From an uncultured Eubacteriales bacterium (GTDB taxonomy: Bacteria; Bacillota; Clostridia; Peptostreptococcales; Anaerovoracaceae), in assembly GCA_902798745.1 (NCBI GenBank), contig CADBXM010000008.1, forward strand, positions 1-64,000: DNA of 64,000 nucleotides, in the 5' to 3' direction. A program made the translations under genes and the position numbers. The notes under the pieces were generated by a model. It made no database searches, was not told the DNA's origin, and saw only the letters and a list, made by a program, of their open reading frames with translations. How positions within the stretch are numbered: the first letter of the stretch is position 1; each line of letters opens with the position of its first letter. This document shows positions 1 to 64,000 of this stretch, one piece after another.

Positions 1-1161
1 GTGTTGAGGCCCCAGCAGTTGTAAGCCCATGTGCACCATGCTGAGAAGTACAGCGGAGCGCATGACCATGCGATGACTCTGTGTCTTGTCATTGGGAATG
101 TGTTGATGTCTTCATCTACGCACTTCTCCATGATCTTTCTGACCTTGGAGTCAACATCATGCCAGAACTGTCTCTCGCCGTACTGTGAGTAGAAGATCCT
201 GTACAGAGCCTGAGCTACACCGTTGATAGGATAGCTGTGAGTATTTGCGGCTACATCCCATTTCTCTCTCTCGAAGAGGTTCTGCTGGTTCTGAAGCTCG
301 ATATGTTTCTTGAGCTCTTCCCAGTGGAACTCGAGTCCGGTCTGCTCTTCCATGAATCTCCATGCCATCTCGATTTCCTTGGCGCAGTTTTCGAGAACGG
401 AATCATCGTCGAACTGCATTACCTGAGGCATTGCGAAGAGTGGCTTGTTCATCATCCAGTCCTGAATGACGGAAGTTCCTACCGAGCTGTCGCAGGCTTC
501 GTTTTAGATGCCGGCCTCGGCCTGGCACATCGGACAAGGGTCTCCCGGAAGTCCGTAAGCCTGAACCGCGTCGATATAGTTGAGTACTGTGTGGTTGTTG
601 CAGTGGCATGTTACGAAGTACGGGATCATCTGTGTTGGCAGGTAATAGCCGCCCTGATCCATGTATGGATAGATAACTCCGCCCCAGACTGTCTCGTCAG
701 TACCGATAGTCTTCGCTCTGAGAGCTGGGTCTCCGCCGATGTTGAGGTCTCTGTTGAACCAGCCTGTGATCTGATACAGGCAGGCGCTTACGATTCCTCT
801 GAAGTGCCATGCGGATGCGGCGAGTGTTGGACCTCTCATGCCTTCAAGACATCTGTCGAACCAGTGGAGTACTGTCAGGTATGTCTGACCCATCCATCTG
901 TATCTCCATGTTCCCTTGAGGAACTGGATCAGGCCCTTTGGGCCGCCGCCGTAAACCATGATGTCGCGTACGCAGCCAGATATTGTTGAAGTAGTACATG
1001 GTGTCTTTTACACCACGCCATTCTCTGTGCTTATAAAGACCTGTCTTAGGAATGTACAGGTCGCCGAGACGTCTTTCGCCGTGAGGCTTGCCATACCAGA
1101 AGTCCTTTGCCAGCTTCTTGACGCCCTGTTCTTTCAGTTTGCTTAAATCTGGTTTTTTCAT
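1..1161 (-). pseudogene. Decayed 2-hydroxyacyl-CoA dehydratase, large subunit (partial, runs off the window)
   Basis: This is a broken paralogue of the 534-residue large subunit at 11458-13062. The N-terminal part (844-1161) aligns with the intact protein through the shared REWRGVKDT motif. The frame then shifts near 960-980 and similarity continues through YRWM and GLPGD.CPM...EAGI (504-959). A TAA at 504-506 follows, and about 15-18 codons present in the paralogue, including a Cys-Cys pair, are missing. After the stop the same frame continues with recognisable similarity (ACDSS against TCDGS, TRHRVIAW against YRHRCIVW) to the window edge. The C-terminal 150 or so residues lie outside. One frameshift, one stop and one deletion argue against a working product. 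The family is an HGD-D type [4Fe-4S] enzyme. Consensus sequencing errors could explain the frameshift but not the deletion. Confidence 0.8.
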
Positions 1162-1165
1162 CTTC

Positions 1166-2240
1166 TTAGCCCTCCTGGATCTTCTTGAGCTCTACGCTCT
1201 CAACGAACGCCTGGAATCTTGTTCTGAGCTGTCCGGATGCTGTGTTGATGTACTCCTTCTCGATGGAGCATACCGGGTATCCGAAGTCTCTAGGAAGAAT
1301 GATAGTGTCGATCATTCTCTCAAAGCTCCAGTATTCGCAGAACTTGTTGGATTCCACGATGATACCGTCTGCCTTGTATTCCTTCGCGTAGTCGGCAAGC
1401 ACCTGCTTGCGGTGTCTCATTTCCTGCTGCTCCATGAATCTCGCGCACTGGCTTGTCAGCAGGTAATGTCTTGCGACAGCTGTCAGAGGATCATCGCCCT
1501 CCTTGATGTCGATGTGCTGTCTGGCCTCGAGTGAGCCGTAGCAGTGTCTGTCAGCTACTACGAGAGCTCCGCAGCCTTCGATCAGCTTGATGAAGTCAGG
1601 ATCGTCGTTCTCGGAACCTGCGAGCAGGACCTTGATCTTGAAGTTTGGCTTGTCGTCAGGCTCTCTTGTCTTGAGCTCTTCGAGGGTCTCTCTGAGCGAT
1701 GTCGTTCACCTCGTTATTGACCTCGATCGCCTTCAGGATAGCTTCGTCCGATGTGTCAACGCCGAATTCCCTGTTCAGGAAGTCAAGCACGTGGATCTTG
1801 AGCTGTTTCCTGTAGTGGTCGATGCTGTTCTCGTTCTTCTTGAACGGAACGTCTGTAAACTCTGTTTTGAACGTCGCGTTGTTGATAACGCCGTCCATGT
1901 ATCCGAGATGCTCCTGGAATCTGCATGTTACCGTACAGGTCTCTGTAGAAAGCTGGGCGTCAATAAAGTTGAAGCCGCCCTCAAGAGCTCTCTCGAGAAG
2001 TGATCTGCCGTAGTGGCATGTACGTCCGGACATGTAGTATGAAGCCATGTCTGGCGATGTGCACTTAGGCGCTCTCAGTCTTACTGCGAAGCAGCCAGGC
2101 AGATCGAGGAGGACTTCAGGCATGAAGTAGCATGTGTAGCCGAGACACAGATTGCCGTCTTCTTTACCCTTGCGCACGAGCTCATTGTTAGCTTCTTGCA
2201 GCAGGTCCTCAAAGTAGATCAGATGCTTTAAGTCACGCAT
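1166..2240 (-). pseudogene. Decayed 2-hydroxyacyl-CoA dehydratase, small subunit
   Basis: This is a broken paralogue of the 400-residue subunit at 13062-14264. Residues encoded from 2240 down to about 1700 match its N-terminal half (MRDLKHLIYFEDLLQ against MKDLKHLLYFENLLQ, then NEV near the break). Around 1690 roughly 40 codons are missing and the frame changes, so the upstream frame ends at 1656. Similarity resumes in another frame (LRETLEELKTREP) and runs to 1166 through FIKLIE, ADGII, KFCEYW and the family-typical C-terminus GQLRTRFQAFVESVELKK. The start has a good ribosome-binding site (AAGGTGA). The order small subunit then large subunit equals that of the intact operon, so a whole operon was duplicated and this copy is decaying. 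Confidence 0.82.
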
Positions 2241-2302
2241 TGTGTGTCACCTTACCTCTCCCTCTCTCTGAGTTGAAAACTTTTGTAGAAAAAACAGTTC
2301 CC

Positions 2303-2320
2303 TACAATAATACTATTGTA
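2303..2320. promoter_or_regulatory. Perfect dyad near the start of transcription of the decayed operon
   Basis: TACAATA-ATAC-TATTGTA is a perfect 7-4-7 inverted repeat just downstream of the -10 box of the leftward promoter, so it would overlap the transcription start. A similar dyad (TTACAAT-AAA-ATTGTAA) lies upstream of the intact paralogous operon at 14371-14387. It may be an operator for a shared regulator, which is inference; AT-rich palindromes also arise by chance. Confidence 0.4.
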
Positions 2321-2323
2321 TAT

Positions 2324-2353
2324 ATTTTAAAGCCGTTGTAATAAACGTGTCAA
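2324..2353 (-). promoter_or_regulatory. Sigma-70-type promoter of the decayed dehydratase operon
   Basis: On the minus strand TTGACA (2348-2353) and TAAAAT (2324-2329) are separated by 18 bases, about 85 bases upstream of the small-subunit start. The promoter is close to consensus although the genes behind it are broken. It sits in the 420-base gap 2241-2661, whose remainder holds the rightward promoter at 2547-2574 and an unexplained G-rich stretch near 2510-2560. Confidence 0.6.
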
Positions 2354-2546
2354 TCGAATAAGAGCGTGGAAACTGCTTTTTGCGGTTTAGTTTTTGTATT
2401 TTTTTTAAACTAATTTTTTTTTGGCCATTTTTACTCTATATAGTGGTGTGAAAAGGGGAGAAGGTACTATATTTTCGATTATCATATGTAAGCGTTTTCT
2501 ATGAAAATGAGGCCTCCTCGGACGCGGCAGGATGGGGGAGAGGGGG

Positions 2547-2574
2547 TTGAAGCCGGCAGGTAATTCTGTATACT
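2547..2574 (+). promoter_or_regulatory. Putative promoter of the His-rich protein gene
   Basis: TTGAAG (2547-2552) and TATACT (2569-2574) are spaced by 16 bases, leaving a leader of about 80 bases before the ATG at 2662. The assignment rests on motif and spacing only. Confidence 0.4.
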
Positions 2575-2661
2575 TAAAGCTGTACTATCTAACAGACAAA
2601 TGACAGGTATTTGCATACGTTTTTCACAGTAAAAGAAGACTTTGATCGGGGAGGAGCTGAC

Positions 2662-2970
2662 ATGTCAGAACATATCCATGAACATACTCACGCGGACGGA
2701 ACGGTCCATTCGCACGCGCATTCTCATGCAGGCGGAGACGCTCATTCGCACCCGCACACTCACGCGACTGCGTCTTCTCCGGAAGAAGCCCTCGCGCTTC
2801 TCAAATACATGCTTGATCACAACAGGCATCATGCCGAAGAGCTCCACGACCTGGCGCACTCATTCGATGATGTTGCGGCCGATCTGATCCATGACGCGGT
2901 CGACAAGCTTGGCGAAAGCAATGACCTCATTGAGCAGGCTCTTTCGCTTATTAGCAACGCAGACAAATAG
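2662..2970 (+). CDS. Small His-rich metal-binding protein
   Basis: This 102-residue protein has no signal peptide. Its first 35 residues are dominated by alternating histidines (positions 4, 6, 8, 10, 16, 18, 20, 22, 28, 30, 32 and 34), as in nickel, zinc or cobalt storage proteins and chaperones. The rest (about 40-100) is predicted alpha-helical, with more His residues in HNRHHAEELHDLAH, and resembles small Firmicute proteins often labelled metal transporter components. I chose the ATG at 2662 because GGGGAGGAG lies directly upstream; an in-frame start at 2611 lacks such a site. The gene is single, between a divergent broken operon and a bidirectional terminator. The metal is unknown. The cooT-like gene at 18012 is another possible nickel-handling protein in this window. 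Confidence 0.75.
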   Translation: MSEHIHEHTHADGTVHSHAHSHAGGDAHSHPHTHATASSPEEALALLKYMLDHNRHHAEELHDLAHSFDDVAADLIHDAVDKLGESNDLIEQALSLISNADK

Positions 2971-2993
2971 CGGTTTATCATTGCAATTAAAAA

Positions 2994-3019
2994 ACCGGCA
3001 GCGGGGATCCACCGCCGGT
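2994..3019. terminator. Bidirectional terminator between convergent genes
   Basis: ACCGGC (2994-2999) pairs with GCCGGT (3014-3019). A run of A precedes the stem and a T-rich stretch follows it, so it can serve both the His-rich gene (+) and the lipoprotein gene (-). Confidence 0.65.
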
Positions 3020-3036
3020 ATTATTTTGCGTTTATT

Positions 3037-3969
3037 CTACTGGAACGCGTTGATAAGCGAGTTGAGGTCGTCAGGCGAAAGCCCGTAGTCCTCATCGCCT
3101 CCAAGGCCCTGAACGCAGATCGAGTAATCGATGTCATCGACAGTCCATATGGTCTTGGTAGCTTCGCCTTCGCGGTTTCCGTAGCACGTCACTTCGAGGC
3201 CCTTTATATTCTGGGTCCATGTATTTGCGTATTCGCCATAGTCACCGGATATGTCGCCATCAGCCATCTCAAGGCTCTTGTCATTGCCCTTGCGGATAGT
3301 CATTTCCACAGCAGGGAACTCGACGATAGCCTCGGCAAGGCCTTTCATACATCTGTACTGTTCGACACCGACTTCACCCAGGCTTATAACGACACCTTCA
3401 GGTGGTTCGAAGAACTCCAGGCCTGCTCCTTGCGCTGCTTCTTCCGCGGAATTGACATCACTCCAAGGATTTGGCATTCCCACTTCGCCCTCTTCAGGGG
3501 CAACTCCGACATACTCGAAGACCATGTCGTCAGCCATGTGTTCCTGATCGTCTGTCCATGCAAGAGTGATAGGATCTCCCTCAGTGAATTTAAGGACTCC
3601 GTGTCCGTTTACGTACACCTCTTCCTGAGACTTCACGTCGCCGGATTCTTCGTACACGTAATCGGTCCTGACGCAGTCGTTGTACATCATCTGAAGCTCT
3701 TCGGCTTCGAATTTTCCGCTCATGGTCCAGGTGCTGTTTTCAGAGACGCTGCTCCCCCAAGTAACAGTAGCGATCATCCCGTCTTCGCCATCAGCCTCGA
3801 TGAAGATATTGGCCCTGTCGCAGGCATAGTTTCCAACGAAGTTCATCGCAGGGTTCTGTCCGCTTTCTTCAGGCTCGTTTCCGCCCTTGCTGCCGCAGCC
3901 GGTGAATACGAGCGCCATGGCCAGCAGAAGCACCGTGATCAAAGTTAGCATTTTAGATATCTTTTTCAT
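3037..3969 (-). CDS. Putative lipoprotein of unknown function
   Basis: The 310-residue product starts with a classic export signal: MKK, then a hydrophobic stretch to about residue 22, then VFTGC, so Cys25 or so should be lipidated and hold the protein on the outer face of the membrane. After an acidic, low-complexity linker (residues about 28-40) comes a soluble region with many short beta-type segments, and no catalytic motif that I recognise. The central part mentions no repeats. It ends 17 bases from the bidirectional terminator. A small membrane protein gene lies 35 bases upstream on the same strand and the two may be co-transcribed. I cannot assign a function. Confidence 0.8.
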   Translation of the reverse strand: MKKISKMLTLITVLLLAMALVFTGCGSKGGNEPEESGQNPAMNFVGNYACDRANIFIEADGEDGMIATVTWGSSVSENSTWTMSGKFEAEELQMMYNDCVRTDYVYEESGDVKSQEEVYVNGHGVLKFTEGDPITLAWTDDQEHMADDMVFEYVGVAPEEGEVGMPNPWSDVNSAEEAAQGAGLEFFEPPEGVVISLGEVGVEQYRCMKGLAEAIVEFPAVEMTIRKGNDKSLEMADGDISGDYGEYANTWTQNIKGLEVTCYGNREGEATKTIWTVDDIDYSICVQGLGGDEDYGLSPDDLNSLINAFQ

Positions 3970-4003
3970 TTCCGGGATTCTCCTTTCTGAATGATAAATA
4001 TGA

Positions 4004-4306
4004 TCAGCCGATCAGGTGAAAATCGCCTATAAGAGGCAGCGGCTCCTTGCTTCCGATAACGGCTCTGTAAATACCCATGATGTCAAAGATGAACACTCCG
4101 ATCTCGACTATTCCTGTAGCAATAGCGCCGAGTATAGGGATCACTGCCACCACGCCTCCGACTATGCTGATTACATTGATGACAAGTGCCTGGTTCATAT
4201 GGTGCAAATGGAACGGGTCGGTCCTGTCGCCCATGAGAAATGCGACGAAGAAGCCTATCCACGTTATGTATGACGCCGCAGCTAATAGATTCCTTTTGCT
4301 TTTCAT
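4004..4306 (-). CDS. Small membrane protein, DUF4870/Tic20-like
   Basis: The 100-residue product has about three hydrophobic segments (residues 8-25, 41-60 and 62-84) linked by the polar stretch GDRTDPFHLHHMNQ. Its layout and the HHMNQALV and IVGIYRA-like motifs resemble the DUF4870 family of small multi-pass proteins, whose role is unknown. The start is an ATG preceded by GGGAAGGAGA. It is probably transcribed with the lipoprotein gene downstream. The family assignment is from overall pattern. Confidence 0.6.
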   Translation of the reverse strand: MKSKRNLLAAASYITWIGFFVAFLMGDRTDPFHLHHMNQALVINVISIVGGVVAVIPILGAIATGIVEIGVFIFDIMGIYRAVIGSKEPLPLIGDFHLIG

Positions 4307-4457
4307 GGTATGTCTCCTTCCCGATAGGGACTAATGCATGCTGTTTTTTATGGAACTATTTTAGCCTATTTGAATATAAAAAAGAAATTCATATATGAAT
4401 TTTAATCGCCCATGAGTGCATCGTGCCGGTAAGGGGGGCGCTTCTCTTGAAAGTCAA

Positions 4458-4483
4458 AAGCTCCGGCACGAAGGCCGGAGCTT
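4458..4483 (-). terminator. Terminator of the redox operon
   Basis: A perfect 10-bp stem (AAGCTCCGGC / GCCGGAGCTT) with a 6-base loop is followed on the minus strand by a short T run. It lies about 65 bases beyond the stop codon of the reductase gene at 4547. The gap 4307-4546 holds nothing else recognisable. Confidence 0.7.
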
Positions 4484-4546
4484 CTAAGTATCTTTCCGCA
4501 CATTTTGCTCGGATGTTTTTGAACGATCGAGCCTAATATGTCGAAG

Positions 4547-5728
4547 TTAGATGATAGGGATCTTGATCTTCAGATCGGAAGTAGGGTAGGCAGAGCAGGC
4601 GTGGAACCATCCGAGCTCCTTATCCATCGCTCTTCTGCCGTCATTAAGAGGCGATACGAAGATATTTCCTTCGAGGAGCTGGGTCCTGCAGTATCCGCAT
4701 TCACCGCCTCTGCAGTGAGTGTCGATAGGAATAGCTGCTCTTTCGAGTGCTACCGCGACCGGCTCGTCTGCTGCAGCGTCTATAACATCCTCGTGGATGC
4801 CTCGGACTACTGTAAGCTTGTACGACTTGCCTACCTGATCCATAGGGAAACCCGGGATCAGCTTTACTGCAGGCTGAGCCGAAGCGTCGTGTCTGAATCT
4901 CTTCAGAGGAACTCCCATCTCTTTCATTACCTTGTCGATCAGGAAGAACATCACCGGAGGTCCGCAGAAGAAGTACGAAGCTCCTTCAGGCGAATACTTC
5001 TTGATGATCTCTTCTGTGACGAATCCCTTCTCGCCGTCCCATTCTTCATCATCGCTCATAACGTGGACTACGTGGATCTTTTCAGGCGCGGCTTTGCGCG
5101 CTTCTTCAAGCACGTCGTAAAGCACGATATCAGTATGCTTGACGGATCCGTAGATGATCGTCAGATCGATGTCGAGACTTCCGTGAGCGATCTCCTTGGC
5201 CATGGAAACGAACGGGGTGATGCCTGATCCGCCCGCAAGACCGACTATGTGATCGGAGTCGCGGAGAGGCTCATAGTGGAACTGTCCGAAAGGCAGTGCT
5301 GCTGTGATCTCTGTTCCTACCTTTGCATTCTCGAGGAACCAGTCAGGTACCAGGTAGTGAGTGTTATGTCTGATCGTCACCTCGAAATAAGGATCATCAA
5401 GCCTTGCCTCGTAAGGTGCCGACGAGATCGAGTAAGCTCTTGTGAGCACACTGTCGCCAACGTTCAGATAGAAGTTGACGTACTGACCGCTCTGGAATAT
5501 AGGTACATGGCCGTTGACCGGCGAGAACCTGAATGTTGTCGAAGTAGGAGATGCCTCGCGTATCTCTGTGATCGTGAACTGCTGCTTGCCCGGATGGAGC
5601 AGGTCTGCGAGCTCGCGGATCGGATCCTTAGGATCAGGAATCGGAGAACCGTTGGCAATCAGCTCCTGACGCATTTTGGTGACGCGGGAGGCGCCGCCGA
5701 CATCTTTCAAAAATCCTTTTACTTTCAT
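4547..5728 (-). CDS. FAD/NAD(P)-binding reductase with C-terminal [2Fe-2S] domain
   Basis: The 393-residue product is a one-protein electron chain of the ferredoxin-NADP reductase superfamily. An FAD-binding barrel carries RAYSISSAP (97-105). A pyridine-nucleotide domain carries GGSGITP (166-172) and CGPP (255-258). A plant-type [2Fe-2S] domain at the C-terminus has Cys339, Cys344, Cys347 and Cys378. An N-terminal extension of about 45 residues precedes the barrel. Such proteins pass electrons from NAD(P)H to a partner oxidoreductase or oxygenase. No oxygenase is nearby. The gene is last in a three-gene operon, 15 bases after a CrtI/RetSat-type flavoprotein and behind a PAI-type isomerase, so reducing the flavoprotein is the obvious proposed job (inference). 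It also resembles reductases fused to hybrid-cluster or phenol hydroxylase systems. Confidence 0.88.
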   Translation of the reverse strand: MKVKGFLKDVGGASRVTKMRQELIANGSPIPDPKDPIRELADLLHPGKQQFTITEIREASPTSTTFRFSPVNGHVPIFQSGQYVNFYLNVGDSVLTRAYSISSAPYEARLDDPYFEVTIRHNTHYLVPDWFLENAKVGTEITAALPFGQFHYEPLRDSDHIVGLAGGSGITPFVSMAKEIAHGSLDIDLTIIYGSVKHTDIVLYDVLEEARKAAPEKIHVVHVMSDDEEWDGEKGFVTEEIIKKYSPEGASYFFCGPPVMFFLIDKVMKEMGVPLKRFRHDASAQPAVKLIPGFPMDQVGKSYKLTVVRGIHEDVIDAAADEPVAVALERAAIPIDTHCRGGECGYCRTQLLEGNIFVSPLNDGRRAMDKELGWFHACSAYPTSDLKIKIPII

Positions 5729-5743
5729 GTGGCTGCCTCCTTT

Positions 5744-7282
5744 CTAAGCCTTCTTGCTGTTTACCGCGTCAATGACTGCCTTGGCGGCGGCGCGGCCGTT
5801 CGTGACGGCCGGACCCATGCCGTTACCGCTGATGGCATGGGCTCCCGCGAACTCGAGTCCGTCAATAAAGTGATCGGCCTCTTTCATCTGGAGCCTCGCC
5901 ACAGCGTGGTCATCGATGCTGTGGGAATAACCGTAAATGCTGCCCTTCCATGCGCCTACATAGTGGGCTATCGTGACAGGTGTCGAGACTTCGATCTCAA
6001 CGATGTGGTCACGCAGGTTGACCCCGCTGACTTTCTCGTATTCGTCGATCATATCGTTCGCCAGCTTACGCTTGAAATCGTAGTAGTCCTCTTCCTTGAG
6101 GTCGAGGAATCCCTGTACGAGCGGCAGGAAAGTGATCGAGAACTGGCACATGCCGTCCGGCGTCGCGTCCGGATTTGCCAGATCGAGGCAGATGGAAGTC
6201 AGATACTTGTAAGGTCCGGCAGTCTTGCCCTGCTCCCAGATCTTATCGGTATCCATAGTCTCGCCAGCCGAGAAGATGTTGTAGTCCTTGATGCCGAGGT
6301 TCTCAGGAGTGTCGTCGAGCACCATCATGGCCGATACTGTCGTGACCGAAAGCCTGCGTCCGTTTACCATCTTTATCGCTCCGACCGGCACCTCAGACAG
6401 CGGCTCTATCATTTGGGTGTATACCTTGTTTGGATATGCTCTGCTGATGACATAGTCGCAGTTGATAGTATCGCCGCGCTTTGTGCGCACGCCCGTGACC
6501 TTGCCGTCCTTCACGAGAATCTTCTCGACTTCCTGGCAGAACTCGATCTGAGCGCCGTTCTCCTCGGCCTTGGCCTGGAGCTTCATGCTCATCTCGTGCG
6601 AATACTTCCTGGCCACATAACTGCCGCCGCGGAAGTAGTCTGCCATCAGGAAAGCATAGATGGTGAACGGAAGAGTGCTCAGCGGATTGCCGACGTAGAT
6701 CCAATACGGAGACAGGATGTCGACTATATCCTGCGGGAATCCGAATGTGTCGATGACCTCGGTCGCTGTATAGCCCGCAGTCTTTACGAAATCAGGATGC
6801 TTCATCAGCATGGCAGGCTTGCTCATCGGCGTCACCGAGAGGGTGTTCATCGAATCATAGACCGTGTTGCAGAGATTCATGAGCTCAAGCACCTTAGGAC
6901 CCCAACCTGGATACTGCGCGTCTATCTCGTTCGCCATTCTCTCAAAGCCCGCGTGCAGAGTGATGTCGATGCCCTTGCTAGGCTCGACGAATCTGTATGC
7001 TTCAGGCACCTTGAGCCAGTCGATGTCGACACCGCACTCATCGAAGAAGACTCCTACCTTGAGGCGGTCTTCCTTTGAGCCGATGCTCATCATTTCGTGG
7101 AGTGTAGCCTCGATCTCGATTCCGTTGCGGACATAGCTCGTCGCGAGTCCACCCGGGAGATTGTGCTTCTCCAGGATAAGGATGTCGTTGATGCCCTTCT
7201 GCTGAAGCTGAAGCGCCGCGGAGAGACCCGAAAGGGCTCCTCCGATGATCACGACATCATAGTGATCTTTGTAAAATTTCAT
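5744..7282 (-). CDS. CrtI/RetSat-family FAD oxidoreductase (candidate double-bond reductase)
   Basis: The 512-residue product starts with an FAD-binding Rossmann motif (DVVIIGGALSGLSAA, about 9-23), followed by LEKHNLPGGLATS, which is the adenine/ribose contact of phytoene desaturase-like proteins. The C-terminal part has FAGAHAISGNGMGPAVTNGRAAA, the second FAD motif of this family. The family includes phytoene desaturases, carotenoid isomerases and retinol saturase, all acting on conjugated C=C bonds. No carotenoid genes are present. Its operon partners are the [2Fe-2S] reductase (downstream, 15 bases) and the PAI-like isomerase (upstream, 94 bases). A role in reducing or shifting double bonds of an unsaturated fatty acid or acyl chain is therefore suggested; the substrate is not shown by the sequence. 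A long antisense reading frame over this gene is a codon-bias shadow. Confidence 0.82.
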   Translation of the reverse strand: MKFYKDHYDVVIIGGALSGLSAALQLQQKGINDILILEKHNLPGGLATSYVRNGIEIEATLHEMMSIGSKEDRLKVGVFFDECGVDIDWLKVPEAYRFVEPSKGIDITLHAGFERMANEIDAQYPGWGPKVLELMNLCNTVYDSMNTLSVTPMSKPAMLMKHPDFVKTAGYTATEVIDTFGFPQDIVDILSPYWIYVGNPLSTLPFTIYAFLMADYFRGGSYVARKYSHEMSMKLQAKAEENGAQIEFCQEVEKILVKDGKVTGVRTKRGDTINCDYVISRAYPNKVYTQMIEPLSEVPVGAIKMVNGRRLSVTTVSAMMVLDDTPENLGIKDYNIFSAGETMDTDKIWEQGKTAGPYKYLTSICLDLANPDATPDGMCQFSITFLPLVQGFLDLKEEDYYDFKRKLANDMIDEYEKVSGVNLRDHIVEIEVSTPVTIAHYVGAWKGSIYGYSHSIDDHAVARLQMKEADHFIDGLEFAGAHAISGNGMGPAVTNGRAAAKAVIDAVNSKKA

Positions 7283-7306
7283 ATGTTCTCCTTAAATAAC
7301 AGATAT

Positions 7307-7356
7307 GAAAAGCCTCGGCTCAGGCGCATTACCTGCGGCTTTCGCTTTGGCTTTTC
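7307..7356 (-). repeat. Inverted repeat between the isomerase and flavoprotein genes
   Basis: GAAAAGCC (7307-7314) and GGCTTTTC (7349-7356) are an 8-bp inverted repeat enclosing a smaller GC-rich repeat in the 94-base intergenic space. It lacks a U run and is more likely an mRNA processing or stability hairpin than a terminator. The downstream gene has its own ribosome-binding site (AAGGAGA). Confidence 0.45.
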
Positions 7357-7376
7357 GTTTCTGCTTAAAATGCGAT

Positions 7377-8762
7377 TTAGAAGAATCTCTCTACGAGTTC
7401 ACGGCTGTACTCTGCAGTCTCATCCATGTCGCCGAACGCCATGACTTCGCCTGCGTAGTAAGTGTCATACTTGCCCTGCATAGCTTCGACCTTGTCATAC
7501 CAACCGGCAGCGTAGTCTTCGCTGAATACATGTGGGAAGTAGTATACTGACCACTCGTTGATGACCTCTTTTGCAGGGTTGTGCATTGTCTTGAGGTCGT
7601 CCTGTACAGTCTGTCTTACCTTTTCATAAGGGATCTCCGCAGTGTCTTTGTGCTTACGCAGAGCGTAAGTTGTGATGACCTGATCGATCTCGTCTCTCCA
7701 TCTTCTGTAGTAAACCATCAGATGTCCGAGTCTCTCTTTGACCATGTTGTCGAATACGTAGTAGCTGATCTCAGGGTGATCCTGTGGCTCTGTGAGGACA
7801 GCCTGTACATCGTATCTCTCGTAATCGATCTTGCTGAAGAGTTCCTTCTCGTCGTCTCTGGCGTCGAAGTAGTCTACCATGCCTACCTGTCCGTCGTATC
7901 TCTTGTTAGGGATGTAGAGCGGAGCGGTAACGATGATCTTGTCATACTCTTCAACCTTGCCGTTGACTGTTACATAAACCTTGCCGTCCTTACGCTCGAC
8001 CTTGTCGATCTTGCTGTTGAGTCTTGCAGGATGTTTCAGCTTGGCGTCGAGGCACTCCCAGATCCACTGTGTTCCCTCTTTCCATGTCCAGAGGTTGACC
8101 TTTACGAAGTTCATTGTTGTCTGGAAGTCGAGATACTTCAGAACGTAGCCTGCAGGGATCTCGTCAAAGTAACCATATCCGAATGATGTGTAAGGTCCGA
8201 TCCACACATCCTGAACCAGCTCAACGTTGTTCTTCTTGCAGAACTCGCTGAATGGAAGAGCGAGGTCTTTGAGGTTAGGGTTCTCGCCGCTTACAGGCTC
8301 ACGCTCAGGTGTGCAAGCGAATCCCTCGTAACGACCCTCGGCAACGCCGCGGTGACCATTGATGTCATATCCCTGATACTTTGTCTCGAGAAGTTCTCCG
8401 AATTCCTTCAGCTGCTTCTTCATCTTGAGCAGTCTAGGGATCTTGAGGATGTTCTTCTTAGGCTCGAATGGCTCGATAACCTTTCCGTCTTTGTTCTTGT
8501 AGTTACGGTTCAGCTTTGGACCATCGTGAGTGATGCCGCAGAATTCCTCTACGTCGTGTACTGCGTAGTAGGAAGGAACGCCCATGATAGCTCCCATCTC
8601 GTAACGTCTGCCGTTGTATGTCGGCGACCAGCACTTTCCGCCTACGCGGTCAAGTCTCTCGAGGATAGTGTAGTTCTCGTAGCCCTTCTGCTCGAGATAC
8701 ATACCCGCGGACAGTCCTGCAGGGCCTCCGCCTACGATGCAGATCTTGATGTTCTTATCCAT
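7377..8762 (-). CDS. PAI-like polyunsaturated fatty acid isomerase (FAD-dependent)
   Basis: The 461-residue product strongly resembles, from memory, the Cutibacterium acnes polyunsaturated fatty acid isomerase that converts linoleate to 10-trans,12-cis conjugated linoleate. Shared stretches include the FAD motif VGGGPAGLSAGMYLEQ (about 10-25), ILERLDRVGGKC (33-44), RRYEMGAIMGVPSY (52-65), TKYQGYDINGH (127-137), the block around FGYGYFDEIPAGYVLKYLDF (194-213), LWTWKEGTQ (224-232), and near the end YYFPHVFSEDYAAGWY and YAGEVMAFGDMDE. An insertion of about 25 residues (about 141-165) is absent from PAI as I recall it. The enzyme family is soluble and uses FAD in an internal hydride-transfer isomerisation. 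The gene is first in the redox operon, diverging from the ligase-ACP-thioesterase operon. The substrate could be another polyunsaturated acid. Confidence 0.85.
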   Translation of the reverse strand: MDKNIKICIVGGGPAGLSAGMYLEQKGYENYTILERLDRVGGKCWSPTYNGRRYEMGAIMGVPSYYAVHDVEEFCGITHDGPKLNRNYKNKDGKVIEPFEPKKNILKIPRLLKMKKQLKEFGELLETKYQGYDINGHRGVAEGRYEGFACTPEREPVSGENPNLKDLALPFSEFCKKNNVELVQDVWIGPYTSFGYGYFDEIPAGYVLKYLDFQTTMNFVKVNLWTWKEGTQWIWECLDAKLKHPARLNSKIDKVERKDGKVYVTVNGKVEEYDKIIVTAPLYIPNKRYDGQVGMVDYFDARDDEKELFSKIDYERYDVQAVLTEPQDHPEISYYVFDNMVKERLGHLMVYYRRWRDEIDQVITTYALRKHKDTAEIPYEKVRQTVQDDLKTMHNPAKEVINEWSVYYFPHVFSEDYAAGWYDKVEAMQGKYDTYYAGEVMAFGDMDETAEYSRELVERFF

Positions 8763-8859
8763 TTAGAATTGCCTCCTTAGTATAAAACGTGCAAATATGT
8801 TCTCCGTTTCGTTCATGTTGAAATGCACAATATATGTAGAGAACTCAACGCTGTTATTA

Positions 8860-8865
8860 TATAAT
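8860..8865 (+). promoter_or_regulatory. Putative -10 box of the ligase-ACP-thioesterase operon
   Basis: TATAAT stands 46 bases before the ATG at 8912 in the 149-base divergent space. No convincing -35 box is seen at the right distance, so an activator may be needed. The minus-strand side of the same space has TATACT directly before the AGGAGG of the isomerase gene. Confidence 0.35.
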
Positions 8866-8911
8866 CAAGTTGCTGTATTATCAACGAAAACGACCAAGAA
8901 GGAAACTAAAA

Positions 8912-10270
8912 ATGTATAAAAAGTTTTCATCATTCGAAGAACTCGTATCGGATTTCAGGACTCGCGACCTGATCGCGCTCAGATATGCCGACGACGAGGA
9001 TAATCTACACGATATTTCTTATGCCGAACTCGCTGAAATGATAGTCGCGGAGACGAAGCGCATCAAAGCCGGACACAGCGATGTTGAGGTGGTACGTGAT
9101 GAGCAGTCGCCCGAGACCATCGTGAGCATCTTCGCCCACGTTATGGCGGGCTGCGACATCATCATCGCCGATCCAATGGTGCCCGATGATGCCGTAAGCA
9201 GAGCTGACGCCGCGGCGACCGCCGCGAAAGCAGCCCGCGCTGAAGCGGAAGGCGAAACCGGCAGCCACGCTTCCCCAAACGGCGAGGGAGAGCTTCTCTT
9301 CTTCACTTCGGGAACCACCAGCCGCTCAAAGATAGTAAGGCTGACTTCTCAGTCCTTCTGCACGAGCGCATGGAGCGGCCAGAGCATGCTGGCCTGCGGT
9401 GAGGGTGACATAATACTCTCGATACTTCCGCTCTCACATGTGTTCGGTTTCGTATGCTCGATGCTGTGGGGCTTTGCCTACGGAGCAACGATTGCTCTCG
9501 GCAGGGGAGTCAGACATATAGTGGACGACACTCTCTTCTTCAAGCCTACGATACTTCCTGCGGTTCCGACACTTATCGGCGCGATGCTCAAATTCGATAC
9601 ACTCAATCCAGAACTCAAGGTTGCCTTGATCGGTGCTGCTCCTTGCACACCTGAAGTCACCGCGGCGCTTAGAGCGAAAGGCATCGACGTATATCTTGGT
9701 TACGGTCTAACTGAGACATCAAGTGGCATAGCGATCACGCAGGATCTCGACGAGCCCGAGGCTCTCTATCCTTGCCCAGGAGCGGACTTCCGCATCGAAG
9801 AAGACGGGGAAGTCACAATCGCGACTCCTTGTATGATGCAAGGCTACATAGGAGCTGAGCCAATGTTTGAAGGAGACAGGTTCTTCACCGGTGACCTCGG
9901 ATGGTTTGATGAAAAGGGAAGGCTGCATTTGAAGGGCCGCAAAAAAGACGTGCTTCTTATGCCAGACGGCACCAAGATCTTCTGCCCTGAGTACGAAGAC
10001 GATCTGATGAAACACTCGAGCCTTCCTGACCTCGGTATCGTTATGAAGGATGGTCACGCGGTGCTCGTTGCCGGCTCGCTCACAGATGACCCGGCCATCG
10101 CTGAAGACATCAGAAGCAAAATGCTCAAAAAAGTCGGTGAATACAACAAATCTCTGCAGCGCTCACAGCAGATCTACGACGTGATCGTCAGAAAAGAACC
10201 GCTGCCTCGCACCGCGACGGGCAAGCTGAAGCGCTACGAGCTGCAGGACGAGATAGACTGCTCCTGCTGA
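8912..10270 (+). CDS. Acyl-activating (AMP-forming) ligase, probably loading the adjacent ACP
   Basis: The 452-residue product is of the ANL adenylating superfamily. It has the P-loop-like FTSGTTSRSK (131-140), the GYGLTETSS motif (263-271), FTGDLGWFDEKGRLHLKGRKKD (325-346) and a C-terminal Lys motif in TATGKLKRYEL. It is shorter than typical acyl-CoA synthetases (500-560), mainly in the N-terminal domain. The ATG at 8912 was chosen because AAGGA lies 10 bases upstream; the longer in-frame start at 8870 overlaps the promoter. An ACP gene and an acyl-ACP thioesterase gene follow, so it likely adenylates a carboxylic acid and passes it to that carrier. The acid is unknown; a fatty acid is suggested by the neighbours. 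Confidence 0.82.
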   Translation: MYKKFSSFEELVSDFRTRDLIALRYADDEDNLHDISYAELAEMIVAETKRIKAGHSDVEVVRDEQSPETIVSIFAHVMAGCDIIIADPMVPDDAVSRADAAATAAKAARAEAEGETGSHASPNGEGELLFFTSGTTSRSKIVRLTSQSFCTSAWSGQSMLACGEGDIILSILPLSHVFGFVCSMLWGFAYGATIALGRGVRHIVDDTLFFKPTILPAVPTLIGAMLKFDTLNPELKVALIGAAPCTPEVTAALRAKGIDVYLGYGLTETSSGIAITQDLDEPEALYPCPGADFRIEEDGEVTIATPCMMQGYIGAEPMFEGDRFFTGDLGWFDEKGRLHLKGRKKDVLLMPDGTKIFCPEYEDDLMKHSSLPDLGIVMKDGHAVLVAGSLTDDPAIAEDIRSKMLKKVGEYNKSLQRSQQIYDVIVRKEPLPRTATGKLKRYELQDEIDCSC

Positions 10271-10341
10271 CATCACGAAACAATATTCATATATATAATC
10301 ATTCACAATTTAAATTGACCCCTACAAAAGGAGAACTGTAA

Positions 10342-10590
10342 ATGGAACTTACACGCGACGAAATAAAGGAAAAGGTTATAAAGCTCATCCACAACTTCAT
10401 CCCTGAACTTCAGGACGCGGAGCTTGAAGAAGACTCGATCATCAACACCGATACAAACATCGACTCGCTGAGCCTTATCATGCTCATCACAAAAGTCGAG
10501 TCGACTTTCAATATCCGCATCCCACGCAAGGAATGGACTTCGATCAATACTCTCGGTGAGCTTCTTGACAAGATCGAAGAACTCAAATAG
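10342..10590 (+). CDS. Acyl carrier protein
   Basis: The 82-residue, acidic, four-helix protein has the phosphopantetheine attachment motif IDSLSL with Ser42. It replaces the canonical Gly-Asp-Ser-Leu with Ile-Asp-Ser-Leu, typical of dedicated rather than fatty-acid-synthase ACPs. A strong ribosome-binding site (AAAGGAGAA) precedes the ATG. It sits 71 bases behind the ligase and its TAG abuts the ATG of the thioesterase gene (TAGATG), indicating translational coupling. It presumably carries the acyl group from the ligase to tailoring enzymes and then to the thioesterase. No phosphopantetheinyl transferase is visible here. Confidence 0.88.
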   Translation: MELTRDEIKEKVIKLIHNFIPELQDAELEEDSIINTDTNIDSLSLIMLITKVESTFNIRIPRKEWTSINTLGELLDKIEELK

Positions 10591-11325
10591 ATGGAAACCC
10601 GGGATCCACTGATTTACGAGAAAAAAATCCTCATTAGAAGCGAGCAGGTCGACATGACCCGCCGTCTTCGTATGTCCGATCTTTTCAGGCTTCTTGAGGA
10701 AGCATCGATCGCGCATACCGAGCTGCTCGGCTGCACCAGAGATAAGACACTCGACAGGGGTCTGCTGTGGATAATCACACGCCAATTCGTTGAGATCAAT
10801 GAACTTCCGGCCTACGACGATGAGATCATCGTAAGGAGCTGGCAGGGCGAGATGCAGCATGTATTCTTCCCGCGTTTCTACGAGATAGAAAGGGCGGGGG
10901 AGGTCCTCGTGAAAGGGCAGGCTCTCTGGATGCTTATGAAAGAAGATGACCGCTCGATGGTGATGCCTGAAGACTACGATATCTCTATCCCTGGCAAGCC
11001 GGACGCGGATGATATGGTGCTTCCTGCGATCGTGATACCAAAGGATATAGATGCAGAGGAGAGCCATCAGCTGGTGACGCGCTTCAGTCAGGTCGACATC
11101 AACGGTCACATGAACAACACTCGCTACTTCGATGTTATAGATGACATGCTCAACTCTAGCGCTGACTCTCAGCCCGCAGCAGTGCCAAAGCGGGTGCTCG
11201 CCAACTATCTGTCTGAGCTGCGACTGGGCGATGAGTTCACGCTCAGCAAGTATGTGAATGATGGTACGCTGTATTTCGAAGGCGTTTCAGATGGACCGTG
11301 TTTCAGAGTCAGATACGAATACTGA
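10591..11325 (+). CDS. Acyl-ACP thioesterase (FatA/FatB-like)
   Basis: The 244-residue product has the double hotdog layout of plant and bacterial acyl-ACP thioesterases. The signature DINGHMNNTRYFD (169-181) holds the Asn and His of the family active site. The first hotdog (about 10-130) contains the usual aromatic/GRLxxxWxI-like stretch (GLLWIITRQFVEI, 57-69). It hydrolyses acyl-ACP to free fatty acid plus ACP. The gene starts right at the ACP stop codon and relies on coupling. Together with the ligase it forms a load-carry-release module without a ketosynthase, suggesting modification rather than elongation of an acyl chain. Confidence 0.85.
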   Translation: METRDPLIYEKKILIRSEQVDMTRRLRMSDLFRLLEEASIAHTELLGCTRDKTLDRGLLWIITRQFVEINELPAYDDEIIVRSWQGEMQHVFFPRFYEIERAGEVLVKGQALWMLMKEDDRSMVMPEDYDISIPGKPDADDMVLPAIVIPKDIDAEESHQLVTRFSQVDINGHMNNTRYFDVIDDMLNSSADSQPAAVPKRVLANYLSELRLGDEFTLSKYVNDGTLYFEGVSDGPCFRVRYEY

Positions 11326-11366
11326 TCACTTCGCTCGATTGCCTGCTCAGCAATAAATCATGCAAC

Positions 11367-11396
11367 AAAAATCCGGGGAGCGTTCCCCGGATTTTT
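11367..11396. terminator. Strong bidirectional terminator
   Basis: A 13-bp perfect stem (ATCCGGGGA / TCCCCGGAT extended by AAAA/TTTT) with a 4-base GCGT loop separates the convergent thioesterase and dehydratase operons. It is flanked by A and T runs and so works in both directions. Confidence 0.9.
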
Positions 11397-11457
11397 CGTG
11401 CTGTCTTATATCCAGTTTCTTCCTGATTGAATCTAAAATCCGGAAAGAACAAGTCAT

Positions 11458-13062
11458 TTACCACATGTTCTCGTCTGGAATATGCTCGATAGTCGGGTCA
11501 AGCGGCTCTTCGCGGAGTACAGTACGCATGTACTGGCTGAACTCGTCGCGGATGGCCTGTCTTGTGTAGACTCTTGGATCGCAGAGGTCGTGGCATACCC
11601 AAACAACGTGGATACCTCTCTCGCGTCCCTGCTCCTCGAACTGTCCGTGGAGTCCATCGAGAGCTTTGCAGCTCATGTGCTCCCACATCATTACCATATC
11701 GGCGTTCATGATCTCGCAGAACTCCCAAAGCTCGTCAACGAGCACTTTGTATCCGCCGTGTGTACGGTTACGCATGATCATGTTCTCGTTGAGCCATGCC
11801 ATGTCGTACCAGGCTTTCTCTCTGTTCTCAGGAGTATCATCTTCTGCGATCGGGAGGGTATTGACCATGGAGAGCATGTCTGTCAGTGGCAGTACGCCCC
11901 AGCAGTGGATCATCCAGTAAAGCATGTGGATGTTGTACTGTGGCTGAACGCCCCATACGATGCAGCGGTGCCTGTATTCAGGCGCCATCATGGTCTTTTT
12001 CTTGTATCCCTGCTCGACGAGTTTGCTGATCTTCTTGTCCTTTGGAGGGAAGAGCTCGGAACGTCCGCAGTTGCCCATGTAGTTGGTGTCGTTATACAGC
12101 GAGAATACCGAGCCGCAGAACTGCGGATAATCGGTGCTGTTGGTCTCGAGCCAGAATGCTCTGTGCTTGGTAGCGTCGTTCACGCGGGCAGCGCTTTCGA
12201 AGTAGCGTTTCCAGCTCCATTTCTCGTGAGCGTGCTCTTCGATGAACTTGACAGCTTCCTGCATATCTCTCGCAGCGTATTCCTGTACGTCGTCTTCTCT
12301 GTGACGCATCGGGGCCGAGAGCTGGAAGGTAGGAATGCCGTATTCTCTCTCGAGTCTATGAGCGATAACCCCGTTGCCCATCAGAGAACCATCGCAAGTC
12401 GTGTTGACCTGTACCGCGCAGCATCCGAGTACTGCGAAGTCATCGTCGATCGAGATGCCGGCCTCAGCTTCAGGCATCGGGCAGACATCGCCAGGAAGTC
12501 CGAATTCCTGAGCCACGTCGAGATAGTGAGTTGTCGAATTCTGTGTCAGGAGGTTGGCGACGAACATGGTAGGGACCTCTCTCAGGATAGCTGTCGTATC
12601 CTTGAATCCCATCATGAATGCTGTCATCGCGTTTTCATCTGTCAGTACGCAAGTCTTCGAGAACTCCTCGTCGTTACCTGTGCGGCGGTCGCCTTTGAAG
12701 ATGTTGTCCATCGTTTTGGCTACGTCGTAGATAACGAAGTTCATCGCGGTATGCGTGATGCGCAGAGGCTCATCTCTGAGACCCAGCGTGAATTTATCCA
12801 TCATGTAAGGAACAGCCAGATAGTTGGCCATCCATCTGTAGCGGAACATCGCTTTGATGTTCCTTGGCTTCGCGATGAATCTCGCAAGGATGGACATGAT
12901 GTAGAGCCATCTCGAATAATCGTAAAGAGTATCCTTTACGCCCCTCCATTCACGACGTACAAAGACCTTGGTCTTGCCGTTCGTTGGATAGAGTTTACCG
13001 AGAGTCTGGTCACCTTTTTTCTTCTTAGGATTTGTGATCTTCTTAACTGTCTTGTAAGCCAT
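11458..13062 (-). CDS. 2-hydroxyacyl-CoA dehydratase / benzoyl-CoA reductase-type, large subunit
   Basis: The 534-residue product belongs to the HGD-D superfamily. Its candidate Fe-S ligands are Cys residues in GLPGDVCPMPEAEAG, GCCAVQVNTTCDGS, YMGNCGRS, HMSCKALDG and CHDLCDPRV. The family includes HgdA/B, FldB/C and BcrB/C, which use a [4Fe-4S] cluster and ATP-driven single-electron transfer for reductive dehydration or ring reduction. At 534 residues it is longer than the usual 380-480, with a basic N-terminal extension. Its ATG overlaps the stop of the small-subunit gene (TAATG). No ATPase activator (HgdC/FldI type) is in the window and one must exist elsewhere. The substrate is unknown. 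The next-door ACP and fatty acid-isomerase-like genes suggest an acyl chain. Confidence 0.8.
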   Translation of the reverse strand: MAYKTVKKITNPKKKKGDQTLGKLYPTNGKTKVFVRREWRGVKDTLYDYSRWLYIMSILARFIAKPRNIKAMFRYRWMANYLAVPYMMDKFTLGLRDEPLRITHTAMNFVIYDVAKTMDNIFKGDRRTGNDEEFSKTCVLTDENAMTAFMMGFKDTTAILREVPTMFVANLLTQNSTTHYLDVAQEFGLPGDVCPMPEAEAGISIDDDFAVLGCCAVQVNTTCDGSLMGNGVIAHRLEREYGIPTFQLSAPMRHREDDVQEYAARDMQEAVKFIEEHAHEKWSWKRYFESAARVNDATKHRAFWLETNSTDYPQFCGSVFSLYNDTNYMGNCGRSELFPPKDKKISKLVEQGYKKKTMMAPEYRHRCIVWGVQPQYNIHMLYWMIHCWGVLPLTDMLSMVNTLPIAEDDTPENREKAWYDMAWLNENMIMRNRTHGGYKVLVDELWEFCEIMNADMVMMWEHMSCKALDGLHGQFEEQGRERGIHVVWVCHDLCDPRVYTRQAIRDEFSQYMRTVLREEPLDPTIEHIPDENMW

Positions 13063-14264
13063 TATTTCACACCTCCCTGCAGTTTCTTTATCTCAATGCT
13101 CTCGATGAAGGCCTGTACACGTGTACGCATCTGGCCTGCACCGGAACTGATGTTATACGGCCTGTCTACGGAAAGTACAGGGAAGCCGTAGTCTTCACGA
13201 AGCATGTGCGAACCGAGCATCCTCTCATAAGCCCATGGGTCGCAGAACTTGACCTGCTCGTAGATGACACCATCTGCATTGTATTCCTTCGCGATGTCGT
13301 TCACGTATTTCTTGCGGCCATAGACCTTTTCCATGTTCATCATACGTGGGCACTGTCCCTTCATAGTGTAATGGCGGCAGATCTGAGTAATGATGTCGTC
13401 CTCTGAATTGTCATCGATCTCGATAGGAACTCTGCCAGGAAGCGAGCCGAAGCAGTATCTGTCAGCGCATACATATGTGCCGGTGTCTTCGATCAGTTTT
13501 ATGAATGCGACGTCATCTACCTCGGAGCCGACTACCACGACGCGTGCGCGCCACTTCTTGCCGTCCGGTTCTCTTGTCTTGACCTCCTCTAGTGTCTCAC
13601 GGAGTTTATCGATGAGGAGATACTTAGGAGCAAGATACGTAGCAAGTGTGAATACCGCGAATTCGTAACCTGTGATGCGTGGGTCTTCCTCTTTACGGAA
13701 CTCACCGAGCTCGCGGATCAGCCTGCAGACCTCGTTGTGTTCTTCAACGGCCTTGCGGATGGCTTCTTCCGAAACATCAACTCCGTAGTGCTCGTGAAGC
13801 GGATTCAGGATGTGGTTCTGCACCTGGAGCTTCATCAGATCTACGCCGATCTCAGTGGCCTTCAGCGGGATCTCCATGAAATGATAGAAGAAATTGCTCT
13901 TGCCTTCATCCATGGTATGCAGAAGTTCCATGTTCTCGGCAGCACGGTTCATCATTGTGCAACCATCAGCAGCTACCAGGCAGTCAGCAAAATTGTATCC
14001 GCCCTCGATAGCTCTCTCCAGCAGCGCTCTGCTCGTTTCGCACAGGAAGCTCGTCATGTAGTATGTAGCTATGTCAAGCGATCCTGAATTAGGCGCAAAA
14101 AGACGAACTGAAAAGGCATTGCCGATATTAAGCAGCGGTTCAGGAATATTCTCGCATGTAAAAGCCGCGCAAATATTCCCCTCCGCTTTGGCCTGCTCGA
14201 TCAGTTCGTTGTTAGCGTTCTGCAGGAGGTTTTCAAAATACAAAAGATGCTTAAGATCCTTCAT
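13062..14264 (-). CDS. 2-hydroxyacyl-CoA dehydratase / benzoyl-CoA reductase-type, small subunit
   Basis: The 400-residue product carries the recognisable C-terminal signature of HGD-D proteins: NADGVIYEQVKFCDPWAYER, then GFPVLSVDRPY and GAGQMRTRVQAFIESIEIKK. Cysteines near CPRMM, DRYCFGS and KFCDPW are candidate cluster ligands. It should pair with the 534-residue partner as the catalytic heterodimer. It is first in the two-gene operon and overlaps the partner start by one base. The starting ATG is preceded by AAGAGGTG. The broken paralogue at 1166-2240 is closely similar in sequence, showing duplication of the whole operon. Confidence 0.84.
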   Translation of the reverse strand: MKDLKHLLYFENLLQNANNELIEQAKAEGNICAAFTCENIPEPLLNIGNAFSVRLFAPNSGSLDIATYYMTSFLCETSRALLERAIEGGYNFADCLVAADGCTMMNRAAENMELLHTMDEGKSNFFYHFMEIPLKATEIGVDLMKLQVQNHILNPLHEHYGVDVSEEAIRKAVEEHNEVCRLIRELGEFRKEEDPRITGYEFAVFTLATYLAPKYLLIDKLRETLEEVKTREPDGKKWRARVVVVGSEVDDVAFIKLIEDTGTYVCADRYCFGSLPGRVPIEIDDNSEDDIITQICRHYTMKGQCPRMMNMEKVYGRKKYVNDIAKEYNADGVIYEQVKFCDPWAYERMLGSHMLREDYGFPVLSVDRPYNISSGAGQMRTRVQAFIESIEIKKLQGGVK

Positions 14265-14370
14265 ACAACACCTCTTTCGTTATTCGGTTTTAACTTCCCT
14301 CTCTATAAGATACAAAGAACGTCCCGATTCCGGACTGTACGAGCTCGGCCACGGCACGTCTTTGAAATCT

Positions 14371-14387
14371 TTACAATAAAATTGTAA
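14371..14387. promoter_or_regulatory. Palindrome upstream of the intact dehydratase operon
   Basis: TTACAAT-AAA-ATTGTAA is a perfect 7-3-7 dyad 107 bases upstream of the small-subunit start and just beyond the transporter gene. It resembles the dyad at 2303-2320 at the decayed copy. It could be an operator, or a weak terminator for the transporter gene. Confidence 0.35.
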
Positions 14388-14417
14388 CCTTTGCTTCTGT
14401 TTCGTTCAAGAGCAATT

Positions 14418-16004
14418 TTATTGCTTCTTCATCAGCAGCTTTGGTTTCTCGTTCACCACCTCTGTGATGATATCTCCGGTCACATTCATCAGGTTGAGCA
14501 TAGCGCCGAAGAACACTTCCGCGAAGATCGCGAATGGAATGAATGTGTATGCCTGTACATAATGCAGTATGATCAGTATTCCGATGATACATGAACCCGG
14601 CTGGTTGGGAGCTCCGAGTGAGAGCACGAACACCAGCATGGCGATAAGAAGCATTTCCCAAATAGTGGTTCCCGGGCCGCTGAAAGTGACAAAGATAAGT
14701 GATATGAGTGTCAGCAAGTAGCAGTTTCCGTCCAGATTTACCTCTGCCAGCACCGGCATATTGGTTTCCAGCAACTTCCTGTCAAGTCCATAGTGTCTCA
14801 TGCAGTATCTGATGTTATACGGAACGGCGTCTATAACGGACGCGATCTTGAAATTCTCTCTCAGGAAAGGTCTGCTCCTTTTAAAGAATTCACGTATCGA
14901 AATGCCTCGCGCCGCGAGCCTAAGTGTGTAGTAGATAGCAGGCACGATCATGCTGATAAATATAAGCAGGATAAATTTGCTGAAAAAAAGCAGAACGTCG
15001 GATGTGTTGTTTACAAGCAGAACATCCATCGTTGCGCAAAACGTGAAGACCGGCAGCGTGACCATGATTATCGTCAGCATTCTCGCAAACAGCGCGTAAC
15101 AAACGTCGATGGCGTCCATCATCTTATCGAAGTACTTTCCAACAGAGCAGAACGCATATGTTACTAAGGCTGCAAGCAGGATCAGTGGGAACGGCGAAAT
15201 CGTCTGGAATGGCGTAAAGATATCCGAAGGCATCAGACCTCGTATAAAGCTGCCAAGTTCCATATGGATGTTGAGTTTTCCGTAGCCCTCGAGCAAGCGC
15301 CTGAATGGCGAAGTCGCGATATTCAGGACTCTGCAGGTTGCCACAGCCAGCAAAACGCAAATAATGGAAGACGCCATAGTCTGCCGTGTTATCTTTCGTA
15401 TGCCTGAATCTCTTTCGGCTAATATATATGTGTCAGTAAGGTGCTTAAGCAGAGAAAGGAATGTTACCGGAGCACCGATCATAAGCATGGCATTTGCAAA
15501 AAGCGTTTCAAGCGGGAAGAAAAGTTTTTCCCTTAAAGCCTCATCGCTTTGTCCTCCGGTTATTGAATGAAGCACTGCGTATACAAGAAAGCCCAGCAGT
15601 ATCGCAACAATATACGCTACCGACGCGCCGACATAACTTCTCCTTGCCTGTATGCGGATGCTGTTGAAGTGGCTCCTGTAGGAATAGTCTATTCTGTCAG
15701 CATAGGCGTTGAATATTCTGTCCTCAGGAGTCGGCTCGCCCGGAATACCGCTCTCCGCGATAAACATGCTTCCTTCGTAGTTGAGATTGATGCTTGCGCC
15801 ATGGAATCTCTTGTGGCCTTCAGTAGTTACTACGATAGAACTTCCGGCTTCCTGCTCAAATATCCTGTAGCAGACCGCCTCAAAGATAAGCATGGTCTCG
15901 TAAACGATCGCTTCCGAAACCCTGCTTCTGTTAAGGAAGTCTTCCACCAGACTTCGCGCAGCCTCATAATCTTCAGTTAGATTTCTAATTTCAACTGATT
16001 TCAT
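14418..16004 (-). CDS. SDF-type cation:dicarboxylate symporter with N-terminal HATPase-like domain
   Basis: The 528-residue product has two parts. Residues about 150-520 contain eight or more hydrophobic segments and a reentrant-like region of the sodium:dicarboxylate symporter family, with IWEMLLIAMLVFVLSLGAPNQPGS in place of the usual hairpin and NLDGNCY in place of NxDG, so substrate and ion sites are recognisable but altered. Residues 1-130 (RSLVEDFLNRSRV..AIVYETMLIFEAVC) look like the N-box region of anti-sigma/HATPase_c folds and are cytosolic. A regulatory role of this domain is inference. The start codon has no ribosome-binding site, and a strong promoter ends only nine bases upstream, so the mRNA is probably nearly leaderless. 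Confidence 0.7.
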   Translation of the reverse strand: MKSVEIRNLTEDYEAARSLVEDFLNRSRVSEAIVYETMLIFEAVCYRIFEQEAGSSIVVTTEGHKRFHGASINLNYEGSMFIAESGIPGEPTPEDRIFNAYADRIDYSYRSHFNSIRIQARRSYVGASVAYIVAILLGFLVYAVLHSITGGQSDEALREKLFFPLETLFANAMLMIGAPVTFLSLLKHLTDTYILAERDSGIRKITRQTMASSIICVLLAVATCRVLNIATSPFRRLLEGYGKLNIHMELGSFIRGLMPSDIFTPFQTISPFPLILLAALVTYAFCSVGKYFDKMMDAIDVCYALFARMLTIIMVTLPVFTFCATMDVLLVNNTSDVLLFFSKFILLIFISMIVPAIYYTLRLAARGISIREFFKRSRPFLRENFKIASVIDAVPYNIRYCMRHYGLDRKLLETNMPVLAEVNLDGNCYLLTLISLIFVTFSGPGTTIWEMLLIAMLVFVLSLGAPNQPGSCIIGILIILHYVQAYTFIPFAIFAEVFFGAMLNLMNVTGDIITEVVNEKPKLLMKKQ

Positions 16005-16013
16005 AACATTTTT

Positions 16014-16042
16014 ATAATATCTATTTGCAGCCTGTTATTCAA
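16014..16042 (-). promoter_or_regulatory. Promoter of the symporter gene
   Basis: On the minus strand TTGAAT (16037-16042) and TATTAT (16014-16019) are spaced by 17 bases. The start codon at 16004 lies nine bases past the -10 box, implying a leader of two or three bases. The -35 box abuts the stop of the acetyltransferase gene. Confidence 0.6.
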
Positions 16043-16045
16043 TAT

Positions 16046-16630
16046 TCATGGACGTGATTCACGGTCGCTCTCGTTGATCTCTCTGACGACACGGCATGGA
16101 TTCCCATAGGCTACGACATTCGCGGGAATGTCCTTTGTCACCACGCTGCCAGCTCCTATGACCGAATTGTCTCCGATCGTGATCCCCGGCAGTACTATAG
16201 TGTTCGCGCCTATCCAAACACAACGGCCAATATGCACGTCCTTGTTAAACTGAAGTTCCGGGCTCTCTCTGAGCTCGGGATGTATAGGGTGGCCTGCAGT
16301 CGCGATCGTAACATTCGGACCAAATTCTGTCCAGTCTCCGACATATATATGCCCGTCGTCTACGCAGGTAAGGTTGAAATTCGCGTAGATATTGGATCCG
16401 AAGTGCACATGATGCCCTCCCCAGTTGGCATAAAAAGGAAGCTGGATGTAGCTGTTCTCACCGCACTCCGCAAATACTTCCTTCATATATGCCTGTATCG
16501 TATCAGTGTCTGTTGGATCGGTCTGATTCAGCTCCCACAGTTTGTGAGAATAGACCGTCTGCTCAGACAGTATTTCTTCATCGCCGGGATAGTATAGCTT
16601 TCCCGCGATCATTTTTTCTTTTTCAGTCAT
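16046..16630 (-). CDS. maa: Sugar O-acetyltransferase (maltose O-acetyltransferase family)
   Basis: The 194-residue product is a left-handed beta-helix acetyltransferase of the MAT/GAT type. The N-terminal region (MTEKEKMIAGKLYYPGDEEI) is the family cap. Hexapeptide repeats run from about residue 75 to 180 (VWIGANTIVLPGITIGDNSVIGAGSVVTKDI), with the catalytic His in TAGHPIHPE. It transfers acetyl from acetyl-CoA to a sugar hydroxyl in the cytosol. I set the start at 16630, where AAGGAAAG precedes the ATG, rather than the in-frame codon at 16663, which would overlap the upstream gene. Confidence 0.88.
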   Translation of the reverse strand: MTEKEKMIAGKLYYPGDEEILSEQTVYSHKLWELNQTDPTDTDTIQAYMKEVFAECGENSYIQLPFYANWGGHHVHFGSNIYANFNLTCVDDGHIYVGDWTEFGPNVTIATAGHPIHPELRESPELQFNKDVHIGRCVWIGANTIVLPGITIGDNSVIGAGSVVTKDIPANVVAYGNPCRVVREINESDRESRP

Positions 16631-16652
16631 ATAGCTTTCCTTATACGGGCCG

Positions 16653-17795
16653 TTATTCGGCAACGGCTTCGCTGATCTTGGTCATGATGCCCGGTATGTC
16701 TATCTTCTGCGGACATACTTTGGCGCATGCTCCGCAACCTATACAGGCCGATGGTCTCTTGTCCTCTGGGTAATCCGCGATATCTCCCTTCAGCATGCCC
16801 TTGTTCCCCGAAAGGATATACTCATTGCTGAGTCTGAGGAGCTCAGAGATAGCAAGTCCCTGAGGGCACTTCGACATGCAGTAGCAACAAGAAGTACAAG
16901 GAGCCATGCCGTTCTTTGTGTTTGTTATTTCGAAGTGAGCTGCTGTCAGAAGAGTAGCGATGTCGTCATCGTTCAGCGTCTTTTTCTCATTGAAGAATTC
17001 GACGTTCTGCTTCACCTGCTCGAAGTCGGACATACCCGAAAGTATCATCGTGACGCCCGGAACAGACTCTACAAATGAGAACGCCCAGTTTGCAGGTGTG
17101 TAGTCAGGATTGCTCCTGGCAAGCATCTTCTCTCCGCCGAGAGCCGACTTAGCCAGTTTGCCTCCACGCAGAGGCTCCATCACCCAGATAGGCATGCTGA
17201 GATTGTTCAGTTCCTCAACTTTAGCCCTTGCGTCCTGGAATTCGAAGTCGAGATAGTTGAGCTGGATCTGGCAAAATTCGAGATGCCTCCAGTACTTTTT
17301 GATAAAAGCGTGCATGGTTTCCAGCTTGCAATGGCATGAGAAGCCGAGGTGTTTGATCTTGCCTTCTTCCTTCATCCTAAGAAGAAAATCTGTGAGCCCG
17401 CAGTCGTCATTGAGATATCTCTCGATGTTATCCTCTGATACACAATGGTAGAGATAAAAGTCAAAATAATCTGTCTTGCAGTTCTCAAGTTGTTTGTAGA
17501 AGATCTCCTCGTGCTTTTCGAAGTTCTCAAGATCATATCCCGGGAACTTTGTCGCCAGATAATAACTGTCTCTGTCGTATTTTGACAGAGCTTCTCCGAT
17601 CGCGCTCTCACTGGTTCCGCCATGATAGCCCCATGCTGTGTCGTAGTAATTTATACCGTTGGCCATAGCATAGTCGACCATCTCCTGAACTGCCGCATGA
17701 TCGATCTTTGATTCATCACCATCTATCACAGGGAAGCGCATGCAACCCATGCCAAGCCCTGAAAGCTTGATGTCCTTGAAATCGTTATAATACAT
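16653..17795 (-). CDS. Aldo/keto reductase with C-terminal 4Fe-4S ferredoxin domain
   Basis: The 380-residue product has an aldo/keto reductase barrel (residues 1-280; GLGMGCMRFP at 14-23, YYDTAWGYHGG and LATKFPG with the catalytic Asp/Tyr/Lys, CHCK with the His) followed by two cysteine clusters: CTSCCYCMSKCP and CIGCGACAKVCP. This is the common anaerobe type that may take electrons from ferredoxin instead of, or as well as, NADPH. The substrate is unknown. The gene lies 22 bases upstream of maa and about 200 bases downstream of the cooT-like gene, from which it is separated by a structured repeat. Confidence 0.88.
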   Translation of the reverse strand: MYYNDFKDIKLSGLGMGCMRFPVIDGDESKIDHAAVQEMVDYAMANGINYYDTAWGYHGGTSESAIGEALSKYDRDSYYLATKFPGYDLENFEKHEEIFYKQLENCKTDYFDFYLYHCVSEDNIERYLNDDCGLTDFLLRMKEEGKIKHLGFSCHCKLETMHAFIKKYWRHLEFCQIQLNYLDFEFQDARAKVEELNNLSMPIWVMEPLRGGKLAKSALGGEKMLARSNPDYTPANWAFSFVESVPGVTMILSGMSDFEQVKQNVEFFNEKKTLNDDDIATLLTAAHFEITNTKNGMAPCTSCCYCMSKCPQGLAISELLRLSNEYILSGNKGMLKGDIADYPEDKRPSACIGCGACAKVCPQKIDIPGIMTKISEAVAE

Positions 17796-17814
17796 ACCTT
17801 ATCCCTCTCTTATC

Positions 17815-18010
17815 TCTGTGATTTTCAGATATGCTTTAGCTCGCATATTCCCTCGCCGGGAATTGCTACTCGCTCGACTTTGCCGCTTGGAGAACCTAGT
17901 CTGACGCTTCGCTTGCGACGACCGGTTCTTAGCCAATCGCCTGCAGTCTCGTCGTGCAATACCAAGCGGCTCCTCCATGAGCTCGCCGCATCATATCTGA
18001 AAATCACAGA
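17815..18010. repeat. 196-bp element with 19-bp perfect terminal inverted repeats and nested internal repeats
   Basis: TCTGTGATTTTCAGATATG (17815-17833) recurs as its exact reverse complement at 17992-18010. Inside lie further nested pairs: GCCGCTTGG (17882-17890) with CCAAGCGGC (17962-17970), and AGAACC (17891-17896) with GGTTCT (17924-17929). The whole can fold as one long cruciform or RNA hairpin. No target-site duplication is clear and no U run follows, so it is not an ordinary terminator. It could be a MITE-like element or a structured RNA between cooT-like and the aldo/keto reductase. A 60-codon reading frame inside is treated as spurious. Confidence 0.6.
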
Positions 18011-18011
18011 C

Positions 18012-18194
18012 CTACTTTACGATAACGTAATTGTCCATGAGATCGATCTTTTCGAGAGTGCCGTCGAAGACCGTGCGTATCCCCATTAAGTCAGTGAAGA
18101 TGATCTGTCCGTTCTCCACTTTGATATCCGCTACGTTTCTTGCGAGCAAATTAGCGTCGTTGACTTCATTTTTGTATACAGTAGAAAGACACAT
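18012..18194 (-). CDS. cooT: CooT-family small nickel-binding protein
   Basis: The 60-residue protein begins MCLSTVY, which is the hallmark of the CooT family, in which Cys2 is a nickel ligand. The rest (VADIKVENGQIIFTDLMGIRTVFDG and IDLMDNYVIV) is a single small beta-barrel domain of the usual length. CooT was first described in nickel insertion into carbon monoxide dehydrogenase, but many anaerobes without a nearby CODH encode homologues. No nickel enzyme is in this window. A strong ribosome-binding site (AAGGAGG) precedes the ATG, 29 bases behind the yqhQ-prmC gene on the same strand. Confidence 0.75.
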   Translation of the reverse strand: MCLSTVYKNEVNDANLLARNVADIKVENGQIIFTDLMGIRTVFDGTLEKIDLMDNYVIVK

Positions 18195-18223
18195 ATCTTA
18201 TCCTCCTTCTTTCTTTATGTTCG

Positions 18224-20410
18224 TTATATTCTTACTGCAATAACCACACGGTCCAGCTGAGCAAGATCACGAACGACCCTGACATTGCCGTAGGTCTTTG
18301 CCTTATTGAGCAGTCGCTTCACATCGATAGCCTGATCGCAGCCGATCTCGAGCGCCAGGATACCTCCCGACTTGAGATGCATGCTCGCTTCTTCTGCTAT
18401 CACGCGGTAGTAGTCGAGTCCGTCGGCACCGCCGTCAAGGGCGATCCTCGGTTCATGCTCTTTTACTTCCACATCGAGTGTATCGATCTCCTCGCTCTTT
18501 ATATACGGAGGATTGCATACTATTACATCGAATGTCTTATCCTCGGGTATTGCTTCGAACATATCTCCGAGCAGGAAAACGCAGCGGCGGTTGACGCCGT
18601 TTAGCCCGGCGTTGCTCATCGCGGTCTGAAGAGCCTCTTCGGAAACATCTGTCATAGTAACGACAGCTTCCGGCACCTTTGCTGCAATGGATATGCCTAT
18701 GGCGCCGCTTCCGGTGCAGAGATCGAGCACTTCAGGCGTTTTCATATCTTTTCCTTCTATTATGCCAAGTACCTGCTCAACAAGTATCTCGGTATCCAGT
18801 CTCGGTATGAGAACAGTTGGATTCACTCTGAAAGGCAGCCCCATGAATTCCTGCATACCGACTATATATTGAAGAGGCATACCTTCTATCCTTGCGTAGA
18901 TGCGCTTTTCAAACTCATCAAAATCATCATCTCGCATCAGTTCCCTAGCCCTTGTGATCAGCTCAGTAGAACCGAGTCCGGTCGCGTATGACATTATTGT
19001 CTTCGCTTCGTTCTTTCCGTTTGGCAGCATGCTGAGGGCTGCCTGTCCCCAGGCAAGCGCGTTCTCATAGGTCTTTATGTCCTTGGTGTATCTTCGCGCT
19101 ATTGTCCTGGCCTTTGCCTCAGCAGCCTCTCTGTCCACTATGGCCCTTACGATAGAACGTCCGTCAGTCTCTTCCGGAGCCACGATAGTGTATCCGTCAG
19201 TATCCAGATCATCCAGGAATTTGATTGCCTCTCTTATCTGCCCCTCGTCAGCAGGCCGTATTCCCGGCTCCTCAAATACAGTGCGGGCTTCCATTCTGCG
19301 GTTCTCTTCTATGACGTCTTTTGCCGCTTTCTTGGCCACTTCGGTATGTGCCTCGAGCTCGGCTGCCCATTTTTCCATCTCTTCGCCGATCTTTTTCTCC
19401 TCGGCGGCGGATCTGGTTATATTGCCGTCTTTATCCACGAAAGCGTCTATCTCGGGCACTCCCGGGTCGACCAATACGGCTTTGAGTGAGAGTATCGCCA
19501 CTTCAAGCTGCTCGTTCGTCGGTTCTGCTGTAGTAAGTTTCTGGAGCATCAGCCCCGGCCAGCTTAGTGTCTTTACGATCACTCCGTCGGAGCGGCCCGC
19601 CCATTTGAGCAGTTCATAGCTGATTGCAGCGATCACCGGTATCAGCAATACCCTTGAAGCGATCCTAAGAGCCAGATTAGGCCAGCCTAGGAAGCTGAAC
19701 AGCAACAGGCTGATGATGAGAACGAACACCATGAAGCTCGTACCGCACCTCGGATGAAGAGTGTAAAACTGCGCGGCGTTCTCAGGTACCAGAACTCTAT
19801 CGTTTTCGTAGCAGTGGATCGTCTTGTGCTCTGCTCCGTGGTAGCGGAAGAGCGTCTTTATGTCCTCCATATTGCGTATCGCCGCGACATAACCAATGAA
19901 CATCAGTATCCTGAGTATTCCTTCGATAAGGTTGAGGACTATAGCGTTCTCGATCCATTTGCCCGCAAAGTTTACCACCCATGTCGGAAAGATCACGAAC
20001 AGTCCGATGGAGACTACCAGCGCGATAACGACAGCGCTCCAGAGCAGGAAGTTCCACGCCGCCTTTTGCCCGAATTTCTTATTGACCCAGGCTTCGATCT
20101 TTCCAGGCTCTGTGCCGTATTCTTCAGGCGCGTACTCTTCAAGGATGTCCGCCGACTCCATCAGAGTTCCCATTCCGCCCACCAACGCGTTCCAGAAAGC
20201 GACTACTCCACGCACAAGCGGAACTTTCATAACTTTGCTCTGATCGGGGTTCTTTTTAGTCCTCAGATAGAGCTCTCCCGAAGGCAGACGCATCGCGATC
20301 GCGGTCCTGTCAGGACCCTTCATCATTACGCCTTCCATTATCGCTTGTCCGCCGATACTGGTTGGGCATGCGTTCTTTATGAAAATTTTACTGTAATCCA
20401 GTTTCGCCAT
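18224..20410 (-). CDS. prmC: Fusion of YqhQ (DUF1385) membrane protein and PrmC release-factor methyltransferase
   Basis: One 728-residue reading frame holds two proteins that are usually separate neighbours. Residues about 15-310 are YqhQ/DUF1385: GGQAIMEGVMMKGPD near the start, YHGAEHK and HPRCGTSFMVF, with several membrane helices between 115 and 285. A linker of about 130 mostly helical, charged residues follows. Residues about 450-728 are PrmC/HemK: PLQYIVGMQEFMGLPF, LIPRLDTEILVEQ, DLCTGSGAIGIS for SAM binding and the catalytic NPPY (633-636). PrmC methylates the Gln of the GGQ motif in release factors. No stop or frameshift is seen. The rho gene lies three bases upstream. rpmE and prfA, common in this neighbourhood, are absent. 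Confidence 0.85.
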   Translation of the reverse strand: MAKLDYSKIFIKNACPTSIGGQAIMEGVMMKGPDRTAIAMRLPSGELYLRTKKNPDQSKVMKVPLVRGVVAFWNALVGGMGTLMESADILEEYAPEEYGTEPGKIEAWVNKKFGQKAAWNFLLWSAVVIALVVSIGLFVIFPTWVVNFAGKWIENAIVLNLIEGILRILMFIGYVAAIRNMEDIKTLFRYHGAEHKTIHCYENDRVLVPENAAQFYTLHPRCGTSFMVFVLIISLLLFSFLGWPNLALRIASRVLLIPVIAAISYELLKWAGRSDGVIVKTLSWPGLMLQKLTTAEPTNEQLEVAILSLKAVLVDPGVPEIDAFVDKDGNITRSAAEEKKIGEEMEKWAAELEAHTEVAKKAAKDVIEENRRMEARTVFEEPGIRPADEGQIREAIKFLDDLDTDGYTIVAPEETDGRSIVRAIVDREAAEAKARTIARRYTKDIKTYENALAWGQAALSMLPNGKNEAKTIMSYATGLGSTELITRARELMRDDDFDEFEKRIYARIEGMPLQYIVGMQEFMGLPFRVNPTVLIPRLDTEILVEQVLGIIEGKDMKTPEVLDLCTGSGAIGISIAAKVPEAVVTMTDVSEEALQTAMSNAGLNGVNRRCVFLLGDMFEAIPEDKTFDVIVCNPPYIKSEEIDTLDVEVKEHEPRIALDGGADGLDYYRVIAEEASMHLKSGGILALEIGCDQAIDVKRLLNKAKTYGNVRVVRDLAQLDRVVIAVRI

Positions 20411-20413
20411 TTT

Positions 20414-21679
20414 TTAGTGCAGTTTCTTAAGCATGAAATCCACAAAAGCCTTGTTGCTCTTGGTGGATGAAAGATTGTCTATGATCTCCTCTGTAACGTC
20501 CATCACGTTTCCGCGGCTCATCTCCCGGCGCAGCATGTACATCACCTGATATTCCTCCTGAGTGAGAAGCAGGTCTTCCCTTCGTGTGCCTGATTTGTAC
20601 AGGTCTATGGCAGGGAATATGCGGCGCTCGCTGAGCTGTCTGTCGAGGTGTAGCTCCATATTGCCTGTGCCTTTGAATTCCTCAAAAATCACATCGTCCA
20701 TGCGTGATCCGGTCTCGACCAGCGCGGTAGCGAGTATGGTAACGCTTCCGCCTTCTTCGAGATTCCGCGCTGTGCCGAAGAACTTCTTCGGAGGGTGCAG
20801 GGCACCCGGGTCGAGACCGCCCGAAAGTGTGCGTCCCGATGCGGGTACTTCCATGTTATAAGCTCTTGCGAGCCTGGTGATGGAATCGAGCAGTATCATC
20901 ACGTCTCTGCCGCTCTCGGCAAGGCGTTTAGCGCGTTCTATTACCATCTGAGCTACTTTGACATGGTGTCTTGTTTCCTCGTCAAATGTCGAGTAAATGA
21001 CCTCAGAGTGTTTGAGGCTCCTCTTCATATCCGTGACTTCCTCAGGACGCTCGTCTACAAGCAGCACTATCAGCTCGATATCCGGATATTTATCTTCTAC
21101 TGAAGCCGCGATCTTCTTGAGAAGAACTGTCTTGCCTGCTTTAGGCTGAGCGACTATGAGACCTCTCTGTCCGCGTCCGATAGGTGCAACGAGATCCATG
21201 ACTCTGGTCGAAAGATCGATGCTGGAATTCTCAAGTACTATCCTTTCATCCGCATAGACAGGGGTGAGATTGTCGAAATGAGGGCGTCTCTTCGCTGTCA
21301 TTGGATCGAGTCCATCGACATCTTTAACGAAGAGCAGAGCTCCGAATCTTTCAGTGCCTCGCGGCTTTCTGGCGATGCCGTTTATCTTGTCACCGGTACG
21401 CAGGCCGAAACGTCTTATCTGCGTAGGCGACACATAGACATCCTTGTTTGAAGTAAGGAAATTATCAAAACGGAGGAACCCGAATCCGTCGTCTGCGAGT
21501 TCCAATATGCCCTCGACCTCGTACTTGCCGTCGTCTTCAGGCGCCGCTTCCGCAGCTTCCTCTTTGGCCGTCTCTTCGGCTTCTTCGACCATAGGGATCT
21601 CTGCCTCTGCTTCCTCAGAAGGGTGGTCTTTGATCTCAGGTTCTTTTTCTGTAATCATTTCTTTTATCTCTTCAGACAT
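20414..21679 (-). CDS. rho: Transcription termination factor Rho
   Basis: The 421-residue product has an acidic N-terminal extension (about 1-50), the Rho cold-shock-like RNA-binding domain ([14 protein letters not shown], then [18 protein letters not shown]) and the hexameric ATPase core with Walker [13 protein letters not shown] and Walker [16 protein letters not shown], plus the Q/R-loop motif [16 protein letters not shown]. It unwinds RNA and ends transcription. The start has AGAGGA upstream. It precedes the yqhQ-prmC fusion by three bases and follows the LtaS-type gene by 11, so it belongs to one long operon. Confidence 0.96.
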
Positions 21680-21690
21680 GATTGGTTCCT

Positions 21691-23790
21691 CTATAATTCT
21701 TCGTTCGCTCCTACTGTAGTCAGTACCGTCTCCTCGGACTTATCGACCTGACTCACCTTGAGCTTATTGATATCGTCCTTATCGATCTCCTCGTTGAGCG
21801 CCAGCAAAGTCGGCGATAGATATACCGTCGACAGCTGTTTATTGCCCATGCTGATGATCGATCTCTCAGTAAAGTTGTTTCCTCTTATGTAGTAACGGTC
21901 GCCGATCTTGACGATGTCTTTGATCTTGATCTCTTTGTGTCCCATCCTAAGGTCTATTCGCTCATAAGGATTGACCCCGCCATAGGCGTAATGCTTACCA
22001 TAGAGCATGTCGTAAGCGAGAGCCTCCTGGTCGTTCAGGTATGACTCGGACTTAGGACTGTTGGACTGCTGATAATCGAAAAGCACACCCTCATGCGCAA
22101 GACCCGCGTCCGCAAGCAGCATAGCGCCTGCCTGATATGAGTGGATATCGTGTTCCTCTTTCTCAAGACCGATATTATCCCAGATGGCGTAACGTGTCGT
22201 ATAGAGATCTTTCTGCTTGTAATTCTCCTCCTTGACATCGATAGCCGGGATATGGTCGCCGTATACTATCATGACGGTCGGCTCGCCGCTTTCTTCGATC
22301 TCGTTTATAAGATCCCCGATGAAGGTATCCATCTCGTGGCATTCATTCAGGTAATACTCATATTTCCACTTCGTATCCTCATCATCTGCCGTGACTACGG
22401 TATAAGGATTCTTGAATACCTGCTCAGTCGGATAGCCGCCGTGTCCCTCAACGGAAATGACATGCATGAAGTCCCTCTCATCGGTCTGCTTCATAATCTC
22501 CATGATCTCGCTCGTGAGAACCGTGTCCTTGCACCAGTTCGTCGGTGTGAAGGATACGTTGTTCATGTACTCGACGGATGTGAATGTGTCGAATCCGAGA
22601 TCAGCGTACACCTCGTTTCGGTTGTAGAAGAGCGCGCGGTGATCGTGAAGAGCGCTGGTCGCATATCCATGCCTCTTGGCCACATATGCCATGCTCTCAA
22701 GCGTGTTCTCCCTTAGCTTTCCTTTGTATGGGTATTCTCCCGGGCCGAAGAACTTGGCACTGATGCCTGTCAAAAGCTCAAACTCTGTATTTGCCGTGCC
22801 GGCTCCGCAGGCAGGGACTTCAAAAGCGCCGGATGTATAATTCTTGCATAGTGAATTGAATACAGGCGTAGGGTCTCTCGATACCTCAATGTTCTTATAA
22901 TCCTGTGCGACTGTGAATGATTCCATCTGAAGAACGATAATGTTAGGATGCTCGGTGCTGTCGTTCTTCTCAGGCAGTATGGTGTCGGTACCTTTCTTGG
23001 TCTTTTCCTTAAGTATCCCGGTTATAAGTTCTTCCGAATAGCCCTTAGGCTTGGAAATACCGGCATCTGTGGAAGTCGATACGAAGCAATAAGCGAAGCC
23101 GTAGTCTCTGTATGCGTAGTTGAGGTTACCAAAGAATGTGCCGACGAGGCCTGTCTTGATACCGCCCCAGGTGGCCAGACCCAAGGCCCCAAAGGTGATC
23201 AATATCGCCAGCAGGCTCTTGCCGTATTTAATATTCTTCCACTTTTCGCTTCGAATAAAGATGAGTACTATGGCAGCGACACCCAGCGATATGCCAATGA
23301 TGCCCAGTGTGATCTGCCATGCCGTGTAATATGTGTTGACGATCGATACTCCGTCAGTGATATTCTTAGCGTCATACAATGTGAATGGAGTCATTCTCGA
23401 TAGCAGGATAAAGCCGTTGACCGTGCCTATCACTACCCAGACCAGTGAGACTATGAACCACACAAAGCGGCGGCGCCTGAAAAGAAGTGCGATAGTCATC
23501 GTTGCGAAGATGATCAGGGTATTGTAAAGGAATAGGAGAGGGTGCGTGAACGCCCATCTGAGGCCTTCGAAAATGCCCGTCGTAAGTCTCGCAAATTCTT
23601 CTATGTAAATATTGATCGCGAGCGCGTAAAGACCCATGAGCGCAATGTACTTGATCTCATGTCGGTCTGCGTCGAAATATTTAGCAGTTCTCTTTGGGAA
23701 AATCTTGTAGAAAAGTCCCTTTATGGCGTTTCCGACTTTGAAGAGTATCATCTTCAGAAACGCGAGGACTTTATGTAGTATGTCCTGCAA
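21691..23790 (-). CDS. LtaS-type membrane sulfatase-fold protein (lipoteichoic acid synthase family)
   Basis: The 699-residue product has five hydrophobic segments in its first 220 residues and a large extracellular alkaline phosphatase/sulfatase domain after that. The catalytic Thr lies in CGAGTANTEFELLTG. Metal and substrate residues appear in NIIVLQMESF, SVEGHGGYP and IVYGDHIPAI, as in LtaS and related phosphoglycerol transferases. These polymerise glycerol phosphate from phosphatidylglycerol on the outer face of the membrane. The start is TTG at 23790, with GGAGG seven bases upstream inside the end of rsmA. Whether the organism makes true lipoteichoic acid or uses it for another glycerophosphate transfer is open. 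Confidence 0.88.
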   Translation of the reverse strand: MQDILHKVLAFLKMILFKVGNAIKGLFYKIFPKRTAKYFDADRHEIKYIALMGLYALAINIYIEEFARLTTGIFEGLRWAFTHPLLFLYNTLIIFATMTIALLFRRRRFVWFIVSLVWVVIGTVNGFILLSRMTPFTLYDAKNITDGVSIVNTYYTAWQITLGIIGISLGVAAIVLIFIRSEKWKNIKYGKSLLAILITFGALGLATWGGIKTGLVGTFFGNLNYAYRDYGFAYCFVSTSTDAGISKPKGYSEELITGILKEKTKKGTDTILPEKNDSTEHPNIIVLQMESFTVAQDYKNIEVSRDPTPVFNSLCKNYTSGAFEVPACGAGTANTEFELLTGISAKFFGPGEYPYKGKLRENTLESMAYVAKRHGYATSALHDHRALFYNRNEVYADLGFDTFTSVEYMNNVSFTPTNWCKDTVLTSEIMEIMKQTDERDFMHVISVEGHGGYPTEQVFKNPYTVVTADDEDTKWKYEYYLNECHEMDTFIGDLINEIEESGEPTVMIVYGDHIPAIDVKEENYKQKDLYTTRYAIWDNIGLEKEEHDIHSYQAGAMLLADAGLAHEGVLFDYQQSNSPKSESYLNDQEALAYDMLYGKHYAYGGVNPYERIDLRMGHKEIKIKDIVKIGDRYYIRGNNFTERSIISMGNKQLSTVYLSPTLLALNEEIDKDDINKLKVSQVDKSEETVLTTVGANEEL

Positions 23791-23792
23791 GT

Positions 23793-24680
23793 CTATGCCT
23801 CCTGCAAGCTGTCTGAAAGCTTTGCGAATTCCTCAAGAGAGAGTGTCTCCGCCCGCCTGGACGGATCGATGCCTGCAGCATCGAGAGCTTTTGACAGTAT
23901 TTCTTTATTTTGATATCCCAGCGCGGTGAGAGAGTTGAGCAGTGTTTTGCGTCTCATCGAGAAGCCTGCCTTGATGCAGCGCATCATCAGCTCTTCGTCT
24001 TTGACGCAGACAGCCGGTTCGTTTCTCAAGTCAAGTCTCAGCACTGCCGAGTCGACCTTTGGCGCCGGATAGAAGCATTCTCTCGGCACGAAAGCGATCT
24101 CGCTGACCCTTGCATGGTAGTGCACAGGGTAGGTGATGGCTCCGGAAGCGCGCGTACCCGGCTCGGCCGCGATACGGTCTGCGACTTCCTTTTGCATCAT
24201 AACGGTGATGCTCTTTGCTCCGGTATCCGATTCCAGAAGCTTCATGATTATAGGTGTGGTTATGTAGTATGGCAGATTGCCGATTATGCGAAGCTCGGTG
24301 AGCCCATGTTCTGCCATCGCCTCTGTAGCGAGGCTCTTTATATCTGTTTCCAGTATGTCCTGATGGATGATCTCGACATTGTCCATTCCAAAGGTCTTGA
24401 TGCGAAGGCCTTCTATCATGTTTTCGTCAAGTTCCACAGCTATGACTCTTCCCGCGGCTTCAGCCAGAGGAAGAGTGAGTGCTCCTGTGCCGGGACCTAT
24501 CTCGATCACAAGCGTATCTTTAGACACGCCGCTCTCTCTGACTATGGTCCCGATCACCTCTTCATCTATCAGGAAATTCTGCCCGAGCCCTTTATCAGGC
24601 CTTACTCCTGCAAAGCCTCTTGGCCTCGGTGCGTGATTACCTTTGTTTCCGGATCTTTTCGATTTCTTCTTTGAGCTCAT
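23793..24680 (-). CDS. rsmA: 16S rRNA (A1518/A1519) dimethyltransferase RsmA/KsgA
   Basis: The 295-residue product shows the family motifs: GLGQNFLID (31-39), EIGPGTGALTLPL for SAM, IIHQDIL and the catalytic NLPYYITTPI, with ECFYPAPKVDSAVLRL in the C-terminal domain. It dimethylates two adenines in helix 45 of 16S rRNA. A basic N-terminal tail (SSKKKSKRSGNKG) of about 25 residues is longer than usual. The start overlaps the end of rnmV by 44 bases and has only a weak ribosome-binding site; starts further in would cut the conserved motif, so coupling to rnmV is likely. The rnmV-rsmA pair is a normal Firmicute arrangement. Confidence 0.95.
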   Translation of the reverse strand: MSSKKKSKRSGNKGNHAPRPRGFAGVRPDKGLGQNFLIDEEVIGTIVRESGVSKDTLVIEIGPGTGALTLPLAEAAGRVIAVELDENMIEGLRIKTFGMDNVEIIHQDILETDIKSLATEAMAEHGLTELRIIGNLPYYITTPIIMKLLESDTGAKSITVMMQKEVADRIAAEPGTRASGAITYPVHYHARVSEIAFVPRECFYPAPKVDSAVLRLDLRNEPAVCVKDEELMMRCIKAGFSMRRKTLLNSLTALGYQNKEILSKALDAAGIDPSRRAETLSLEEFAKLSDSLQEA

Positions 24681-25239
24681 TTAAGCCTATTCCGAATCCT
24701 TTTAGTTTTTTAACGAATGCGCCTGCATTGCCGTAGCCGATCCCTAGCGATCTTGCAAGTTCTGCCCTCATCTCCGATGCGCCGTCTGTGCCGACCAGTC
24801 CGAGATCCCTTAGGTCTGCCATGTCAGCAAAGACAGTCTCCGCAGGAACGGATGAATGATTATCGCCAGGTTCACCGTCTTCCCGAATGATCCCGGCCCT
24901 AATGAGGGCTTTCTCCAGAGCAATGGCTATTGCTTCGGGCTCGGCGTTTTCTATCCCTATATCATCCGCCGTGATCGCGTCTTTTCTTGCTACATACGCC
25001 TGTACTGATTCCGGAAATCTTTCCGTCAGTCTGCGCCGTATCTCTTCCCCAGCATAATCGGGGTCTGTAAGAATTACCAGGCCTTTTTCTTCGTAAGCCT
25101 TTGCGATCATCCCCCATGTCTCCGCTGTGATGCCAAAGCCATGTGTCGGGATGATAAGCGCATCGACGGCTCTGGATACGGCGTCGACGTCATCGCGGCC
25201 TTCGACTACTATCGCCTGATCGATCTTCAGTTTATTCAT
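24637..25239 (-). CDS. rnmV: Ribonuclease M5 (5S rRNA maturation)
   Basis: The 200-residue product has the Toprim motifs VVEGRDDVDAV near the start and LTDPDYAGEEIRRRL, as in RNase M5, which trims 5S rRNA precursors. The C-terminal half (DLRDLGLVGTDGASEMRAELARSLGIGYGNAGAFVKKLKGFGI) matches the DUF4093 part of the family. I prefer the ATG at 25237-25239 (MNKLKIDQ) because the longer alternative at 25248 only adds MMT. It overlaps the stop of the divIC-like gene and is therefore coupled to it. Confidence 0.9.
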   Translation of the reverse strand: MNKLKIDQAIVVEGRDDVDAVSRAVDALIIPTHGFGITAETWGMIAKAYEEKGLVILTDPDYAGEEIRRRLTERFPESVQAYVARKDAITADDIGIENAEPEAIAIALEKALIRAGIIREDGEPGDNHSSVPAETVFADMADLRDLGLVGTDGASEMRAELARSLGIGYGNAGAFVKKLKGFGIGLNELKEEIEKIRKQR

Positions 25240-25636
25240 CGTCATCAAATGTGAATAGTATCTCGCCCGGATTGAGCAGTTTGAGCTGCTTGCGCGCCTG
25301 CTCCCTAATGTATTCGCTCTCGCCGGTATTCTTGAGCTCTTCTTTCAGTTCATCCCTCTTCTTTTCAAGCGCCACCTGCTGTTTTTTTAGCTCGGTGTTC
25401 TCTGCTTTCAGCCTGATAATGTCCCTTCCGCACATGGTTGCCAGAAGTACAAAAGCAATCAAAATGACGATCAGGATCCTGCGTTTACTTTTTCTTCTGC
25501 TGGATGCGATTTTTTCTCTACGCCTTTTCTGGCGCTCGTCAAATTCTTCCTGCCAGATCCTTTCCTGTCCGCTCTCTTCCTGTTCCGGCTCTTCTATTTT
25601 GATGTACTCTTCGTATTGTTCCTGTTTTTCCTGCAA
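25232..25636 (-). CDS. DivIC/FtsB-like septum formation initiator
   Basis: The 134-residue product is a bitopic membrane protein: an acidic then strongly basic cytosolic N-terminus (about 1-50), one transmembrane helix (about 53-71) and an extracellular coiled coil (LKAENTELKKQQVALEKKRDELKEEL) ending in ARKQLKLLNPGEILF, the conserved C-terminal motif of the family. DivIC pairs with FtsL and helps recruit septal cell wall synthases. Its neighbours, M23 peptidase and LtaS-type genes, are also envelope proteins. The 4-base overlap region with rnmV suggests coupling. Confidence 0.85.
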   Translation of the reverse strand: MQEKQEQYEEYIKIEEPEQEESGQERIWQEEFDERQKRRREKIASSRRKSKRRILIVILIAFVLLATMCGRDIIRLKAENTELKKQQVALEKKRDELKEELKNTGESEYIREQARKQLKLLNPGEILFTFDDDE

Positions 25637-25653
25637 TTTTTTTATTCCTTGCT

Positions 25654-27621
25654 TTATGGATTTACATAGTTTCTCGGGTTCTGTGAAGCTCCGTTGATCC
25701 TGACCTCGAAGTGGAGATGTGATCCGAAGCTGTTACCGGTATTACCTACCAGTCCAATCTCCTGCCCCTGATATACCTTGTCGCCGACGTTCACCATGAT
25801 GCTGCTGCAGTGCGCATATCTTGTAAGGAATCCGTTTCCATGATCTACCTCAATACAGTTGCCGTATCCGCCATAGTAAGATGCTCTTACAATGGTTCCT
25901 CCGTCAGCTGCGTAAATCGTGGTTCCGGTCGGGGCTCCGAAGTCCATTCCTTCATGCATGCGTCCCCATCTGCCGCCGAATTCCGAAGTGACGACGTAGG
26001 ACTTGATCGGCATCTGGAATGTGCCGGTAGCCGCTGTCTTAGGTCTCTCCTTGGTACCAACCAGGATGATCTTGTCCTTTGGCTCTTTTGTTACTTCTTC
26101 GCTGATAGTATCTCTATCTGTTTCCTCACCGGCTACTTTGGTTATGGTTCCTTCGAAAATGCGGGAACCGTTCTTTCCTTCCTGTTCGATGTATGTATCG
26201 CCCTGATATAACTCATCAGAGTCTTTCTTGATGGTCTGGTATTCTATGACCTCTTTTATACGGCCTGTCTCAACCATCCTGACACTGACCGGATCCACGG
26301 TAGTCCTGATACAAACAACATCGCCCGCCTCTACGCTTGTGATGACTTCCTTGTTGTCTTCATCGTAAATGCTTTCCGGGTCCACGCCGAAGGAATCTGC
26401 CAGCATCGCTATCCTTTTGCTTTGTATTACTTCCTCGGTGTCTGTCTCGACGATGTCAGGGCTGTCGATATCCGGGCTATCTACGATACTGTGGACCTCC
26501 ATTTTGCCACCGTCTATCATCTGGCGTCTTGCGGCCACATTGCTCTGGACGCTTCCGAGCAATACATTGAGTGGTTTGATCTCCAGCGGATTGGTAAACT
26601 CTGACGATACCAGATCCATTCCCTTGTCAGGAATGGAAAGTTCTGACTTTGTCTCTTCAAGCAGCTTCTCCGCGTCTTCCTGATCTTTTACGATGGCCTT
26701 GAGCTGTGCGCCGTCATAAACCCCGTATGCCTCAGTCTCGATATCTGTCATGTAGATGAGCTTGTTGACTGCGGTATCGGCGTCATCGGTGCTTTTGCCT
26801 CTTCCATCCACCGGGTTGAATGTCACGTTCTGATTGGCGACAAATTCAACCTTTGCTCCTGTCTCAGTATTTTGTGTCAGCTTTTTGCCGGCAACATCGA
26901 GCACATCGGTTACTTCCTCTTGTTCCTTCACGTAGCCGAGAGTTTTGCCGTTGTATGCATACTCATAGACTGTGAAGCGGTCGAAGACAACAAGCAACAC
27001 AGCACCAAGAAGGCCCATGATAAGTATTCCCAGACCAATGGTCTTTCGCGTGTTGCGATATGTTGAAGCTATATTGTGGGCGCCTCTGGCAAAATCTCTG
27101 CCCACATTTAGAGCTACGCCATCTGTCTTGTCCTGAATAGTATCGTGCAGGTCAACGATGGCTGTAAGAGGATCCTTTCCGATTTTTTTCTTTTCGAATT
27201 CTTCTTTCAGCTCCTGATGAGTATGCTTTTTCTTCTTGCCGTTCCTTGCCGGTTTACTATTCTTTTCGTTTTCTTCCGGCTTAGCCTCTTCTTCTGCCTT
27301 CGCTTCTTCTTCAGCTTCGGTCTTTTCCGGTTCAGTATCTTCAGTCTCTGTATCTTTTGCTTCTGCTACGGTCTCTTCCAACTCACTTTCGGCTACCGGC
27401 TCTTCTTGTTCCACCTCAGCATCCGCTTCGGACTCGGTTTCTGCCTCGTCTTCAGCTTCTGTTTCAGCTTCATTCTCATCTTCAGACACTGAAACTTCGC
27501 CCGGCACCATGCCGTGCTCTTTCAGATACCTTGCATATGCGAGGGCTGCGGCCCTCATGAAGTCTTCTTCCGTACCTTCTTCTTCTGTTGTCTTTTCTAT
27601 CAGTTCTTCTATATCTGTCAT
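25654..27621 (-). CDS. Membrane-anchored M23 endopeptidase with G5 domain
   Basis: The 655-residue product begins with a cytosolic part rich in Glu, Ala and Thr repeats (about 45-135), then a basic stretch, one membrane helix (GLGILIMGLLGAVLLVVF, about 190-207) and an extracellular region. The latter has SPD1-like repeats, a LysM-like stretch (ADSFGVDPESIY), a G5-type domain (KEVIEYQTIKKDSDELYQG) and a C-terminal lysostaphin-type peptidase with HEGMDFG, RYAHCS and SHLHFEVR, so all zinc ligands are present. It should cut peptide cross-links in peptidoglycan. The acidic repeats in the cytosolic part are unusual. The gene follows the DnaD fusion by five bases. Confidence 0.88.
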   Translation of the reverse strand: MTDIEELIEKTTEEEGTEEDFMRAAALAYARYLKEHGMVPGEVSVSEDENEAETEAEDEAETESEADAEVEQEEPVAESELEETVAEAKDTETEDTEPEKTEAEEEAKAEEEAKPEENEKNSKPARNGKKKKHTHQELKEEFEKKKIGKDPLTAIVDLHDTIQDKTDGVALNVGRDFARGAHNIASTYRNTRKTIGLGILIMGLLGAVLLVVFDRFTVYEYAYNGKTLGYVKEQEEVTDVLDVAGKKLTQNTETGAKVEFVANQNVTFNPVDGRGKSTDDADTAVNKLIYMTDIETEAYGVYDGAQLKAIVKDQEDAEKLLEETKSELSIPDKGMDLVSSEFTNPLEIKPLNVLLGSVQSNVAARRQMIDGGKMEVHSIVDSPDIDSPDIVETDTEEVIQSKRIAMLADSFGVDPESIYDEDNKEVITSVEAGDVVCIRTTVDPVSVRMVETGRIKEVIEYQTIKKDSDELYQGDTYIEQEGKNGSRIFEGTITKVAGEETDRDTISEEVTKEPKDKIILVGTKERPKTAATGTFQMPIKSYVVTSEFGGRWGRMHEGMDFGAPTGTTIYAADGGTIVRASYYGGYGNCIEVDHGNGFLTRYAHCSSIMVNVGDKVYQGQEIGLVGNTGNSFGSHLHFEVRINGASQNPRNYVNP

Positions 27622-27626
27622 TCGGA

Positions 27627-29036
27627 CTATTTATTATCTCCGATCCATTTAAATGCTTCTTCCGCTCTTTCCTTCGCGCAGCTGCACACCATTCCATCAT
27701 CTGTGTAGCCTGTGTCCTTGCAGATATCGCATTTGAATTTTCTGTTTATGTAGTCTGCCGGGAATCCGCCGGATTCCAGCAGTTCTTTCTTTGTTTCCTC
27801 TATTCTTGACCTTTCGGCTCTCAATAGCTTTCTGTCGTTCTGACTCACTTCGCCGGGCTTCAGCATCATCAATTTTGAATTGATCTCATTTTCAGCTCTG
27901 AGCGCGGCTTCCATATCGGGCACCTTCCGGATCACTTCCTCTATCCTTCTCTTGCGATCCTTTGCTCCCTCGAACCTCAGGGATTCGTAGTAATCCGCGA
28001 GTACCTTCTTGCTGACAGGGCTTCCGCCTTCGCTTACAGGCACATTCTGACGGGAAGTGTTTTCTTCCTGTTTTGGCTTTGTGTTGATGCCGCCTTTTTC
28101 AAGCCTTTGGTTTTCAAGCACTTTGTTTACGTATCTGAGATTAGGTTCTCTGATACCGGCGCTCGCGTTGCATGCATCAAGCACTTCGCCAATACTGCAG
28201 CCCATCTCGTCGAACCACCTATCCATTATCTCCCTGTCGGCAGGTGCCGGGAGTCTCCTGAAGCCAAGTGCTTTGAACACCTGAGTGTACCATGCGTTCC
28301 TGCGACTGTGCTTTTCGAGAAGCTTCTTGACTTCATCGATGCTCTTGCAGCCTTCTTCTGTCCAGCGGAGCGCCACCTTGTAAATATAGTCGATGCTGTA
28401 TTTCTCAAGATCGGCGCAGTAATCGATGGCGAAACTGAATATATCCGGTTCAATGCCGTATACCTTGATGGCATCGTCTATCTTTCCTGTCTCGCGGCGG
28501 GACACCGTGCGACCCGTGACTTCCTGATATTTCCTGTAGATATCACGAAGCCTGTTGTCGTTCATCTTCCGTTCAAACATGGCATCGAATTCAATATCGT
28601 CCATGTTCACGAAATGTGGGATCTCTTCATCTGATGAGCTTTCCATATCAGTGACTGCAGGATCCTGTTCTTCAGATACCTCAGGCTCTGTCACCGTGGA
28701 AGCTTTTCCGTAGAGTGCCTCTATCTGGCTCACGAATACCAGTCTTTGGCACTTCTCTCCGCCTTCAGTGACATCCGTCTTGAACTTTACAAGCCCTCTT
28801 GACTCCCAGTAGATCCATGCCTCATCTATCTCTTCTTCGCTGAGACCGAGGATCATGGAAAGTATGGAACTGTCGATCGCCTGCTCGTACTGAGCGTACA
28901 TGAGCCCGAACAGATACACCTTAACATAGTCCCCCGGAGCATCCGGGAGAAACTCGTTGATAAAAAGGTTCTCTACCTTTGTAGTATGCAGGAAGATGTC
29001 CTTCCATTCGTCAATTATCGGTTTTATTATCGACAT
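27627..29036 (-). CDS. DnaD-domain protein fused to the N-terminal part of a DnaC/DnaI-type helicase loader
   Basis: The 469-residue product has a winged-helix-like N-terminal domain (about 20-110: KVYLFGLMYAQ, LGLSEEEIDEAWIYWESRGLVKF), two DnaD/DnaB_2-type helical modules (about 155-310), and a C-terminal region of about 115 residues that resembles the N-terminus of Firmicute helicase loaders: a helical coil followed by the zinc motif CDICKDTGYTDDGMVCSC (Cys436, Cys439, Cys451, Cys453). The AAA+ ATPase domain that follows this motif in DnaC/DnaI is missing; the protein ends 16 residues later and the next gene starts five bases on. It lies directly behind dnaB, so a part in loading that helicase is expected. 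No AAA+ loader gene is seen in the window. Confidence 0.82.
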   Translation of the reverse strand: MSIIKPIIDEWKDIFLHTTKVENLFINEFLPDAPGDYVKVYLFGLMYAQYEQAIDSSILSMILGLSEEEIDEAWIYWESRGLVKFKTDVTEGGEKCQRLVFVSQIEALYGKASTVTEPEVSEEQDPAVTDMESSSDEEIPHFVNMDDIEFDAMFERKMNDNRLRDIYRKYQEVTGRTVSRRETGKIDDAIKVYGIEPDIFSFAIDYCADLEKYSIDYIYKVALRWTEEGCKSIDEVKKLLEKHSRRNAWYTQVFKALGFRRLPAPADREIMDRWFDEMGCSIGEVLDACNASAGIREPNLRYVNKVLENQRLEKGGINTKPKQEENTSRQNVPVSEGGSPVSKKVLADYYESLRFEGAKDRKRRIEEVIRKVPDMEAALRAENEINSKLMMLKPGEVSQNDRKLLRAERSRIEETKKELLESGGFPADYINRKFKCDICKDTGYTDDGMVCSCAKERAEEAFKWIGDNK

Positions 29037-29073
29037 TTATATCCTTATCAGGCGTTGCTCGCGGCGAACATAT

Positions 29074-30432
29074 TTATTCTCTTGCCATATTGCCAAACTT
29101 TACATACCTCGGGATCCATGTGAGGTTGGCGATCCCGACCGGACCGTTTCTGTGCTTGGCTATATTGACCGCGCAGGTAAGTGCCGAGTTCTGATCTATG
29201 TCAGCCTGTTCATCTTCCGAACTGTAGTAATCGTCACGCTTCAGGAATATGACGACATCGGCGTCCTGCTCGATAGCTCCCGAATCTCTGAGGTCTGAAA
29301 GTTTTGGCATATGATCGCCGCCTCTCTGTTCAGGACCTCGTGAAAGCTGTGAAAGCAGCACTACTGCGCAGTTGAGCTCTTTGGCCATGATCTTGATCGA
29401 TCTTGTGATGGCCGCGATCTCCTTTTCTCTCTGTTCTATCCTGTAGCCGCCCATGCTCATCAGCTGGAGATAGTCGATAACCACAAGGTCGAGATCTCCT
29501 TTATCCTGTTTGAAACGGCGGCATTTGTTTTTCATCTCTACAGGTGTGATGACCGAAGATTCATCGATCACCATATCCATTCCGAAGAAACTGTCCTGTG
29601 CAGCGGAAAGATCGTCCCACTGATCCAGCGAAAGTTCTCCTCTGTGAATATTTTCAAGCGGAACGGATGAAGCCATGGAAAGAAGTCTCTCTCCGAGCTG
29701 GGTATTGGCCATTTCGAGGCTGAATACTATCACCTTTTTGCCGATCGACGCGGCGTGCTCAGCTATATTGAGCGCGAAAGCTGTCTTTCCGACGCCCGGC
29801 CTGGCCGCGAGTATGATGAGGTCTGTCTTCTGCAGGCCTCCGAGTATCTTGTCGACATCTCTGAATCCTGTCGGGATACCTTTGTCCATACCGCCTTTTT
29901 CAAGCTCCTGGAGCTGTCTGATGTTCTCGATAATAACGTCGTTGATATCGACATATCCGGAGCGCTGCGCTTTGTGCGCTATCTCCAGTATCCTCTGCTC
30001 GGCGTTATCGAGTATATCTTCAGGCGGGATCTCAGATGAGTAAGCAGCGTCTCTGATAGCTTCAGCTTCGCTTATGAGCTGGCGCATCTTGGACTTGTCA
30101 GAAACCGTTTCCGCGTAGTAGCGGGCGTTGGATGGAACGATGGCCTCATCCATAAGCTTCGACAGATAAGTCATGCCTCCTACCATGTCGGCTGTCTTTC
30201 TCTGTTTCAGGGCGGAGTAGACGGTTGTGATGTCTATTCCCGTGCCTTTCTGATCCATATCAAGCATGGTCTTGAAGATTTCCTGATGCTCTCTCAGGTA
30301 GAAATCTTCAGGTCTTAAGAGCGCACTCGAATCGGCCCTGGCATCCCTGTTTTTGAGCATGGAGCCAAGTACGGCCTTTTCAGCTTCTATATCTGTTGGT
30401 GGAAGCAGTACGTCTTTTCTTTCTTCGTCCAT
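29074..30432 (-). CDS. dnaB: Replicative DNA helicase DnaB
   Basis: The 452-residue product is of normal length. The N-terminal domain (PPTDIEAEKAVLGSML, about 11-26) is the primase/loader interaction domain. The RecA-like motor has Walker A ARPGVGKTAFALNIA and Walker B LVVIDYLQLM, then QLSRGPEQR and SDLRDSGAIEQDADV. It unwinds DNA at the fork as a hexamer. Its ATG overlaps the rplI stop by one base (TAATG), and the DnaD/loader fusion gene follows. Confidence 0.97.
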   Translation of the reverse strand: MDEERKDVLLPPTDIEAEKAVLGSMLKNRDARADSSALLRPEDFYLREHQEIFKTMLDMDQKGTGIDITTVYSALKQRKTADMVGGMTYLSKLMDEAIVPSNARYYAETVSDKSKMRQLISEAEAIRDAAYSSEIPPEDILDNAEQRILEIAHKAQRSGYVDINDVIIENIRQLQELEKGGMDKGIPTGFRDVDKILGGLQKTDLIILAARPGVGKTAFALNIAEHAASIGKKVIVFSLEMANTQLGERLLSMASSVPLENIHRGELSLDQWDDLSAAQDSFFGMDMVIDESSVITPVEMKNKCRRFKQDKGDLDLVVIDYLQLMSMGGYRIEQREKEIAAITRSIKIMAKELNCAVVLLSQLSRGPEQRGGDHMPKLSDLRDSGAIEQDADVVIFLKRDDYYSSEDEQADIDQNSALTCAVNIAKHRNGPVGIANLTWIPRYVKFGNMARE

Positions 30433-30884
30433 TACGCTTCGCCGCCTTCGATCCTAATCCTTACCTTAGCGCTTACTTCAGGGAAGAGTTTGACTTCGAC
30501 TTCGTAGTTGCCTGTCTCCTTGATAGGCTTGTCGAGCACGATCTTCCTTTTATCAAGTTCTTCACCGGTCTGGGCCTTTATCGCTTCGGCGATATCCATA
30601 GATGTGATGGAACCGAAAAGTCTGCCGCCCTCACCGACCTTAGTCTTTACAATAACAGTATCTGCAGAGAGTTTAGTCGCGAATGCTTCTGCCTCGGCCT
30701 TTTCCTGGGCGTATTTCTCGGCTGCCTTTGCTTTCTCTCTTGCTATCGCTTTCTTATTGGCCTCTGTAGCTTCTACTGCAAGGCCTGCAGGGATCAGACG
30801 GTTCCTTGCGTAACCGTCACTTACCTTTACGATATCTCCTGCCTTACCCGATCCTTTAACGTCCTTTTTCAGAATTACTTCCAT
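30432..30884 (-). CDS. rplI: 50S ribosomal protein L9
   Basis: The 150-residue product has the complete L9 fold: [21 protein letters not shown] and [17 protein letters not shown] (RNA-binding N-domain), a long alpha helix rich in Ala/Lys/Glu (about 40-75) and the C-terminal domain with [16 protein letters not shown]. The gdpP-rplI-dnaB order is a standard Firmicute operon. The gene is 15 bases behind gdpP. Confidence 0.97.
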
Positions 30885-30899
30885 TTTTTCTGTCCTTTT

Positions 30900-32696
30900 C
30901 TATCTGATTAGTTCTATTTCCATTGTTTTGCTCAGAGTTCTTCTGCGCTCTTCCTCTTCACGGTCGAGATACTCCTTAACGAGTTTCTTCAGCTGAGCCA
31001 ATACTTCTGCCCTAGGCTGATCTGTCTGAGCTGCAGCGGATGTGAAGTGTCCTCCGCCTCCGAGTTTTTCCATAAGCGCCTGCACGTTGATCTCTCCGAG
31101 AGACCTCGCGCTCACAATGGTCTGTCCTTTTTCGTTGCGTCCAAGCGCGAAAGTCGCTTTCACTCCCTTGACCGTCATCAGTTCGTCTGCGACCTGAGCG
31201 TTGATTATCATCATGTTGCTCGTTATCCCGTCTGTGGTCGTGTAAGCGATCCCGCTGTCAGTGAATTCCGCGCTGGCGATGGCGTTTGCTTTGGTGAGGA
31301 AATCCTCCTGGTTGATCTGGAAGAACCTCTTTACCTCAGTGGTATCAGCGCCTCCGCGTTTCAGCCACGATGCTGCTTCGAAGGTCCTTACGCCTGTTCT
31401 CCCCGAGAAATTGTTCGAGTCGACCATGATCCCCGCGAGCATGCACTCCGCTTCCAGTTTATTGATGAATCTCTTCTGCGAGATATGCTGCAGCATTTCT
31501 GCCATCAGTTCACTGGCCGATGACGCATATGATTCTATGTACGCGACCGCCGCATTCTGATAAGAATCGTCTGTCAGTCTGTGGTGGTCTATGATCACCT
31601 TGGTATTGCATGCCTCTACCAGTTCGGGACTTTCCACAAGCGTCGGTCTGTTCGTATCAACGATGATGAGCAGCGACTTGTCAGTCACCATGCGCAGAGC
31701 CTTTTCAGGCTTGATGATGTTGTATTCATCTGTGTCAGTTACATGTGTGTATACCGTGTCGAGAGCATCGTTGTGCTTTTCGATAACTATATAAGGTTCC
31801 TTTTCGAGGAATCTGCACATGCTGCTGGCTCCGATCGCTGAACCGAATGAATCCATATCCGGCCAGTGATGTCCCATGATAAAGACTTTGTCCGCATCAT
31901 TTATGAGCGCTTTGAGAGCGTGTGCTACGACTCTCGATTTGCCGCGGTTGCTCTTTTCCATGGTCTGGAGAGAGCCTCCGTAGTAGGTGGTGCCTTCATC
32001 AGTCTTCAGCACTGCCTGATCGCCGCCGCGTCCGAGTGCCAGCTCAAGAGCCGATTCTGCGAGTTGCTGAGTTTCAATTATCGATTCATCTGAGATACCT
32101 GCTCCGATGCTGATCGAGACCGGAAAGTCTATCGTAGGTTCAATATCTCTCACCTCGTCGAGAACGCTGAAGTTGTCCTCCACCATCTTTTTGATGGATT
32201 CCCGGTTGGTGTACATGACATACCTCTCATCACCTGTGCTGATAACAGGTGAATCGTAGGTATTTCCCCATTTTCTGAGGATCCCGTCTATCTGTGAAGG
32301 GATCACGCGCCTGTAATCCTCCGGAGCGCTCGCTATGAGTTCATCGTAGTTATCGATGTTGATATGAACGATGGCAGCCCGCTCTCTTTCAAGTCTGGCG
32401 CGGAAAGTCTCTCTTCCGGACACCTCATCAAAGAATACTGTCACGTCCTCATCAGCCTTCGCGTCATCGTTGACCCAGAGCTTGAAAACTCTGCCGTTTC
32501 TGTCAACTATGATCTCCCCATGGTTCGCATCGTACAGCTGCTCACGCTTTACTCCTGTCAGGGTAAAGAACTTAAGACCAACGATGTCCTCATATGGGAA
32601 TACTTTATTCATGCGGTGATTCGCCGCTTTGATACAGCCCTCTTCATCCACAATACAGGAAGGTATTGGAAGGCTTTCAATAAATTGATTGTCCAT
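30900..32696 (-). CDS. gdpP: GdpP-like c-di-AMP phosphodiesterase lacking the membrane helices
   Basis: The 598-residue product has a PAS domain (about 1-95), a degenerate GGDEF domain (about 105-235) and a DHH/DHHA1 phosphodiesterase: GHHWPDMDS (275-283), VDTNRP, the DHH triad (370-372), SNNFSGRTGVRTFEAA and GGGGH near 553. GdpP hydrolyses c-di-AMP and normally starts with two transmembrane helices, giving about 650 residues. Here the first residues already belong to the PAS domain and no hydrophobic segment is present, so it is probably cytosolic. parB ends 14 bases upstream, leaving no room for a longer N-terminus. The neighbours rplI and dnaB are the usual ones. Confidence 0.92.
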   Translation of the reverse strand: MDNQFIESLPIPSCIVDEEGCIKAANHRMNKVFPYEDIVGLKFFTLTGVKREQLYDANHGEIIVDRNGRVFKLWVNDDAKADEDVTVFFDEVSGRETFRARLERERAAIVHINIDNYDELIASAPEDYRRVIPSQIDGILRKWGNTYDSPVISTGDERYVMYTNRESIKKMVEDNFSVLDEVRDIEPTIDFPVSISIGAGISDESIIETQQLAESALELALGRGGDQAVLKTDEGTTYYGGSLQTMEKSNRGKSRVVAHALKALINDADKVFIMGHHWPDMDSFGSAIGASSMCRFLEKEPYIVIEKHNDALDTVYTHVTDTDEYNIIKPEKALRMVTDKSLLIIVDTNRPTLVESPELVEACNTKVIIDHHRLTDDSYQNAAVAYIESYASSASELMAEMLQHISQKRFINKLEAECMLAGIMVDSNNFSGRTGVRTFEAASWLKRGGADTTEVKRFFQINQEDFLTKANAIASAEFTDSGIAYTTTDGITSNMMIINAQVADELMTVKGVKATFALGRNEKGQTIVSARSLGEINVQALMEKLGGGGHFTSAAAQTDQPRAEVLAQLKKLVKEYLDREEEERRRTLSKTMEIELIR

Positions 32697-32710
32697 GATG
32701 TCTAACCCCT

Positions 32711-33697
32711 CTATTTGAAGGCGTCTCTCAATGTGTCAATTAATCTGTTCAGCTCGTCAATGCTGTAGTATTCGAGTTCTATCTTTCCTTTGCTTTCATC
32801 CCCATTTATGCGGACCTTGGTCCCCAGCAGAGTCATCAGCTCTCTTTCGACAGCCTCTGCCTCCGCAGTTTTTGCTGTGTTCTTCGGATCTGTTTTAGGC
32901 TTGCGGCGTTTGCGTCCCGGCTTTAGCTCATCTTTCACTCTCTCAGCGAGCCTTTCGGTCGCTCTTACAGAGAGATCGTTTCTGATGATTTTTTCCGCGA
33001 TCTCTTTTTGCCTGTCTTTGTCCGGAATATTTATAATTGTTCGTCCGTGTGCAGCAGACATTTGTCCACTTGACACGTACTGCTGTATTTCTTCAGGAAG
33101 TTTCAGAAGTCTGATGCTATTGGCTATATATGTCCTGCTCTTACCGAGAGAAGCTGAGACCTGCTCCTGTGTAAATCCATATTTTTCAGTCATCGACTTA
33201 AGGCCGAGAGCCTCCTCGATCGGGTCGAGATCTTCTCTCTGCATATTTTCGATGATCGCGACGATCGCGTTCTGTCGATCGTCAAAGTCGCGAACGATGC
33301 AAGGCACTTTTTTGAGCTTTGCGATCCTCGATGCTCTCCAGCGTCTTTCACCTGCGACGAGCTCATATCCGGTCTTGCTCTTACGCACGATCAATGGCGA
33401 GATAACTCCATTCGTTTTGATGGACTCTGCCAACTCGTTAAGCTTGGTCTCGTCAAAGTTCTTTCGAGGCTGTGCGCTGTTAGGCATGATATCGTTTATG
33501 TCGATATAGAGGATCCTGTCTTCGTCATCTCCAACGGGTTTTGCTGCTTTGCCTGAAGACTTTTTCCTGGTCTTCGCCGGAGCTGCCGGCGTAGGTTCGG
33601 CTTTCTCTTCAGGCGCTTCGGTCAGTTCTTCCATTACCGGAACTGCATCAGCAAACAGTGCGTCTAGTCCTCTTCCCAGTCCTGCTTTTTTTGCCAT
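32711..33697 (-). CDS. parB: Chromosome partitioning protein ParB (Spo0J)
   Basis: The 328-residue product begins with KKAGLGRGLDALFAD and has an Ala/Lys-rich linker (about 30-55), the CTP-binding N-terminal ParB domain (NSAQPRKNFDETKLNELAESI, ELVAGERRWRAS), a helix-turn-helix DNA-binding domain (YGFTQEQVSASLGKSRTYIANSIRLL, SSGQMSAAHGR) and a C-terminal dimerisation region. It binds parS and spreads as a clamp. Two perfect parS sites lie 1 kb away at 34696 and 34753. Confidence 0.96.
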   Translation of the reverse strand: MAKKAGLGRGLDALFADAVPVMEELTEAPEEKAEPTPAAPAKTRKKSSGKAAKPVGDDEDRILYIDINDIMPNSAQPRKNFDETKLNELAESIKTNGVISPLIVRKSKTGYELVAGERRWRASRIAKLKKVPCIVRDFDDRQNAIVAIIENMQREDLDPIEEALGLKSMTEKYGFTQEQVSASLGKSRTYIANSIRLLKLPEEIQQYVSSGQMSAAHGRTIINIPDKDRQKEIAEKIIRNDLSVRATERLAERVKDELKPGRKRRKPKTDPKNTAKTAEAEAVERELMTLLGTKVRINGDESKGKIELEYYSIDELNRLIDTLRDAFK

Positions 33698-33729
33698 TTC
33701 TGTTTCCGCTTTCTATGATTGTCCTTATT

Positions 33730-34518
33730 TCAGTGTCGGGCTTTCTTTCTGGCTCTGTCTCTTGCCAGGAACTCTTTTGTAAATTCCTGATATGCCTTTG
33801 CTCCCGGAGCGCTAGGATCGTACTCGATAATAGGCTTACCATAGCTTGGGGCTTCAGCGAGTCTTACATTTCGAGGAATGATCGTATCGTACAGAGCGTC
33901 ACCAAAGAAATTCTTTACATCCTCTACAACGGCCTGAGATAGATTTGTTCTCCCGTCAAACATTGACAGTATTACCCCGTCTATGTAAAGATCCGGATTC
34001 ATCCTCTTTCTGACCATCTCAATGGTACTGATAAGTTGGCTCACTCCTTCAAGTGCGTAGAATTCGCACTGTATAGGTATGAGCACGCTGTCGACAGCTG
34101 TCAACGAGTTGATAGTGAGGATACCAAGGGAAGGAGGGCAGTCAACCAGTATATAGTCATAGTCGGACTTGACTGCGTCGATCACTCTCTTTAGTCTGCC
34201 TTCTCTGCCTTCGAGCTGCGCGAGCTCTACTTCGGCGCCTGCAAGATCAACGCTTGCCGGAATTATAAAGAGATTATTCGTATTGGTCGGCAGCACAGCT
34301 TTCTTTACGTCAAAACTCGTATCTATGAGCGCATCGTATAATGTGTTCTTCAATGTCCTCTTGCGAATGCCGATTCCGCTTGTAGTATTGCCCTGTGGAT
34401 CAATATCCACCATCAGCACTTTCTTGCCTTTGTGCGCAAGGCCGGCTGCAAGATTAATATTGGTTGTAGTTTTGCCTACGCCGCCTTTCTGATTGAAAAT
34501 AGCGATTGCTTTTCCCAT
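33730..34518 (-). CDS. parA: Chromosome partitioning ATPase ParA (Soj)
   Basis: The 262-residue product has the deviant Walker A KGGVGKTTTNINLA, the Walker A' MVDIDPQGNTTSG and Walker B LVDCPPSLGILT. It binds DNA non-specifically in the ATP state and, with ParB, moves origins and controls DnaA. I set the start at 34518, where AGGAGG stands six bases upstream of the ATG; the in-frame codon at 34548 would place the Walker motif later than is usual. It is transcribed ahead of parB. Confidence 0.96.
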   Translation of the reverse strand: MGKAIAIFNQKGGVGKTTTNINLAAGLAHKGKKVLMVDIDPQGNTTSGIGIRKRTLKNTLYDALIDTSFDVKKAVLPTNTNNLFIIPASVDLAGAEVELAQLEGREGRLKRVIDAVKSDYDYILVDCPPSLGILTINSLTAVDSVLIPIQCEFYALEGVSQLISTIEMVRKRMNPDLYIDGVILSMFDGRTNLSQAVVEDVKNFFGDALYDTIIPRNVRLAEAPSYGKPIIEYDPSAPGAKAYQEFTKEFLARDRARKKARH

Positions 34519-34695
34519 TTTTCCCTCCTGCGGAACATAAACCCCCATTTAACAGTTGCGGTCATTTTACTCTTTTTGGAAAAAGTTTTCTACTTTATAT
34601 ATGGGAATTAAGGTGATGTTTTGGTGAAATCGCGGATTTTATAATGTGCAAAGTACAAATTGTGTTCTGTTTAGACTTAAACCACTATATATAGA

Positions 34696-34711
34696 TGTTT
34701 CACGTGAAACA
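34696..34711. promoter_or_regulatory. parS site 1
   Basis: TGTTTCACGTGAAACA is the perfect 16-bp palindrome bound by ParB. It lies in the 250-base space between rsmG and parA. It marks the origin-proximal centromere. Confidence 0.97.
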
Positions 34712-34752
34712 TTTTGACGATAGAATGTGGGTCGTTTGCAAGATCTTTTTAT

Positions 34753-34768
34753 TGTTTCACGTGAAACA
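34753..34768. promoter_or_regulatory. parS site 2
   Basis: A second perfect TGTTTCACGTGAAACA lies 57 bases from the first, directly next to the rsmG stop codon. Two closely spaced sites allow strong ParB loading here. Confidence 0.97.
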
Positions 34769-34771
34769 ATA

Positions 34772-35428
34772 TTATGATTTGGAAATAACAAGAAGGACGT
34801 GCCCGGCTATTTCTTCCGGTACATTCGAATAACGCTCGACCCTCTCAAGGCTTCCGTTGTATTTATTTAGATTTTTAGAGGCAGGATCAAGCTCAGCCTC
34901 GTAGTTCTCGCCTTTATAAGAAATGAAAAATCCGCCCTTTCTTACAAATGGAAGACACCAGACAGAAAGCGTAGTAAGATTTGCGACTGCGCGTGAGATG
35001 CATAGATCATAAGCAGATCCATGTGGTGGCTTTCGATTGATCTCTTCTGCTCTTGCATGAATGGTAGAAATATTTGTGATGTTAAGCGCTTCAGAGAATT
35101 CATTTATGACTTTCAGACGCTTAAGTGTTGAATCAAGAAGAACAAACTGCTTTTCAGGAAAAGCGATTGCCAGCAAAGCTCCCGGAAAGCCTGCGCCTGT
35201 CCCTACATCTATGATCTTATCAGCTTGTTGAAATTCAGGCAGATCAATGACTGCCAATGAGTCAACTACGTGCTTTATCAGTGCCTCTTCTCTGTCTTTG
35301 ACAGCAGTCAAATTGATGTGCTCATTCCTTTCGAGCACCATATCGAGATAGGAGATAATACGATCAGCTGCATCTCTTCCTATACGCTTTTCAATTGATT
35401 CGTAGATTCTATCGAAACTGTCGTTCAT
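34772..35428 (-). CDS. rsmG: 16S rRNA (G527-N7) methyltransferase RsmG
   Basis: The 218-residue product shows HINLTAVKDREEALIKHVVDSL, IIDVGTGAGFPGALLAI for SAM and LCISRAVANLTTL with the conserved Arg, as in RsmG (GidB). It methylates G527 of 16S rRNA. Its ATG overlaps the mnmG end by four bases, the standard mnmG-rsmG coupling. Confidence 0.95.
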   Translation of the reverse strand: MNDSFDRIYESIEKRIGRDAADRIISYLDMVLERNEHINLTAVKDREEALIKHVVDSLAVIDLPEFQQADKIIDVGTGAGFPGALLAIAFPEKQFVLLDSTLKRLKVINEFSEALNITNISTIHARAEEINRKPPHGSAYDLCISRAVANLTTLSVWCLPFVRKGGFFISYKGENYEAELDPASKNLNKYNGSLERVERYSNVPEEIAGHVLLVISKS

Positions 35429-37428
35429 TTAGAGCGCATCTCCTTTTCAAGGTAAACAAGGAGCACATTTATATCGGCAGGGGAAACTCCGCTGATACGG
35501 CTTGCTTGGCCAACAGTAACAGGCCTTATATCGCTGAGTTTTTGTCTTGCTTCGAGTCTTAGCCCGCCGATAGACTTGTAGTCAAGATGTTCAGAAAGCT
35601 TTTTATTTTCGAGGCTTTGAAGTTTTTCCACCTCATTGATCTGCTTCTGGATATATCCATCGTATTTGAGCATCACTTCTGTCTCAGCCGCCTCATTTGC
35701 CGAAAGGGCCGGGCGTGTCTCATCGTCTATCTCAGCCAGATCGGAATAGGATATAGCCGGTCTCCTGAGTATGTCGGCAAATGTCTGATTAGCTGTTTCG
35801 GAGATCTCCGCGGTCTTTCTTTCGAAAGCTTCTTCATCATGCTTAAGTGGCAGAGCCTCATGCTTGATCAAAAAATTCCTGAATGTTTGAATATCAACCC
35901 TTTGAGCCTTCAATCTTTCGACTTCCACATCTACCTTTGCTTTCTTTTCGAGATATCTTTGGTACCTGTCTTCGCTGACACTGCCCATCTCATATCCGAT
36001 ACCGGTCAGTCTCCTGTCCGCGTTATCCTGTCTGAGAAGCAGGCGGTATTCCGCTCTTGATGTCATTATTCTGTAAGGCTCGTTAGTCCCTTTTGTGACC
36101 AGATCATCAATAAGAACGCCAATATATGCCTGATCTCTTCTGAGTATCAGAGGATCCTTGTGCTTCAGTTTCCTTACGGCGTTGATACCCGCAATAAGCC
36201 CCTGAGCTGCAGCTTCCTCATATCCGGAGCTGCCATTGAACTGGCCCGCACAGAATAATCCATCCATCATTTTGCTTTCGAGGCTTGGTTTAAGAGAGAG
36301 CGGGTCAACACAATCATACTCGATAGCGTAAGCAGGACTGAGTATTTCGGCATGTTCAAGGCCCTTGATGGTAGCATAGAAAGCATGCTGCACATCTTCA
36401 GGCAGGCTGGAACTCATGCCCTGTATATACATCAGATCTGTGTCCAGGCCCTCAGGCTCAACGAAAAGCTGGTGTCTCTTTCTGTCCGCAAATCTCGCAA
36501 CTTTGTCTTCAATAGACGGACAGTATCTCGGTCCGACTCCAACGATATTGCCGGAGTACATTGCTGATTTTTCTATATTATCTCTGATGATCTGATGCGT
36601 TTCCTCGTTCGTATAAGAAAGCCAGCAGGATATCTGCTCTTTGTCATAGTCCTTATCCTCGTTCATAAAGCTGAATGGAACTATCTTCTTATCGCCCTTC
36701 TGTTCTGTCATCAGATCATAATCGAGCGTGTCCTTATGCATCCTGGCTGGTGTGCCTGTTTTGAAACGGCGGATCGGGAAGCCTAATTTTCTCAGCTGCA
36801 CACCTAGGCTTGTAGAAGGTCTTAGTCCGGAAGGACCTGATATTTTGACATTATCTCCAATGAATATCTTGCCTCCAAGGAAGGTCCCTGTACAGATGAT
36901 TAGGGCTCTGCAGGAATATTCTTCGCCATTTGCAGTCCTTACTCCGCCTACCTTCATTTGCTGATTTTTTGCAGTAATATTGTGATTATTGTTATTATCT
37001 TTTGAAATTTCGCTGTTTTCAGTGAAAATCAGCTCTGTTACTTCGTCTTCTATAAGAGAAATCCTATCCTGCGCGTTTATGGTTTTGAGCATCTCCTCGT
37101 GATAGCGCTTCTTATCTGCCTGAGCTCTGAGAGAATGCACTGCAGGCCCTTTGGATGTGTTGAGCATCTTGGACTGGATAAAGGTTTTGTCTATATTCAG
37201 ACCCATTTCCCCACCAAGTGCATCTATCTCACGCACGAGATGTCCCTTGCCGGTTCCACCGATAGAAGGATTACATGGCATCATGGCGACTGACTCGATA
37301 TCCGTACAGAACATTGCAGTCTTCATACCCATACGCGCGCAAACAAGCCCGGCCTCGCATCCTGCGTGCCCGGCTCCAATCACGATGATATCGAATTCTC
37401 TTTTGTATCTTGCTTTATCCTTTGTCAT
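35425..37428 (-). CDS. mnmG: tRNA uridine-5-carboxymethylaminomethyl modification enzyme MnmG (GidA)
   Basis: The 667-residue product has the FAD motif VIGAGHAGCEAGLVCARMG, PSIGGTGKGHLVREIDALGG and GLRPSTSLGVQLRKLGFPI. The C-terminal MnmE-binding and tRNA-binding region contains SRAEYRLLLRQDNADRRLT. With MnmE it modifies U34 of tRNAs. It is about 40 residues longer than usual. An Asn-rich insertion (DNNNNHNITAKNQQ, about 152-165) sits in the first part and looks like a surface loop. The ORF is intact. Confidence 0.95.
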   Translation of the reverse strand: MTKDKARYKREFDIIVIGAGHAGCEAGLVCARMGMKTAMFCTDIESVAMMPCNPSIGGTGKGHLVREIDALGGEMGLNIDKTFIQSKMLNTSKGPAVHSLRAQADKKRYHEEMLKTINAQDRISLIEDEVTELIFTENSEISKDNNNNHNITAKNQQMKVGGVRTANGEEYSCRALIICTGTFLGGKIFIGDNVKISGPSGLRPSTSLGVQLRKLGFPIRRFKTGTPARMHKDTLDYDLMTEQKGDKKIVPFSFMNEDKDYDKEQISCWLSYTNEETHQIIRDNIEKSAMYSGNIVGVGPRYCPSIEDKVARFADRKRHQLFVEPEGLDTDLMYIQGMSSSLPEDVQHAFYATIKGLEHAEILSPAYAIEYDCVDPLSLKPSLESKMMDGLFCAGQFNGSSGYEEAAAQGLIAGINAVRKLKHKDPLILRRDQAYIGVLIDDLVTKGTNEPYRIMTSRAEYRLLLRQDNADRRLTGIGYEMGSVSEDRYQRYLEKKAKVDVEVERLKAQRVDIQTFRNFLIKHEALPLKHDEEAFERKTAEISETANQTFADILRRPAISYSDLAEIDDETRPALSANEAAETEVMLKYDGYIQKQINEVEKLQSLENKKLSEHLDYKSIGGLRLEARQKLSDIRPVTVGQASRISGVSPADINVLLVYLEKEMRSK

Positions 37429-37445
37429 AAAGCTTTTTTATCCTA

Positions 37446-38855
37446 TCACTTACCCAGACAGAACTTGCTGAAGACTGTGTCAAGGACTTCATCTCCAACT
37501 TCTTCACCTATAATGGCGCCAAGAGAGTCATATGCATAATGTGCTGAAAGTTCGGCAACCTCAATTGGTTCACCGTTTTGCAGCATAGCGATGGCATCAT
37601 CAAGATCTGTCACAGCATTCTTGAGCATCTTTATATGACGCTCATTTGTGACAATATTCATCTCCTTTACTCTGATTGAAGACAGTTCAAACATCTCACC
37701 GATCGCATCGGATACTTTGTGGGCTGCCTCTAACGCGCCTTTACCCACAAGAGATGTTGTTATCATCCTTACTCCCGGGAGTCTTTCATTCAATTCTGTT
37801 TCATTAACAGATTTTCCGAGGTCTTTTTTATTTATAACGGTGAGGATATGATCGGCGCTCATTTTTTCAAGATAAGTGAGTACCTGTTCATCCTCTTCAT
37901 CAAGCGGGTGACTCCCATCAAGCACAAGTATCACTATATCCGCACTTTCAATAGCGTGAGCTGTACGCTCGATACCTATTTTTTCCACCTTGTCATCAGA
38001 TTCACGTAACCCAGCTGTATCAATGAGAACAATAGGAATACCACCGAGAGTAGCGCTCTCTTCGACTGTATCTCTTGTAGTCCCAGGTATATCTGTTACT
38101 ATTACACGGCCTTCGCCGAGTATAGCATTCATAAGAGAACTCTTACCAGCATTAGGTTTGCCCACTATAACTGTTCTAATTCCTTCGCGCGCGATCTTAC
38201 CGATCGATACGGTATCAAGAAGTGTTTTTACATCGTCAAGAACTCTTTTGAGATCAATAACGGTATCGCTGTGAGCTTCTAAACTATCGTTGTAATCCTC
38301 ATCCGGATAATCTATATCCACTGCCATCTCAGCAAGTATATCCAGAAGCTGTTCTCTTATTGTTTTTATGTTTTCACTTAGGCGTCCTTCCCGCTGACCT
38401 TCCGCTATTTCAAGAGAAAGATCGGTCTTTGCCTTGATGATATCAATCACGGCTTCGGCCTGGCTGAGATCCATCTTACCGTTAAGAAATGCGAGCTTGG
38501 TAAATTCTCCTGGTTCGGCCATCCTTATTCCATTTGTGCCGGAATCAAGAATGGCTGCCAGTATTTTTTTAAGTGAGACATTACTTCCATGAGCCTGTAT
38601 TTCAAGCATGTCTTCACCTGTATATGATGCCGGTGATTTCATTAAAAGAAAAATCGCCTCATCGATGACTTCTGATGAAGCATTTTTCGAATCAGCCACT
38701 ACTTTTCCAAAATATGCGTAACGTGGCTTGATTTCTTCAGGGCAATTCTTCATGAGCTTGCGCATTATATTTTCGCTTTCAGCTCCGCTTACCCTTACAA
38801 CTCCTATTCCACCCTCGCCGGGTGCTGTTGATATAGCTGTTATGGTTTCTGCCAT
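37446..38855 (-). CDS. mnmE: tRNA modification GTPase MnmE
   Basis: The 469-residue product has the tetrahydrofolate-binding N-domain (ETITAISTAPGEGGIGVVRVSG), a GTPase domain with GKPNAGKSSLMN, DIPGTTRD, DTAGLRES and NKKD, and the C-terminal CLGK motif whose Cys is needed for activity. It forms a heterotetramer with MnmG, encoded 17 bases downstream. Confidence 0.96.
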   Translation of the reverse strand: MAETITAISTAPGEGGIGVVRVSGAESENIMRKLMKNCPEEIKPRYAYFGKVVADSKNASSEVIDEAIFLLMKSPASYTGEDMLEIQAHGSNVSLKKILAAILDSGTNGIRMAEPGEFTKLAFLNGKMDLSQAEAVIDIIKAKTDLSLEIAEGQREGRLSENIKTIREQLLDILAEMAVDIDYPDEDYNDSLEAHSDTVIDLKRVLDDVKTLLDTVSIGKIAREGIRTVIVGKPNAGKSSLMNAILGEGRVIVTDIPGTTRDTVEESATLGGIPIVLIDTAGLRESDDKVEKIGIERTAHAIESADIVILVLDGSHPLDEEDEQVLTYLEKMSADHILTVINKKDLGKSVNETELNERLPGVRMITTSLVGKGALEAAHKVSDAIGEMFELSSIRVKEMNIVTNERHIKMLKNAVTDLDDAIAMLQNGEPIEVAELSAHYAYDSLGAIIGEEVGDEVLDTVFSKFCLGK

Positions 38856-39653
38856 TTAATTATTATTATCCCTTTTGAATTCTTTATCATCCGCTATCAT
38901 CATTCGTATAGCTTCTATAGCGACACGGATCGCTTTGTCTGTGTCATGTTCCTGAGGATTAGGCAGACCTGCCTTTTCTCTTTCCTGATTGGCTACTACA
39001 AGAAAACATGAACCAACTCTTACTTTTCTGTATGCCCCTACAATGAATAATGTGGATGATTCCATCTCCGATGCTTTACATCCAAGTTTCAGCCAGGCTT
39101 CCCATTTATTTAGAAGTTCGTGGCTATTTGGAAGAGCTTCCGGCATATGCTGACCATAGAACGAATCCTTACACTGCACTACACCTGTATGATAAGTCAC
39201 GCCGAGTTTTCGCGCAGCTCTCATGAGAGAAGATGCTGCAAGAACATCAGGTACCGCCGGATATTCGATCGGAGCATATTCCTTTGATGTACCATCCATT
39301 CTGACAGCTCCGGTGGCTATAACAATATCCCCACCTTTAACATCTATGTCCATTCCACCGCAAGTCCCGACTCTGATGAAAGTCTTACCCCCGACGTTGC
39401 ATAATTCTTCCATAGCTATCGATGCTGAAGGTCCTCCAACACCTGTCGATGTGCAGCTGACTTTTACACCGTCAAGATAGCCGGTATAAGTAACAAATTC
39501 ACGACTCTCAGCTATTTTTTTTGCGTCATCAAAATAAGCTGCTATTTTAGGTACTCTATGTGGATCACCCGGAAGTATAACATATTCTCCTATATCACCC
39601 GGTCTTAATCCGACATGATATTGATAACCGCCGCCTTCTGTATAATCTACCAT
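38856..39653 (-). CDS. udp: Uridine phosphorylase-like nucleoside phosphorylase
   Basis: The 265-residue product belongs to the PNP/UDP family: [15 protein letters not shown] (phosphate site), [30 protein letters not shown] and [12 protein letters not shown]. It cleaves a nucleoside with phosphate to base plus ribose 1-phosphate. Uridine specificity is suggested by overall similarity. deoC follows 64 bases downstream, so a joint nucleoside breakdown role is likely. It abuts the start of mnmE by one base. Confidence 0.88.
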
Positions 39654-39717
39654 TTTTATACCTCTGTTTTAATTATTTTATGATTATTATTAATATATTT
39701 AGAAATTTGCATTATTT

Positions 39718-40377
39718 TTAATCATTTTTAAGTGATTTGACAGCTTTTACAACTCTACTGGTACCGAGTCTTTTTGCTCCTGCTTCAATAAACATTTCCG
39801 CATCTTCAAGACCGGATATTCCTCCTGCTGCCTTTACTTTTATACCTTCACCGACATTATTTACCATAAGTTTCACATCTTCAAGAGTAGCTCCTCCTTT
39901 AGAAAAGCCGGTTGAAGTTTTGATAAAATCTGCTCCTGCAAAAGTAACTATCTCACATAGTTTTTTCTTTTCTTCATCGGTAAGTAAACATGTCTCTATT
40001 ATTACTTTTAAAATATGATCATCACATATTTCTTTTATTGTCTTTATCTCATTTTCTATATCTTCCCATCTACCATCTTTTACCCATCCTAAATTGATAA
40101 CCATATCAATTTCATCAGCGCCATTATCAATAGCATCACCTGTTTCAAATGCTTTGACAGCAGTTGTTGAGTATCCATTTGGAAAACCTATTACCGTGCA
40201 TATTTTAAGATTATTTCCTGCATAGTCCTTAGCCTGAGCAACATAAGAAGGAGGAATACATATACTTGCTGTTTCATATTTTATTCCTTCATCAATAACA
40301 GATCTTATTTCATTCCAGGTAGCTGTCTGAGCAAGTAAAGTATGATCACAATATTTTAAAATATCTTTTATATTCAA
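39718..40377 (-). CDS. deoC: Deoxyribose-phosphate aldolase
   Basis: The 219-residue product has [15 protein letters not shown] (start), [14 protein letters not shown], the Schiff-base Lys region [14 protein letters not shown] and IKVKAAGGI with the second active Lys. It splits 2-deoxyribose 5-phosphate into glyceraldehyde 3-phosphate and acetaldehyde. Together with the phosphorylase it would turn deoxynucleosides into central metabolites. This region is more AT-rich than the accessory region at the left end. Confidence 0.96.
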
Positions 40378-40423
40378 TTTAATTACCTCTACTATTAATT
40401 GTATGTATTTTTATATCTATATT

Positions 40424-40957
40424 TTATCCTATATATCTTAGTGCCACTTTACATTTATATGGGAGATCCCAACTGCGCTCAGTCACTCCACCGGATTTGG
40501 ATGCGCAATCTATGATTTTTTCTTCTCCTATATACACAGCCACATGCCAGAAAAATAATACTTTGTAATAAATTATTATATCTCCCGGTTTGATATCATT
40601 TTCATCCAATATTTTTCTATATTTTTTTCTAATCAATTGGAATCTGCCGGTTCCCAATTTTGAATTAATGAAAGCTTGAGCAATTCTTCTTGGTAAAACC
40701 AATATCATTGTATATGAAGAACTACCACCAAGCAGGCCATTACATGCACATTTGACATTATTTATGCCCATCCCGTGTCTGAGGTAAGCGGAAGCAAACC
40801 ATATACAGTTACCTCCATAATGATTTCCTCCTTTAATGTGATCGTGGCAAATAGGGCATTCCTTAGCAAGCTTTGAACCATCCCATTTTACATAAATAAA
40901 CCCTTCTTTAGTTGCTGCCTTGACCCATTCCAAGCCATTCTTTATTTTATTATTCAT
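40424..40957 (-). CDS. NlpC/P60 or CHAP-like cysteine peptidase-fold protein, no signal peptide
   Basis: The 177-residue product contains GGNCIWFASAYLRHG with Cys51 as possible nucleophile and WHVAVYIG with His138, spaced as in NlpC/P60-CHAP peptidases. IDCASK follows. It has no signal peptide or membrane segment and has extra cysteines (34, 37, 70, 72). Such proteins usually cut peptidoglycan stem peptides outside the cell; here export is not evident, so either secretion occurs by another route or it acts on a cytosolic target. It is between deoC and dnaN on the same strand. The assignment is by motif only. Confidence 0.6.
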   Translation of the reverse strand: MNNKIKNGLEWVKAATKEGFIYVKWDGSKLAKECPICHDHIKGGNHYGGNCIWFASAYLRHGMGINNVKCACNGLLGGSSSYTMILVLPRRIAQAFINSKLGTGRFQLIRKKYRKILDENDIKPGDIIIYYKVLFFWHVAVYIGEEKIIDCASKSGGVTERSWDLPYKCKVALRYIG

Positions 40958-41030
40958 AATTTTTTTATTAAATCTTCTAACTTCTTTTATTTGATTATTT
41001 TAGCACGAAAATATATTTTATTACTTTATT

Positions 41031-41055
41031 AAAAAAACCGCTCTTTTATGAGCGG
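41031..41055 (-). terminator. Terminator of dnaN
   Basis: On the minus strand CCGCTC and GAGCGG (41038-41055) form a 6-bp stem with a 6-base loop followed by seven T, 12 bases behind the dnaN stop. Confidence 0.85.
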
Positions 41056-41067
41056 CCTTGAACTTTA

Positions 41068-42171
41068 TCAGTTCATTCTTATCGGAAGTATCAAGTAGGT
41101 ATATTTATCTCCTTTTAAAGGTTTTATAATGGCTGGACTCACACTGTCTTTGAAATTAATACTTATTTCTTCATCTTCAATTACAGATAATGCATCTTTT
41201 AAATACTTTGAATTGATACCTATATTCAATTCTTCTCCATCATTTATTATTTCAACCTTTTCTTCGATATTTCCTTCTTCATTGAGAGAAGTAATGAATA
41301 TCATATCTTTTCCGATGTTGAATCTAATAAGATTATTATTCTGTATAGAAGCCAGGAGAGAAGCTCTTTCTGTACTTCTCAGAAGATCATCTCTTTTTAC
41401 TCTGATATTTATATTTCCTTCTTTATCAAGTATTCTCTGATAATCAATAAACTTACCTGAATATGTATTGATGATTACTTTATTGTTGTCGAATTTCATT
41501 ATTACTTTATTGTCGACTATTTCAAAGCTCATCTTATCTTCACCATCATCATCTATGAATTTGGCAACTTCCATGATTAGTTTGGCCGGAATTATCACAC
41601 TTACATTATCATTATTTTCAATTTCTATCTTATAAGTTGCTATTCTGTAAGGATCAACTCCAACCATTTTCATGCTTCCATCTTTTATTTCAAGAAGAAC
41701 TCCTGTGATTATTCTGTTGAATTCATCTGTTGAAGCGCTGAAAGCAGTTTTCTTAATGATTTTCTTGATATCTTCTTTGCTTAAATATATTACATGCTCG
41801 CCTTCCTGTAATTTGATTTTAGGATATTCTTCTCCTTTGAAACATATTATTTCAGAACTTGATCCTGCGCATTTTATATTGATTTTAGATTTTTCTTCAA
41901 AATAATCTATCATCATTTCATCTTCCGGAAGTTTTGAAATGATAGCGCTGAATAACTTGAAAGGAACAACAAATTCACATGCTGCTTCTGAATCAACATT
42001 TATAAATACTTCTGTCGTCATATTCGTATCTGTGGAAGTTATTTTCATTTTTTTATCTTCAACTTGTACGAGAATACCTTCCAGAATATTGGAAGTTGTT
42101 CTTACAGGAACAGAATGAGATACATTATTTAGTGCCTTATTAAGTTCACTTCTGTTACAGTAGATCTTCAT
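41068..42171 (-). CDS. dnaN: DNA polymerase III sliding clamp (beta subunit)
   Basis: The 367-residue product starts MKIYCNRSELNKALNNVSHSVP and ends YLILPIRMN, the usual boundaries of the clamp. Three topologically equal domains follow one another with no catalytic site. I chose the ATG at 42171, with AAAGGA seven bases upstream; an in-frame GTG at 42186 overlaps this ribosome-binding site. It tethers polymerases to DNA. dnaA lies 183 bases upstream on the same strand. recF, normally behind dnaN, is missing here and found at 49446 with reversed context. Confidence 0.97.
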   Translation of the reverse strand: MKIYCNRSELNKALNNVSHSVPVRTTSNILEGILVQVEDKKMKITSTDTNMTTEVFINVDSEAACEFVVPFKLFSAIISKLPEDEMMIDYFEEKSKINIKCAGSSSEIICFKGEEYPKIKLQEGEHVIYLSKEDIKKIIKKTAFSASTDEFNRIITGVLLEIKDGSMKMVGVDPYRIATYKIEIENNDNVSVIIPAKLIMEVAKFIDDDGEDKMSFEIVDNKVIMKFDNNKVIINTYSGKFIDYQRILDKEGNINIRVKRDDLLRSTERASLLASIQNNNLIRFNIGKDMIFITSLNEEGNIEEKVEIINDGEELNIGINSKYLKDALSVIEDEEISINFKDSVSPAIIKPLKGDKYTYLILPIRMN

Positions 42172-42186
42172 GATGTGTCCTTTCAC

Positions 42187-42354
42187 CTGTCTCCGGATTT
42201 CTATTATTATTTATAAATGATTGAAGTAGTCTTAGTATAGCTTGTTGAATATGTGGAAAACTTATATATAAGTTGATTTTTGAATATTATGATAAATCAT
42301 TCAAAGTTGAAAACCATCTTTATAATAGATTAATAATTTGTGGAAAAATTAATA
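42187..42354. other. dnaA-dnaN intergenic space with DnaA boxes
   Basis: This AT-rich space has two TGTGGAAAA boxes (42252-42260 and 42339-42347), equal to TTTTCCACA on the other strand, and a TATACT that may be the dnaN -10 box. It may be part of a bipartite origin together with the region upstream of dnaA. Confidence 0.6.
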
Positions 42355-43695
42355 TTATCTTCCGGTTTTGAGTTTTGCTCTCAAAGTTTCAACATTTTCA
42401 TAAAGTGATTCATCATATTTAAGCTGTTCTTCTATCTTTTCAATAGAATGAATAACTGTTGAATAATGTCTGTTACCGAAAAGTTTTCCTATTTTAGGAA
42501 GAGAAAGATCGGTTTCTTCTCTGCACAGATACATTGCTATCTGTCTTGGCAGAGTTATTTCAGCATTTCTCTTTGGAGAATCCATATCAGCTATCTTGAT
42601 TTTATAGTAATTTGCAACTATTGATCTGATTCTCTCAGGAGCAACAGCCTGCTCATTATCTTTGATTATATCTTTTAATATGCTGCGTGCATTATCCACA
42701 TTTATTGGATCATTCAGAAGCTGTGAAAGACCGATGACTCTATTATAAGCTCCTTCAAGTTCTCTGATATTATCTTTGACTTGATTGGCTATTAGGTTAA
42801 GTACATCGCTGACATCTCCATTGATCTCAATATCAGATTTTTCGGCAAGATTTCTTAAAATAGCTACTCTTGTCTCATAATCAGGAGGCTGGATATCAGC
42901 TATCATATTCCAGCTGAATCTTGTTCTTAATCTTTCATCAAGACCTTTTAGACTACCCGGTGGACAGTCACTTGTAATTACGATCTGTTTATTATTTTGA
43001 TAAAGTGACTCAAATGTGTGGAAAAATTCTTCCTGTGTAGCTTCTTTTCCCTGTAAAAACTGGATGTCATCTATAAGAAGTACATCAAGTTTTCTATATT
43101 TGTTTCTGAAAGTTCTTGTTTTACCGTCATTGATAGCAGTAATAAGTTCATTTGTGAACATTTCAGAAGAAACATAAAGGACCTTAGCTTCAGGATTATT
43201 CCTTATTATATGTACACCAATGGCCTGCATCAGATGAGTCTTTCCAAGGCCGGATCCTCCATAGATAAAGAGAGGATTATAAATATCTCCCGGTGATTCA
43301 GCTACTGCAACGGATACAGCATGTGCATATTTATTTGATCCACCGACTATAAAGTTTTCAAAATTAAATCTTGGATTAAAGAGTTTTTCCTGATTTAAAG
43401 GATTTTTCATCCTGGAAGTATCTATTTTTACTACTTCATAGTCTTTATCATGCTTGATAACTACGCGGTACTTTTTATCCATGCTGCTGTTTATTGCATT
43501 TTCGATCTGTACCAGGTAGTGATCATTTATATGTGAAATCAGCTTGGCCTGATTTGGCCACGCAAGATAAATAATACCGGAATCCTCCTCGATATGATGA
43601 ATTCTGAGAGGAGCAAGCCAGGTATTATAACTTAGAGCCGTATTATGTTCCTTAAGAAAATTGAGGGTAGTCCCCCATATCTTGTTTTTATCCAC
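42355..43695 (-). CDS. dnaA: Chromosomal replication initiator DnaA
   Basis: The 446-residue product has domain I (WGTTLNFLKEHNTALSYNTWLAPL), a short linker, the AAA+ domain (FIYGGSGLGKTHLMQAIG; Walker B VLLIDDIQFL) and the DNA-binding domain with the signature CREETDLSLPKIGKLFGNRHYSTV. The start is GTG at 43695, with AGGAG seven bases upstream. Its promoter overlaps a DnaA box, so autoregulation is likely. Confidence 0.97.
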   Translation of the reverse strand: MDKNKIWGTTLNFLKEHNTALSYNTWLAPLRIHHIEEDSGIIYLAWPNQAKLISHINDHYLVQIENAINSSMDKKYRVVIKHDKDYEVVKIDTSRMKNPLNQEKLFNPRFNFENFIVGGSNKYAHAVSVAVAESPGDIYNPLFIYGGSGLGKTHLMQAIGVHIIRNNPEAKVLYVSSEMFTNELITAINDGKTRTFRNKYRKLDVLLIDDIQFLQGKEATQEEFFHTFESLYQNNKQIVITSDCPPGSLKGLDERLRTRFSWNMIADIQPPDYETRVAILRNLAEKSDIEINGDVSDVLNLIANQVKDNIRELEGAYNRVIGLSQLLNDPINVDNARSILKDIIKDNEQAVAPERIRSIVANYYKIKIADMDSPKRNAEITLPRQIAMYLCREETDLSLPKIGKLFGNRHYSTVIHSIEKIEEQLKYDESLYENVETLRAKLKTGR

Positions 43696-43721
43696 TTTGA
43701 TCTCCTAACAATATTAAACAC

Positions 43722-43750
43722 ATTTTACATGGAGTTTTCCACATATGCAA
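43722..43750 (-). promoter_or_regulatory. dnaA promoter with a DnaA box in its spacer
   Basis: On the minus strand TTGCAT (43745-43750) and TAAAAT (43722-43727) are spaced by 17 bases. The DnaA box at 43735-43743 lies fully inside that spacer, which should let DnaA block its own transcription. The leader before the GTG would be about 20 bases. Confidence 0.65.
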
Positions 43751-43931
43751 AGCATAAAAACTCCTAAAAATACCCATCTAATTTGAAATCAAAAAAATAG
43801 TTTTCCACATATTGTTGACAAAGTTGTTAATAAGTTGGAACCATCACTATATGTTGTGTATAACCTGATTTTTGAATCAATTGTATTTTATTTAAAAACG
43901 AATATGTGTGAGATATAAGTTTTGCTCTGTA

Positions 43932-43960
43932 TTGACTTGAAAAAAGCATTAATTTATAAT
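43932..43960 (+). promoter_or_regulatory. rpmH promoter
   Basis: TTGACT (43932-43937) and TATAAT (43955-43960) are spaced by exactly 17 bases. The leader to the rpmH ATG is about 80 bases. Confidence 0.75.
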
Positions 43961-44046
43961 TGTTTGGCTTATGTCCTTGGAATTTAGAGGGCATGCATAA
44001 TACATTATTCAGAAATGTAAATTAATAAGAGTAAGGAGTAAGAAAA

Positions 44047-44181
44047 ATGAAGAGAACTTATCAGCCTAAGAAAAGGCAGAGACTTAAAGAACACGGCTTC
44101 CGTAAGAGAATGGCAACAGCCAACGGCCGCAAGGTGCTCAAGAGAAGAAGAGCAAGAGGTAGAAAGTCCCTCACTGCTTAA
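44047..44181 (+). CDS. rpmH: 50S ribosomal protein L34
   Basis: The 44-residue product reads [18 protein letters not shown] at the start, followed by [21 protein letters not shown] and ends KSLTA, the full L34 sequence. AAGGAGT lies upstream. It opens the plus-strand operon rpmH-rnpA-yidD-yidC-khpB. Confidence 0.98.
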
Positions 44182-44195
44182 TTATTGGTGCCAGG

Positions 44196-44534
44196 ATGAG
44201 AGACCACAGCGAACTTACACTGCGTAAACAAAAAGACTTCACAAGGGTTTATAACAGAGGGAAGTCCAAAGGAAGCAGATTTGTAGTTGTGCTCTACAGA
44301 AAAAACGGACTTGATCACTCAAGGACTGCTTTTGTAGCAAGCAAAAAAGTAGGCAATTCTGTGATGCGTAATCGCGCGCGTCGTCTGATGAAAGAGTCTT
44401 ACAGAGCTCTCAGCACTATGATAGCAGAAGGCTACGATATAGTATTCGTTGCCAGGGCAGGAATAGCGGAGCATAAAGAGAGCGAAGTGGAAGGCTGTAT
44501 GAGATCTGCTCTTAAGAGCTGCGGACTCATCTAG
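44196..44534 (+). CDS. rnpA: Ribonuclease P protein component
   Basis: The 112-residue basic protein has the family motif KKVGNSVMRNRARRLMKESYR (about 51-71) and the N-terminal LRKQKDFTRVYNRGKS. It assists the RNase P RNA in cutting 5' leaders from pre-tRNAs. It starts 14 bases behind rpmH. Confidence 0.96.
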   Translation: MRDHSELTLRKQKDFTRVYNRGKSKGSRFVVVLYRKNGLDHSRTAFVASKKVGNSVMRNRARRLMKESYRALSTMIAEGYDIVFVARAGIAEHKESEVEGCMRSALKSCGLI

Positions 44535-44543
44535 AAAACATCA

Positions 44544-44777
44544 ATGGAAGCAAAAGAACAAACAGCAGTACAAAAAGTATTTATCTCTATGGTCAGAGCA
44601 TATCAGAATGGGATTTCTCCATATCTGGGACCACACTGCCGATACTTCCCTACTTGCAGCCAATATTATATAGAGGCTGTTCAGAAATATGGGGCTGTAA
44701 AAGGCAGTTGGCTGGGTATGAAGAGGATCCTCAGATGTCACCCGGGTCGTCCGGGCGGATATGATCCTGTACCATAA
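44544..44777 (+). CDS. yidD: Membrane protein insertion efficiency factor YidD
   Basis: The 77-residue product contains [25 protein letters not shown] and the C-terminal [12 protein letters not shown], all standard for YidD. It has an amphipathic N-terminus and three Cys. It supports membrane protein insertion next to YidC, encoded 14 bases downstream. Confidence 0.95.
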
Positions 44778-44791
44778 GAACGGAGAAAAGA

Positions 44792-45550
44792 ATGGGAATT
44801 ATCGCAACACCTATCGGATATCTGCTGATGTGGATATACAGATTGGTAGGCAATTACGGAATAGCCCTCATCATCCTCACTGTCATCGTTAAGTGCGCAC
44901 TTTATCCTCTCTATGCGAAGCAGATAAAGTCGACGGCAAATATGTCGGATATGTCTGAGAAATCAAAAGAGATTCAGCGCCGCTACGCAAATGACAGAGA
45001 AAAGCAGAATGAAGAGATGCAGAAGCTGTATGCCGAGAGTGGATTCAATCCGCTGAGCGGCTGTCTTCCAATGCTCATTCAGTTCCCTATCATCATGGGA
45101 CTGTTCACACTTCTCAGAAATCCGGTAAAGTACATGCCGGCCGGCAGTGAAATGATCTTCGCGAATCACGAATCATTCCTTTGGATCAAAGACCTTGCTC
45201 AGCCGGATCCATGGATATTGCCTATAGCTGCAGGTGTCTCCACATTCATCGCATTCAGCATGAACTCGATGATGACACAGCAGCCGGGCGCAAGCGCAGC
45301 CCAGAATAAGGCAATGAACGCAATCATGAAATATTTCTTCCCACTGAGTATTCTTTGGCTCGCTCGTTCATACCCGGCAGGTCTTGCTATCTACTGGGCA
45401 GGCGGACAGTTCATGCAGATTTTCTTCAATCTCAGGATCAATAAAATCAAAGAAAAAATGAATGAAGAAAAGGAGCAGAAAAAGATCGCACAGAGAGCAG
45501 AAAAGGAACTCGAGAGGAAGAAGAGAGTCAGAATGAAAGGAAGTTATTGA
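44792..45550 (+). CDS. yidC: Membrane protein insertase YidC (short Firmicute type)
   Basis: The 252-residue product has about five hydrophobic segments, with the conserved helix GNYGIALIILTVIVKCALYPLY (the positively charged Lys replaces the usual Arg in the hydrophilic groove), the cytosolic hairpin QIKSTANMSDMSEKSKEIQRRYANDREKQNEEMQ and FNPLSGCLPMLIQFPIIMGLF. It lacks the lipobox of SpoIIIJ. The basic C-terminal tail (KELERKKRVRMK) could contact the ribosome. It inserts proteins into the membrane with or without Sec. Confidence 0.93.
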   Translation: MGIIATPIGYLLMWIYRLVGNYGIALIILTVIVKCALYPLYAKQIKSTANMSDMSEKSKEIQRRYANDREKQNEEMQKLYAESGFNPLSGCLPMLIQFPIIMGLFTLLRNPVKYMPAGSEMIFANHESFLWIKDLAQPDPWILPIAAGVSTFIAFSMNSMMTQQPGASAAQNKAMNAIMKYFFPLSILWLARSYPAGLAIYWAGGQFMQIFFNLRINKIKEKMNEEKEQKKIAQRAEKELERKKRVRMKGSY

Positions 45551-45553
45551 TAA

Positions 45554-46423
45554 ATGAGATCTTCAGAAAAATGGGGAGTCGATGTTGATACCGCAGTAGA
45601 TCTCGCACTAAAGGAACTCAAAGCAGACAGAGATGATGTGGAGATAGAAGTTCTCGAAGAATCATCGAACGGATTCCTCGGAATAGGATCCAAACTGGCA
45701 AGAGTAAAGGTTACCGTAAAGGAAGAGTCGGAACCACAGATCAAAGAAAAAGCAACATTCGACGATATAGATGCAATACTGGCAGGACTGCCTGAAAATT
45801 CAGCGCAGCAGCTGCCTGACGAAGTCAGAGCCGACTACGACAAGTTCGAGGCCGAAGAAAGAGAAGACGCGAAGGCCAGAGAAAAAGCCCACGAAGGAGA
45901 AAAGAAGCGCAGGAACAAGAAAAGATACAGCCTCTCTCTCGAGGACACCATGCTTTATGAAGTGAAGCAGCTTGAACCTGTAGAGGGTCATCCTCTCGAG
46001 AGTTTCTTAAGAGACATCGCAGAGAAGATGGGTATAGATCTTGACTTCAGCGTGAGAGCAGGGGAAGAGCTTGTATTCGTTGAGATCACGGGCAAGGATA
46101 CCGGAACGATCATCGGTAAGAGAGGTTCCACACTTGACGCAGTACAGTGCCTCGCAAGCTATGTGGTCAACAAGGATTCGGACAAGTACATAAGAGTTAT
46201 ACTCGATGCTGAAAATTACAGAGCCAAGAGAGAGAAGACTCTCGTCAATCTCGCCAACCGCCTCGCGGGCAAGGTGGAGAGGACCAGAAGGCCTGTGACA
46301 CTCGAACCGATGAACCCTTATGAAAGAAAAGTGATCCACTGCACACTTCAGAATCATCCTGAAGTGACAACAAGAAGCGAAGGCAAAGATCCTTACCGCA
46401 AGGTCATAATCGAACTGAAATAA
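45554..46423 (+). CDS. khpB: KhpB/Jag RNA-binding protein
   Basis: The 289-residue product has the Jag_N domain (WGVDVDTAVDLALKEL, EVLEESSNGFLGIGSKLARV), a charged linker, a KH domain (EITGKDTGTIIGKRGSTLDAVQCL) and a C-terminal R3H domain (REKTLVNLANRLAGKVERTRRPVTLEPMNPYERKVIH). It binds RNA with KhpA and affects cell size and elongation in streptococci. It is last in the operon and is followed by a strong terminator. Confidence 0.93.
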   Translation: MRSSEKWGVDVDTAVDLALKELKADRDDVEIEVLEESSNGFLGIGSKLARVKVTVKEESEPQIKEKATFDDIDAILAGLPENSAQQLPDEVRADYDKFEAEEREDAKAREKAHEGEKKRRNKKRYSLSLEDTMLYEVKQLEPVEGHPLESFLRDIAEKMGIDLDFSVRAGEELVFVEITGKDTGTIIGKRGSTLDAVQCLASYVVNKDSDKYIRVILDAENYRAKREKTLVNLANRLAGKVERTRRPVTLEPMNPYERKVIHCTLQNHPEVTTRSEGKDPYRKVIIELK

Positions 46424-46437
46424 TCAAAATAAAAAAT

Positions 46438-46478
46438 AGACGCTGCAGGAGTTAAATATTCTGCAGCGTCTTTTTTTA
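46438..46478 (+). terminator. Terminator of the rpmH-khpB operon
   Basis: AGACGCTGCAG (46438-46448) and CTGCAGCGTCT (46461-46471) form an 11-bp perfect stem with a 12-base loop followed by seven T. It also stands just 22 bases past the end of the convergent GDPD gene. Confidence 0.93.
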
Positions 46479-46499
46479 TAAGTATCAGGGCAGTCTTAA

Positions 46500-48260
46500 T
46501 CAAAAGATCGTCTTTATTCTGTCTACCATTCTGTCAAGATCCGAGCGATTCTCAAGTTCCTCGGATATCCGAACAGCCTGTGAGACATTATCGGTTATCA
46601 GACCGTCGACATTGGTGCAGAGGAAGAACTTCTGCGATTTCGCCTCATTCGCCGTCCACACCAGCACATGTTTTCCCTCCTTATGGATAGTAGCAGTCGA
46701 ATAATCGGTCACGGATTCCTCTTCAAGACCGATATAGTCGCAGTTAAGATGAGAGGTTTTTCCGAATGAAGCAAATAGAAGGAATCCGGTCTGTATCTCA
46801 GGGTACTTGGTCTCTATATAGTCGATAATATCGTACTTGAGGGAGATCAGCACACATTCATCCTGCATTCCATATTGCTTGATAAGCTTTACAGCATCAT
46901 CAGCCATCTTCTTATCGGCAGTTTTACCTTTGAGCTCGGTGAAGAGCACTATCTTCCCCTTGCTGGCTTCAAGCATCTCTTCGAATGTCGGCACAGGATC
47001 GCCATTTACATCCAACTTCCTTATTTCCGAGAGAGTCATTTCGCTTGGTTTCTTCTTTACTCCGGCTACGCGTTTGAATGTATCATCATGGTTGATCACG
47101 TAGTGACCATCCTTGGTACGCTGTATATCTATTTCACTTCCATAAGCGCCTGTTTCTATGGCAGTCTCAAGGCCCGAGATCGTATTCTCATTTCCTTCAT
47201 TACCACCGGCTCTGTGTGCTATGATTTTTACTTCCGTATCAAGAGGGAATAAGCGGTCGAATTGTATGAACAATATGAGCACTGAGACGATCACCGCAAC
47301 CAACATAATGATCGCGCCTCTCCTGTTTTTTCTGCGATCTCTGTGTTCTCTTAGTTTGAATTCGAATTCACTTCCCTGTTTATATGAGTAAAACAGCTGC
47401 GTCATCTTCAGCAGATAAAAAGGAACGCCTAAGAGGTCGACCAGGACTGAAGCAATCGTTCCGGCTATGACAAAGAATATCGTAAGAAAACGACTAAACG
47501 GGCCTGCAGGAAGCAGGGTGATGAGCTTTAAAGGTATGAAAAGACAGATCACCGCGCCTACTACCAGAATGACAGCGATAGTAAGGATGCAAAGGATGTT
47601 CTTCAGCAGAAAATCCTTCCAGTTCTTTTTCATGAGTTTTCCGGAAAGCGCACTCGCATCCTTTACGGACAGACCGTCTATAACAATGCCGTGAAGGATA
47701 AACAGATTTGCTATGCCGACAGATAGAAAAACAAGTACCGCAATTCCGGCAAGCCCTGAGTACAGCACTGAACTTTCAATGAATGAAGAAATAAAAGTCG
47801 GTATATAGAGCCCTTCTGTCAGCGAGATCGAGATCCCGATCCCCAGGATCGGAGCTATGAGAGCGATATATATTACCACAATGGCTCCACGAAGATTGAT
47901 CAGTTTTCCTATTGAACGATAAGCGCTTATCACGCATTCCTTGAGAGAGAAATCTTCTCCGCTTATCATCTCTTTACTGAGCACTATTTTTGCGTTTAGA
48001 TCAAGCGCTACATAAATGAACAGCGATACCAGCCCGATTAGAAGGATAGTAATGCCCTGCCAGGTCGTGAAAAGGAACTTCCAGTCTCCCGATGTGACCG
48101 CGACTTTGCCGCTGCTCCTCAAGAGCTCATGGAAAATCCAGCCAAGCAAAAATAACCAGAGCGCTATCAGTAGTTTTGAAGCGATCTGGTATTGGATTAT
48201 TGCAGGCATCGCCTGTAAATATGGATCCAGTTTCTTTTTTAGCTTAGTTTTAGTATCCAC
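46500..48260 (-). CDS. Membrane glycerophosphodiester phosphodiesterase
   Basis: The 586-residue product has an N-terminal membrane region with about eight hydrophobic segments (residues 20-330), as in the GDPD membrane-domain family, then a GDPD TIM barrel (about 345-575): IAHRAGGNEGNENT, SEIDIQRTKDGHYVINHDD and TELKG hold the catalytic His, Glu and Asp residues. It splits glycerophosphodiesters to glycerol 3-phosphate and an alcohol, probably on the outside. The role may be turnover of polymers made by the LtaS-type protein. The strand opposes the neighbouring rpmH operon. Confidence 0.88.
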   Translation of the reverse strand: MDTKTKLKKKLDPYLQAMPAIIQYQIASKLLIALWLFLLGWIFHELLRSSGKVAVTSGDWKFLFTTWQGITILLIGLVSLFIYVALDLNAKIVLSKEMISGEDFSLKECVISAYRSIGKLINLRGAIVVIYIALIAPILGIGISISLTEGLYIPTFISSFIESSVLYSGLAGIAVLVFLSVGIANLFILHGIVIDGLSVKDASALSGKLMKKNWKDFLLKNILCILTIAVILVVGAVICLFIPLKLITLLPAGPFSRFLTIFFVIAGTIASVLVDLLGVPFYLLKMTQLFYSYKQGSEFEFKLREHRDRRKNRRGAIIMLVAVIVSVLILFIQFDRLFPLDTEVKIIAHRAGGNEGNENTISGLETAIETGAYGSEIDIQRTKDGHYVINHDDTFKRVAGVKKKPSEMTLSEIRKLDVNGDPVPTFEEMLEASKGKIVLFTELKGKTADKKMADDAVKLIKQYGMQDECVLISLKYDIIDYIETKYPEIQTGFLLFASFGKTSHLNCDYIGLEEESVTDYSTATIHKEGKHVLVWTANEAKSQKFFLCTNVDGLITDNVSQAVRISEELENRSDLDRMVDRIKTIF

Positions 48261-48292
48261 TTATTTCATATTTACAGATTGTTATCACAGCC

Positions 48293-48745
48293 TTAATCAG
48301 TTTCCTCCTCCGCCACATCAGCGGAAGCCACGTCAGCGGAAGTAAAGGAAGCTTTTGCTACCTCTTTATCCTTGTATGTATAGAACACATTGACGTTCAC
48401 TGCCTCTATACCCGTCTTTTCCTCGATGGTCAGACATACATTCGCAAGCGAATCCTTCTGCATTTCAAGCGAATCCTCGATAGTTTTGAGGAAATCCTCG
48501 TCTTCGAGCATTTCCTCTGTAATACCATCGACATTCGAAATATCGTAGGAATACGTAATGGTATTATCCTTGATATCTATTTTGACTCCGGCTTCGTCGG
48601 CTCCGCTCTGTATCGTTGTGGCAACATCATCGTTGGAACTGACGATGCTCTCTACTGTCTTTGGCTCGCTTTCTTTAGTGCAACCCACAAACAGCAGTGC
48701 CGTGACCGCCAGCGCGGAAAGAAGTACTGTAATGGATTTCTTCAT
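48293..48745 (-). CDS. Small putative lipoprotein, DUF4854-like
   Basis: The 150-residue product starts with MKKSITVLLSALAVTALLFVGC, a lipoprotein signal ending at Cys22. The mature part is acidic, with alternating short strands and helices (DNTITYSYDISNVDGITEEMLEDEDFL) and a repeated SADVASADVAEEE tail. It resembles small Firmicute lipoproteins of the DUF4854 kind, with no known function. It lies 32 bases upstream of the GDPD gene and may be transcribed with it. The family label is tentative. Confidence 0.65.
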   Translation of the reverse strand: MKKSITVLLSALAVTALLFVGCTKESEPKTVESIVSSNDDVATTIQSGADEAGVKIDIKDNTITYSYDISNVDGITEEMLEDEDFLKTIEDSLEMQKDSLANVCLTIEEKTGIEAVNVNVFYTYKDKEVAKASFTSADVASADVAEEETD

Positions 48746-48778
48746 TAGTCGTCTCCTTTCGGGAGGCTAAAAGTGAGA

Positions 48779-49339
48779 TCAATTGCCTTTCATCGATCCA
48801 AGCAGACTGTCAAGAATACCGCCCCCGCTTTCCTCGCTTTCATCGGAACCGTTTTTGAGCTGATTGCTTTTGTAGCTGCCGCCGTTGTTGGAATCGTCAT
48901 AGGTATTATCCGATGGCTGAGTTGTATCGGTATTGTTGCTGCCGTTATTATCGTTGTTATTATAATTATTATTGGTGTTATTTTCGTTTTCCTTCTTGGC
49001 TTCCTCTGCAGCCTTAAGGGCTTCTTCAAGAGCTTTTTCGTTCTTGGTCTGTACCTTTTCGACATCAGAGATGAATTCGCCGAGGACTTCATAGACTTCT
49101 TTTCGTGTCTGGACCTTTTCAAGATCCTTCGTCGCGTCGTCAATGTAGTTCTGGATCACGACCTGCTCAGGCTCGTCGTAATCCGAAACATCCACATCCG
49201 CGATCGCGTTCTTGGCGTCGCGAACGGCTACCTTACCGTCGAAAATCCTGTAAGCATATGCTCCGCCTACGGCCGAGGCGATCATCAGTAAGAGCACGAG
49301 TACAAATTTTGCACCAAAACCACCTTTTTTGTTATTCAT
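48779..49339 (-). CDS. Exported or membrane-anchored protein with Asn-rich tail, unknown function
   Basis: The 186-residue product begins MNNKKGGFGAKFVLVLLLMIASAVGGAYAY, a signal peptide or anchor. A helical, charged stretch (KDLEKVQTRKEVYEVLGEF..VEKVQTKNEKALEEALKAAEEAKKE, about 60-120) looks like a coiled coil. A low-complexity Asn/Ser/Asp-rich segment (about 120-160) and a Gly-rich tail (GGGILDSLLGSMKGN) close it. The tail is probably flexible and extracellular. I set the start at 49339, where GGAG precedes the ATG, rather than the upstream in-frame codon at 49393. No family is recognised. Confidence 0.7.
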   Translation of the reverse strand: MNNKKGGFGAKFVLVLLLMIASAVGGAYAYRIFDGKVAVRDAKNAIADVDVSDYDEPEQVVIQNYIDDATKDLEKVQTRKEVYEVLGEFISDVEKVQTKNEKALEEALKAAEEAKKENENNTNNNYNNNDNNGSNNTDTTQPSDNTYDDSNNGGSYKSNQLKNGSDESEESGGGILDSLLGSMKGN

Positions 49340-49445
49340 TTCTTCATCTCCATATCTGCGTTGATGTTTTGAAAACTGTATACAGTATAGCACATAAGAA
49401 TTATCTTGTAATTACGTCATTTGACCCTATGCTAAAGAGAAATGA

Positions 49446-50651
49446 TCAGTATTTGTCCACACGTGTGACAGTGCCGTCTTCTATGCGGAAGAGGGTGCCG
49501 CCGCGAAGTGCGCTCACGACGTCTTCGTTCAGCTCTGCGCTCGTGATGAAGAGCTGCACTTCGTCGATCTCGCTCACAAGGAATCTTTGGCGATCGAGAT
49601 CGAGCTCCGACAGAACATCATCGAGCAGGAGCACCGGCGGCTCGTCGAGAAGCTGCTTGGCTATCCTTATCTCAGCGAGCTTAAGTGACAATGCGATCGT
49701 TCTCTGCTGACCCTGCGAACCATACTTCTTCGCGTCTTTACCATTTATGAAGAACTCTATATCGTCGCGATGCGGCCCGAGCCCGGCATAACCGTTATAG
49801 ATATCGCGGTCTCTGCTATGGTAGATCTGGCTATAGAGTATGTCTCTGCCCTCAGGACTTGTCACGAAGTCACAGGCTGTTTTGTACTCGATCTTGAGCT
49901 CTTCTCTGCCGCCCGAGATCTTGTTCATGATCTCTCCGGCTTCCTCGCTGAGCATCTCGGTGAACTCCTTGCGATAGCGGATTATCTCATATCCCGCATC
50001 CGCAAGCTGATGATCGTAAATGTCCAGCATCTCCTCGTTATACTTGCGGCTGTTGTCGTACTCACTTCTTTCTTGAACGGCGCCCGCCTGCAGATCATTC
50101 AGACTCAGATTATCCGCTCTCGAGAAAGTTTTCTTCTTTATATTAAAGTAGCCCTTGAGCAAAGCGTTCTTTTCTCTCAGCGCCTCGTTGTATCTCCTCA
50201 GCTGCTCATAATATCGCGGCCTCATCTGTGAAAGCTCGCGATTGATGAAAGCGCGGCGCTTATCGGGACTGTCCTTGATGATGCGAAGGTCATCGGGCGA
50301 AAAGATCACGACAACGACATTGTTCAGCAGTTCGGTCGTCTTGCGTATCGCCTTGCCATCCTTTTTTATCATTTTCTTGCCGTCGGATCGCAGCTGGATA
50401 TTGATGTTCTTCTCGATATCCTCGCTCACGATATCGGTACTTACTCTGCCGGCGCTCTCGCCGAACCTGATCAGGTCTGCGGAATTCGACGTGCGGAACG
50501 ACTTCGCGAACGCGGTAAGATATATCGCCTCGATGAGATTGGTCTTGCCCTGGGCGTTTTCACCTATGATGATATTCCGGCTATCATCAAAATCGAGTTC
50601 GAGATTCTTATAATTCCTGAAATTTTCCAAAATGATGCTTTTGATCTTCAT
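49446..50651 (-). CDS. recF: DNA repair and recombination protein RecF
   Basis: The 401-residue SMC-like ATPase has Walker A GENAQGKTNLIEAIYL, KSFRTSNSADLIRFGE, and the signature and Walker B region GSQGQQRTIALSLKLAEI and VLLLDDVLSELD. It loads RecA at gaps. In many Firmicutes recF follows dnaN; here it lies 7 kb away on the other side of the origin, divergent to gyrB. The ATG at 50651 (MKIKSIILENFRNY) is the natural start, as the preceding 22 in-frame codons lack a ribosome-binding site and overlap a promoter-like sequence. Confidence 0.95.
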   Translation of the reverse strand: MKIKSIILENFRNYKNLELDFDDSRNIIIGENAQGKTNLIEAIYLTAFAKSFRTSNSADLIRFGESAGRVSTDIVSEDIEKNINIQLRSDGKKMIKKDGKAIRKTTELLNNVVVVIFSPDDLRIIKDSPDKRRAFINRELSQMRPRYYEQLRRYNEALREKNALLKGYFNIKKKTFSRADNLSLNDLQAGAVQERSEYDNSRKYNEEMLDIYDHQLADAGYEIIRYRKEFTEMLSEEAGEIMNKISGGREELKIEYKTACDFVTSPEGRDILYSQIYHSRDRDIYNGYAGLGPHRDDIEFFINGKDAKKYGSQGQQRTIALSLKLAEIRIAKQLLDEPPVLLLDDVLSELDLDRQRFLVSEIDEVQLFITSAELNEDVVSALRGGTLFRIEDGTVTRVDKY

Positions 50652-50657
50652 GCCTGT

Positions 50658-50666
50658 ATTGTAGCA
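50658..50666 (-). promoter_or_regulatory. Extended -10 promoter of recF, giving a leaderless mRNA
   Basis: On the minus strand TGC-TACAAT is an extended -10 element. Its last base is only six bases from the ATG, so transcription would start at or next to the start codon. There is no -35 match and no ribosome-binding site, which fits leaderless translation. Confidence 0.5.
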
Positions 50667-50809
50667 CAAATCAAAGAGGGGAAATCTTGTATTTTTGAAG
50701 TTTGAAGAAACTCTCAAAGACCTGCTTCAAGGGAAGGTTTTGAAGGAACCGAAGCGAAAATCGTCGATTTAAGGGATTTTTTCGAAAATACAATATATTG
50801 TGCGATTAC

Positions 50810-50838
50810 TTGCAAAAAAATCGCTTATATGGTAAAAT
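50810..50838 (+). promoter_or_regulatory. gyrB promoter
   Basis: TTGCAA (50810-50815) and TAAAAT (50833-50838) are spaced by 17 bases. The leader to the gyrB ATG is about 150 bases. It lies in the 347-base space 50652-50998, which also holds the recF promoter, the hairpins described next and otherwise nothing recognised. Confidence 0.75.
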
Positions 50839-50839
50839 T

Positions 50840-50876
50840 CGGGCGTAAAAATTTAGGGATGCGATGCCCGTTTTTT
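50840..50876 (+). promoter_or_regulatory. Terminator-like hairpin at the start of the gyrB leader
   Basis: CGGGC (50840-50844) and GCCCG (50866-50870) can pair over a 21-base loop and are followed by six T. It lies immediately after the promoter. A second weak hairpin (AAGCG / CGCTT) with a T run occurs near 50931-50955. An attenuation or supercoiling-linked control of gyrB is possible. The stem is short, so chance cannot be excluded. Confidence 0.35.
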
Positions 50877-50998
50877 AATGCAAGCCAGTGACCGCAAGGG
50901 TTTTAGAACATAGTTACAGATTGTTTTTTTGAAGCGGACCACTGATCGCTTTTTATGCGCGTCCCGGCTATACAACAGACAAGGAAGGAGAGCTTTGA

Positions 50999-52924
<1,926 letters not shown>

Positions 52925-53170
52925 CGAGCGCATTGCACGATCCTCTCGGGTACGGCTCTCGTCTCGCTGCGGCTATACGCAGCGGTACTAAGCTCTGTCG
53001 GCACCTTCGGCTTGCCAATCGCATCTATCGGAGGTGCTCGCCACCGAAGATCAATGCTTTCGACATTGCGGCAACGCCGCTATGACGAAGAAAGCATTTA
53101 GTGCCGGCTACCGCAGAGCCCCGCGAGTCCCGTGTAAGGCACTCGAGTGAAAACAAAAAGGTAATAATAA
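52925..53170. repeat. Structured GC-rich intergenic element between gyrB and gyrA
   Basis: This 246-base space, where most genomes have a few bases, contains multiple inverted pairs: GCTGCG with CGCAGC (near 52967-52984), GCTCTG and GGCAC (near 52992-53003) with GTGCC and CAGAGC (near 53101-53120), CTTCGG with CCGAAG, and AATGCTTTC (53053-53061) with GAAAGCATT (53090-53098) enclosing GCGGC-AAC-GCCGC. A CACTCGAGTG palindrome lies near the end. No reading frame or tRNA is seen. It could be an RNA element between the two cistrons or an inserted repeat. It shares GCCAATCGC with the element at 17815-18010. Confidence 0.5.
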
Positions 53171-55699
53171 ATGGCAGACATATTAGACAACAGCACAATA
53201 ATCGAGCACGAGATATACGATGAGATGAAAAACTCGTACATCGACTACGCGATGAGCGTAATCGTAGGACGTGCTCTTCCTGACGTGCGTGACGGATTGA
53301 AGCCGGTACACCGCCGTATCCTTTACGGTATGCATTCGCTCGGCATCACTCCGGACAAACCGCATAAGAAGTCGGCGCGTATCGTCGGTGAGGTAATGGG
53401 TAAATATCACCCTCACGGCGATTCATCCATCTACGACGCAATGGTCAAGATGGCGCAGGACTTCTCGACGCGCTACCCGCTGGTCGATGGACACGGAAAC
53501 TTCGGTTCGGTCGATGGCGATGGCGCCGCCGCTTCAAGATACACCGAGGCAAGGATGTCACCGTTCTCGCTCCAGATGGTACGAGACATCGAAAAAGACA
53601 CCGTCGATTTCATGGACAACTATGACGGCGAGGAGCAGGAGCCTGAAGTACTCCCATCAAGAGTGCCTAATCTCCTGATCAACGGATCCAACGGTATCGC
53701 TGTCGGAATGGCCACATCGATCCCGCCGCACAATCTCGGCGAGACCATCGATGCCTGTGTCAAGCTCATCGATGAGCCGGACTCCTCAATAGACGATCTT
53801 GTAAAGATCATAAAGGGACCGGACTTCCCGACAGGAGCGATCATCCTCGGCAGAGGAGCTGCGAGAGAGGCCTATCAGACAGGGCAGGGCAAGATCAATG
53901 TCCGCTCGGTCTGCGAGATCGAAGAGGACAAGCGCGGACGCATGCGCATCATCGTCAGCGAGATCCCGTTCCAGGTCAACAAGGCCAGGCTCATCGAGTC
54001 GATGGCAGAGCTCGTCAAGGACAAGAAGATCGACGGCATATCGGCGATCCGCGACGAGTCCAACCGCGAGGGCACACGCATAGTGATAGAGCTCAAGAGA
54101 GACACGAATCCTAACGTGATCCTCAACAGGCTTTATAAGCACACAGCACTCCAGACGAGTTTCAGCATGATCATGCTGGCGCTGGTCGACGGCGAGCCTA
54201 AGATACTCAACCTCAAGCAGATCCTTGAGGAATACCTGAAGCATCAGAAGATAGTCGTGACGAGAAGGACGCGCTTCGACCTTGCGAAGGCTGAAGCAAG
54301 AGCCCACATCTTGGAAGGTCTCATCATCGCGCTCGACAATATCGATGAAGTCATCGCGACCATCCGCTCGTCTTACAACGACGCGAAAGAAAAGCTGATG
54401 CTCAGATTCGGACTCAGCGAGATCCAGGCGCAGGCCATACTCGATATGAGACTTGCCAAGCTGCAGGGACTCGAACGTGAGAAGATCCAGAACGAGTATG
54501 AAGAGCTCCAGAAAAAGATCGCGTACTACAAGAGCCTGCTCGCAGACGAGCACAAGCTCATGGGCGTTATCAAGGACGAGCTGCTCGAGATCAAGGATAA
54601 GTGGGGCGATCCACGCAGGACAAAGATCATAGCAGACGAAGGCGAGCTCGATGAAGAGGCTCTCATAGATGAAGAGGATGTCGCTATCACACTGACACAT
54701 CTCGGCTACGTCAAGAGAGTTCCGGCAGACACCTATAAGGCGCAGCGCCGCGGAGGCAAGGGCATAGTCGGGCTCACGACACGCGAGAGCGACTTCGTAC
54801 GCGACCTCATCATCACGAGCACGCACGACTACCTCATGTTCTTCACCGACATGGGACGCGTCTATAAGATAAAGGCCTACGAGATCCCTGAAGCATCGAG
54901 GACAGCCAAGGGCACTCCGGTGATCAACTTCCTCAATCTCAACTCGACTGAGAGAGTCACCGCAATGATACCTATCCGCGAGTTCAAGGAGAACGAATGC
55001 CTCGTGATGGTCACTAGACAGGGTACCATCAAGAAGACGCCGCTGTCAGAGTTCGACACCAACCGCAAGACGGGACTTATCGCGATCACTCTGAAGGAAG
55101 GCGACAAGCTCATCAGCGTGGCGCAGGCCAACGGAAACGAGAACGTGCTCGTAGTAACGAAGCGCGGCAAGGCGATCGCGTTCAGCGAGAAAGATGTAAG
55201 GCCGATGGGACGCAATGCCGGCGGAGTAAGAGCGATACTGCTTGAGAAGGACGATGAAGTCGTTTCGATGGAGCTGGATATCGATCAGACACGCAAGATG
55301 CTCGTCATCACCGAGAACGGATTCGGCAAGCGTACAGCTCTCGATGAATACAGGCTCCAGGCGAGAGGCGGCAAGGGCGTCGCCACCTACGACAAGACCA
55401 AGTTCGGCAAGACAGGCCTCCTGGTCGGAGCTACGATCGTAAGCGAAGACGATGAGGTGATGGTGATCAATTCCAACGGAGTCATCATCAGGATCCGCGC
55501 CAACGAAGTCTCGACATCCGGCAGAACGACTCAGGGTGTCAAGATCATGAAGGTCGACAAGAACAACCACATCGTTTCCTTCGCGAAGGTGGTCGATGAG
55601 GATGCTGCCGAGAAGAAAGCCGAAGCGGTAGAGAAAAAGGACCCTAACATCGGAGCCGATGGCAACGAGCAGCTGACACTGGCAGAAACTGCAAAATAA
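53171..55699 (+). CDS. gyrA: DNA gyrase subunit A
   Basis: The 842-residue product has the winged-helix/tower domain with the catalytic Tyr in [12 protein letters not shown] (about residue 125), the quinolone region [20 protein letters not shown] (Ser-86 equivalent conserved as Ser and Asp/Glu position as Asp), and the C-terminal beta-pinwheel with [10 protein letters not shown], the GyrA box that tells it from ParC. It ends in an acidic/Lys-rich tail. A ribosome-binding site is weak (AAAAAGGTAATAATA). It lies behind gyrB across the structured gap. Confidence 0.98.
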
Positions 55700-55731
55700 A
55701 CAGAAGAAAACAAAACACAAAAACGAAAAAG

Positions 55732-55768
55732 ACGCCGGGAGCTAATCAAAGGCTCGCCGGCGTTTTTT
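55732..55768 (+). terminator. Terminator of gyrA
   Basis: ACGCCGG-GAGC pairs with GCTC-G-CCGGCGT (one bulge) and six T follow. It lies 33 bases past the stop. Confidence 0.9.
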
Positions 55769-55795
55769 CTTACAAATAATTGTCCTCACACTTTT

Positions 55796-55860
55796 ATTGA
55801 CACACTGATTGTGTCGTATTGACACACTGGTTGTGTCGTAGCGACACAATGAATTGTTCC
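55796..55860. promoter_or_regulatory. Three tandem dyad repeats, 22-bp period, upstream of the surface protein gene
   Basis: Two near-identical 22-base repeats (55796-55817 and 55818-55839, one mismatch) each hold the dyad GACACA-5-TGTGTC. A third, degenerate copy (55840-55860) has GACACA-5-TTGTTC and reaches into the -35 box of the next promoter. The period of two helical turns and the dyads suggest an operator array for a dimeric regulator. Confidence 0.65.
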
Positions 55861-55882
55861 CGATATGCTTCATATTTATTAT
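55854..55882 (+). promoter_or_regulatory. Putative promoter of the surface protein gene
   Basis: TTGTTC (55854-55859) and TATTAT (55877-55882) are spaced by 17 bases and lie right at the end of the dyad array. The leader to the ATG at 55976 is about 85 bases. Confidence 0.55.
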
Positions 55883-55975
55883 TCAGTTGCAAGATGAAAC
55901 AAGTGGGGAAAGATTCACGTAAAAACGAAACCAGCACAGAGGCTGCTCGTATTGTTAATAAATAGGAGGACTATT

Positions 55976-58816
55976 ATGAAGAAGGACAAGTTTATTAAAA
56001 GAATACTAACTCTTCTTCTTTGCGCAGCAATGATGGTTGCATACTTACCTTCATCAGTATATTCATCAACTGATGATAGCGCCGAATCGCTTAAAACGAC
56101 CATTGAATCCGAAGAGGCAGCGCCGGCCGCAGAAAAAGAAAAGGCCGATGAACCTGAGAAACCGGTCGAAAAAGCAAAACCGGCTGAAGAGACAGCACCT
56201 AAAGAAGAGGCAGCGCCAAAAGAAGATACTGCGCCAAAAGAAGATACTACACAGAAAGAAGATACTGCATCTAAAGAAGATACAGCATCGGCTGAAGAGA
56301 CAGAACAGGCCGAAGCGGCAGAAGAAGCAGATGAACCTGCGGTGACTGAGGAAGAATCCGTATCTACAGAAGAACCAATAGGTTCAGAAGAAGTATCTTC
56401 AGAAAGGAAGAGCCTCTCTTTAACCAAGACAGCCGAGACAGAGGCAGACGAGACAAAGGCGGAAAAACCAGATAAAGTGACCGTAAAAGTCCATGTTTTC
56501 GCATGGGACGCGAATGGAAATTACACTGAAGTATATACTGCTACAAAAGCAAACTTAAGCTCCGGTGCTGCTTCCTGGTATATCCCTACATACATGGATG
56601 CCAAAGTAACCAACAAGACAGTGGTGAAAGACGGGAAAACCTATAAGTTCTCGAGTGGCAGCTGGAAATATGCAAATGGAACACAGATCCCAAAGACTAA
56701 GGCAGACGGGACCGGTAGCGGAAGCTATTACGCTATCACATTCGATGACGCAGCGGAAAAAGCAGTGGATGGGATCGCTGACTATTCGATTTACGCTGGG
56801 TACAGACAAGACATTACGGTTACTCTGATCTTCAAGGATATCAAACATACTGATGGTACCACTACATCTTCAAGTCAAAGCAACACTCTTTCCGGAGGGG
56901 GAGGCTGGAACTTCACAAAGAAAAAGCTGGAGCAGACCACAGGCCTGACAAGCGGGACCGTTATCTCATATATGGGTTACGAATACGCATATACCGGACA
57001 GTGGAAAGACGGTAACGGAAACGTCATAGACGCGTCATCATCGATTTCCATTAAGAACGCAGCTGGAACTACAGAGGGAAATAACTATTATATTGATGAA
57101 GATACTACTATCGAGTTCTCTCCGATATATAAGCCAACAAAGATCAACGGCCTTGACTATCAGTATATAGATAATATTTCTACCGGATCCGGGTCATGGT
57201 CTAATGCGGACGCTTTTGACTATCGAAGCAAATTCGGATCACTTACACACACATACAGAAACCCTGAGATCGCGTCGCCGACTCTGACTCCTCATTATAG
57301 CTTCAGATACTGGCAGACCGATAAGTATGAGTACACTTATACAGACGGGAGCAAAGGCTCAAACAGCAGTGAGATAGGTAAGAGGTATAAAGATGGTGAC
57401 ACAGGAACCTATACTCTTATCAGCGCAGACTCTCACGGAACGATCAAAGAAACAGAGGTCGATGTCTACGCCTACTGGCAGCCATCGGTGACAGTAAGAT
57501 ATCACTACAACGGTAAAGAAGTCGAAGACGAGAAGTTTGCTGATATCACTGTTTACGAGGATGCAGCTTCGGTAATAGACAATTACTCCGCAGACGGAAA
57601 CACTCTTACTATAGACGGCGAGGAATATTCCGGCTGGTATGACGCAGAAGGAAATCTGCTAAGCGCCGACAAGGTATACAGCGCGCCGGGAATCACAAAG
57701 GTTCCTGTTGACCGCACTGTCTACGATGTTTATGCAAAAAAGCCGATCACAGTAAAGGCTGCAGATAATACATGGGTATACGACGGTATAGAGCATGCTG
57801 ATAACGGCACTTCCATTACAGCCGGCAGCCTTATCGGAGACGATGCTATCGAAGCCGAGAATACAGGTCGTATCACAGATAAGGGCACTGTAGATAATGA
57901 GGTTGGCGAGATCACTATCACAAGAGACGGTAAAGATGTCACATCATATTACCTGATATCATTTGAGAAAGGATCGCTGACAGTCACACCTGCTCCACTG
58001 AAGATCGCAACACAGAGCGCGACCAAGGTTTATGACGGAACAGCCCTTACAAGAACTGACGGAACGATCAGCGGACTTGTGAATGATGAGACTGCAACAG
58101 TTACAGGAACGGGCTCACAGACCGTTGTCGGATCGAGCAGAAATGGTTACACCATAAACTGGGATACAGCAAAAGCATCGAATTATGAGATCGTTTCTGA
58201 AGACCTCGGGACCCTGACAGTTACGGCAGCATACGTTCCAGGTGATAACGACGATGCTGATGATGATGACGATGACGACAGTGACAACGACAACGATAAT
58301 CCTAATGGAGGCAATCCTGTAGGAAGAAGAACTACCCGTGGCGGTGGAAACGGCTCTGGAGCAGTTCCAGCAGGAGCTGCAGGCGCAACGACTGTGCTTG
58401 AATCCCAGACTCCACCAACAACTCCTCCAACTACGGACATCGTTGATCCTGCACCGCCTCTTGCAGCCGGCGCATGGGCTCTTATCAACCTGATCTGCGC
58501 AATAGTTACAGCCCTCGGCGCTGTCATCGCGCTCTTCCGCAGGAAAGAGGAAGAAGAGGAAGAAGATGATGATGAGGACGACAACAGAGGAAAGAAGATG
58601 CTTGCCGCGAAGATCGCCGGAGCGATCGCAGGTATAGCCGGACCGATCGTATTCATCTTCACAGAGGACATGACTTTGCCAATGCAGATGATAGACAAAT
58701 GGACGCTCCTCATGGTTGTGATTCTTGTAGCACAGGTAATTGCAGCAGTCTTCAACAAAAAAGCATCTGAACTTGATGACGAGGAAGAAGAGGGAGAGGC
58801 AGAGTCTGCAAACTAG
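55976..58816 (+). CDS. Large cell-surface protein with acidic repeats, MBG-like domains and C-terminal membrane anchor
   Basis: The 946-residue product has a signal peptide (about 1-30; KRILTLLLCAAMMVAYLPSSVYS). Then comes a Glu/Lys/Ala/Pro repeat region (about 40-150) with iterated KEDTA-type units, and a region with aromatic-rich strands (RYWQT, YAYWQP) that may be InlB/Listeria-Bacteroides-like. Two MBG-type domains follow (about 585-760: TWVYDGIEHADNGT and TKVYDGTALTRTDGT, each ending GSLTVTPA or GTLTVTAAY). An acidic Asp-rich linker, a Gly-rich stretch and three hydrophobic segments at the C-terminus, with an acidic tail, replace the usual LPXTG. Orientation is inferred. An adhesin or S-layer role is possible. 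ATG at 55976 has AGGAGG upstream. Confidence 0.8.
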   Translation: MKKDKFIKRILTLLLCAAMMVAYLPSSVYSSTDDSAESLKTTIESEEAAPAAEKEKADEPEKPVEKAKPAEETAPKEEAAPKEDTAPKEDTTQKEDTASKEDTASAEETEQAEAAEEADEPAVTEEESVSTEEPIGSEEVSSERKSLSLTKTAETEADETKAEKPDKVTVKVHVFAWDANGNYTEVYTATKANLSSGAASWYIPTYMDAKVTNKTVVKDGKTYKFSSGSWKYANGTQIPKTKADGTGSGSYYAITFDDAAEKAVDGIADYSIYAGYRQDITVTLIFKDIKHTDGTTTSSSQSNTLSGGGGWNFTKKKLEQTTGLTSGTVISYMGYEYAYTGQWKDGNGNVIDASSSISIKNAAGTTEGNNYYIDEDTTIEFSPIYKPTKINGLDYQYIDNISTGSGSWSNADAFDYRSKFGSLTHTYRNPEIASPTLTPHYSFRYWQTDKYEYTYTDGSKGSNSSEIGKRYKDGDTGTYTLISADSHGTIKETEVDVYAYWQPSVTVRYHYNGKEVEDEKFADITVYEDAASVIDNYSADGNTLTIDGEEYSGWYDAEGNLLSADKVYSAPGITKVPVDRTVYDVYAKKPITVKAADNTWVYDGIEHADNGTSITAGSLIGDDAIEAENTGRITDKGTVDNEVGEITITRDGKDVTSYYLISFEKGSLTVTPAPLKIATQSATKVYDGTALTRTDGTISGLVNDETATVTGTGSQTVVGSSRNGYTINWDTAKASNYEIVSEDLGTLTVTAAYVPGDNDDADDDDDDDSDNDNDNPNGGNPVGRRTTRGGGNGSGAVPAGAAGATTVLESQTPPTTPPTTDIVDPAPPLAAGAWALINLICAIVTALGAVIALFRRKEEEEEEDDDEDDNRGKKMLAAKIAGAIAGIAGPIVFIFTEDMTLPMQMIDKWTLLMVVILVAQVIAAVFNKKASELDDEEEEGEAESAN

Positions 58817-58855
58817 AAGATAAAGCGGATATGGCCTAAAATGACAAACAAAGAA

Positions 58856-58886
58856 GGAAGACGAGATCGCTGAGTTCTCGTCTTCC
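58856..58886. terminator. Bidirectional terminator
   Basis: GGAAGACGAGA (58856-58866) and TCTCGTCTTCC (58876-58886) form an 11-bp stem with a 9-base loop and a T-rich flank. It separates the convergent surface protein and galM genes. Confidence 0.88.
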
Positions 58887-58934
58887 TGTTTATTTTGATC
58901 TAATAAAACGTACTGATTTGTCAGGCACGATCAA

Positions 58935-60059
58935 CTACACGAATTTGTATGTCGTGCGGGATGTGAATTTCTCTCCGGCTTTCAGTATGCCGCCCGGGAA
59001 GTTCTCTTTGTTGACCGCATCAGGCCAGAACTGGGTCTCAAGGCATACTCCCATTCTGTATTTATAAGTGAAGTTGCACTTACCGTTCTCTTCCGTGATA
59101 CCGTTTCCGGTATACAGCTGGACTCCCGGCATATCCGTCAGGACTGTCATCCTCACGCCGCTCGTCTCAGAACCGAGAGCCGCAACTTCTCTGTAGCCTT
59201 CACCATCAAGACAGAAATTGTGGTCATAGCCTTTGCAGAATCGCAGCTGCTCATCATCTTCATCTATGTCCATGCCGATAGGCTTGGCGCATCTGAAGTC
59301 AAAGGGCGTTCCTTCGACAGGCGCGATCTCTCCGGTCGGCAGATTACCTTCGTCATTAGGCGTATAGCACTCCGCTTTGATCTTGCAGAGATGTTCCTCG
59401 ACAGAGACTCCGCTGTCATGACCTGCGAGATTGAAATAGCTGTGATTGGTTGGATTGAAAGGTGTGTCCGCATTGCTGACAGCGCTGTAGTCTATGTGGA
59501 GCTCTCCCTCGTTGGTGAGAGTGTATGTGACTTCCAAATGCAGATCTCCCGGATATCCCTGGTCGCCATCAGGGCTGTCCAGGATAAACGTTACCGAATC
59601 ACCGGTAGGAAGGTCCTGCACATATGCCGGACCACCGTCGTTCATGCTCTCACTTGCGCCCGCCTTGGCCGCTATGTTTCTCGAGCTCATGCTTGAGAAC
59701 GGGATGCTGGTCTGCCAAAGACGCTTGGTGTAAAAGTCACGTCCGCCGTGAAGTGAATTAGTGCCGTTGTTTGCGGTCAGCTCGTAGGTCTCGCCGTCAA
59801 GAGTGAACGATGCTCCGCCTATGCGGTTCGCAAAGCGACCTACAGTCCCGCCGTAAGTGTTTTGACCGTCTTCATAGCCCGAGACGTCACTGTAACCGAG
59901 AACCACATCGATCCTCTCGCCTTTAGAATCATGTACTACAAGGCTGACAAGCGTGGCGCCGTAGTCTGTGACCGAAGCTTCCATCCCGGAAGCGTTTCTG
60001 AGAATGTAAAGCCCGGCGCTGCGGCCGTCTTTAAGCTTTCCGAATCCACGCATCTTCAT
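58935..60059 (-). CDS. galM: Galactose mutarotase (aldose 1-epimerase)
   Basis: The 374-residue product has ITDYGAT-like VTDYGATLVSLVV, GRFANRIGGASFTLDG, NGTNSLHGG (with the His of the active site), TNHSYFNLAG and the C-terminal CLETQFWPDAVN. It interconverts alpha and beta galactose or glucose. The start at 60059 has AGAGGAGCGGG upstream. An extra loop around SMSSRNIAAKAGASES (near 140) makes it about 30 longer than average. galE lies 3 kb away on the same strand, so the Leloir genes are split. Confidence 0.93.
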   Translation of the reverse strand: MKMRGFGKLKDGRSAGLYILRNASGMEASVTDYGATLVSLVVHDSKGERIDVVLGYSDVSGYEDGQNTYGGTVGRFANRIGGASFTLDGETYELTANNGTNSLHGGRDFYTKRLWQTSIPFSSMSSRNIAAKAGASESMNDGGPAYVQDLPTGDSVTFILDSPDGDQGYPGDLHLEVTYTLTNEGELHIDYSAVSNADTPFNPTNHSYFNLAGHDSGVSVEEHLCKIKAECYTPNDEGNLPTGEIAPVEGTPFDFRCAKPIGMDIDEDDEQLRFCKGYDHNFCLDGEGYREVAALGSETSGVRMTVLTDMPGVQLYTGNGITEENGKCNFTYKYRMGVCLETQFWPDAVNKENFPGGILKAGEKFTSRTTYKFV

Positions 60060-60315
60060 CGCGATCCCGCTCCTCTCTTGTTCTGCGCATCGCAAGCTCC
60101 GCAAAGACAGAGCTTACATACTGATACTTATACAAAAACCATTTTAGTTTCATATGGTCTCTCTTCGCAAATATATAAACAATTTGTAATGAAAACTTAT
60201 CATTGAGATAGGCCCCCGGGTTGTGTATGATTAGTAATGGTTTGTTAATAGCCAGATGTCGGCCATAGCGATTCGGTAGTTCGGCACATAACGCACATAC
60301 GATTGGAGAGATTTT

Positions 60316-61452
60316 TTGAGTAATACAGTTGCAATTAGAGAAGTAAAGACCAAAGCGGACAGAAGGATATTCGTTGATTATCCCAACCGTCTATATCGCG
60401 ACAATGAGAAGTTTGTGCCGGCATTTTTCGGTGATGACATGGCTGACTGGGATGAAAAGAAGAATCCGGCTTTCGAATATTGCGAGGCGAGGTCATGGCT
60501 CGCATATAAGAATGATCAGGTAGTCGGACGCATAGGCGCGATACTGAGCCATGCTTCCAACGAGAAGTGGGGAACAAAGCGCATGCGTTTTTCGCAGGTC
60601 GACTTTATCGATGACCGCGAAGTGTCCAAAGCTCTCTTCGATACTGCCGAAGGATGGGCGCGCGAGAGGGGCATGGAAGAGATGCACGGTCCGCTCGGAT
60701 TTTGCGACCTCGACAGAGAAGGTATGCTCATCGATGGATTCGACAAGCGCAGCATGTTCATTACTTATTACAATGAACCTTACTACATTGACCATCTCAC
60801 AGAACTCGGATATGAAAAGGACGTCGACTGGGTCGAGCACATGATCCCTCTCGGCGATGAGAACAGCGAAACATATCAAAGGCTGAAGAAGATCTCCGAG
60901 ACTGTTCTCCGCCGGACAGGCTACCGCAAAGTGGACGTAAGCAAAAGATCCGATGTGGGGCCATACATTCACAAGGCGTTTGACCTCCTGAACATCGCAT
61001 ACGCTCATCTATACGGTACAGTGGAGCTGAACGAGAGACAGATAGATAAATACGTCAACAAGTTCCTTCCTCTGATCGATCCTGATTTCTGTTGTCTGCT
61101 GGTGGATGACAAAGACGATTTGATGGGATTTGCCGTTGGAGCGCCATCGATGGCCGAGGCGATGAAGAAAAGCAGGGGAAGACTCTTCCCAACAGGGTGG
61201 ATCGGAGTGCTTCGTTCCCTTAAGAAGAACAATGCTCTCGACCTGTTCCTGATAGCGGTGAGACCCGAGCTTCAGGGCAGCGGAGTTAACGGCATCCTGA
61301 TGGAGCATCTATACAAGGGCTGTATAAAGCATGGCATAAAGTATGCCGAGACCGGTCCTCAGCTTGAGACCAATAACAAGGTGCAGAATCAGTGGAAGAT
61401 GTTCGACACCATATTGCACAAGCGCAGACGCTGCTTCAAGAAGAAACTGTAA
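60316..61452 (+). CDS. GNAT-fold acyltransferase-like protein, unknown substrate
   Basis: The 378-residue product begins with TTG (GGAGAG lies upstream) as SNTVAIREVKTKADRRIFVDYP. The first half resembles the N-terminal domain of a broad clostridial family (RLYRDNEKFVPAFFGDD, HGPLGFCDLDREGMLIDGFD). The second half has a GNAT-like part (LFLIAVRPELQGSGVNGILMEHLY, like the acetyl-CoA loop). No substrate is known. It is a single gene, 60 bases upstream of the cysteine synthase-like gene. The 256-base gap before it shows no sure promoter. Confidence 0.72.
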   Translation: MSNTVAIREVKTKADRRIFVDYPNRLYRDNEKFVPAFFGDDMADWDEKKNPAFEYCEARSWLAYKNDQVVGRIGAILSHASNEKWGTKRMRFSQVDFIDDREVSKALFDTAEGWARERGMEEMHGPLGFCDLDREGMLIDGFDKRSMFITYYNEPYYIDHLTELGYEKDVDWVEHMIPLGDENSETYQRLKKISETVLRRTGYRKVDVSKRSDVGPYIHKAFDLLNIAYAHLYGTVELNERQIDKYVNKFLPLIDPDFCCLLVDDKDDLMGFAVGAPSMAEAMKKSRGRLFPTGWIGVLRSLKKNNALDLFLIAVRPELQGSGVNGILMEHLYKGCIKHGIKYAETGPQLETNNKVQNQWKMFDTILHKRRRCFKKKL

Positions 61453-61512
61453 TGTCGAGACAGATCAGGGCAATTGAAGACAAAAAGTATCAATGAAAGG
61501 TATTAATAATAA

Positions 61513-62460
61513 ATGATAGAAAATACTCACGTGTGTGAAAACATACTGGAAGCGATAGGCAACACTCCGATGGTAAAGCTCAATCACATAGGGCCTAAGG
61601 ACGGAGCGGATATTTATGTGAAATTCGAGGCCATCGATGTCGGAGGTTCCATCAAGACCAGAACAGCATACCTCATGATAAAGGCCGCCGAGGATGAAGG
61701 CTTGCTTGATAGCAATTCAATAATCGTGGAACCGACAAGCGGCAATCAGGGCATCGGACTGGCTCTTGTTGGAGCAGTCAGAGGATACAGAACGATAATA
61801 ATCATGCCGGATTCAGTGAGCGAAGAGAGACGCAAACTGGTACGTCATTACGGAGCTGAAGTGCATCTGGTGCATGATTCGGGAGATATAGGCAAGTGCA
61901 TCAAGGAATGTCTTAAGACAGCCGAGGATATGGCTGAAAATGACCCAAGAGTCTTTATCCCGCAGCAGTTCAAGAACCCGAACAACATCCTTGCTCAGAT
62001 CAACTACACAGCGCAGGAGATAATCCGTGATGTCAACGGACCGATCCACGGATTTACATCCGGCATTGGAACAGGCGGCACTATCACCGGCATTGGACAG
62101 ATCCTCAGAGAGCAAAACCCGGACGTTGAGATCTGGGCTGTAGAGCCTGAGAACGCGGCGATGCTCGCAGGAGGCAGCATCGGAACTCATCTTCAGATGG
62201 GTATAGGCGATGGCATAATGCCTGACATCCTTGACACGAGTATCTATGACGATATCTGCATAGTAACGGATGAAGAGGCACTTGAGATGGCCAAGAAGAT
62301 GGCGCGAAAGGAAGGCCTGCTTTGCGGTATCTCCGCAGGCACAAATGTTGTCGCTGCAGTCAAGCTGGCTGAAAAACTGGGACCGGGCAAGACCGTGGTC
62401 ACAGTCCTTCCTGATACGGCCGAACGCTATTTCTCGACCCCGCTTTTCGCAGGAGAATAA
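61513..62460 (+). CDS. Cysteine synthase-family PLP enzyme
   Basis: The 315-residue product is a fold-type II PLP enzyme: GNTPMVKLNHIG, the PLP Lys in GGSIKTRTAYLM, TSGNQGIGLAL (where CysK usually has TSGNTG), GIGTGGTITGIGQ and GISAGTNV. CysK combines O-acetylserine with sulfide to make cysteine. The Gln in the substrate loop and Thr-Arg after the Lys (CysK has Asp-Arg) are seen in some related enzymes, so the substrate may not be O-acetylserine; O-phosphoserine or another amino donor is possible. The start has AAAGGTATTAATAATAA upstream. A strong terminator follows. Confidence 0.85.
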   Translation: MIENTHVCENILEAIGNTPMVKLNHIGPKDGADIYVKFEAIDVGGSIKTRTAYLMIKAAEDEGLLDSNSIIVEPTSGNQGIGLALVGAVRGYRTIIIMPDSVSEERRKLVRHYGAEVHLVHDSGDIGKCIKECLKTAEDMAENDPRVFIPQQFKNPNNILAQINYTAQEIIRDVNGPIHGFTSGIGTGGTITGIGQILREQNPDVEIWAVEPENAAMLAGGSIGTHLQMGIGDGIMPDILDTSIYDDICIVTDEEALEMAKKMARKEGLLCGISAGTNVVAAVKLAEKLGPGKTVVTVLPDTAERYFSTPLFAGE

Positions 62461-62484
62461 ATAACGCAGGAGAATAACACAAGA

Positions 62485-62511
62485 AAAAACGGGAGACACG
62501 CTCCCGTTTTT
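62485..62511. terminator. Terminator between convergent cysteine synthase-like and dtd genes
   Basis: An 11-bp perfect stem (AAAAACGGGAG / CTCCCGTTTTT) with a 5-base loop, bracketed by A and T runs, works on both strands. Confidence 0.92.
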
Positions 62512-62527
62512 ATTTGTCAGGATTAAA

Positions 62528-62974
62528 TCATAGAGTATCGGAGTCCAGAAGTATGGTGAATGGACCGTCATTCACAAGTTCGACAGCCATTTCCGCTCCG
62601 AAAGAACCCTTCTCAACTACAGGAACGCGCTCACGGCAGCGTTCGATGATATATTCATATAGAGCATTTGCGTGATCAGGTGAACCGGCTTTTACGAACG
62701 AAGGCCGATTTCCTTTTTTGCAGTCGGCGTACAGCGTAAACTGGGAGATAAGCAGGAGCTCTCCGTCTACATCCGCAAGAGAAAGATTGGTCTTTCCCTC
62801 TGCGTCCTCGTTGATGCGGAGCTTGATCATCTTGTCCACCATGCGGTCTGCGACGGATTCATCATCAGCATCGCAAACGCCTATAAGGATCATATATCCT
62901 CTGCCAATTTTTCCTATAACGTCGCCATCAACAGTGACGGACGCGTGTTTTACTCTCTGGATAACAAATCTCAT
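62528..62974 (-). CDS. dtd: D-aminoacyl-tRNA deacylase
   Basis: The 148-residue product has [17 protein letters not shown], the catalytic [20 protein letters not shown] and the Gly-Pro motif [11 protein letters not shown], all family hallmarks. It removes D-amino acids (and glycine) mischarged onto tRNA. It starts 31 bases downstream of galE on the same strand. Confidence 0.96.
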
Positions 62975-63005
62975 TCTTTTCGATCCATCCTATATTCATT
63001 ATCTC

Positions 63006-64000
63006 TTATTTAGAATATCCCTTAGGATTTTTGCTCTGCCAGTTCCAGGCATCACGGCAGATCTCGTCGATACCGCGTTTTGCCTCCCAGCCGAGTACTT
63101 CTTTGGCTTTGTCAGCGTTTGCCCAGCTGTCCTGAACATCGCCTGCGCGCCTTGGACCGATCTCATATGCGACCGGGTGTCCGCACGCCTTGCCGAAAGC
63201 CTCTACCATCTCAAGGACACTGAACGGATCGCCGGTACCAAGATTGAACACCTCAGAACCTTCGTGTGAAGCAGCGTACTCGGCTGCCTTTACATGGCCT
63301 TCAGCGAGATCCATGACGTGGATATAGTCGCGGCGGCATGTGCCGTCAGGAGTGTCATAATCATTGCCGAACACAGTCAGATGATCGCGGCGACCGACAG
63401 CCACCTGCGAGATATACGGCATGAGATTGTTTGGGATACCCTGAGGATCTTCACCGATCAGACCGCTTTCATGTGCTCCGACCGGATTGAAGTAGCGAAG
63501 TAGAACCACTGAGAGAGGGGTTTTCCATTCGCGTTTACCTGAAGCGCTGGCAGAAGCCGCGTCAGTCAGCATCTGCTCCTGCATCCATTTTGTCCAGCCA
63601 TATGGATTAGTGCATACGCCTCTTGGCATGCCCTCTGTAAACGGAGGAACGTTATCATCACCGTAAACAGTGGCCGAGCTTGAGAAGACTATGCTCTTCA
63701 GCCCGAGCTCTCTCATGCACTCAAGCAGCGTCAGCGTGGAATCGATATTGTTTCGATAGTATTCGATCGGGATCTCCACTGATTCACCGACTGCTTTGAG
63801 GCCTGCGAAATGGATGATACAGTCAGGCATCTCCGTTTTCAAAATCTCCAACATACGCGTGTTGTCACAGCAGTCCGCTTCGTAAAGAGATACGTTCTTT
63901 CCGGTGATCTTTTCCACTCTCTTGATGGCCTCAGCAGAGCTGTTGGCATAATTATCGACCACAGCAACATCATGTCCGGCTTCGAGCAATGCAACAGCCG
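63006..64000 (-). CDS. galE: UDP-glucose 4-epimerase (5' end outside the window)
   Basis: The visible 331 residues are an extended SDR enzyme: the first codons in view read AVALLEAGHDVAVVDNYANSS, so the nucleotide-binding TGGAGYIGSH motif lies beyond the edge. VIHFAGLKAVGESV, the Ser-Tyr-Lys triad region (SSSATVYG, NPYGWTKWMQE), RYFNPVGAHESGLIGEDP and the RAGDVQDSWANADKA of the C-terminus identify GalE. It interconverts UDP-glucose and UDP-galactose. Tyr is followed by GWTKWMQE rather than the usual GxSKxMxE, with the Lys kept. Confidence 0.95.
   Translation of the reverse strand, partial: AVALLEAGHDVAVVDNYANSSAEAIKRVEKITGKNVSLYEADCCDNTRMLEILKTEMPDCIIHFAGLKAVGESVEIPIEYYRNNIDSTLTLLECMRELGLKSIVFSSSATVYGDDNVPPFTEGMPRGVCTNPYGWTKWMQEQMLTDAASASASGKREWKTPLSVVLLRYFNPVGAHESGLIGEDPQGIPNNLMPYISQVAVGRRDHLTVFGNDYDTPDGTCRRDYIHVMDLAEGHVKAAEYAASHEGSEVFNLGTGDPFSVLEMVEAFGKACGHPVAYEIGPRRAGDVQDSWANADKAKEVLGWEAKRGIDEICRDAWNWQSKNPKGYSK

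Follow-up and report, generated by a model that had tools for sequence, protein, structure and literature searches.

Ruminal biohydrogenation determines the amounts of saturated and trans fat in milk and meat. The isomerase PAI of Propionibacterium (Cutibacterium) acnes converts linoleate to trans-10,cis-12 conjugated linoleic acid (CLA). This isomer is reported to lower milk fat synthesis (PMC11770317). Classical CLA reductase is described as acting on conjugated acids and not on the non-conjugated trans-11,cis-15 18:2 (PMC2654759), and as consuming NADH 1:1 (PMC4478896, citing Hunter 1976). As of 2015, genomes were said not to be searchable for the fatty acid reductase, since no family database contained it (PMC4478896). 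The route reported for Lactiplantibacillus plantarum uses a hydratase, a dehydrogenase, a decarboxylase and an enone-reductase (PMC13365329). The isr operon of Acetobacterium wieringae encodes IsrA, a proposed reductase of isoprene, a conjugated diene (PMC10134865), and the accessible text of that paper makes no mention of linole, isomerase, amine oxidase or retinol.

Here we examine a gene cluster that probably repositions double bonds in polyunsaturated fatty acids (PUFAs) before eliminating them. It belongs to a ruminant gut bacterium and lies in the window, the whole 64,000-nucleotide stretch of DNA that was analysed.

Two divergent operons make up the locus

The original prediction had placed three minus-strand genes in one operon, and they are indeed intact, co-directional open reading frames separated by gaps of 15 and 94 bases (Table 1). 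Its account of the unit stood for these three genes but overlooked a divergent plus-strand operon (8912-11325), which is part of the same unit.

Table 1. Features of the cluster and the basis of each assignment
Feature	Position	Strand	Basis
PAI, PAI-type FAD-dependent polyunsaturated fatty acid isomerase	7377-8762	-	461 aa; Amino_oxidase; 2b9w match
SAT, CrtI-fold flavoprotein, candidate conjugated-diene saturase	5744-7282	-	512 aa, 56.8 kDa; Amino_oxidase
RED, NAD(P)H:[2Fe-2S] flavoprotein reductase, proposed SAT electron donor	4547-5728	-	393 aa; Pfam domains
Intergenic region between the divergent operons, with a promoter-like site for each	8763-8911	.	motif matches
ACS, acyl-CoA/acyl-ACP synthetase-like AMP ligase	8912-10270	+	452 aa; AMP-binding 122.9 bits
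ACP, dedicated acyl carrier protein	10342-10587	+	82 aa; PP-binding 22.6 bits
TE, acyl-ACP thioesterase	10591-11325	+	244 aa; PF01643 and PF20791 over cut-off

The two highest-scoring promoter-like matches in the scanned stretch lie in the 149 bases between the operons, on opposite strands and agreeing at 11 and 10 of 12 bases: TTGATA-17-TATAAT on the minus strand (8884-8856) and TAGAGA-17-TATAAT on the plus strand (8837-8865). Promoter-like matches in that stretch numbered 6, against a shuffled expectation of 6.2. AAGGAGG lies upstream of the PAI start and AAGGAAAC upstream of the ACS start. ACS carries motifs that we take to be of the adenylation type. The PP-binding score of ACP exceeds the cut-off of 20.8 bits, and the protein is 94% identical to its counterpart in locus L110, which carries a DSL motif. 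Within the genus, close copies of TE track the presence of PAI: TE at 59% identity or more occurs in all seven PAI-bearing genomes, and elsewhere only as a contig-end fragment in one genome (G001).

A PAI-type isomerase with a conserved substrate site

Judged by its sequence, the first minus-strand gene encodes a PAI-type fatty acid isomerase, as had been predicted. The protein matches P. acnes PAI (PDB 2b9w) with an E value of 7e-138, and 225 of 416 aligned residues (54%) are identical. The residues of the PAI substrate site are kept, with R86, F194 and F219 aligning with 2b9w R88, F168 and F193, the residues that Liavonchanka reportedly assigned to the PAI substrate site in 2006. All three are invariant in 80 of 80 PAI rows, made up of the window and 79 further loci from the best 80 of 401. 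Serine replaces the arginine at the R88 position in the PAI of locus L119, and the PAI of another genome (G023) lies in two reading frames with one TGA. Alignment A2 consists of 35 rows, namely the window, 24 of 35 diversity-picked loci and 10 from further genomes.

PAI is the most constrained of the genes compared, with a pN of 0.09 against 0.24-0.32 for SAT, RED and ACS, and median pS is similar across all four (0.58-0.66; 300 of the possible pairs sampled). Incomplete or split genes were excluded from this set, which, window included, comprised 80 rows for PAI, 75 for SAT, 71 for RED and 61 for ACS, 54 having all four. The following ideas were rejected: a recent separate spread of PAI alone, because synonymous divergence is similar in PAI, SAT, RED and ACS; PAI being common across the phylum, because among 398 evenly drawn genomes a match at E <= 1e-60 occurred only in the window genome; and a plasmid-borne origin, because neither SAT (15 records) nor PAI (3 records) had a plasmid match of at least 60% identity.

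SAT and RED form a near-obligate pair

The second gene had been assigned to a CrtI/RetSat family, a claim that held for the CrtI fold, whereas the crtI_fam and carot_isom scores fall below their curated cut-offs. In its AF2 model (pLDDT 89.8), SAT has a CrtI-family fold. The best solved match found by Foldseek is a carotenoid desaturase (4rep, E 1.5e-29, TM 0.81/0.84), followed by amine oxidases mixed with CrtI; monoamine oxidase 1o5w is next (E 6.4e-21), CrtI 4dgk ranks seventh (E 4.4e-20), and retinol saturase is absent among SAT's solved-structure matches. The best NCBIfam models are crtI_fam (100.6 bits, cut-off 238.1) and carot_isom (89.1 bits, cut-off 586.9), while Pfam nucleotide-binding domains score over their cut-offs. 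The dinucleotide motif of the window SAT reads GGALSG, with alanine at the middle glycine of GxGxxG; several orthologues have GGGLxG. That this fold is closest to a carotenoid desaturase, a member of a polyene-acting family, favours the pathway proposed below; since CrtI-fold enzymes include isomerases, fold alone leaves reduction by SAT unproven. The window genome (93% complete) yielded no match to the phytoene-synthase family in a search that was positive in 7 of 14 control genomes. A carotenoid role is therefore unlikely, and an ordinary carotenoid cluster was rejected on this ground.

RED, predicted to be an FAD/[2Fe-2S] reductase, combines the Pfam domains FAD_binding_6, NAD_binding_1 and Fer2, and its four cluster cysteines (C339, C344, C347 and C378) are invariant in 11 of 11 aligned sequences. 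These features identify it as an FAD/NAD(P)H/[2Fe-2S] reductase, an oxygenase-reductase-type FNR with a plant-type [2Fe-2S] cluster. Across the 47 genomes of the genus, RED follows SAT in 67 of 72 SAT rows and SAT precedes RED in 68 of 69 RED rows, which makes the two a near-obligate pair. RED is lacking after five SAT rows: two halves in G033, where RED begins at a contig end, one half of a split gene in G067, a contig-end piece in G010 and a partial match in G019. A single RED row, a contig-end piece in G033, has no SAT. Protein distances of SAT and RED correlate with r 0.93 (54 rows).

The neighbourhood recurs in rumen genomes

We surveyed the best 80 of 401 PAI loci. Among these 80, SAT lies directly after PAI in 79, the miss being at a contig end, and RED is next in order in 74, with all misses at contig ends; ACS is divergent from PAI in 73, and matches to ACP and TE occur in 68 and 67. 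ACS is missing near PAI in three loci (L154, L165 and L192) despite the flank being present. Besides the cluster, IsrA-like genes and HypA/HypB, no neighbour family is found in more than 13 of these best 80 loci: among neighbouring reading frames outside the query set the top family reaches 13 and the rest at most 4, and inside the query set the maximum is 6. In a genome from another genus of the same family (G278, locus L119), all six genes are co-directional. PAI, SAT and RED thus do not lie together by chance, and they are found together in rumen genomes both related and distant. Record titles for the same best 80 of 401 loci name a ruminant host in 32 cases, carry a RUG label, which we take to mean rumen, in 34, and give no host in 14, so that 66 of 80 point to ruminants. 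The cluster recurs in many rumen bacteria, many of their lineages uncultured.

PAI is optional in the genus

PAI occurs in 7 of the 47 genus genomes, and CrtI-like proteins (E <= 1e-20) in 31. Copies of SAT at the orthologous locus mostly share 87-95% identity with that of the window, whether PAI is present or not (59% in G026). PAI is thus an optional gene in the genus, and because the SAT-RED pair occurs there without it, the coupling of PAI to SAT-RED is not strict; SAT may therefore act on substrates that PAI does not make.

These observations bear on an alternative in which SAT-RED reduces activated or conjugated polyenes in general, for instance plant terpenoids or phenolics, and its association with PAI is just one of several uses. 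Many genomes do have SAT-RED without PAI, genus genomes contain up to four SAT matches each, and the window genome has three SAT-RED pairs. However, the SAT beside PAI forms, by sequence identity, a distinct group, at 51-94% to the window SAT (79 loci, from the best 80 of 401) against 30-37% for other SAT paralogues in the genus, and the accompanying acyl-ligase, ACP and thioesterase genes point to acyl chains. We consider this alternative unlikely.

IsrA-like genes where SAT-RED is missing

Ten of the PAI-like loci examined lack SAT-RED, and each of them adjoins genes for IsrA-like, HypB and HypA proteins, and often DUF5692. These 10 comprise 6 of 15 matching genomes and 4 weaker full-frame matches, short N-terminal matches being left out; the names HypA, HypB and DUF5692 come from a Pfam check on one or two copies each, with other copies assigned by similarity. 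In 40 of the best 80 of 401 loci, an IsrA-like gene also lies co-directionally downstream of RED, within 1.2 kb. Positions 1-25000 of the window contain no IsrA-like match, and a different contig of the window genome holds the nearest relative (C5, 72%). Unlike SAT, IsrA-like proteins carry GltD-like Fe-S/flavin domains. Their gene family is multi-copy, with members in 45 of the 47 genus genomes and as many as 6 matches per genome, which makes adjacency weaker as evidence. The isomerise-then-reduce reading gains weight because the 10 PAI-like loci without SAT-RED adjoin a candidate diene reductase. Together with the PAI residues and the co-occurrence of the three genes, this supports the order of reactions that the original prediction had proposed.

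Proposed pathway

We think it fairly likely that the locus is a PUFA-biohydrogenation island, in which isomerisation to a conjugated acid is followed by NAD(P)H-driven reduction, perhaps on ACP. PAI, using FAD without net redox, would very probably turn free linoleate into a conjugated diene, most likely the trans-10,cis-12 isomer made by its P. acnes relative. SAT would then reduce this diene, supplying a proton and a hydride taken from reduced FAD, to yield a trans monoene, predicted to be trans-10 18:1. Electrons would pass from NAD(P)H to the FAD of RED, on to its [2Fe-2S] cluster and then to SAT, the two proteins acting as a two-component saturase. ACS might load the acid onto the dedicated ACP and TE might free the product; such loading and release mean that reduction may run on the carrier. 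Many further species have an IsrA-like gene, frequently accompanied by HypA/HypB, next to the unit or in place of SAT-RED. Detoxification of PUFAs and disposal of reducing equivalents are the likely benefits.

SAT could instead act as a cis-trans isomerase of the CrtISO kind and depend on reduced FAD, with RED only keeping the flavin reduced, conjugated trans isomers being made and no double bond being lost. The carotenoid isomerase model is second best for SAT (89.1 bits) and its fold hosts isomerases, PAI being among the relatives, yet 67 of 72 SAT rows are followed by a dedicated NAD(P)H reductase, which fits stoichiometric electron use better than priming, and a candidate diene reductase is present beside PAI-like genes where SAT-RED is missing; we regard such an isomerase as quite improbable. 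An anabolic unit that remodels membrane fatty acids, with ACS-ACP supplying phospholipid synthesis and no reduced waste product released, would account for the ACP and acyl ligase genes of the divergent operon. The same operon, however, encodes an acid-freeing kind of thioesterase, relatives of PAI were not found elsewhere among the 398 evenly drawn phylum genomes, and the ruminant-linked titles (66 of 80, best 80 of 401 loci) point to a setting where feed brings PUFA, all of which makes this explanation very improbable. That SAT is a desaturase making conjugated polyenes, with RED handing electrons to NAD(P)+, is hardly credible: its nearest solved structure is a desaturase, but the window genome has no phytoene-synthase family, and desaturation with NAD(P)+ as acceptor is thermodynamically uphill in an anaerobe.

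Returning to the biohydrogenation island, we offer a broader version tentatively, as a possible but doubtful extension. In many uncultured rumen bacteria a carrier cycle might operate, in which PAI isomerises free PUFA, ACS loads the conjugated acid onto ACP, SAT-RED or a nickel-chaperone-linked IsrA-like reductase eliminates the conjugated double bond while the acid is bound to the carrier, and TE releases a trans monoene. SAT-RED and IsrA would then be exchangeable cassettes on one conserved isomerase.

Comparison with known systems

Rumen PAI genes are already in print; a description of the PAI-SAT-RED/ACS-ACP-TE cluster was not found in the literature searched, in keeping with the original remark that the grouping was not known. 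The cluster offers a specific candidate gene set for rumen biohydrogenation that a handful of expressed proteins could test. It further suggests what the widespread and mostly uncharacterised IsrA homologues may do, and that CrtI-fold enzymes partnered by a dedicated [2Fe-2S] reductase may catalyse a new reaction.

The window PAI belongs to the same protein family as the P. acnes enzyme and has the same three residues; it differs in sitting in an operon with a reductase pair. The CLA reductase of Butyrivibrio fibrisolvens (CLA-R), reportedly the subject of work by Hughes in 1982 and Fukuda in 2007, is said to have a chain of about 60 kDa, against 56.8 kDa for SAT. Conjugated-acid reduction is also the function proposed for SAT-RED, in which RED would be an extra component. 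SAT resembles the retinol saturase/CrtI/CrtISO family in fold and in weak profile similarity, but lies below the curated cut-offs and has a dedicated [2Fe-2S] reductase as partner. The A. wieringae isr operon, for which conjugated-diene reduction is proposed, combines IsrA with HypA and HypB; IsrA-like and HypB/HypA genes, often with DUF5692, likewise stand beside PAI-like genes. The GltD-like Fe-S/flavin domains of IsrA-like proteins differ from SAT. The CLA-HY/DH/DC/ER pathway of L. plantarum reaches the same overall outcome, from linoleate through CLA to a monoene, whereas the window proteins come from other families.

A divergent acyl operon extends the isomerase gene cluster

Three genes had been predicted on one strand at 4547-8762, and all are intact open reading frames with exactly that extent. 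The first encodes, as proposed, a full-length relative of the P. acnes fatty acid isomerase (PAI; structure 2b9w, E 7e-138, 54% identity across 416 aligned residues). The third encodes the anticipated FAD/[2Fe-2S] reductase (RED), with FAD_binding_6, NAD_binding_1 and a C-terminal plant-type Fer2 domain whose four cluster cysteines are invariant in 11 homologues. Between them lies the candidate saturase SAT, for which structure prediction supports the suggested CrtI-family membership: its AlphaFold2 model (pLDDT 89.8) best matches, by a clear margin, carotenoid desaturase 4rep (E 1.5e-29, TM 0.81/0.84), ahead of monoamine oxidases (E 6.4e-21) and of CrtI 4dgk, which ranks seventh (E 4.4e-20), though its crtI_fam score of 100.6 bits is under the model cut-off of 238.1.

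The grouping as predicted stands, but the unit is larger: an acyl ligase (ACS), an acyl carrier protein (ACP), which had been overlooked, and an acyl-ACP thioesterase (TE) diverge from PAI. In locus L119, from a different genus of the same family (G278), all six genes are co-directional. Two gene pairs of the 2-hydroxyacyl-CoA dehydratase/double-cubane type (HGD-D) flank the cluster and, in some genomes of the genus, are again found close to it. A strongly His-rich protein, metal-binding in appearance, also keeps its position near the cluster in part of the genus and may be tied to metal supply.

Genes of the cluster and its flanks in the window
Gene	Positions	Strand	Remark
HGD-D pair	1-2240	-	fragmented, cut by window start
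His-rich protein	2656-2970	+	104 aa
RED	4547-5728	-	intact
SAT	5744-7282	-	intact
PAI	7377-8762	-	intact
ACS	8912-10270	+	divergent from PAI
ACP	10342-10587	+	82 aa, divergent from PAI
TE	10591-11325	+	divergent from PAI
HGD-D pair	11458-14264

The gene set is conserved across relatives

A PAI-alignment scan of genome contigs returned 401 relatives, and the following counts refer to the best 80 of these (84-97% identity). The predicted co-occurrence is borne out: SAT directly follows PAI in 79 loci and RED follows in 74, every miss being a contig end. ACS is divergent from PAI in 73, and ACP is found in 68 and TE in 67; ACS was not found in L154, L165 and L192 although the flank is present. 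An IsrA-like gene occurs in 48 loci (27 of the 40 with ample flank on either side); in 40 of the 80 it lies co-directionally no more than 1.2 kb 3' of RED. HypA and HypB match in 21 each. Other neighbours barely recur: remaining query-set families reach at most six loci each, and beyond the query set one family occurs in 13 loci and others in at most four. HGD-D pairs are confined to L144-L146. In one relative (L112, G023:C7:8803-10178) the isomerase spans two frames that overlap and contains a single TGA, either a real loss or an assembly error.

NCBI labels place 75 of these 80 in Bacillota, three in Actinomycetota and two in Spirochaetota, although MAG labels are possibly wrong. PAI in two loci with Sphaerochaetaceae titles (L193, L209) and three with Coriobacteria titles (L167, L201, L223) is 86-91% identical to clostridial copies; these copies filed under other phyla reflect horizontal transfer or mis-binned contigs. 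A ruminant host is named in 32 of the 80 record titles (goat 15, sheep 6, dairy cattle 5, water buffalo 3, and red deer, roe deer and yak 1 each) and no host for 14; 34 carry the label RUG (rumen uncultured genome). Among 398 genomes sampled evenly across the phylum, the window genome alone had a PAI match (E <= 1e-60).

Median pS across 300 randomly drawn pairs was 0.58 for PAI, 0.60 for SAT, 0.63 for RED and 0.66 for ACS, and pN was 0.09, 0.24, 0.29 and 0.32, respectively. As many pairs are near saturation, the similar pS argues solely against PAI having been transferred on its own in recent times. We read the four genes as being of one age under differing constraint.

SAT and RED occur as a pair

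Across the 47 genomes of the window's genus, RED lies within 700 bp 3' of SAT on the same strand for 67 of 72 SAT entries, and SAT precedes RED in 68 of 69 RED entries; of the six exceptions, one is a partial match (G019) and the others are split genes or lie at contig ends. Protein distances correlate more closely for SAT-RED than for PAI-SAT (Mantel r 0.93 vs 0.45, 54 entries). Paralogous pairs number several per genome, with three in the window genome, where two further pairs, without PAI, lie at G000:C12:42707-45380 and G000:C11:67802-70543 (SAT 31-35% identity).

PAI itself occurs in 7 of the 47 genomes (4 of the 18 more complete), adjoined in all seven by ligase, ACP and thioesterase. 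Thioesterases at least 59% identical are limited to these seven genomes and a contig-end fragment in G001, while most genus genomes have thioesterases at 39% identity or below. At five orthologous loci that lack PAI but have enough flank to judge (L127, L128, L129, L132, L133), no ACP or thioesterase match was found. This distribution suggests joint gain or loss of PAI, ACP, TE and their ligase around SAT-RED.

Ten PAI-like genes without SAT-RED neighbour an IsrA-like gene

Ten PAI-like loci lacking SAT-RED were examined, two at 54% identity (G332, G348) and eight at 25-30% (G169, G037, G075, G132, G050, G039, G042, G041). IsrA-like, HypB and HypA genes lie near PAI in all ten and DUF5692 in eight, these names having been Pfam-checked on example copies. 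IsrA is a proposed isoprene reductase of Acetobacterium wieringae; HypA, HypB and DUF5692 are known neighbours of its homologues, which oleate hydratase adjoins in A. woodii and A. fimetarium, and the searched text of that paper mentions no linoleate, isomerase or amine oxidase (PMC10134865). Taking these ten loci together with the role proposed for IsrA, each PAI-family locus with flank in the sets examined has a candidate conjugated-diene reductase, SAT-RED, IsrA-like or both, and the two kinds are unrelated. The IsrA-like adjacency calls for caution because these genes are multi-copy, being present in 45 of the 47 genus genomes with as many as six matches each. Four aligned homologues at 28-29% identity keep the Arg and F219 positions of PAI and have Tyr in place of F194, so their substrate may differ.

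At six PAI-less orthologous loci (L127-L131, L133), a DUF5692 membrane protein takes PAI's place, divergent from SAT. DUF5692 is known from IsrA neighbourhoods too, so it may be a partner shared by both reductases. L115 has a possible 25-residue remnant 3' of RED.

A proposed isomerise-then-reduce scheme

From the observed gene order, families, fold, conserved residues and co-occurrence, we propose that PAI would convert free polyunsaturated fatty acid to a conjugated diene, which SAT would reduce with electrons from RED. For SAT, reduction is favoured over desaturation because oxidation of an alkyl chain with NAD(P)+ as acceptor is energetically uphill and no phytoene-synthase-family gene was found in the window genome. 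The predicted products, by analogy with that of P. acnes PAI (PMC2885616), are trans-10,cis-12 CLA and then trans-10 18:1. The least certain part is ACS-ACP-TE, for which a load-reduce-release cycle would account for all three genes.

Several observations count against this scheme. Other genomes of the genus carry SAT-RED in the absence of PAI, and SAT at the orthologous locus is mostly 87-95% identical whether PAI is present or absent (59% in G026). The SAT fold family includes isomerases, the position of 2b9w R88 is Ser in L119, and the window genome's IsrA-like genes lie on contigs other than that of the cluster.

Relation to known systems

In line with the original remark that no description of the grouping was known, no account of the cluster was found in open-licence, non-preprint literature, a result short of proof of absence. 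The occurrence of PAI-type genes in seven rumen MAGs has been published (PMC10019597). The chemistry and protein families were known already; the gene set and the proposed reductase type appear new, and a carrier cycle is possible. For CLA-R, a gene sequence reported in 2007 was still missing from family databases in 2015 (PMC4478896). The B. fibrisolvens CLA reductase acts on conjugated acids and not on trans-11,cis-15 18:2 (PMC2654759), using NADH 1:1 (PMC4478896, citing Hunter 1976); such reduction of a conjugated acid with NADH follows the same logic as that proposed for SAT-RED.
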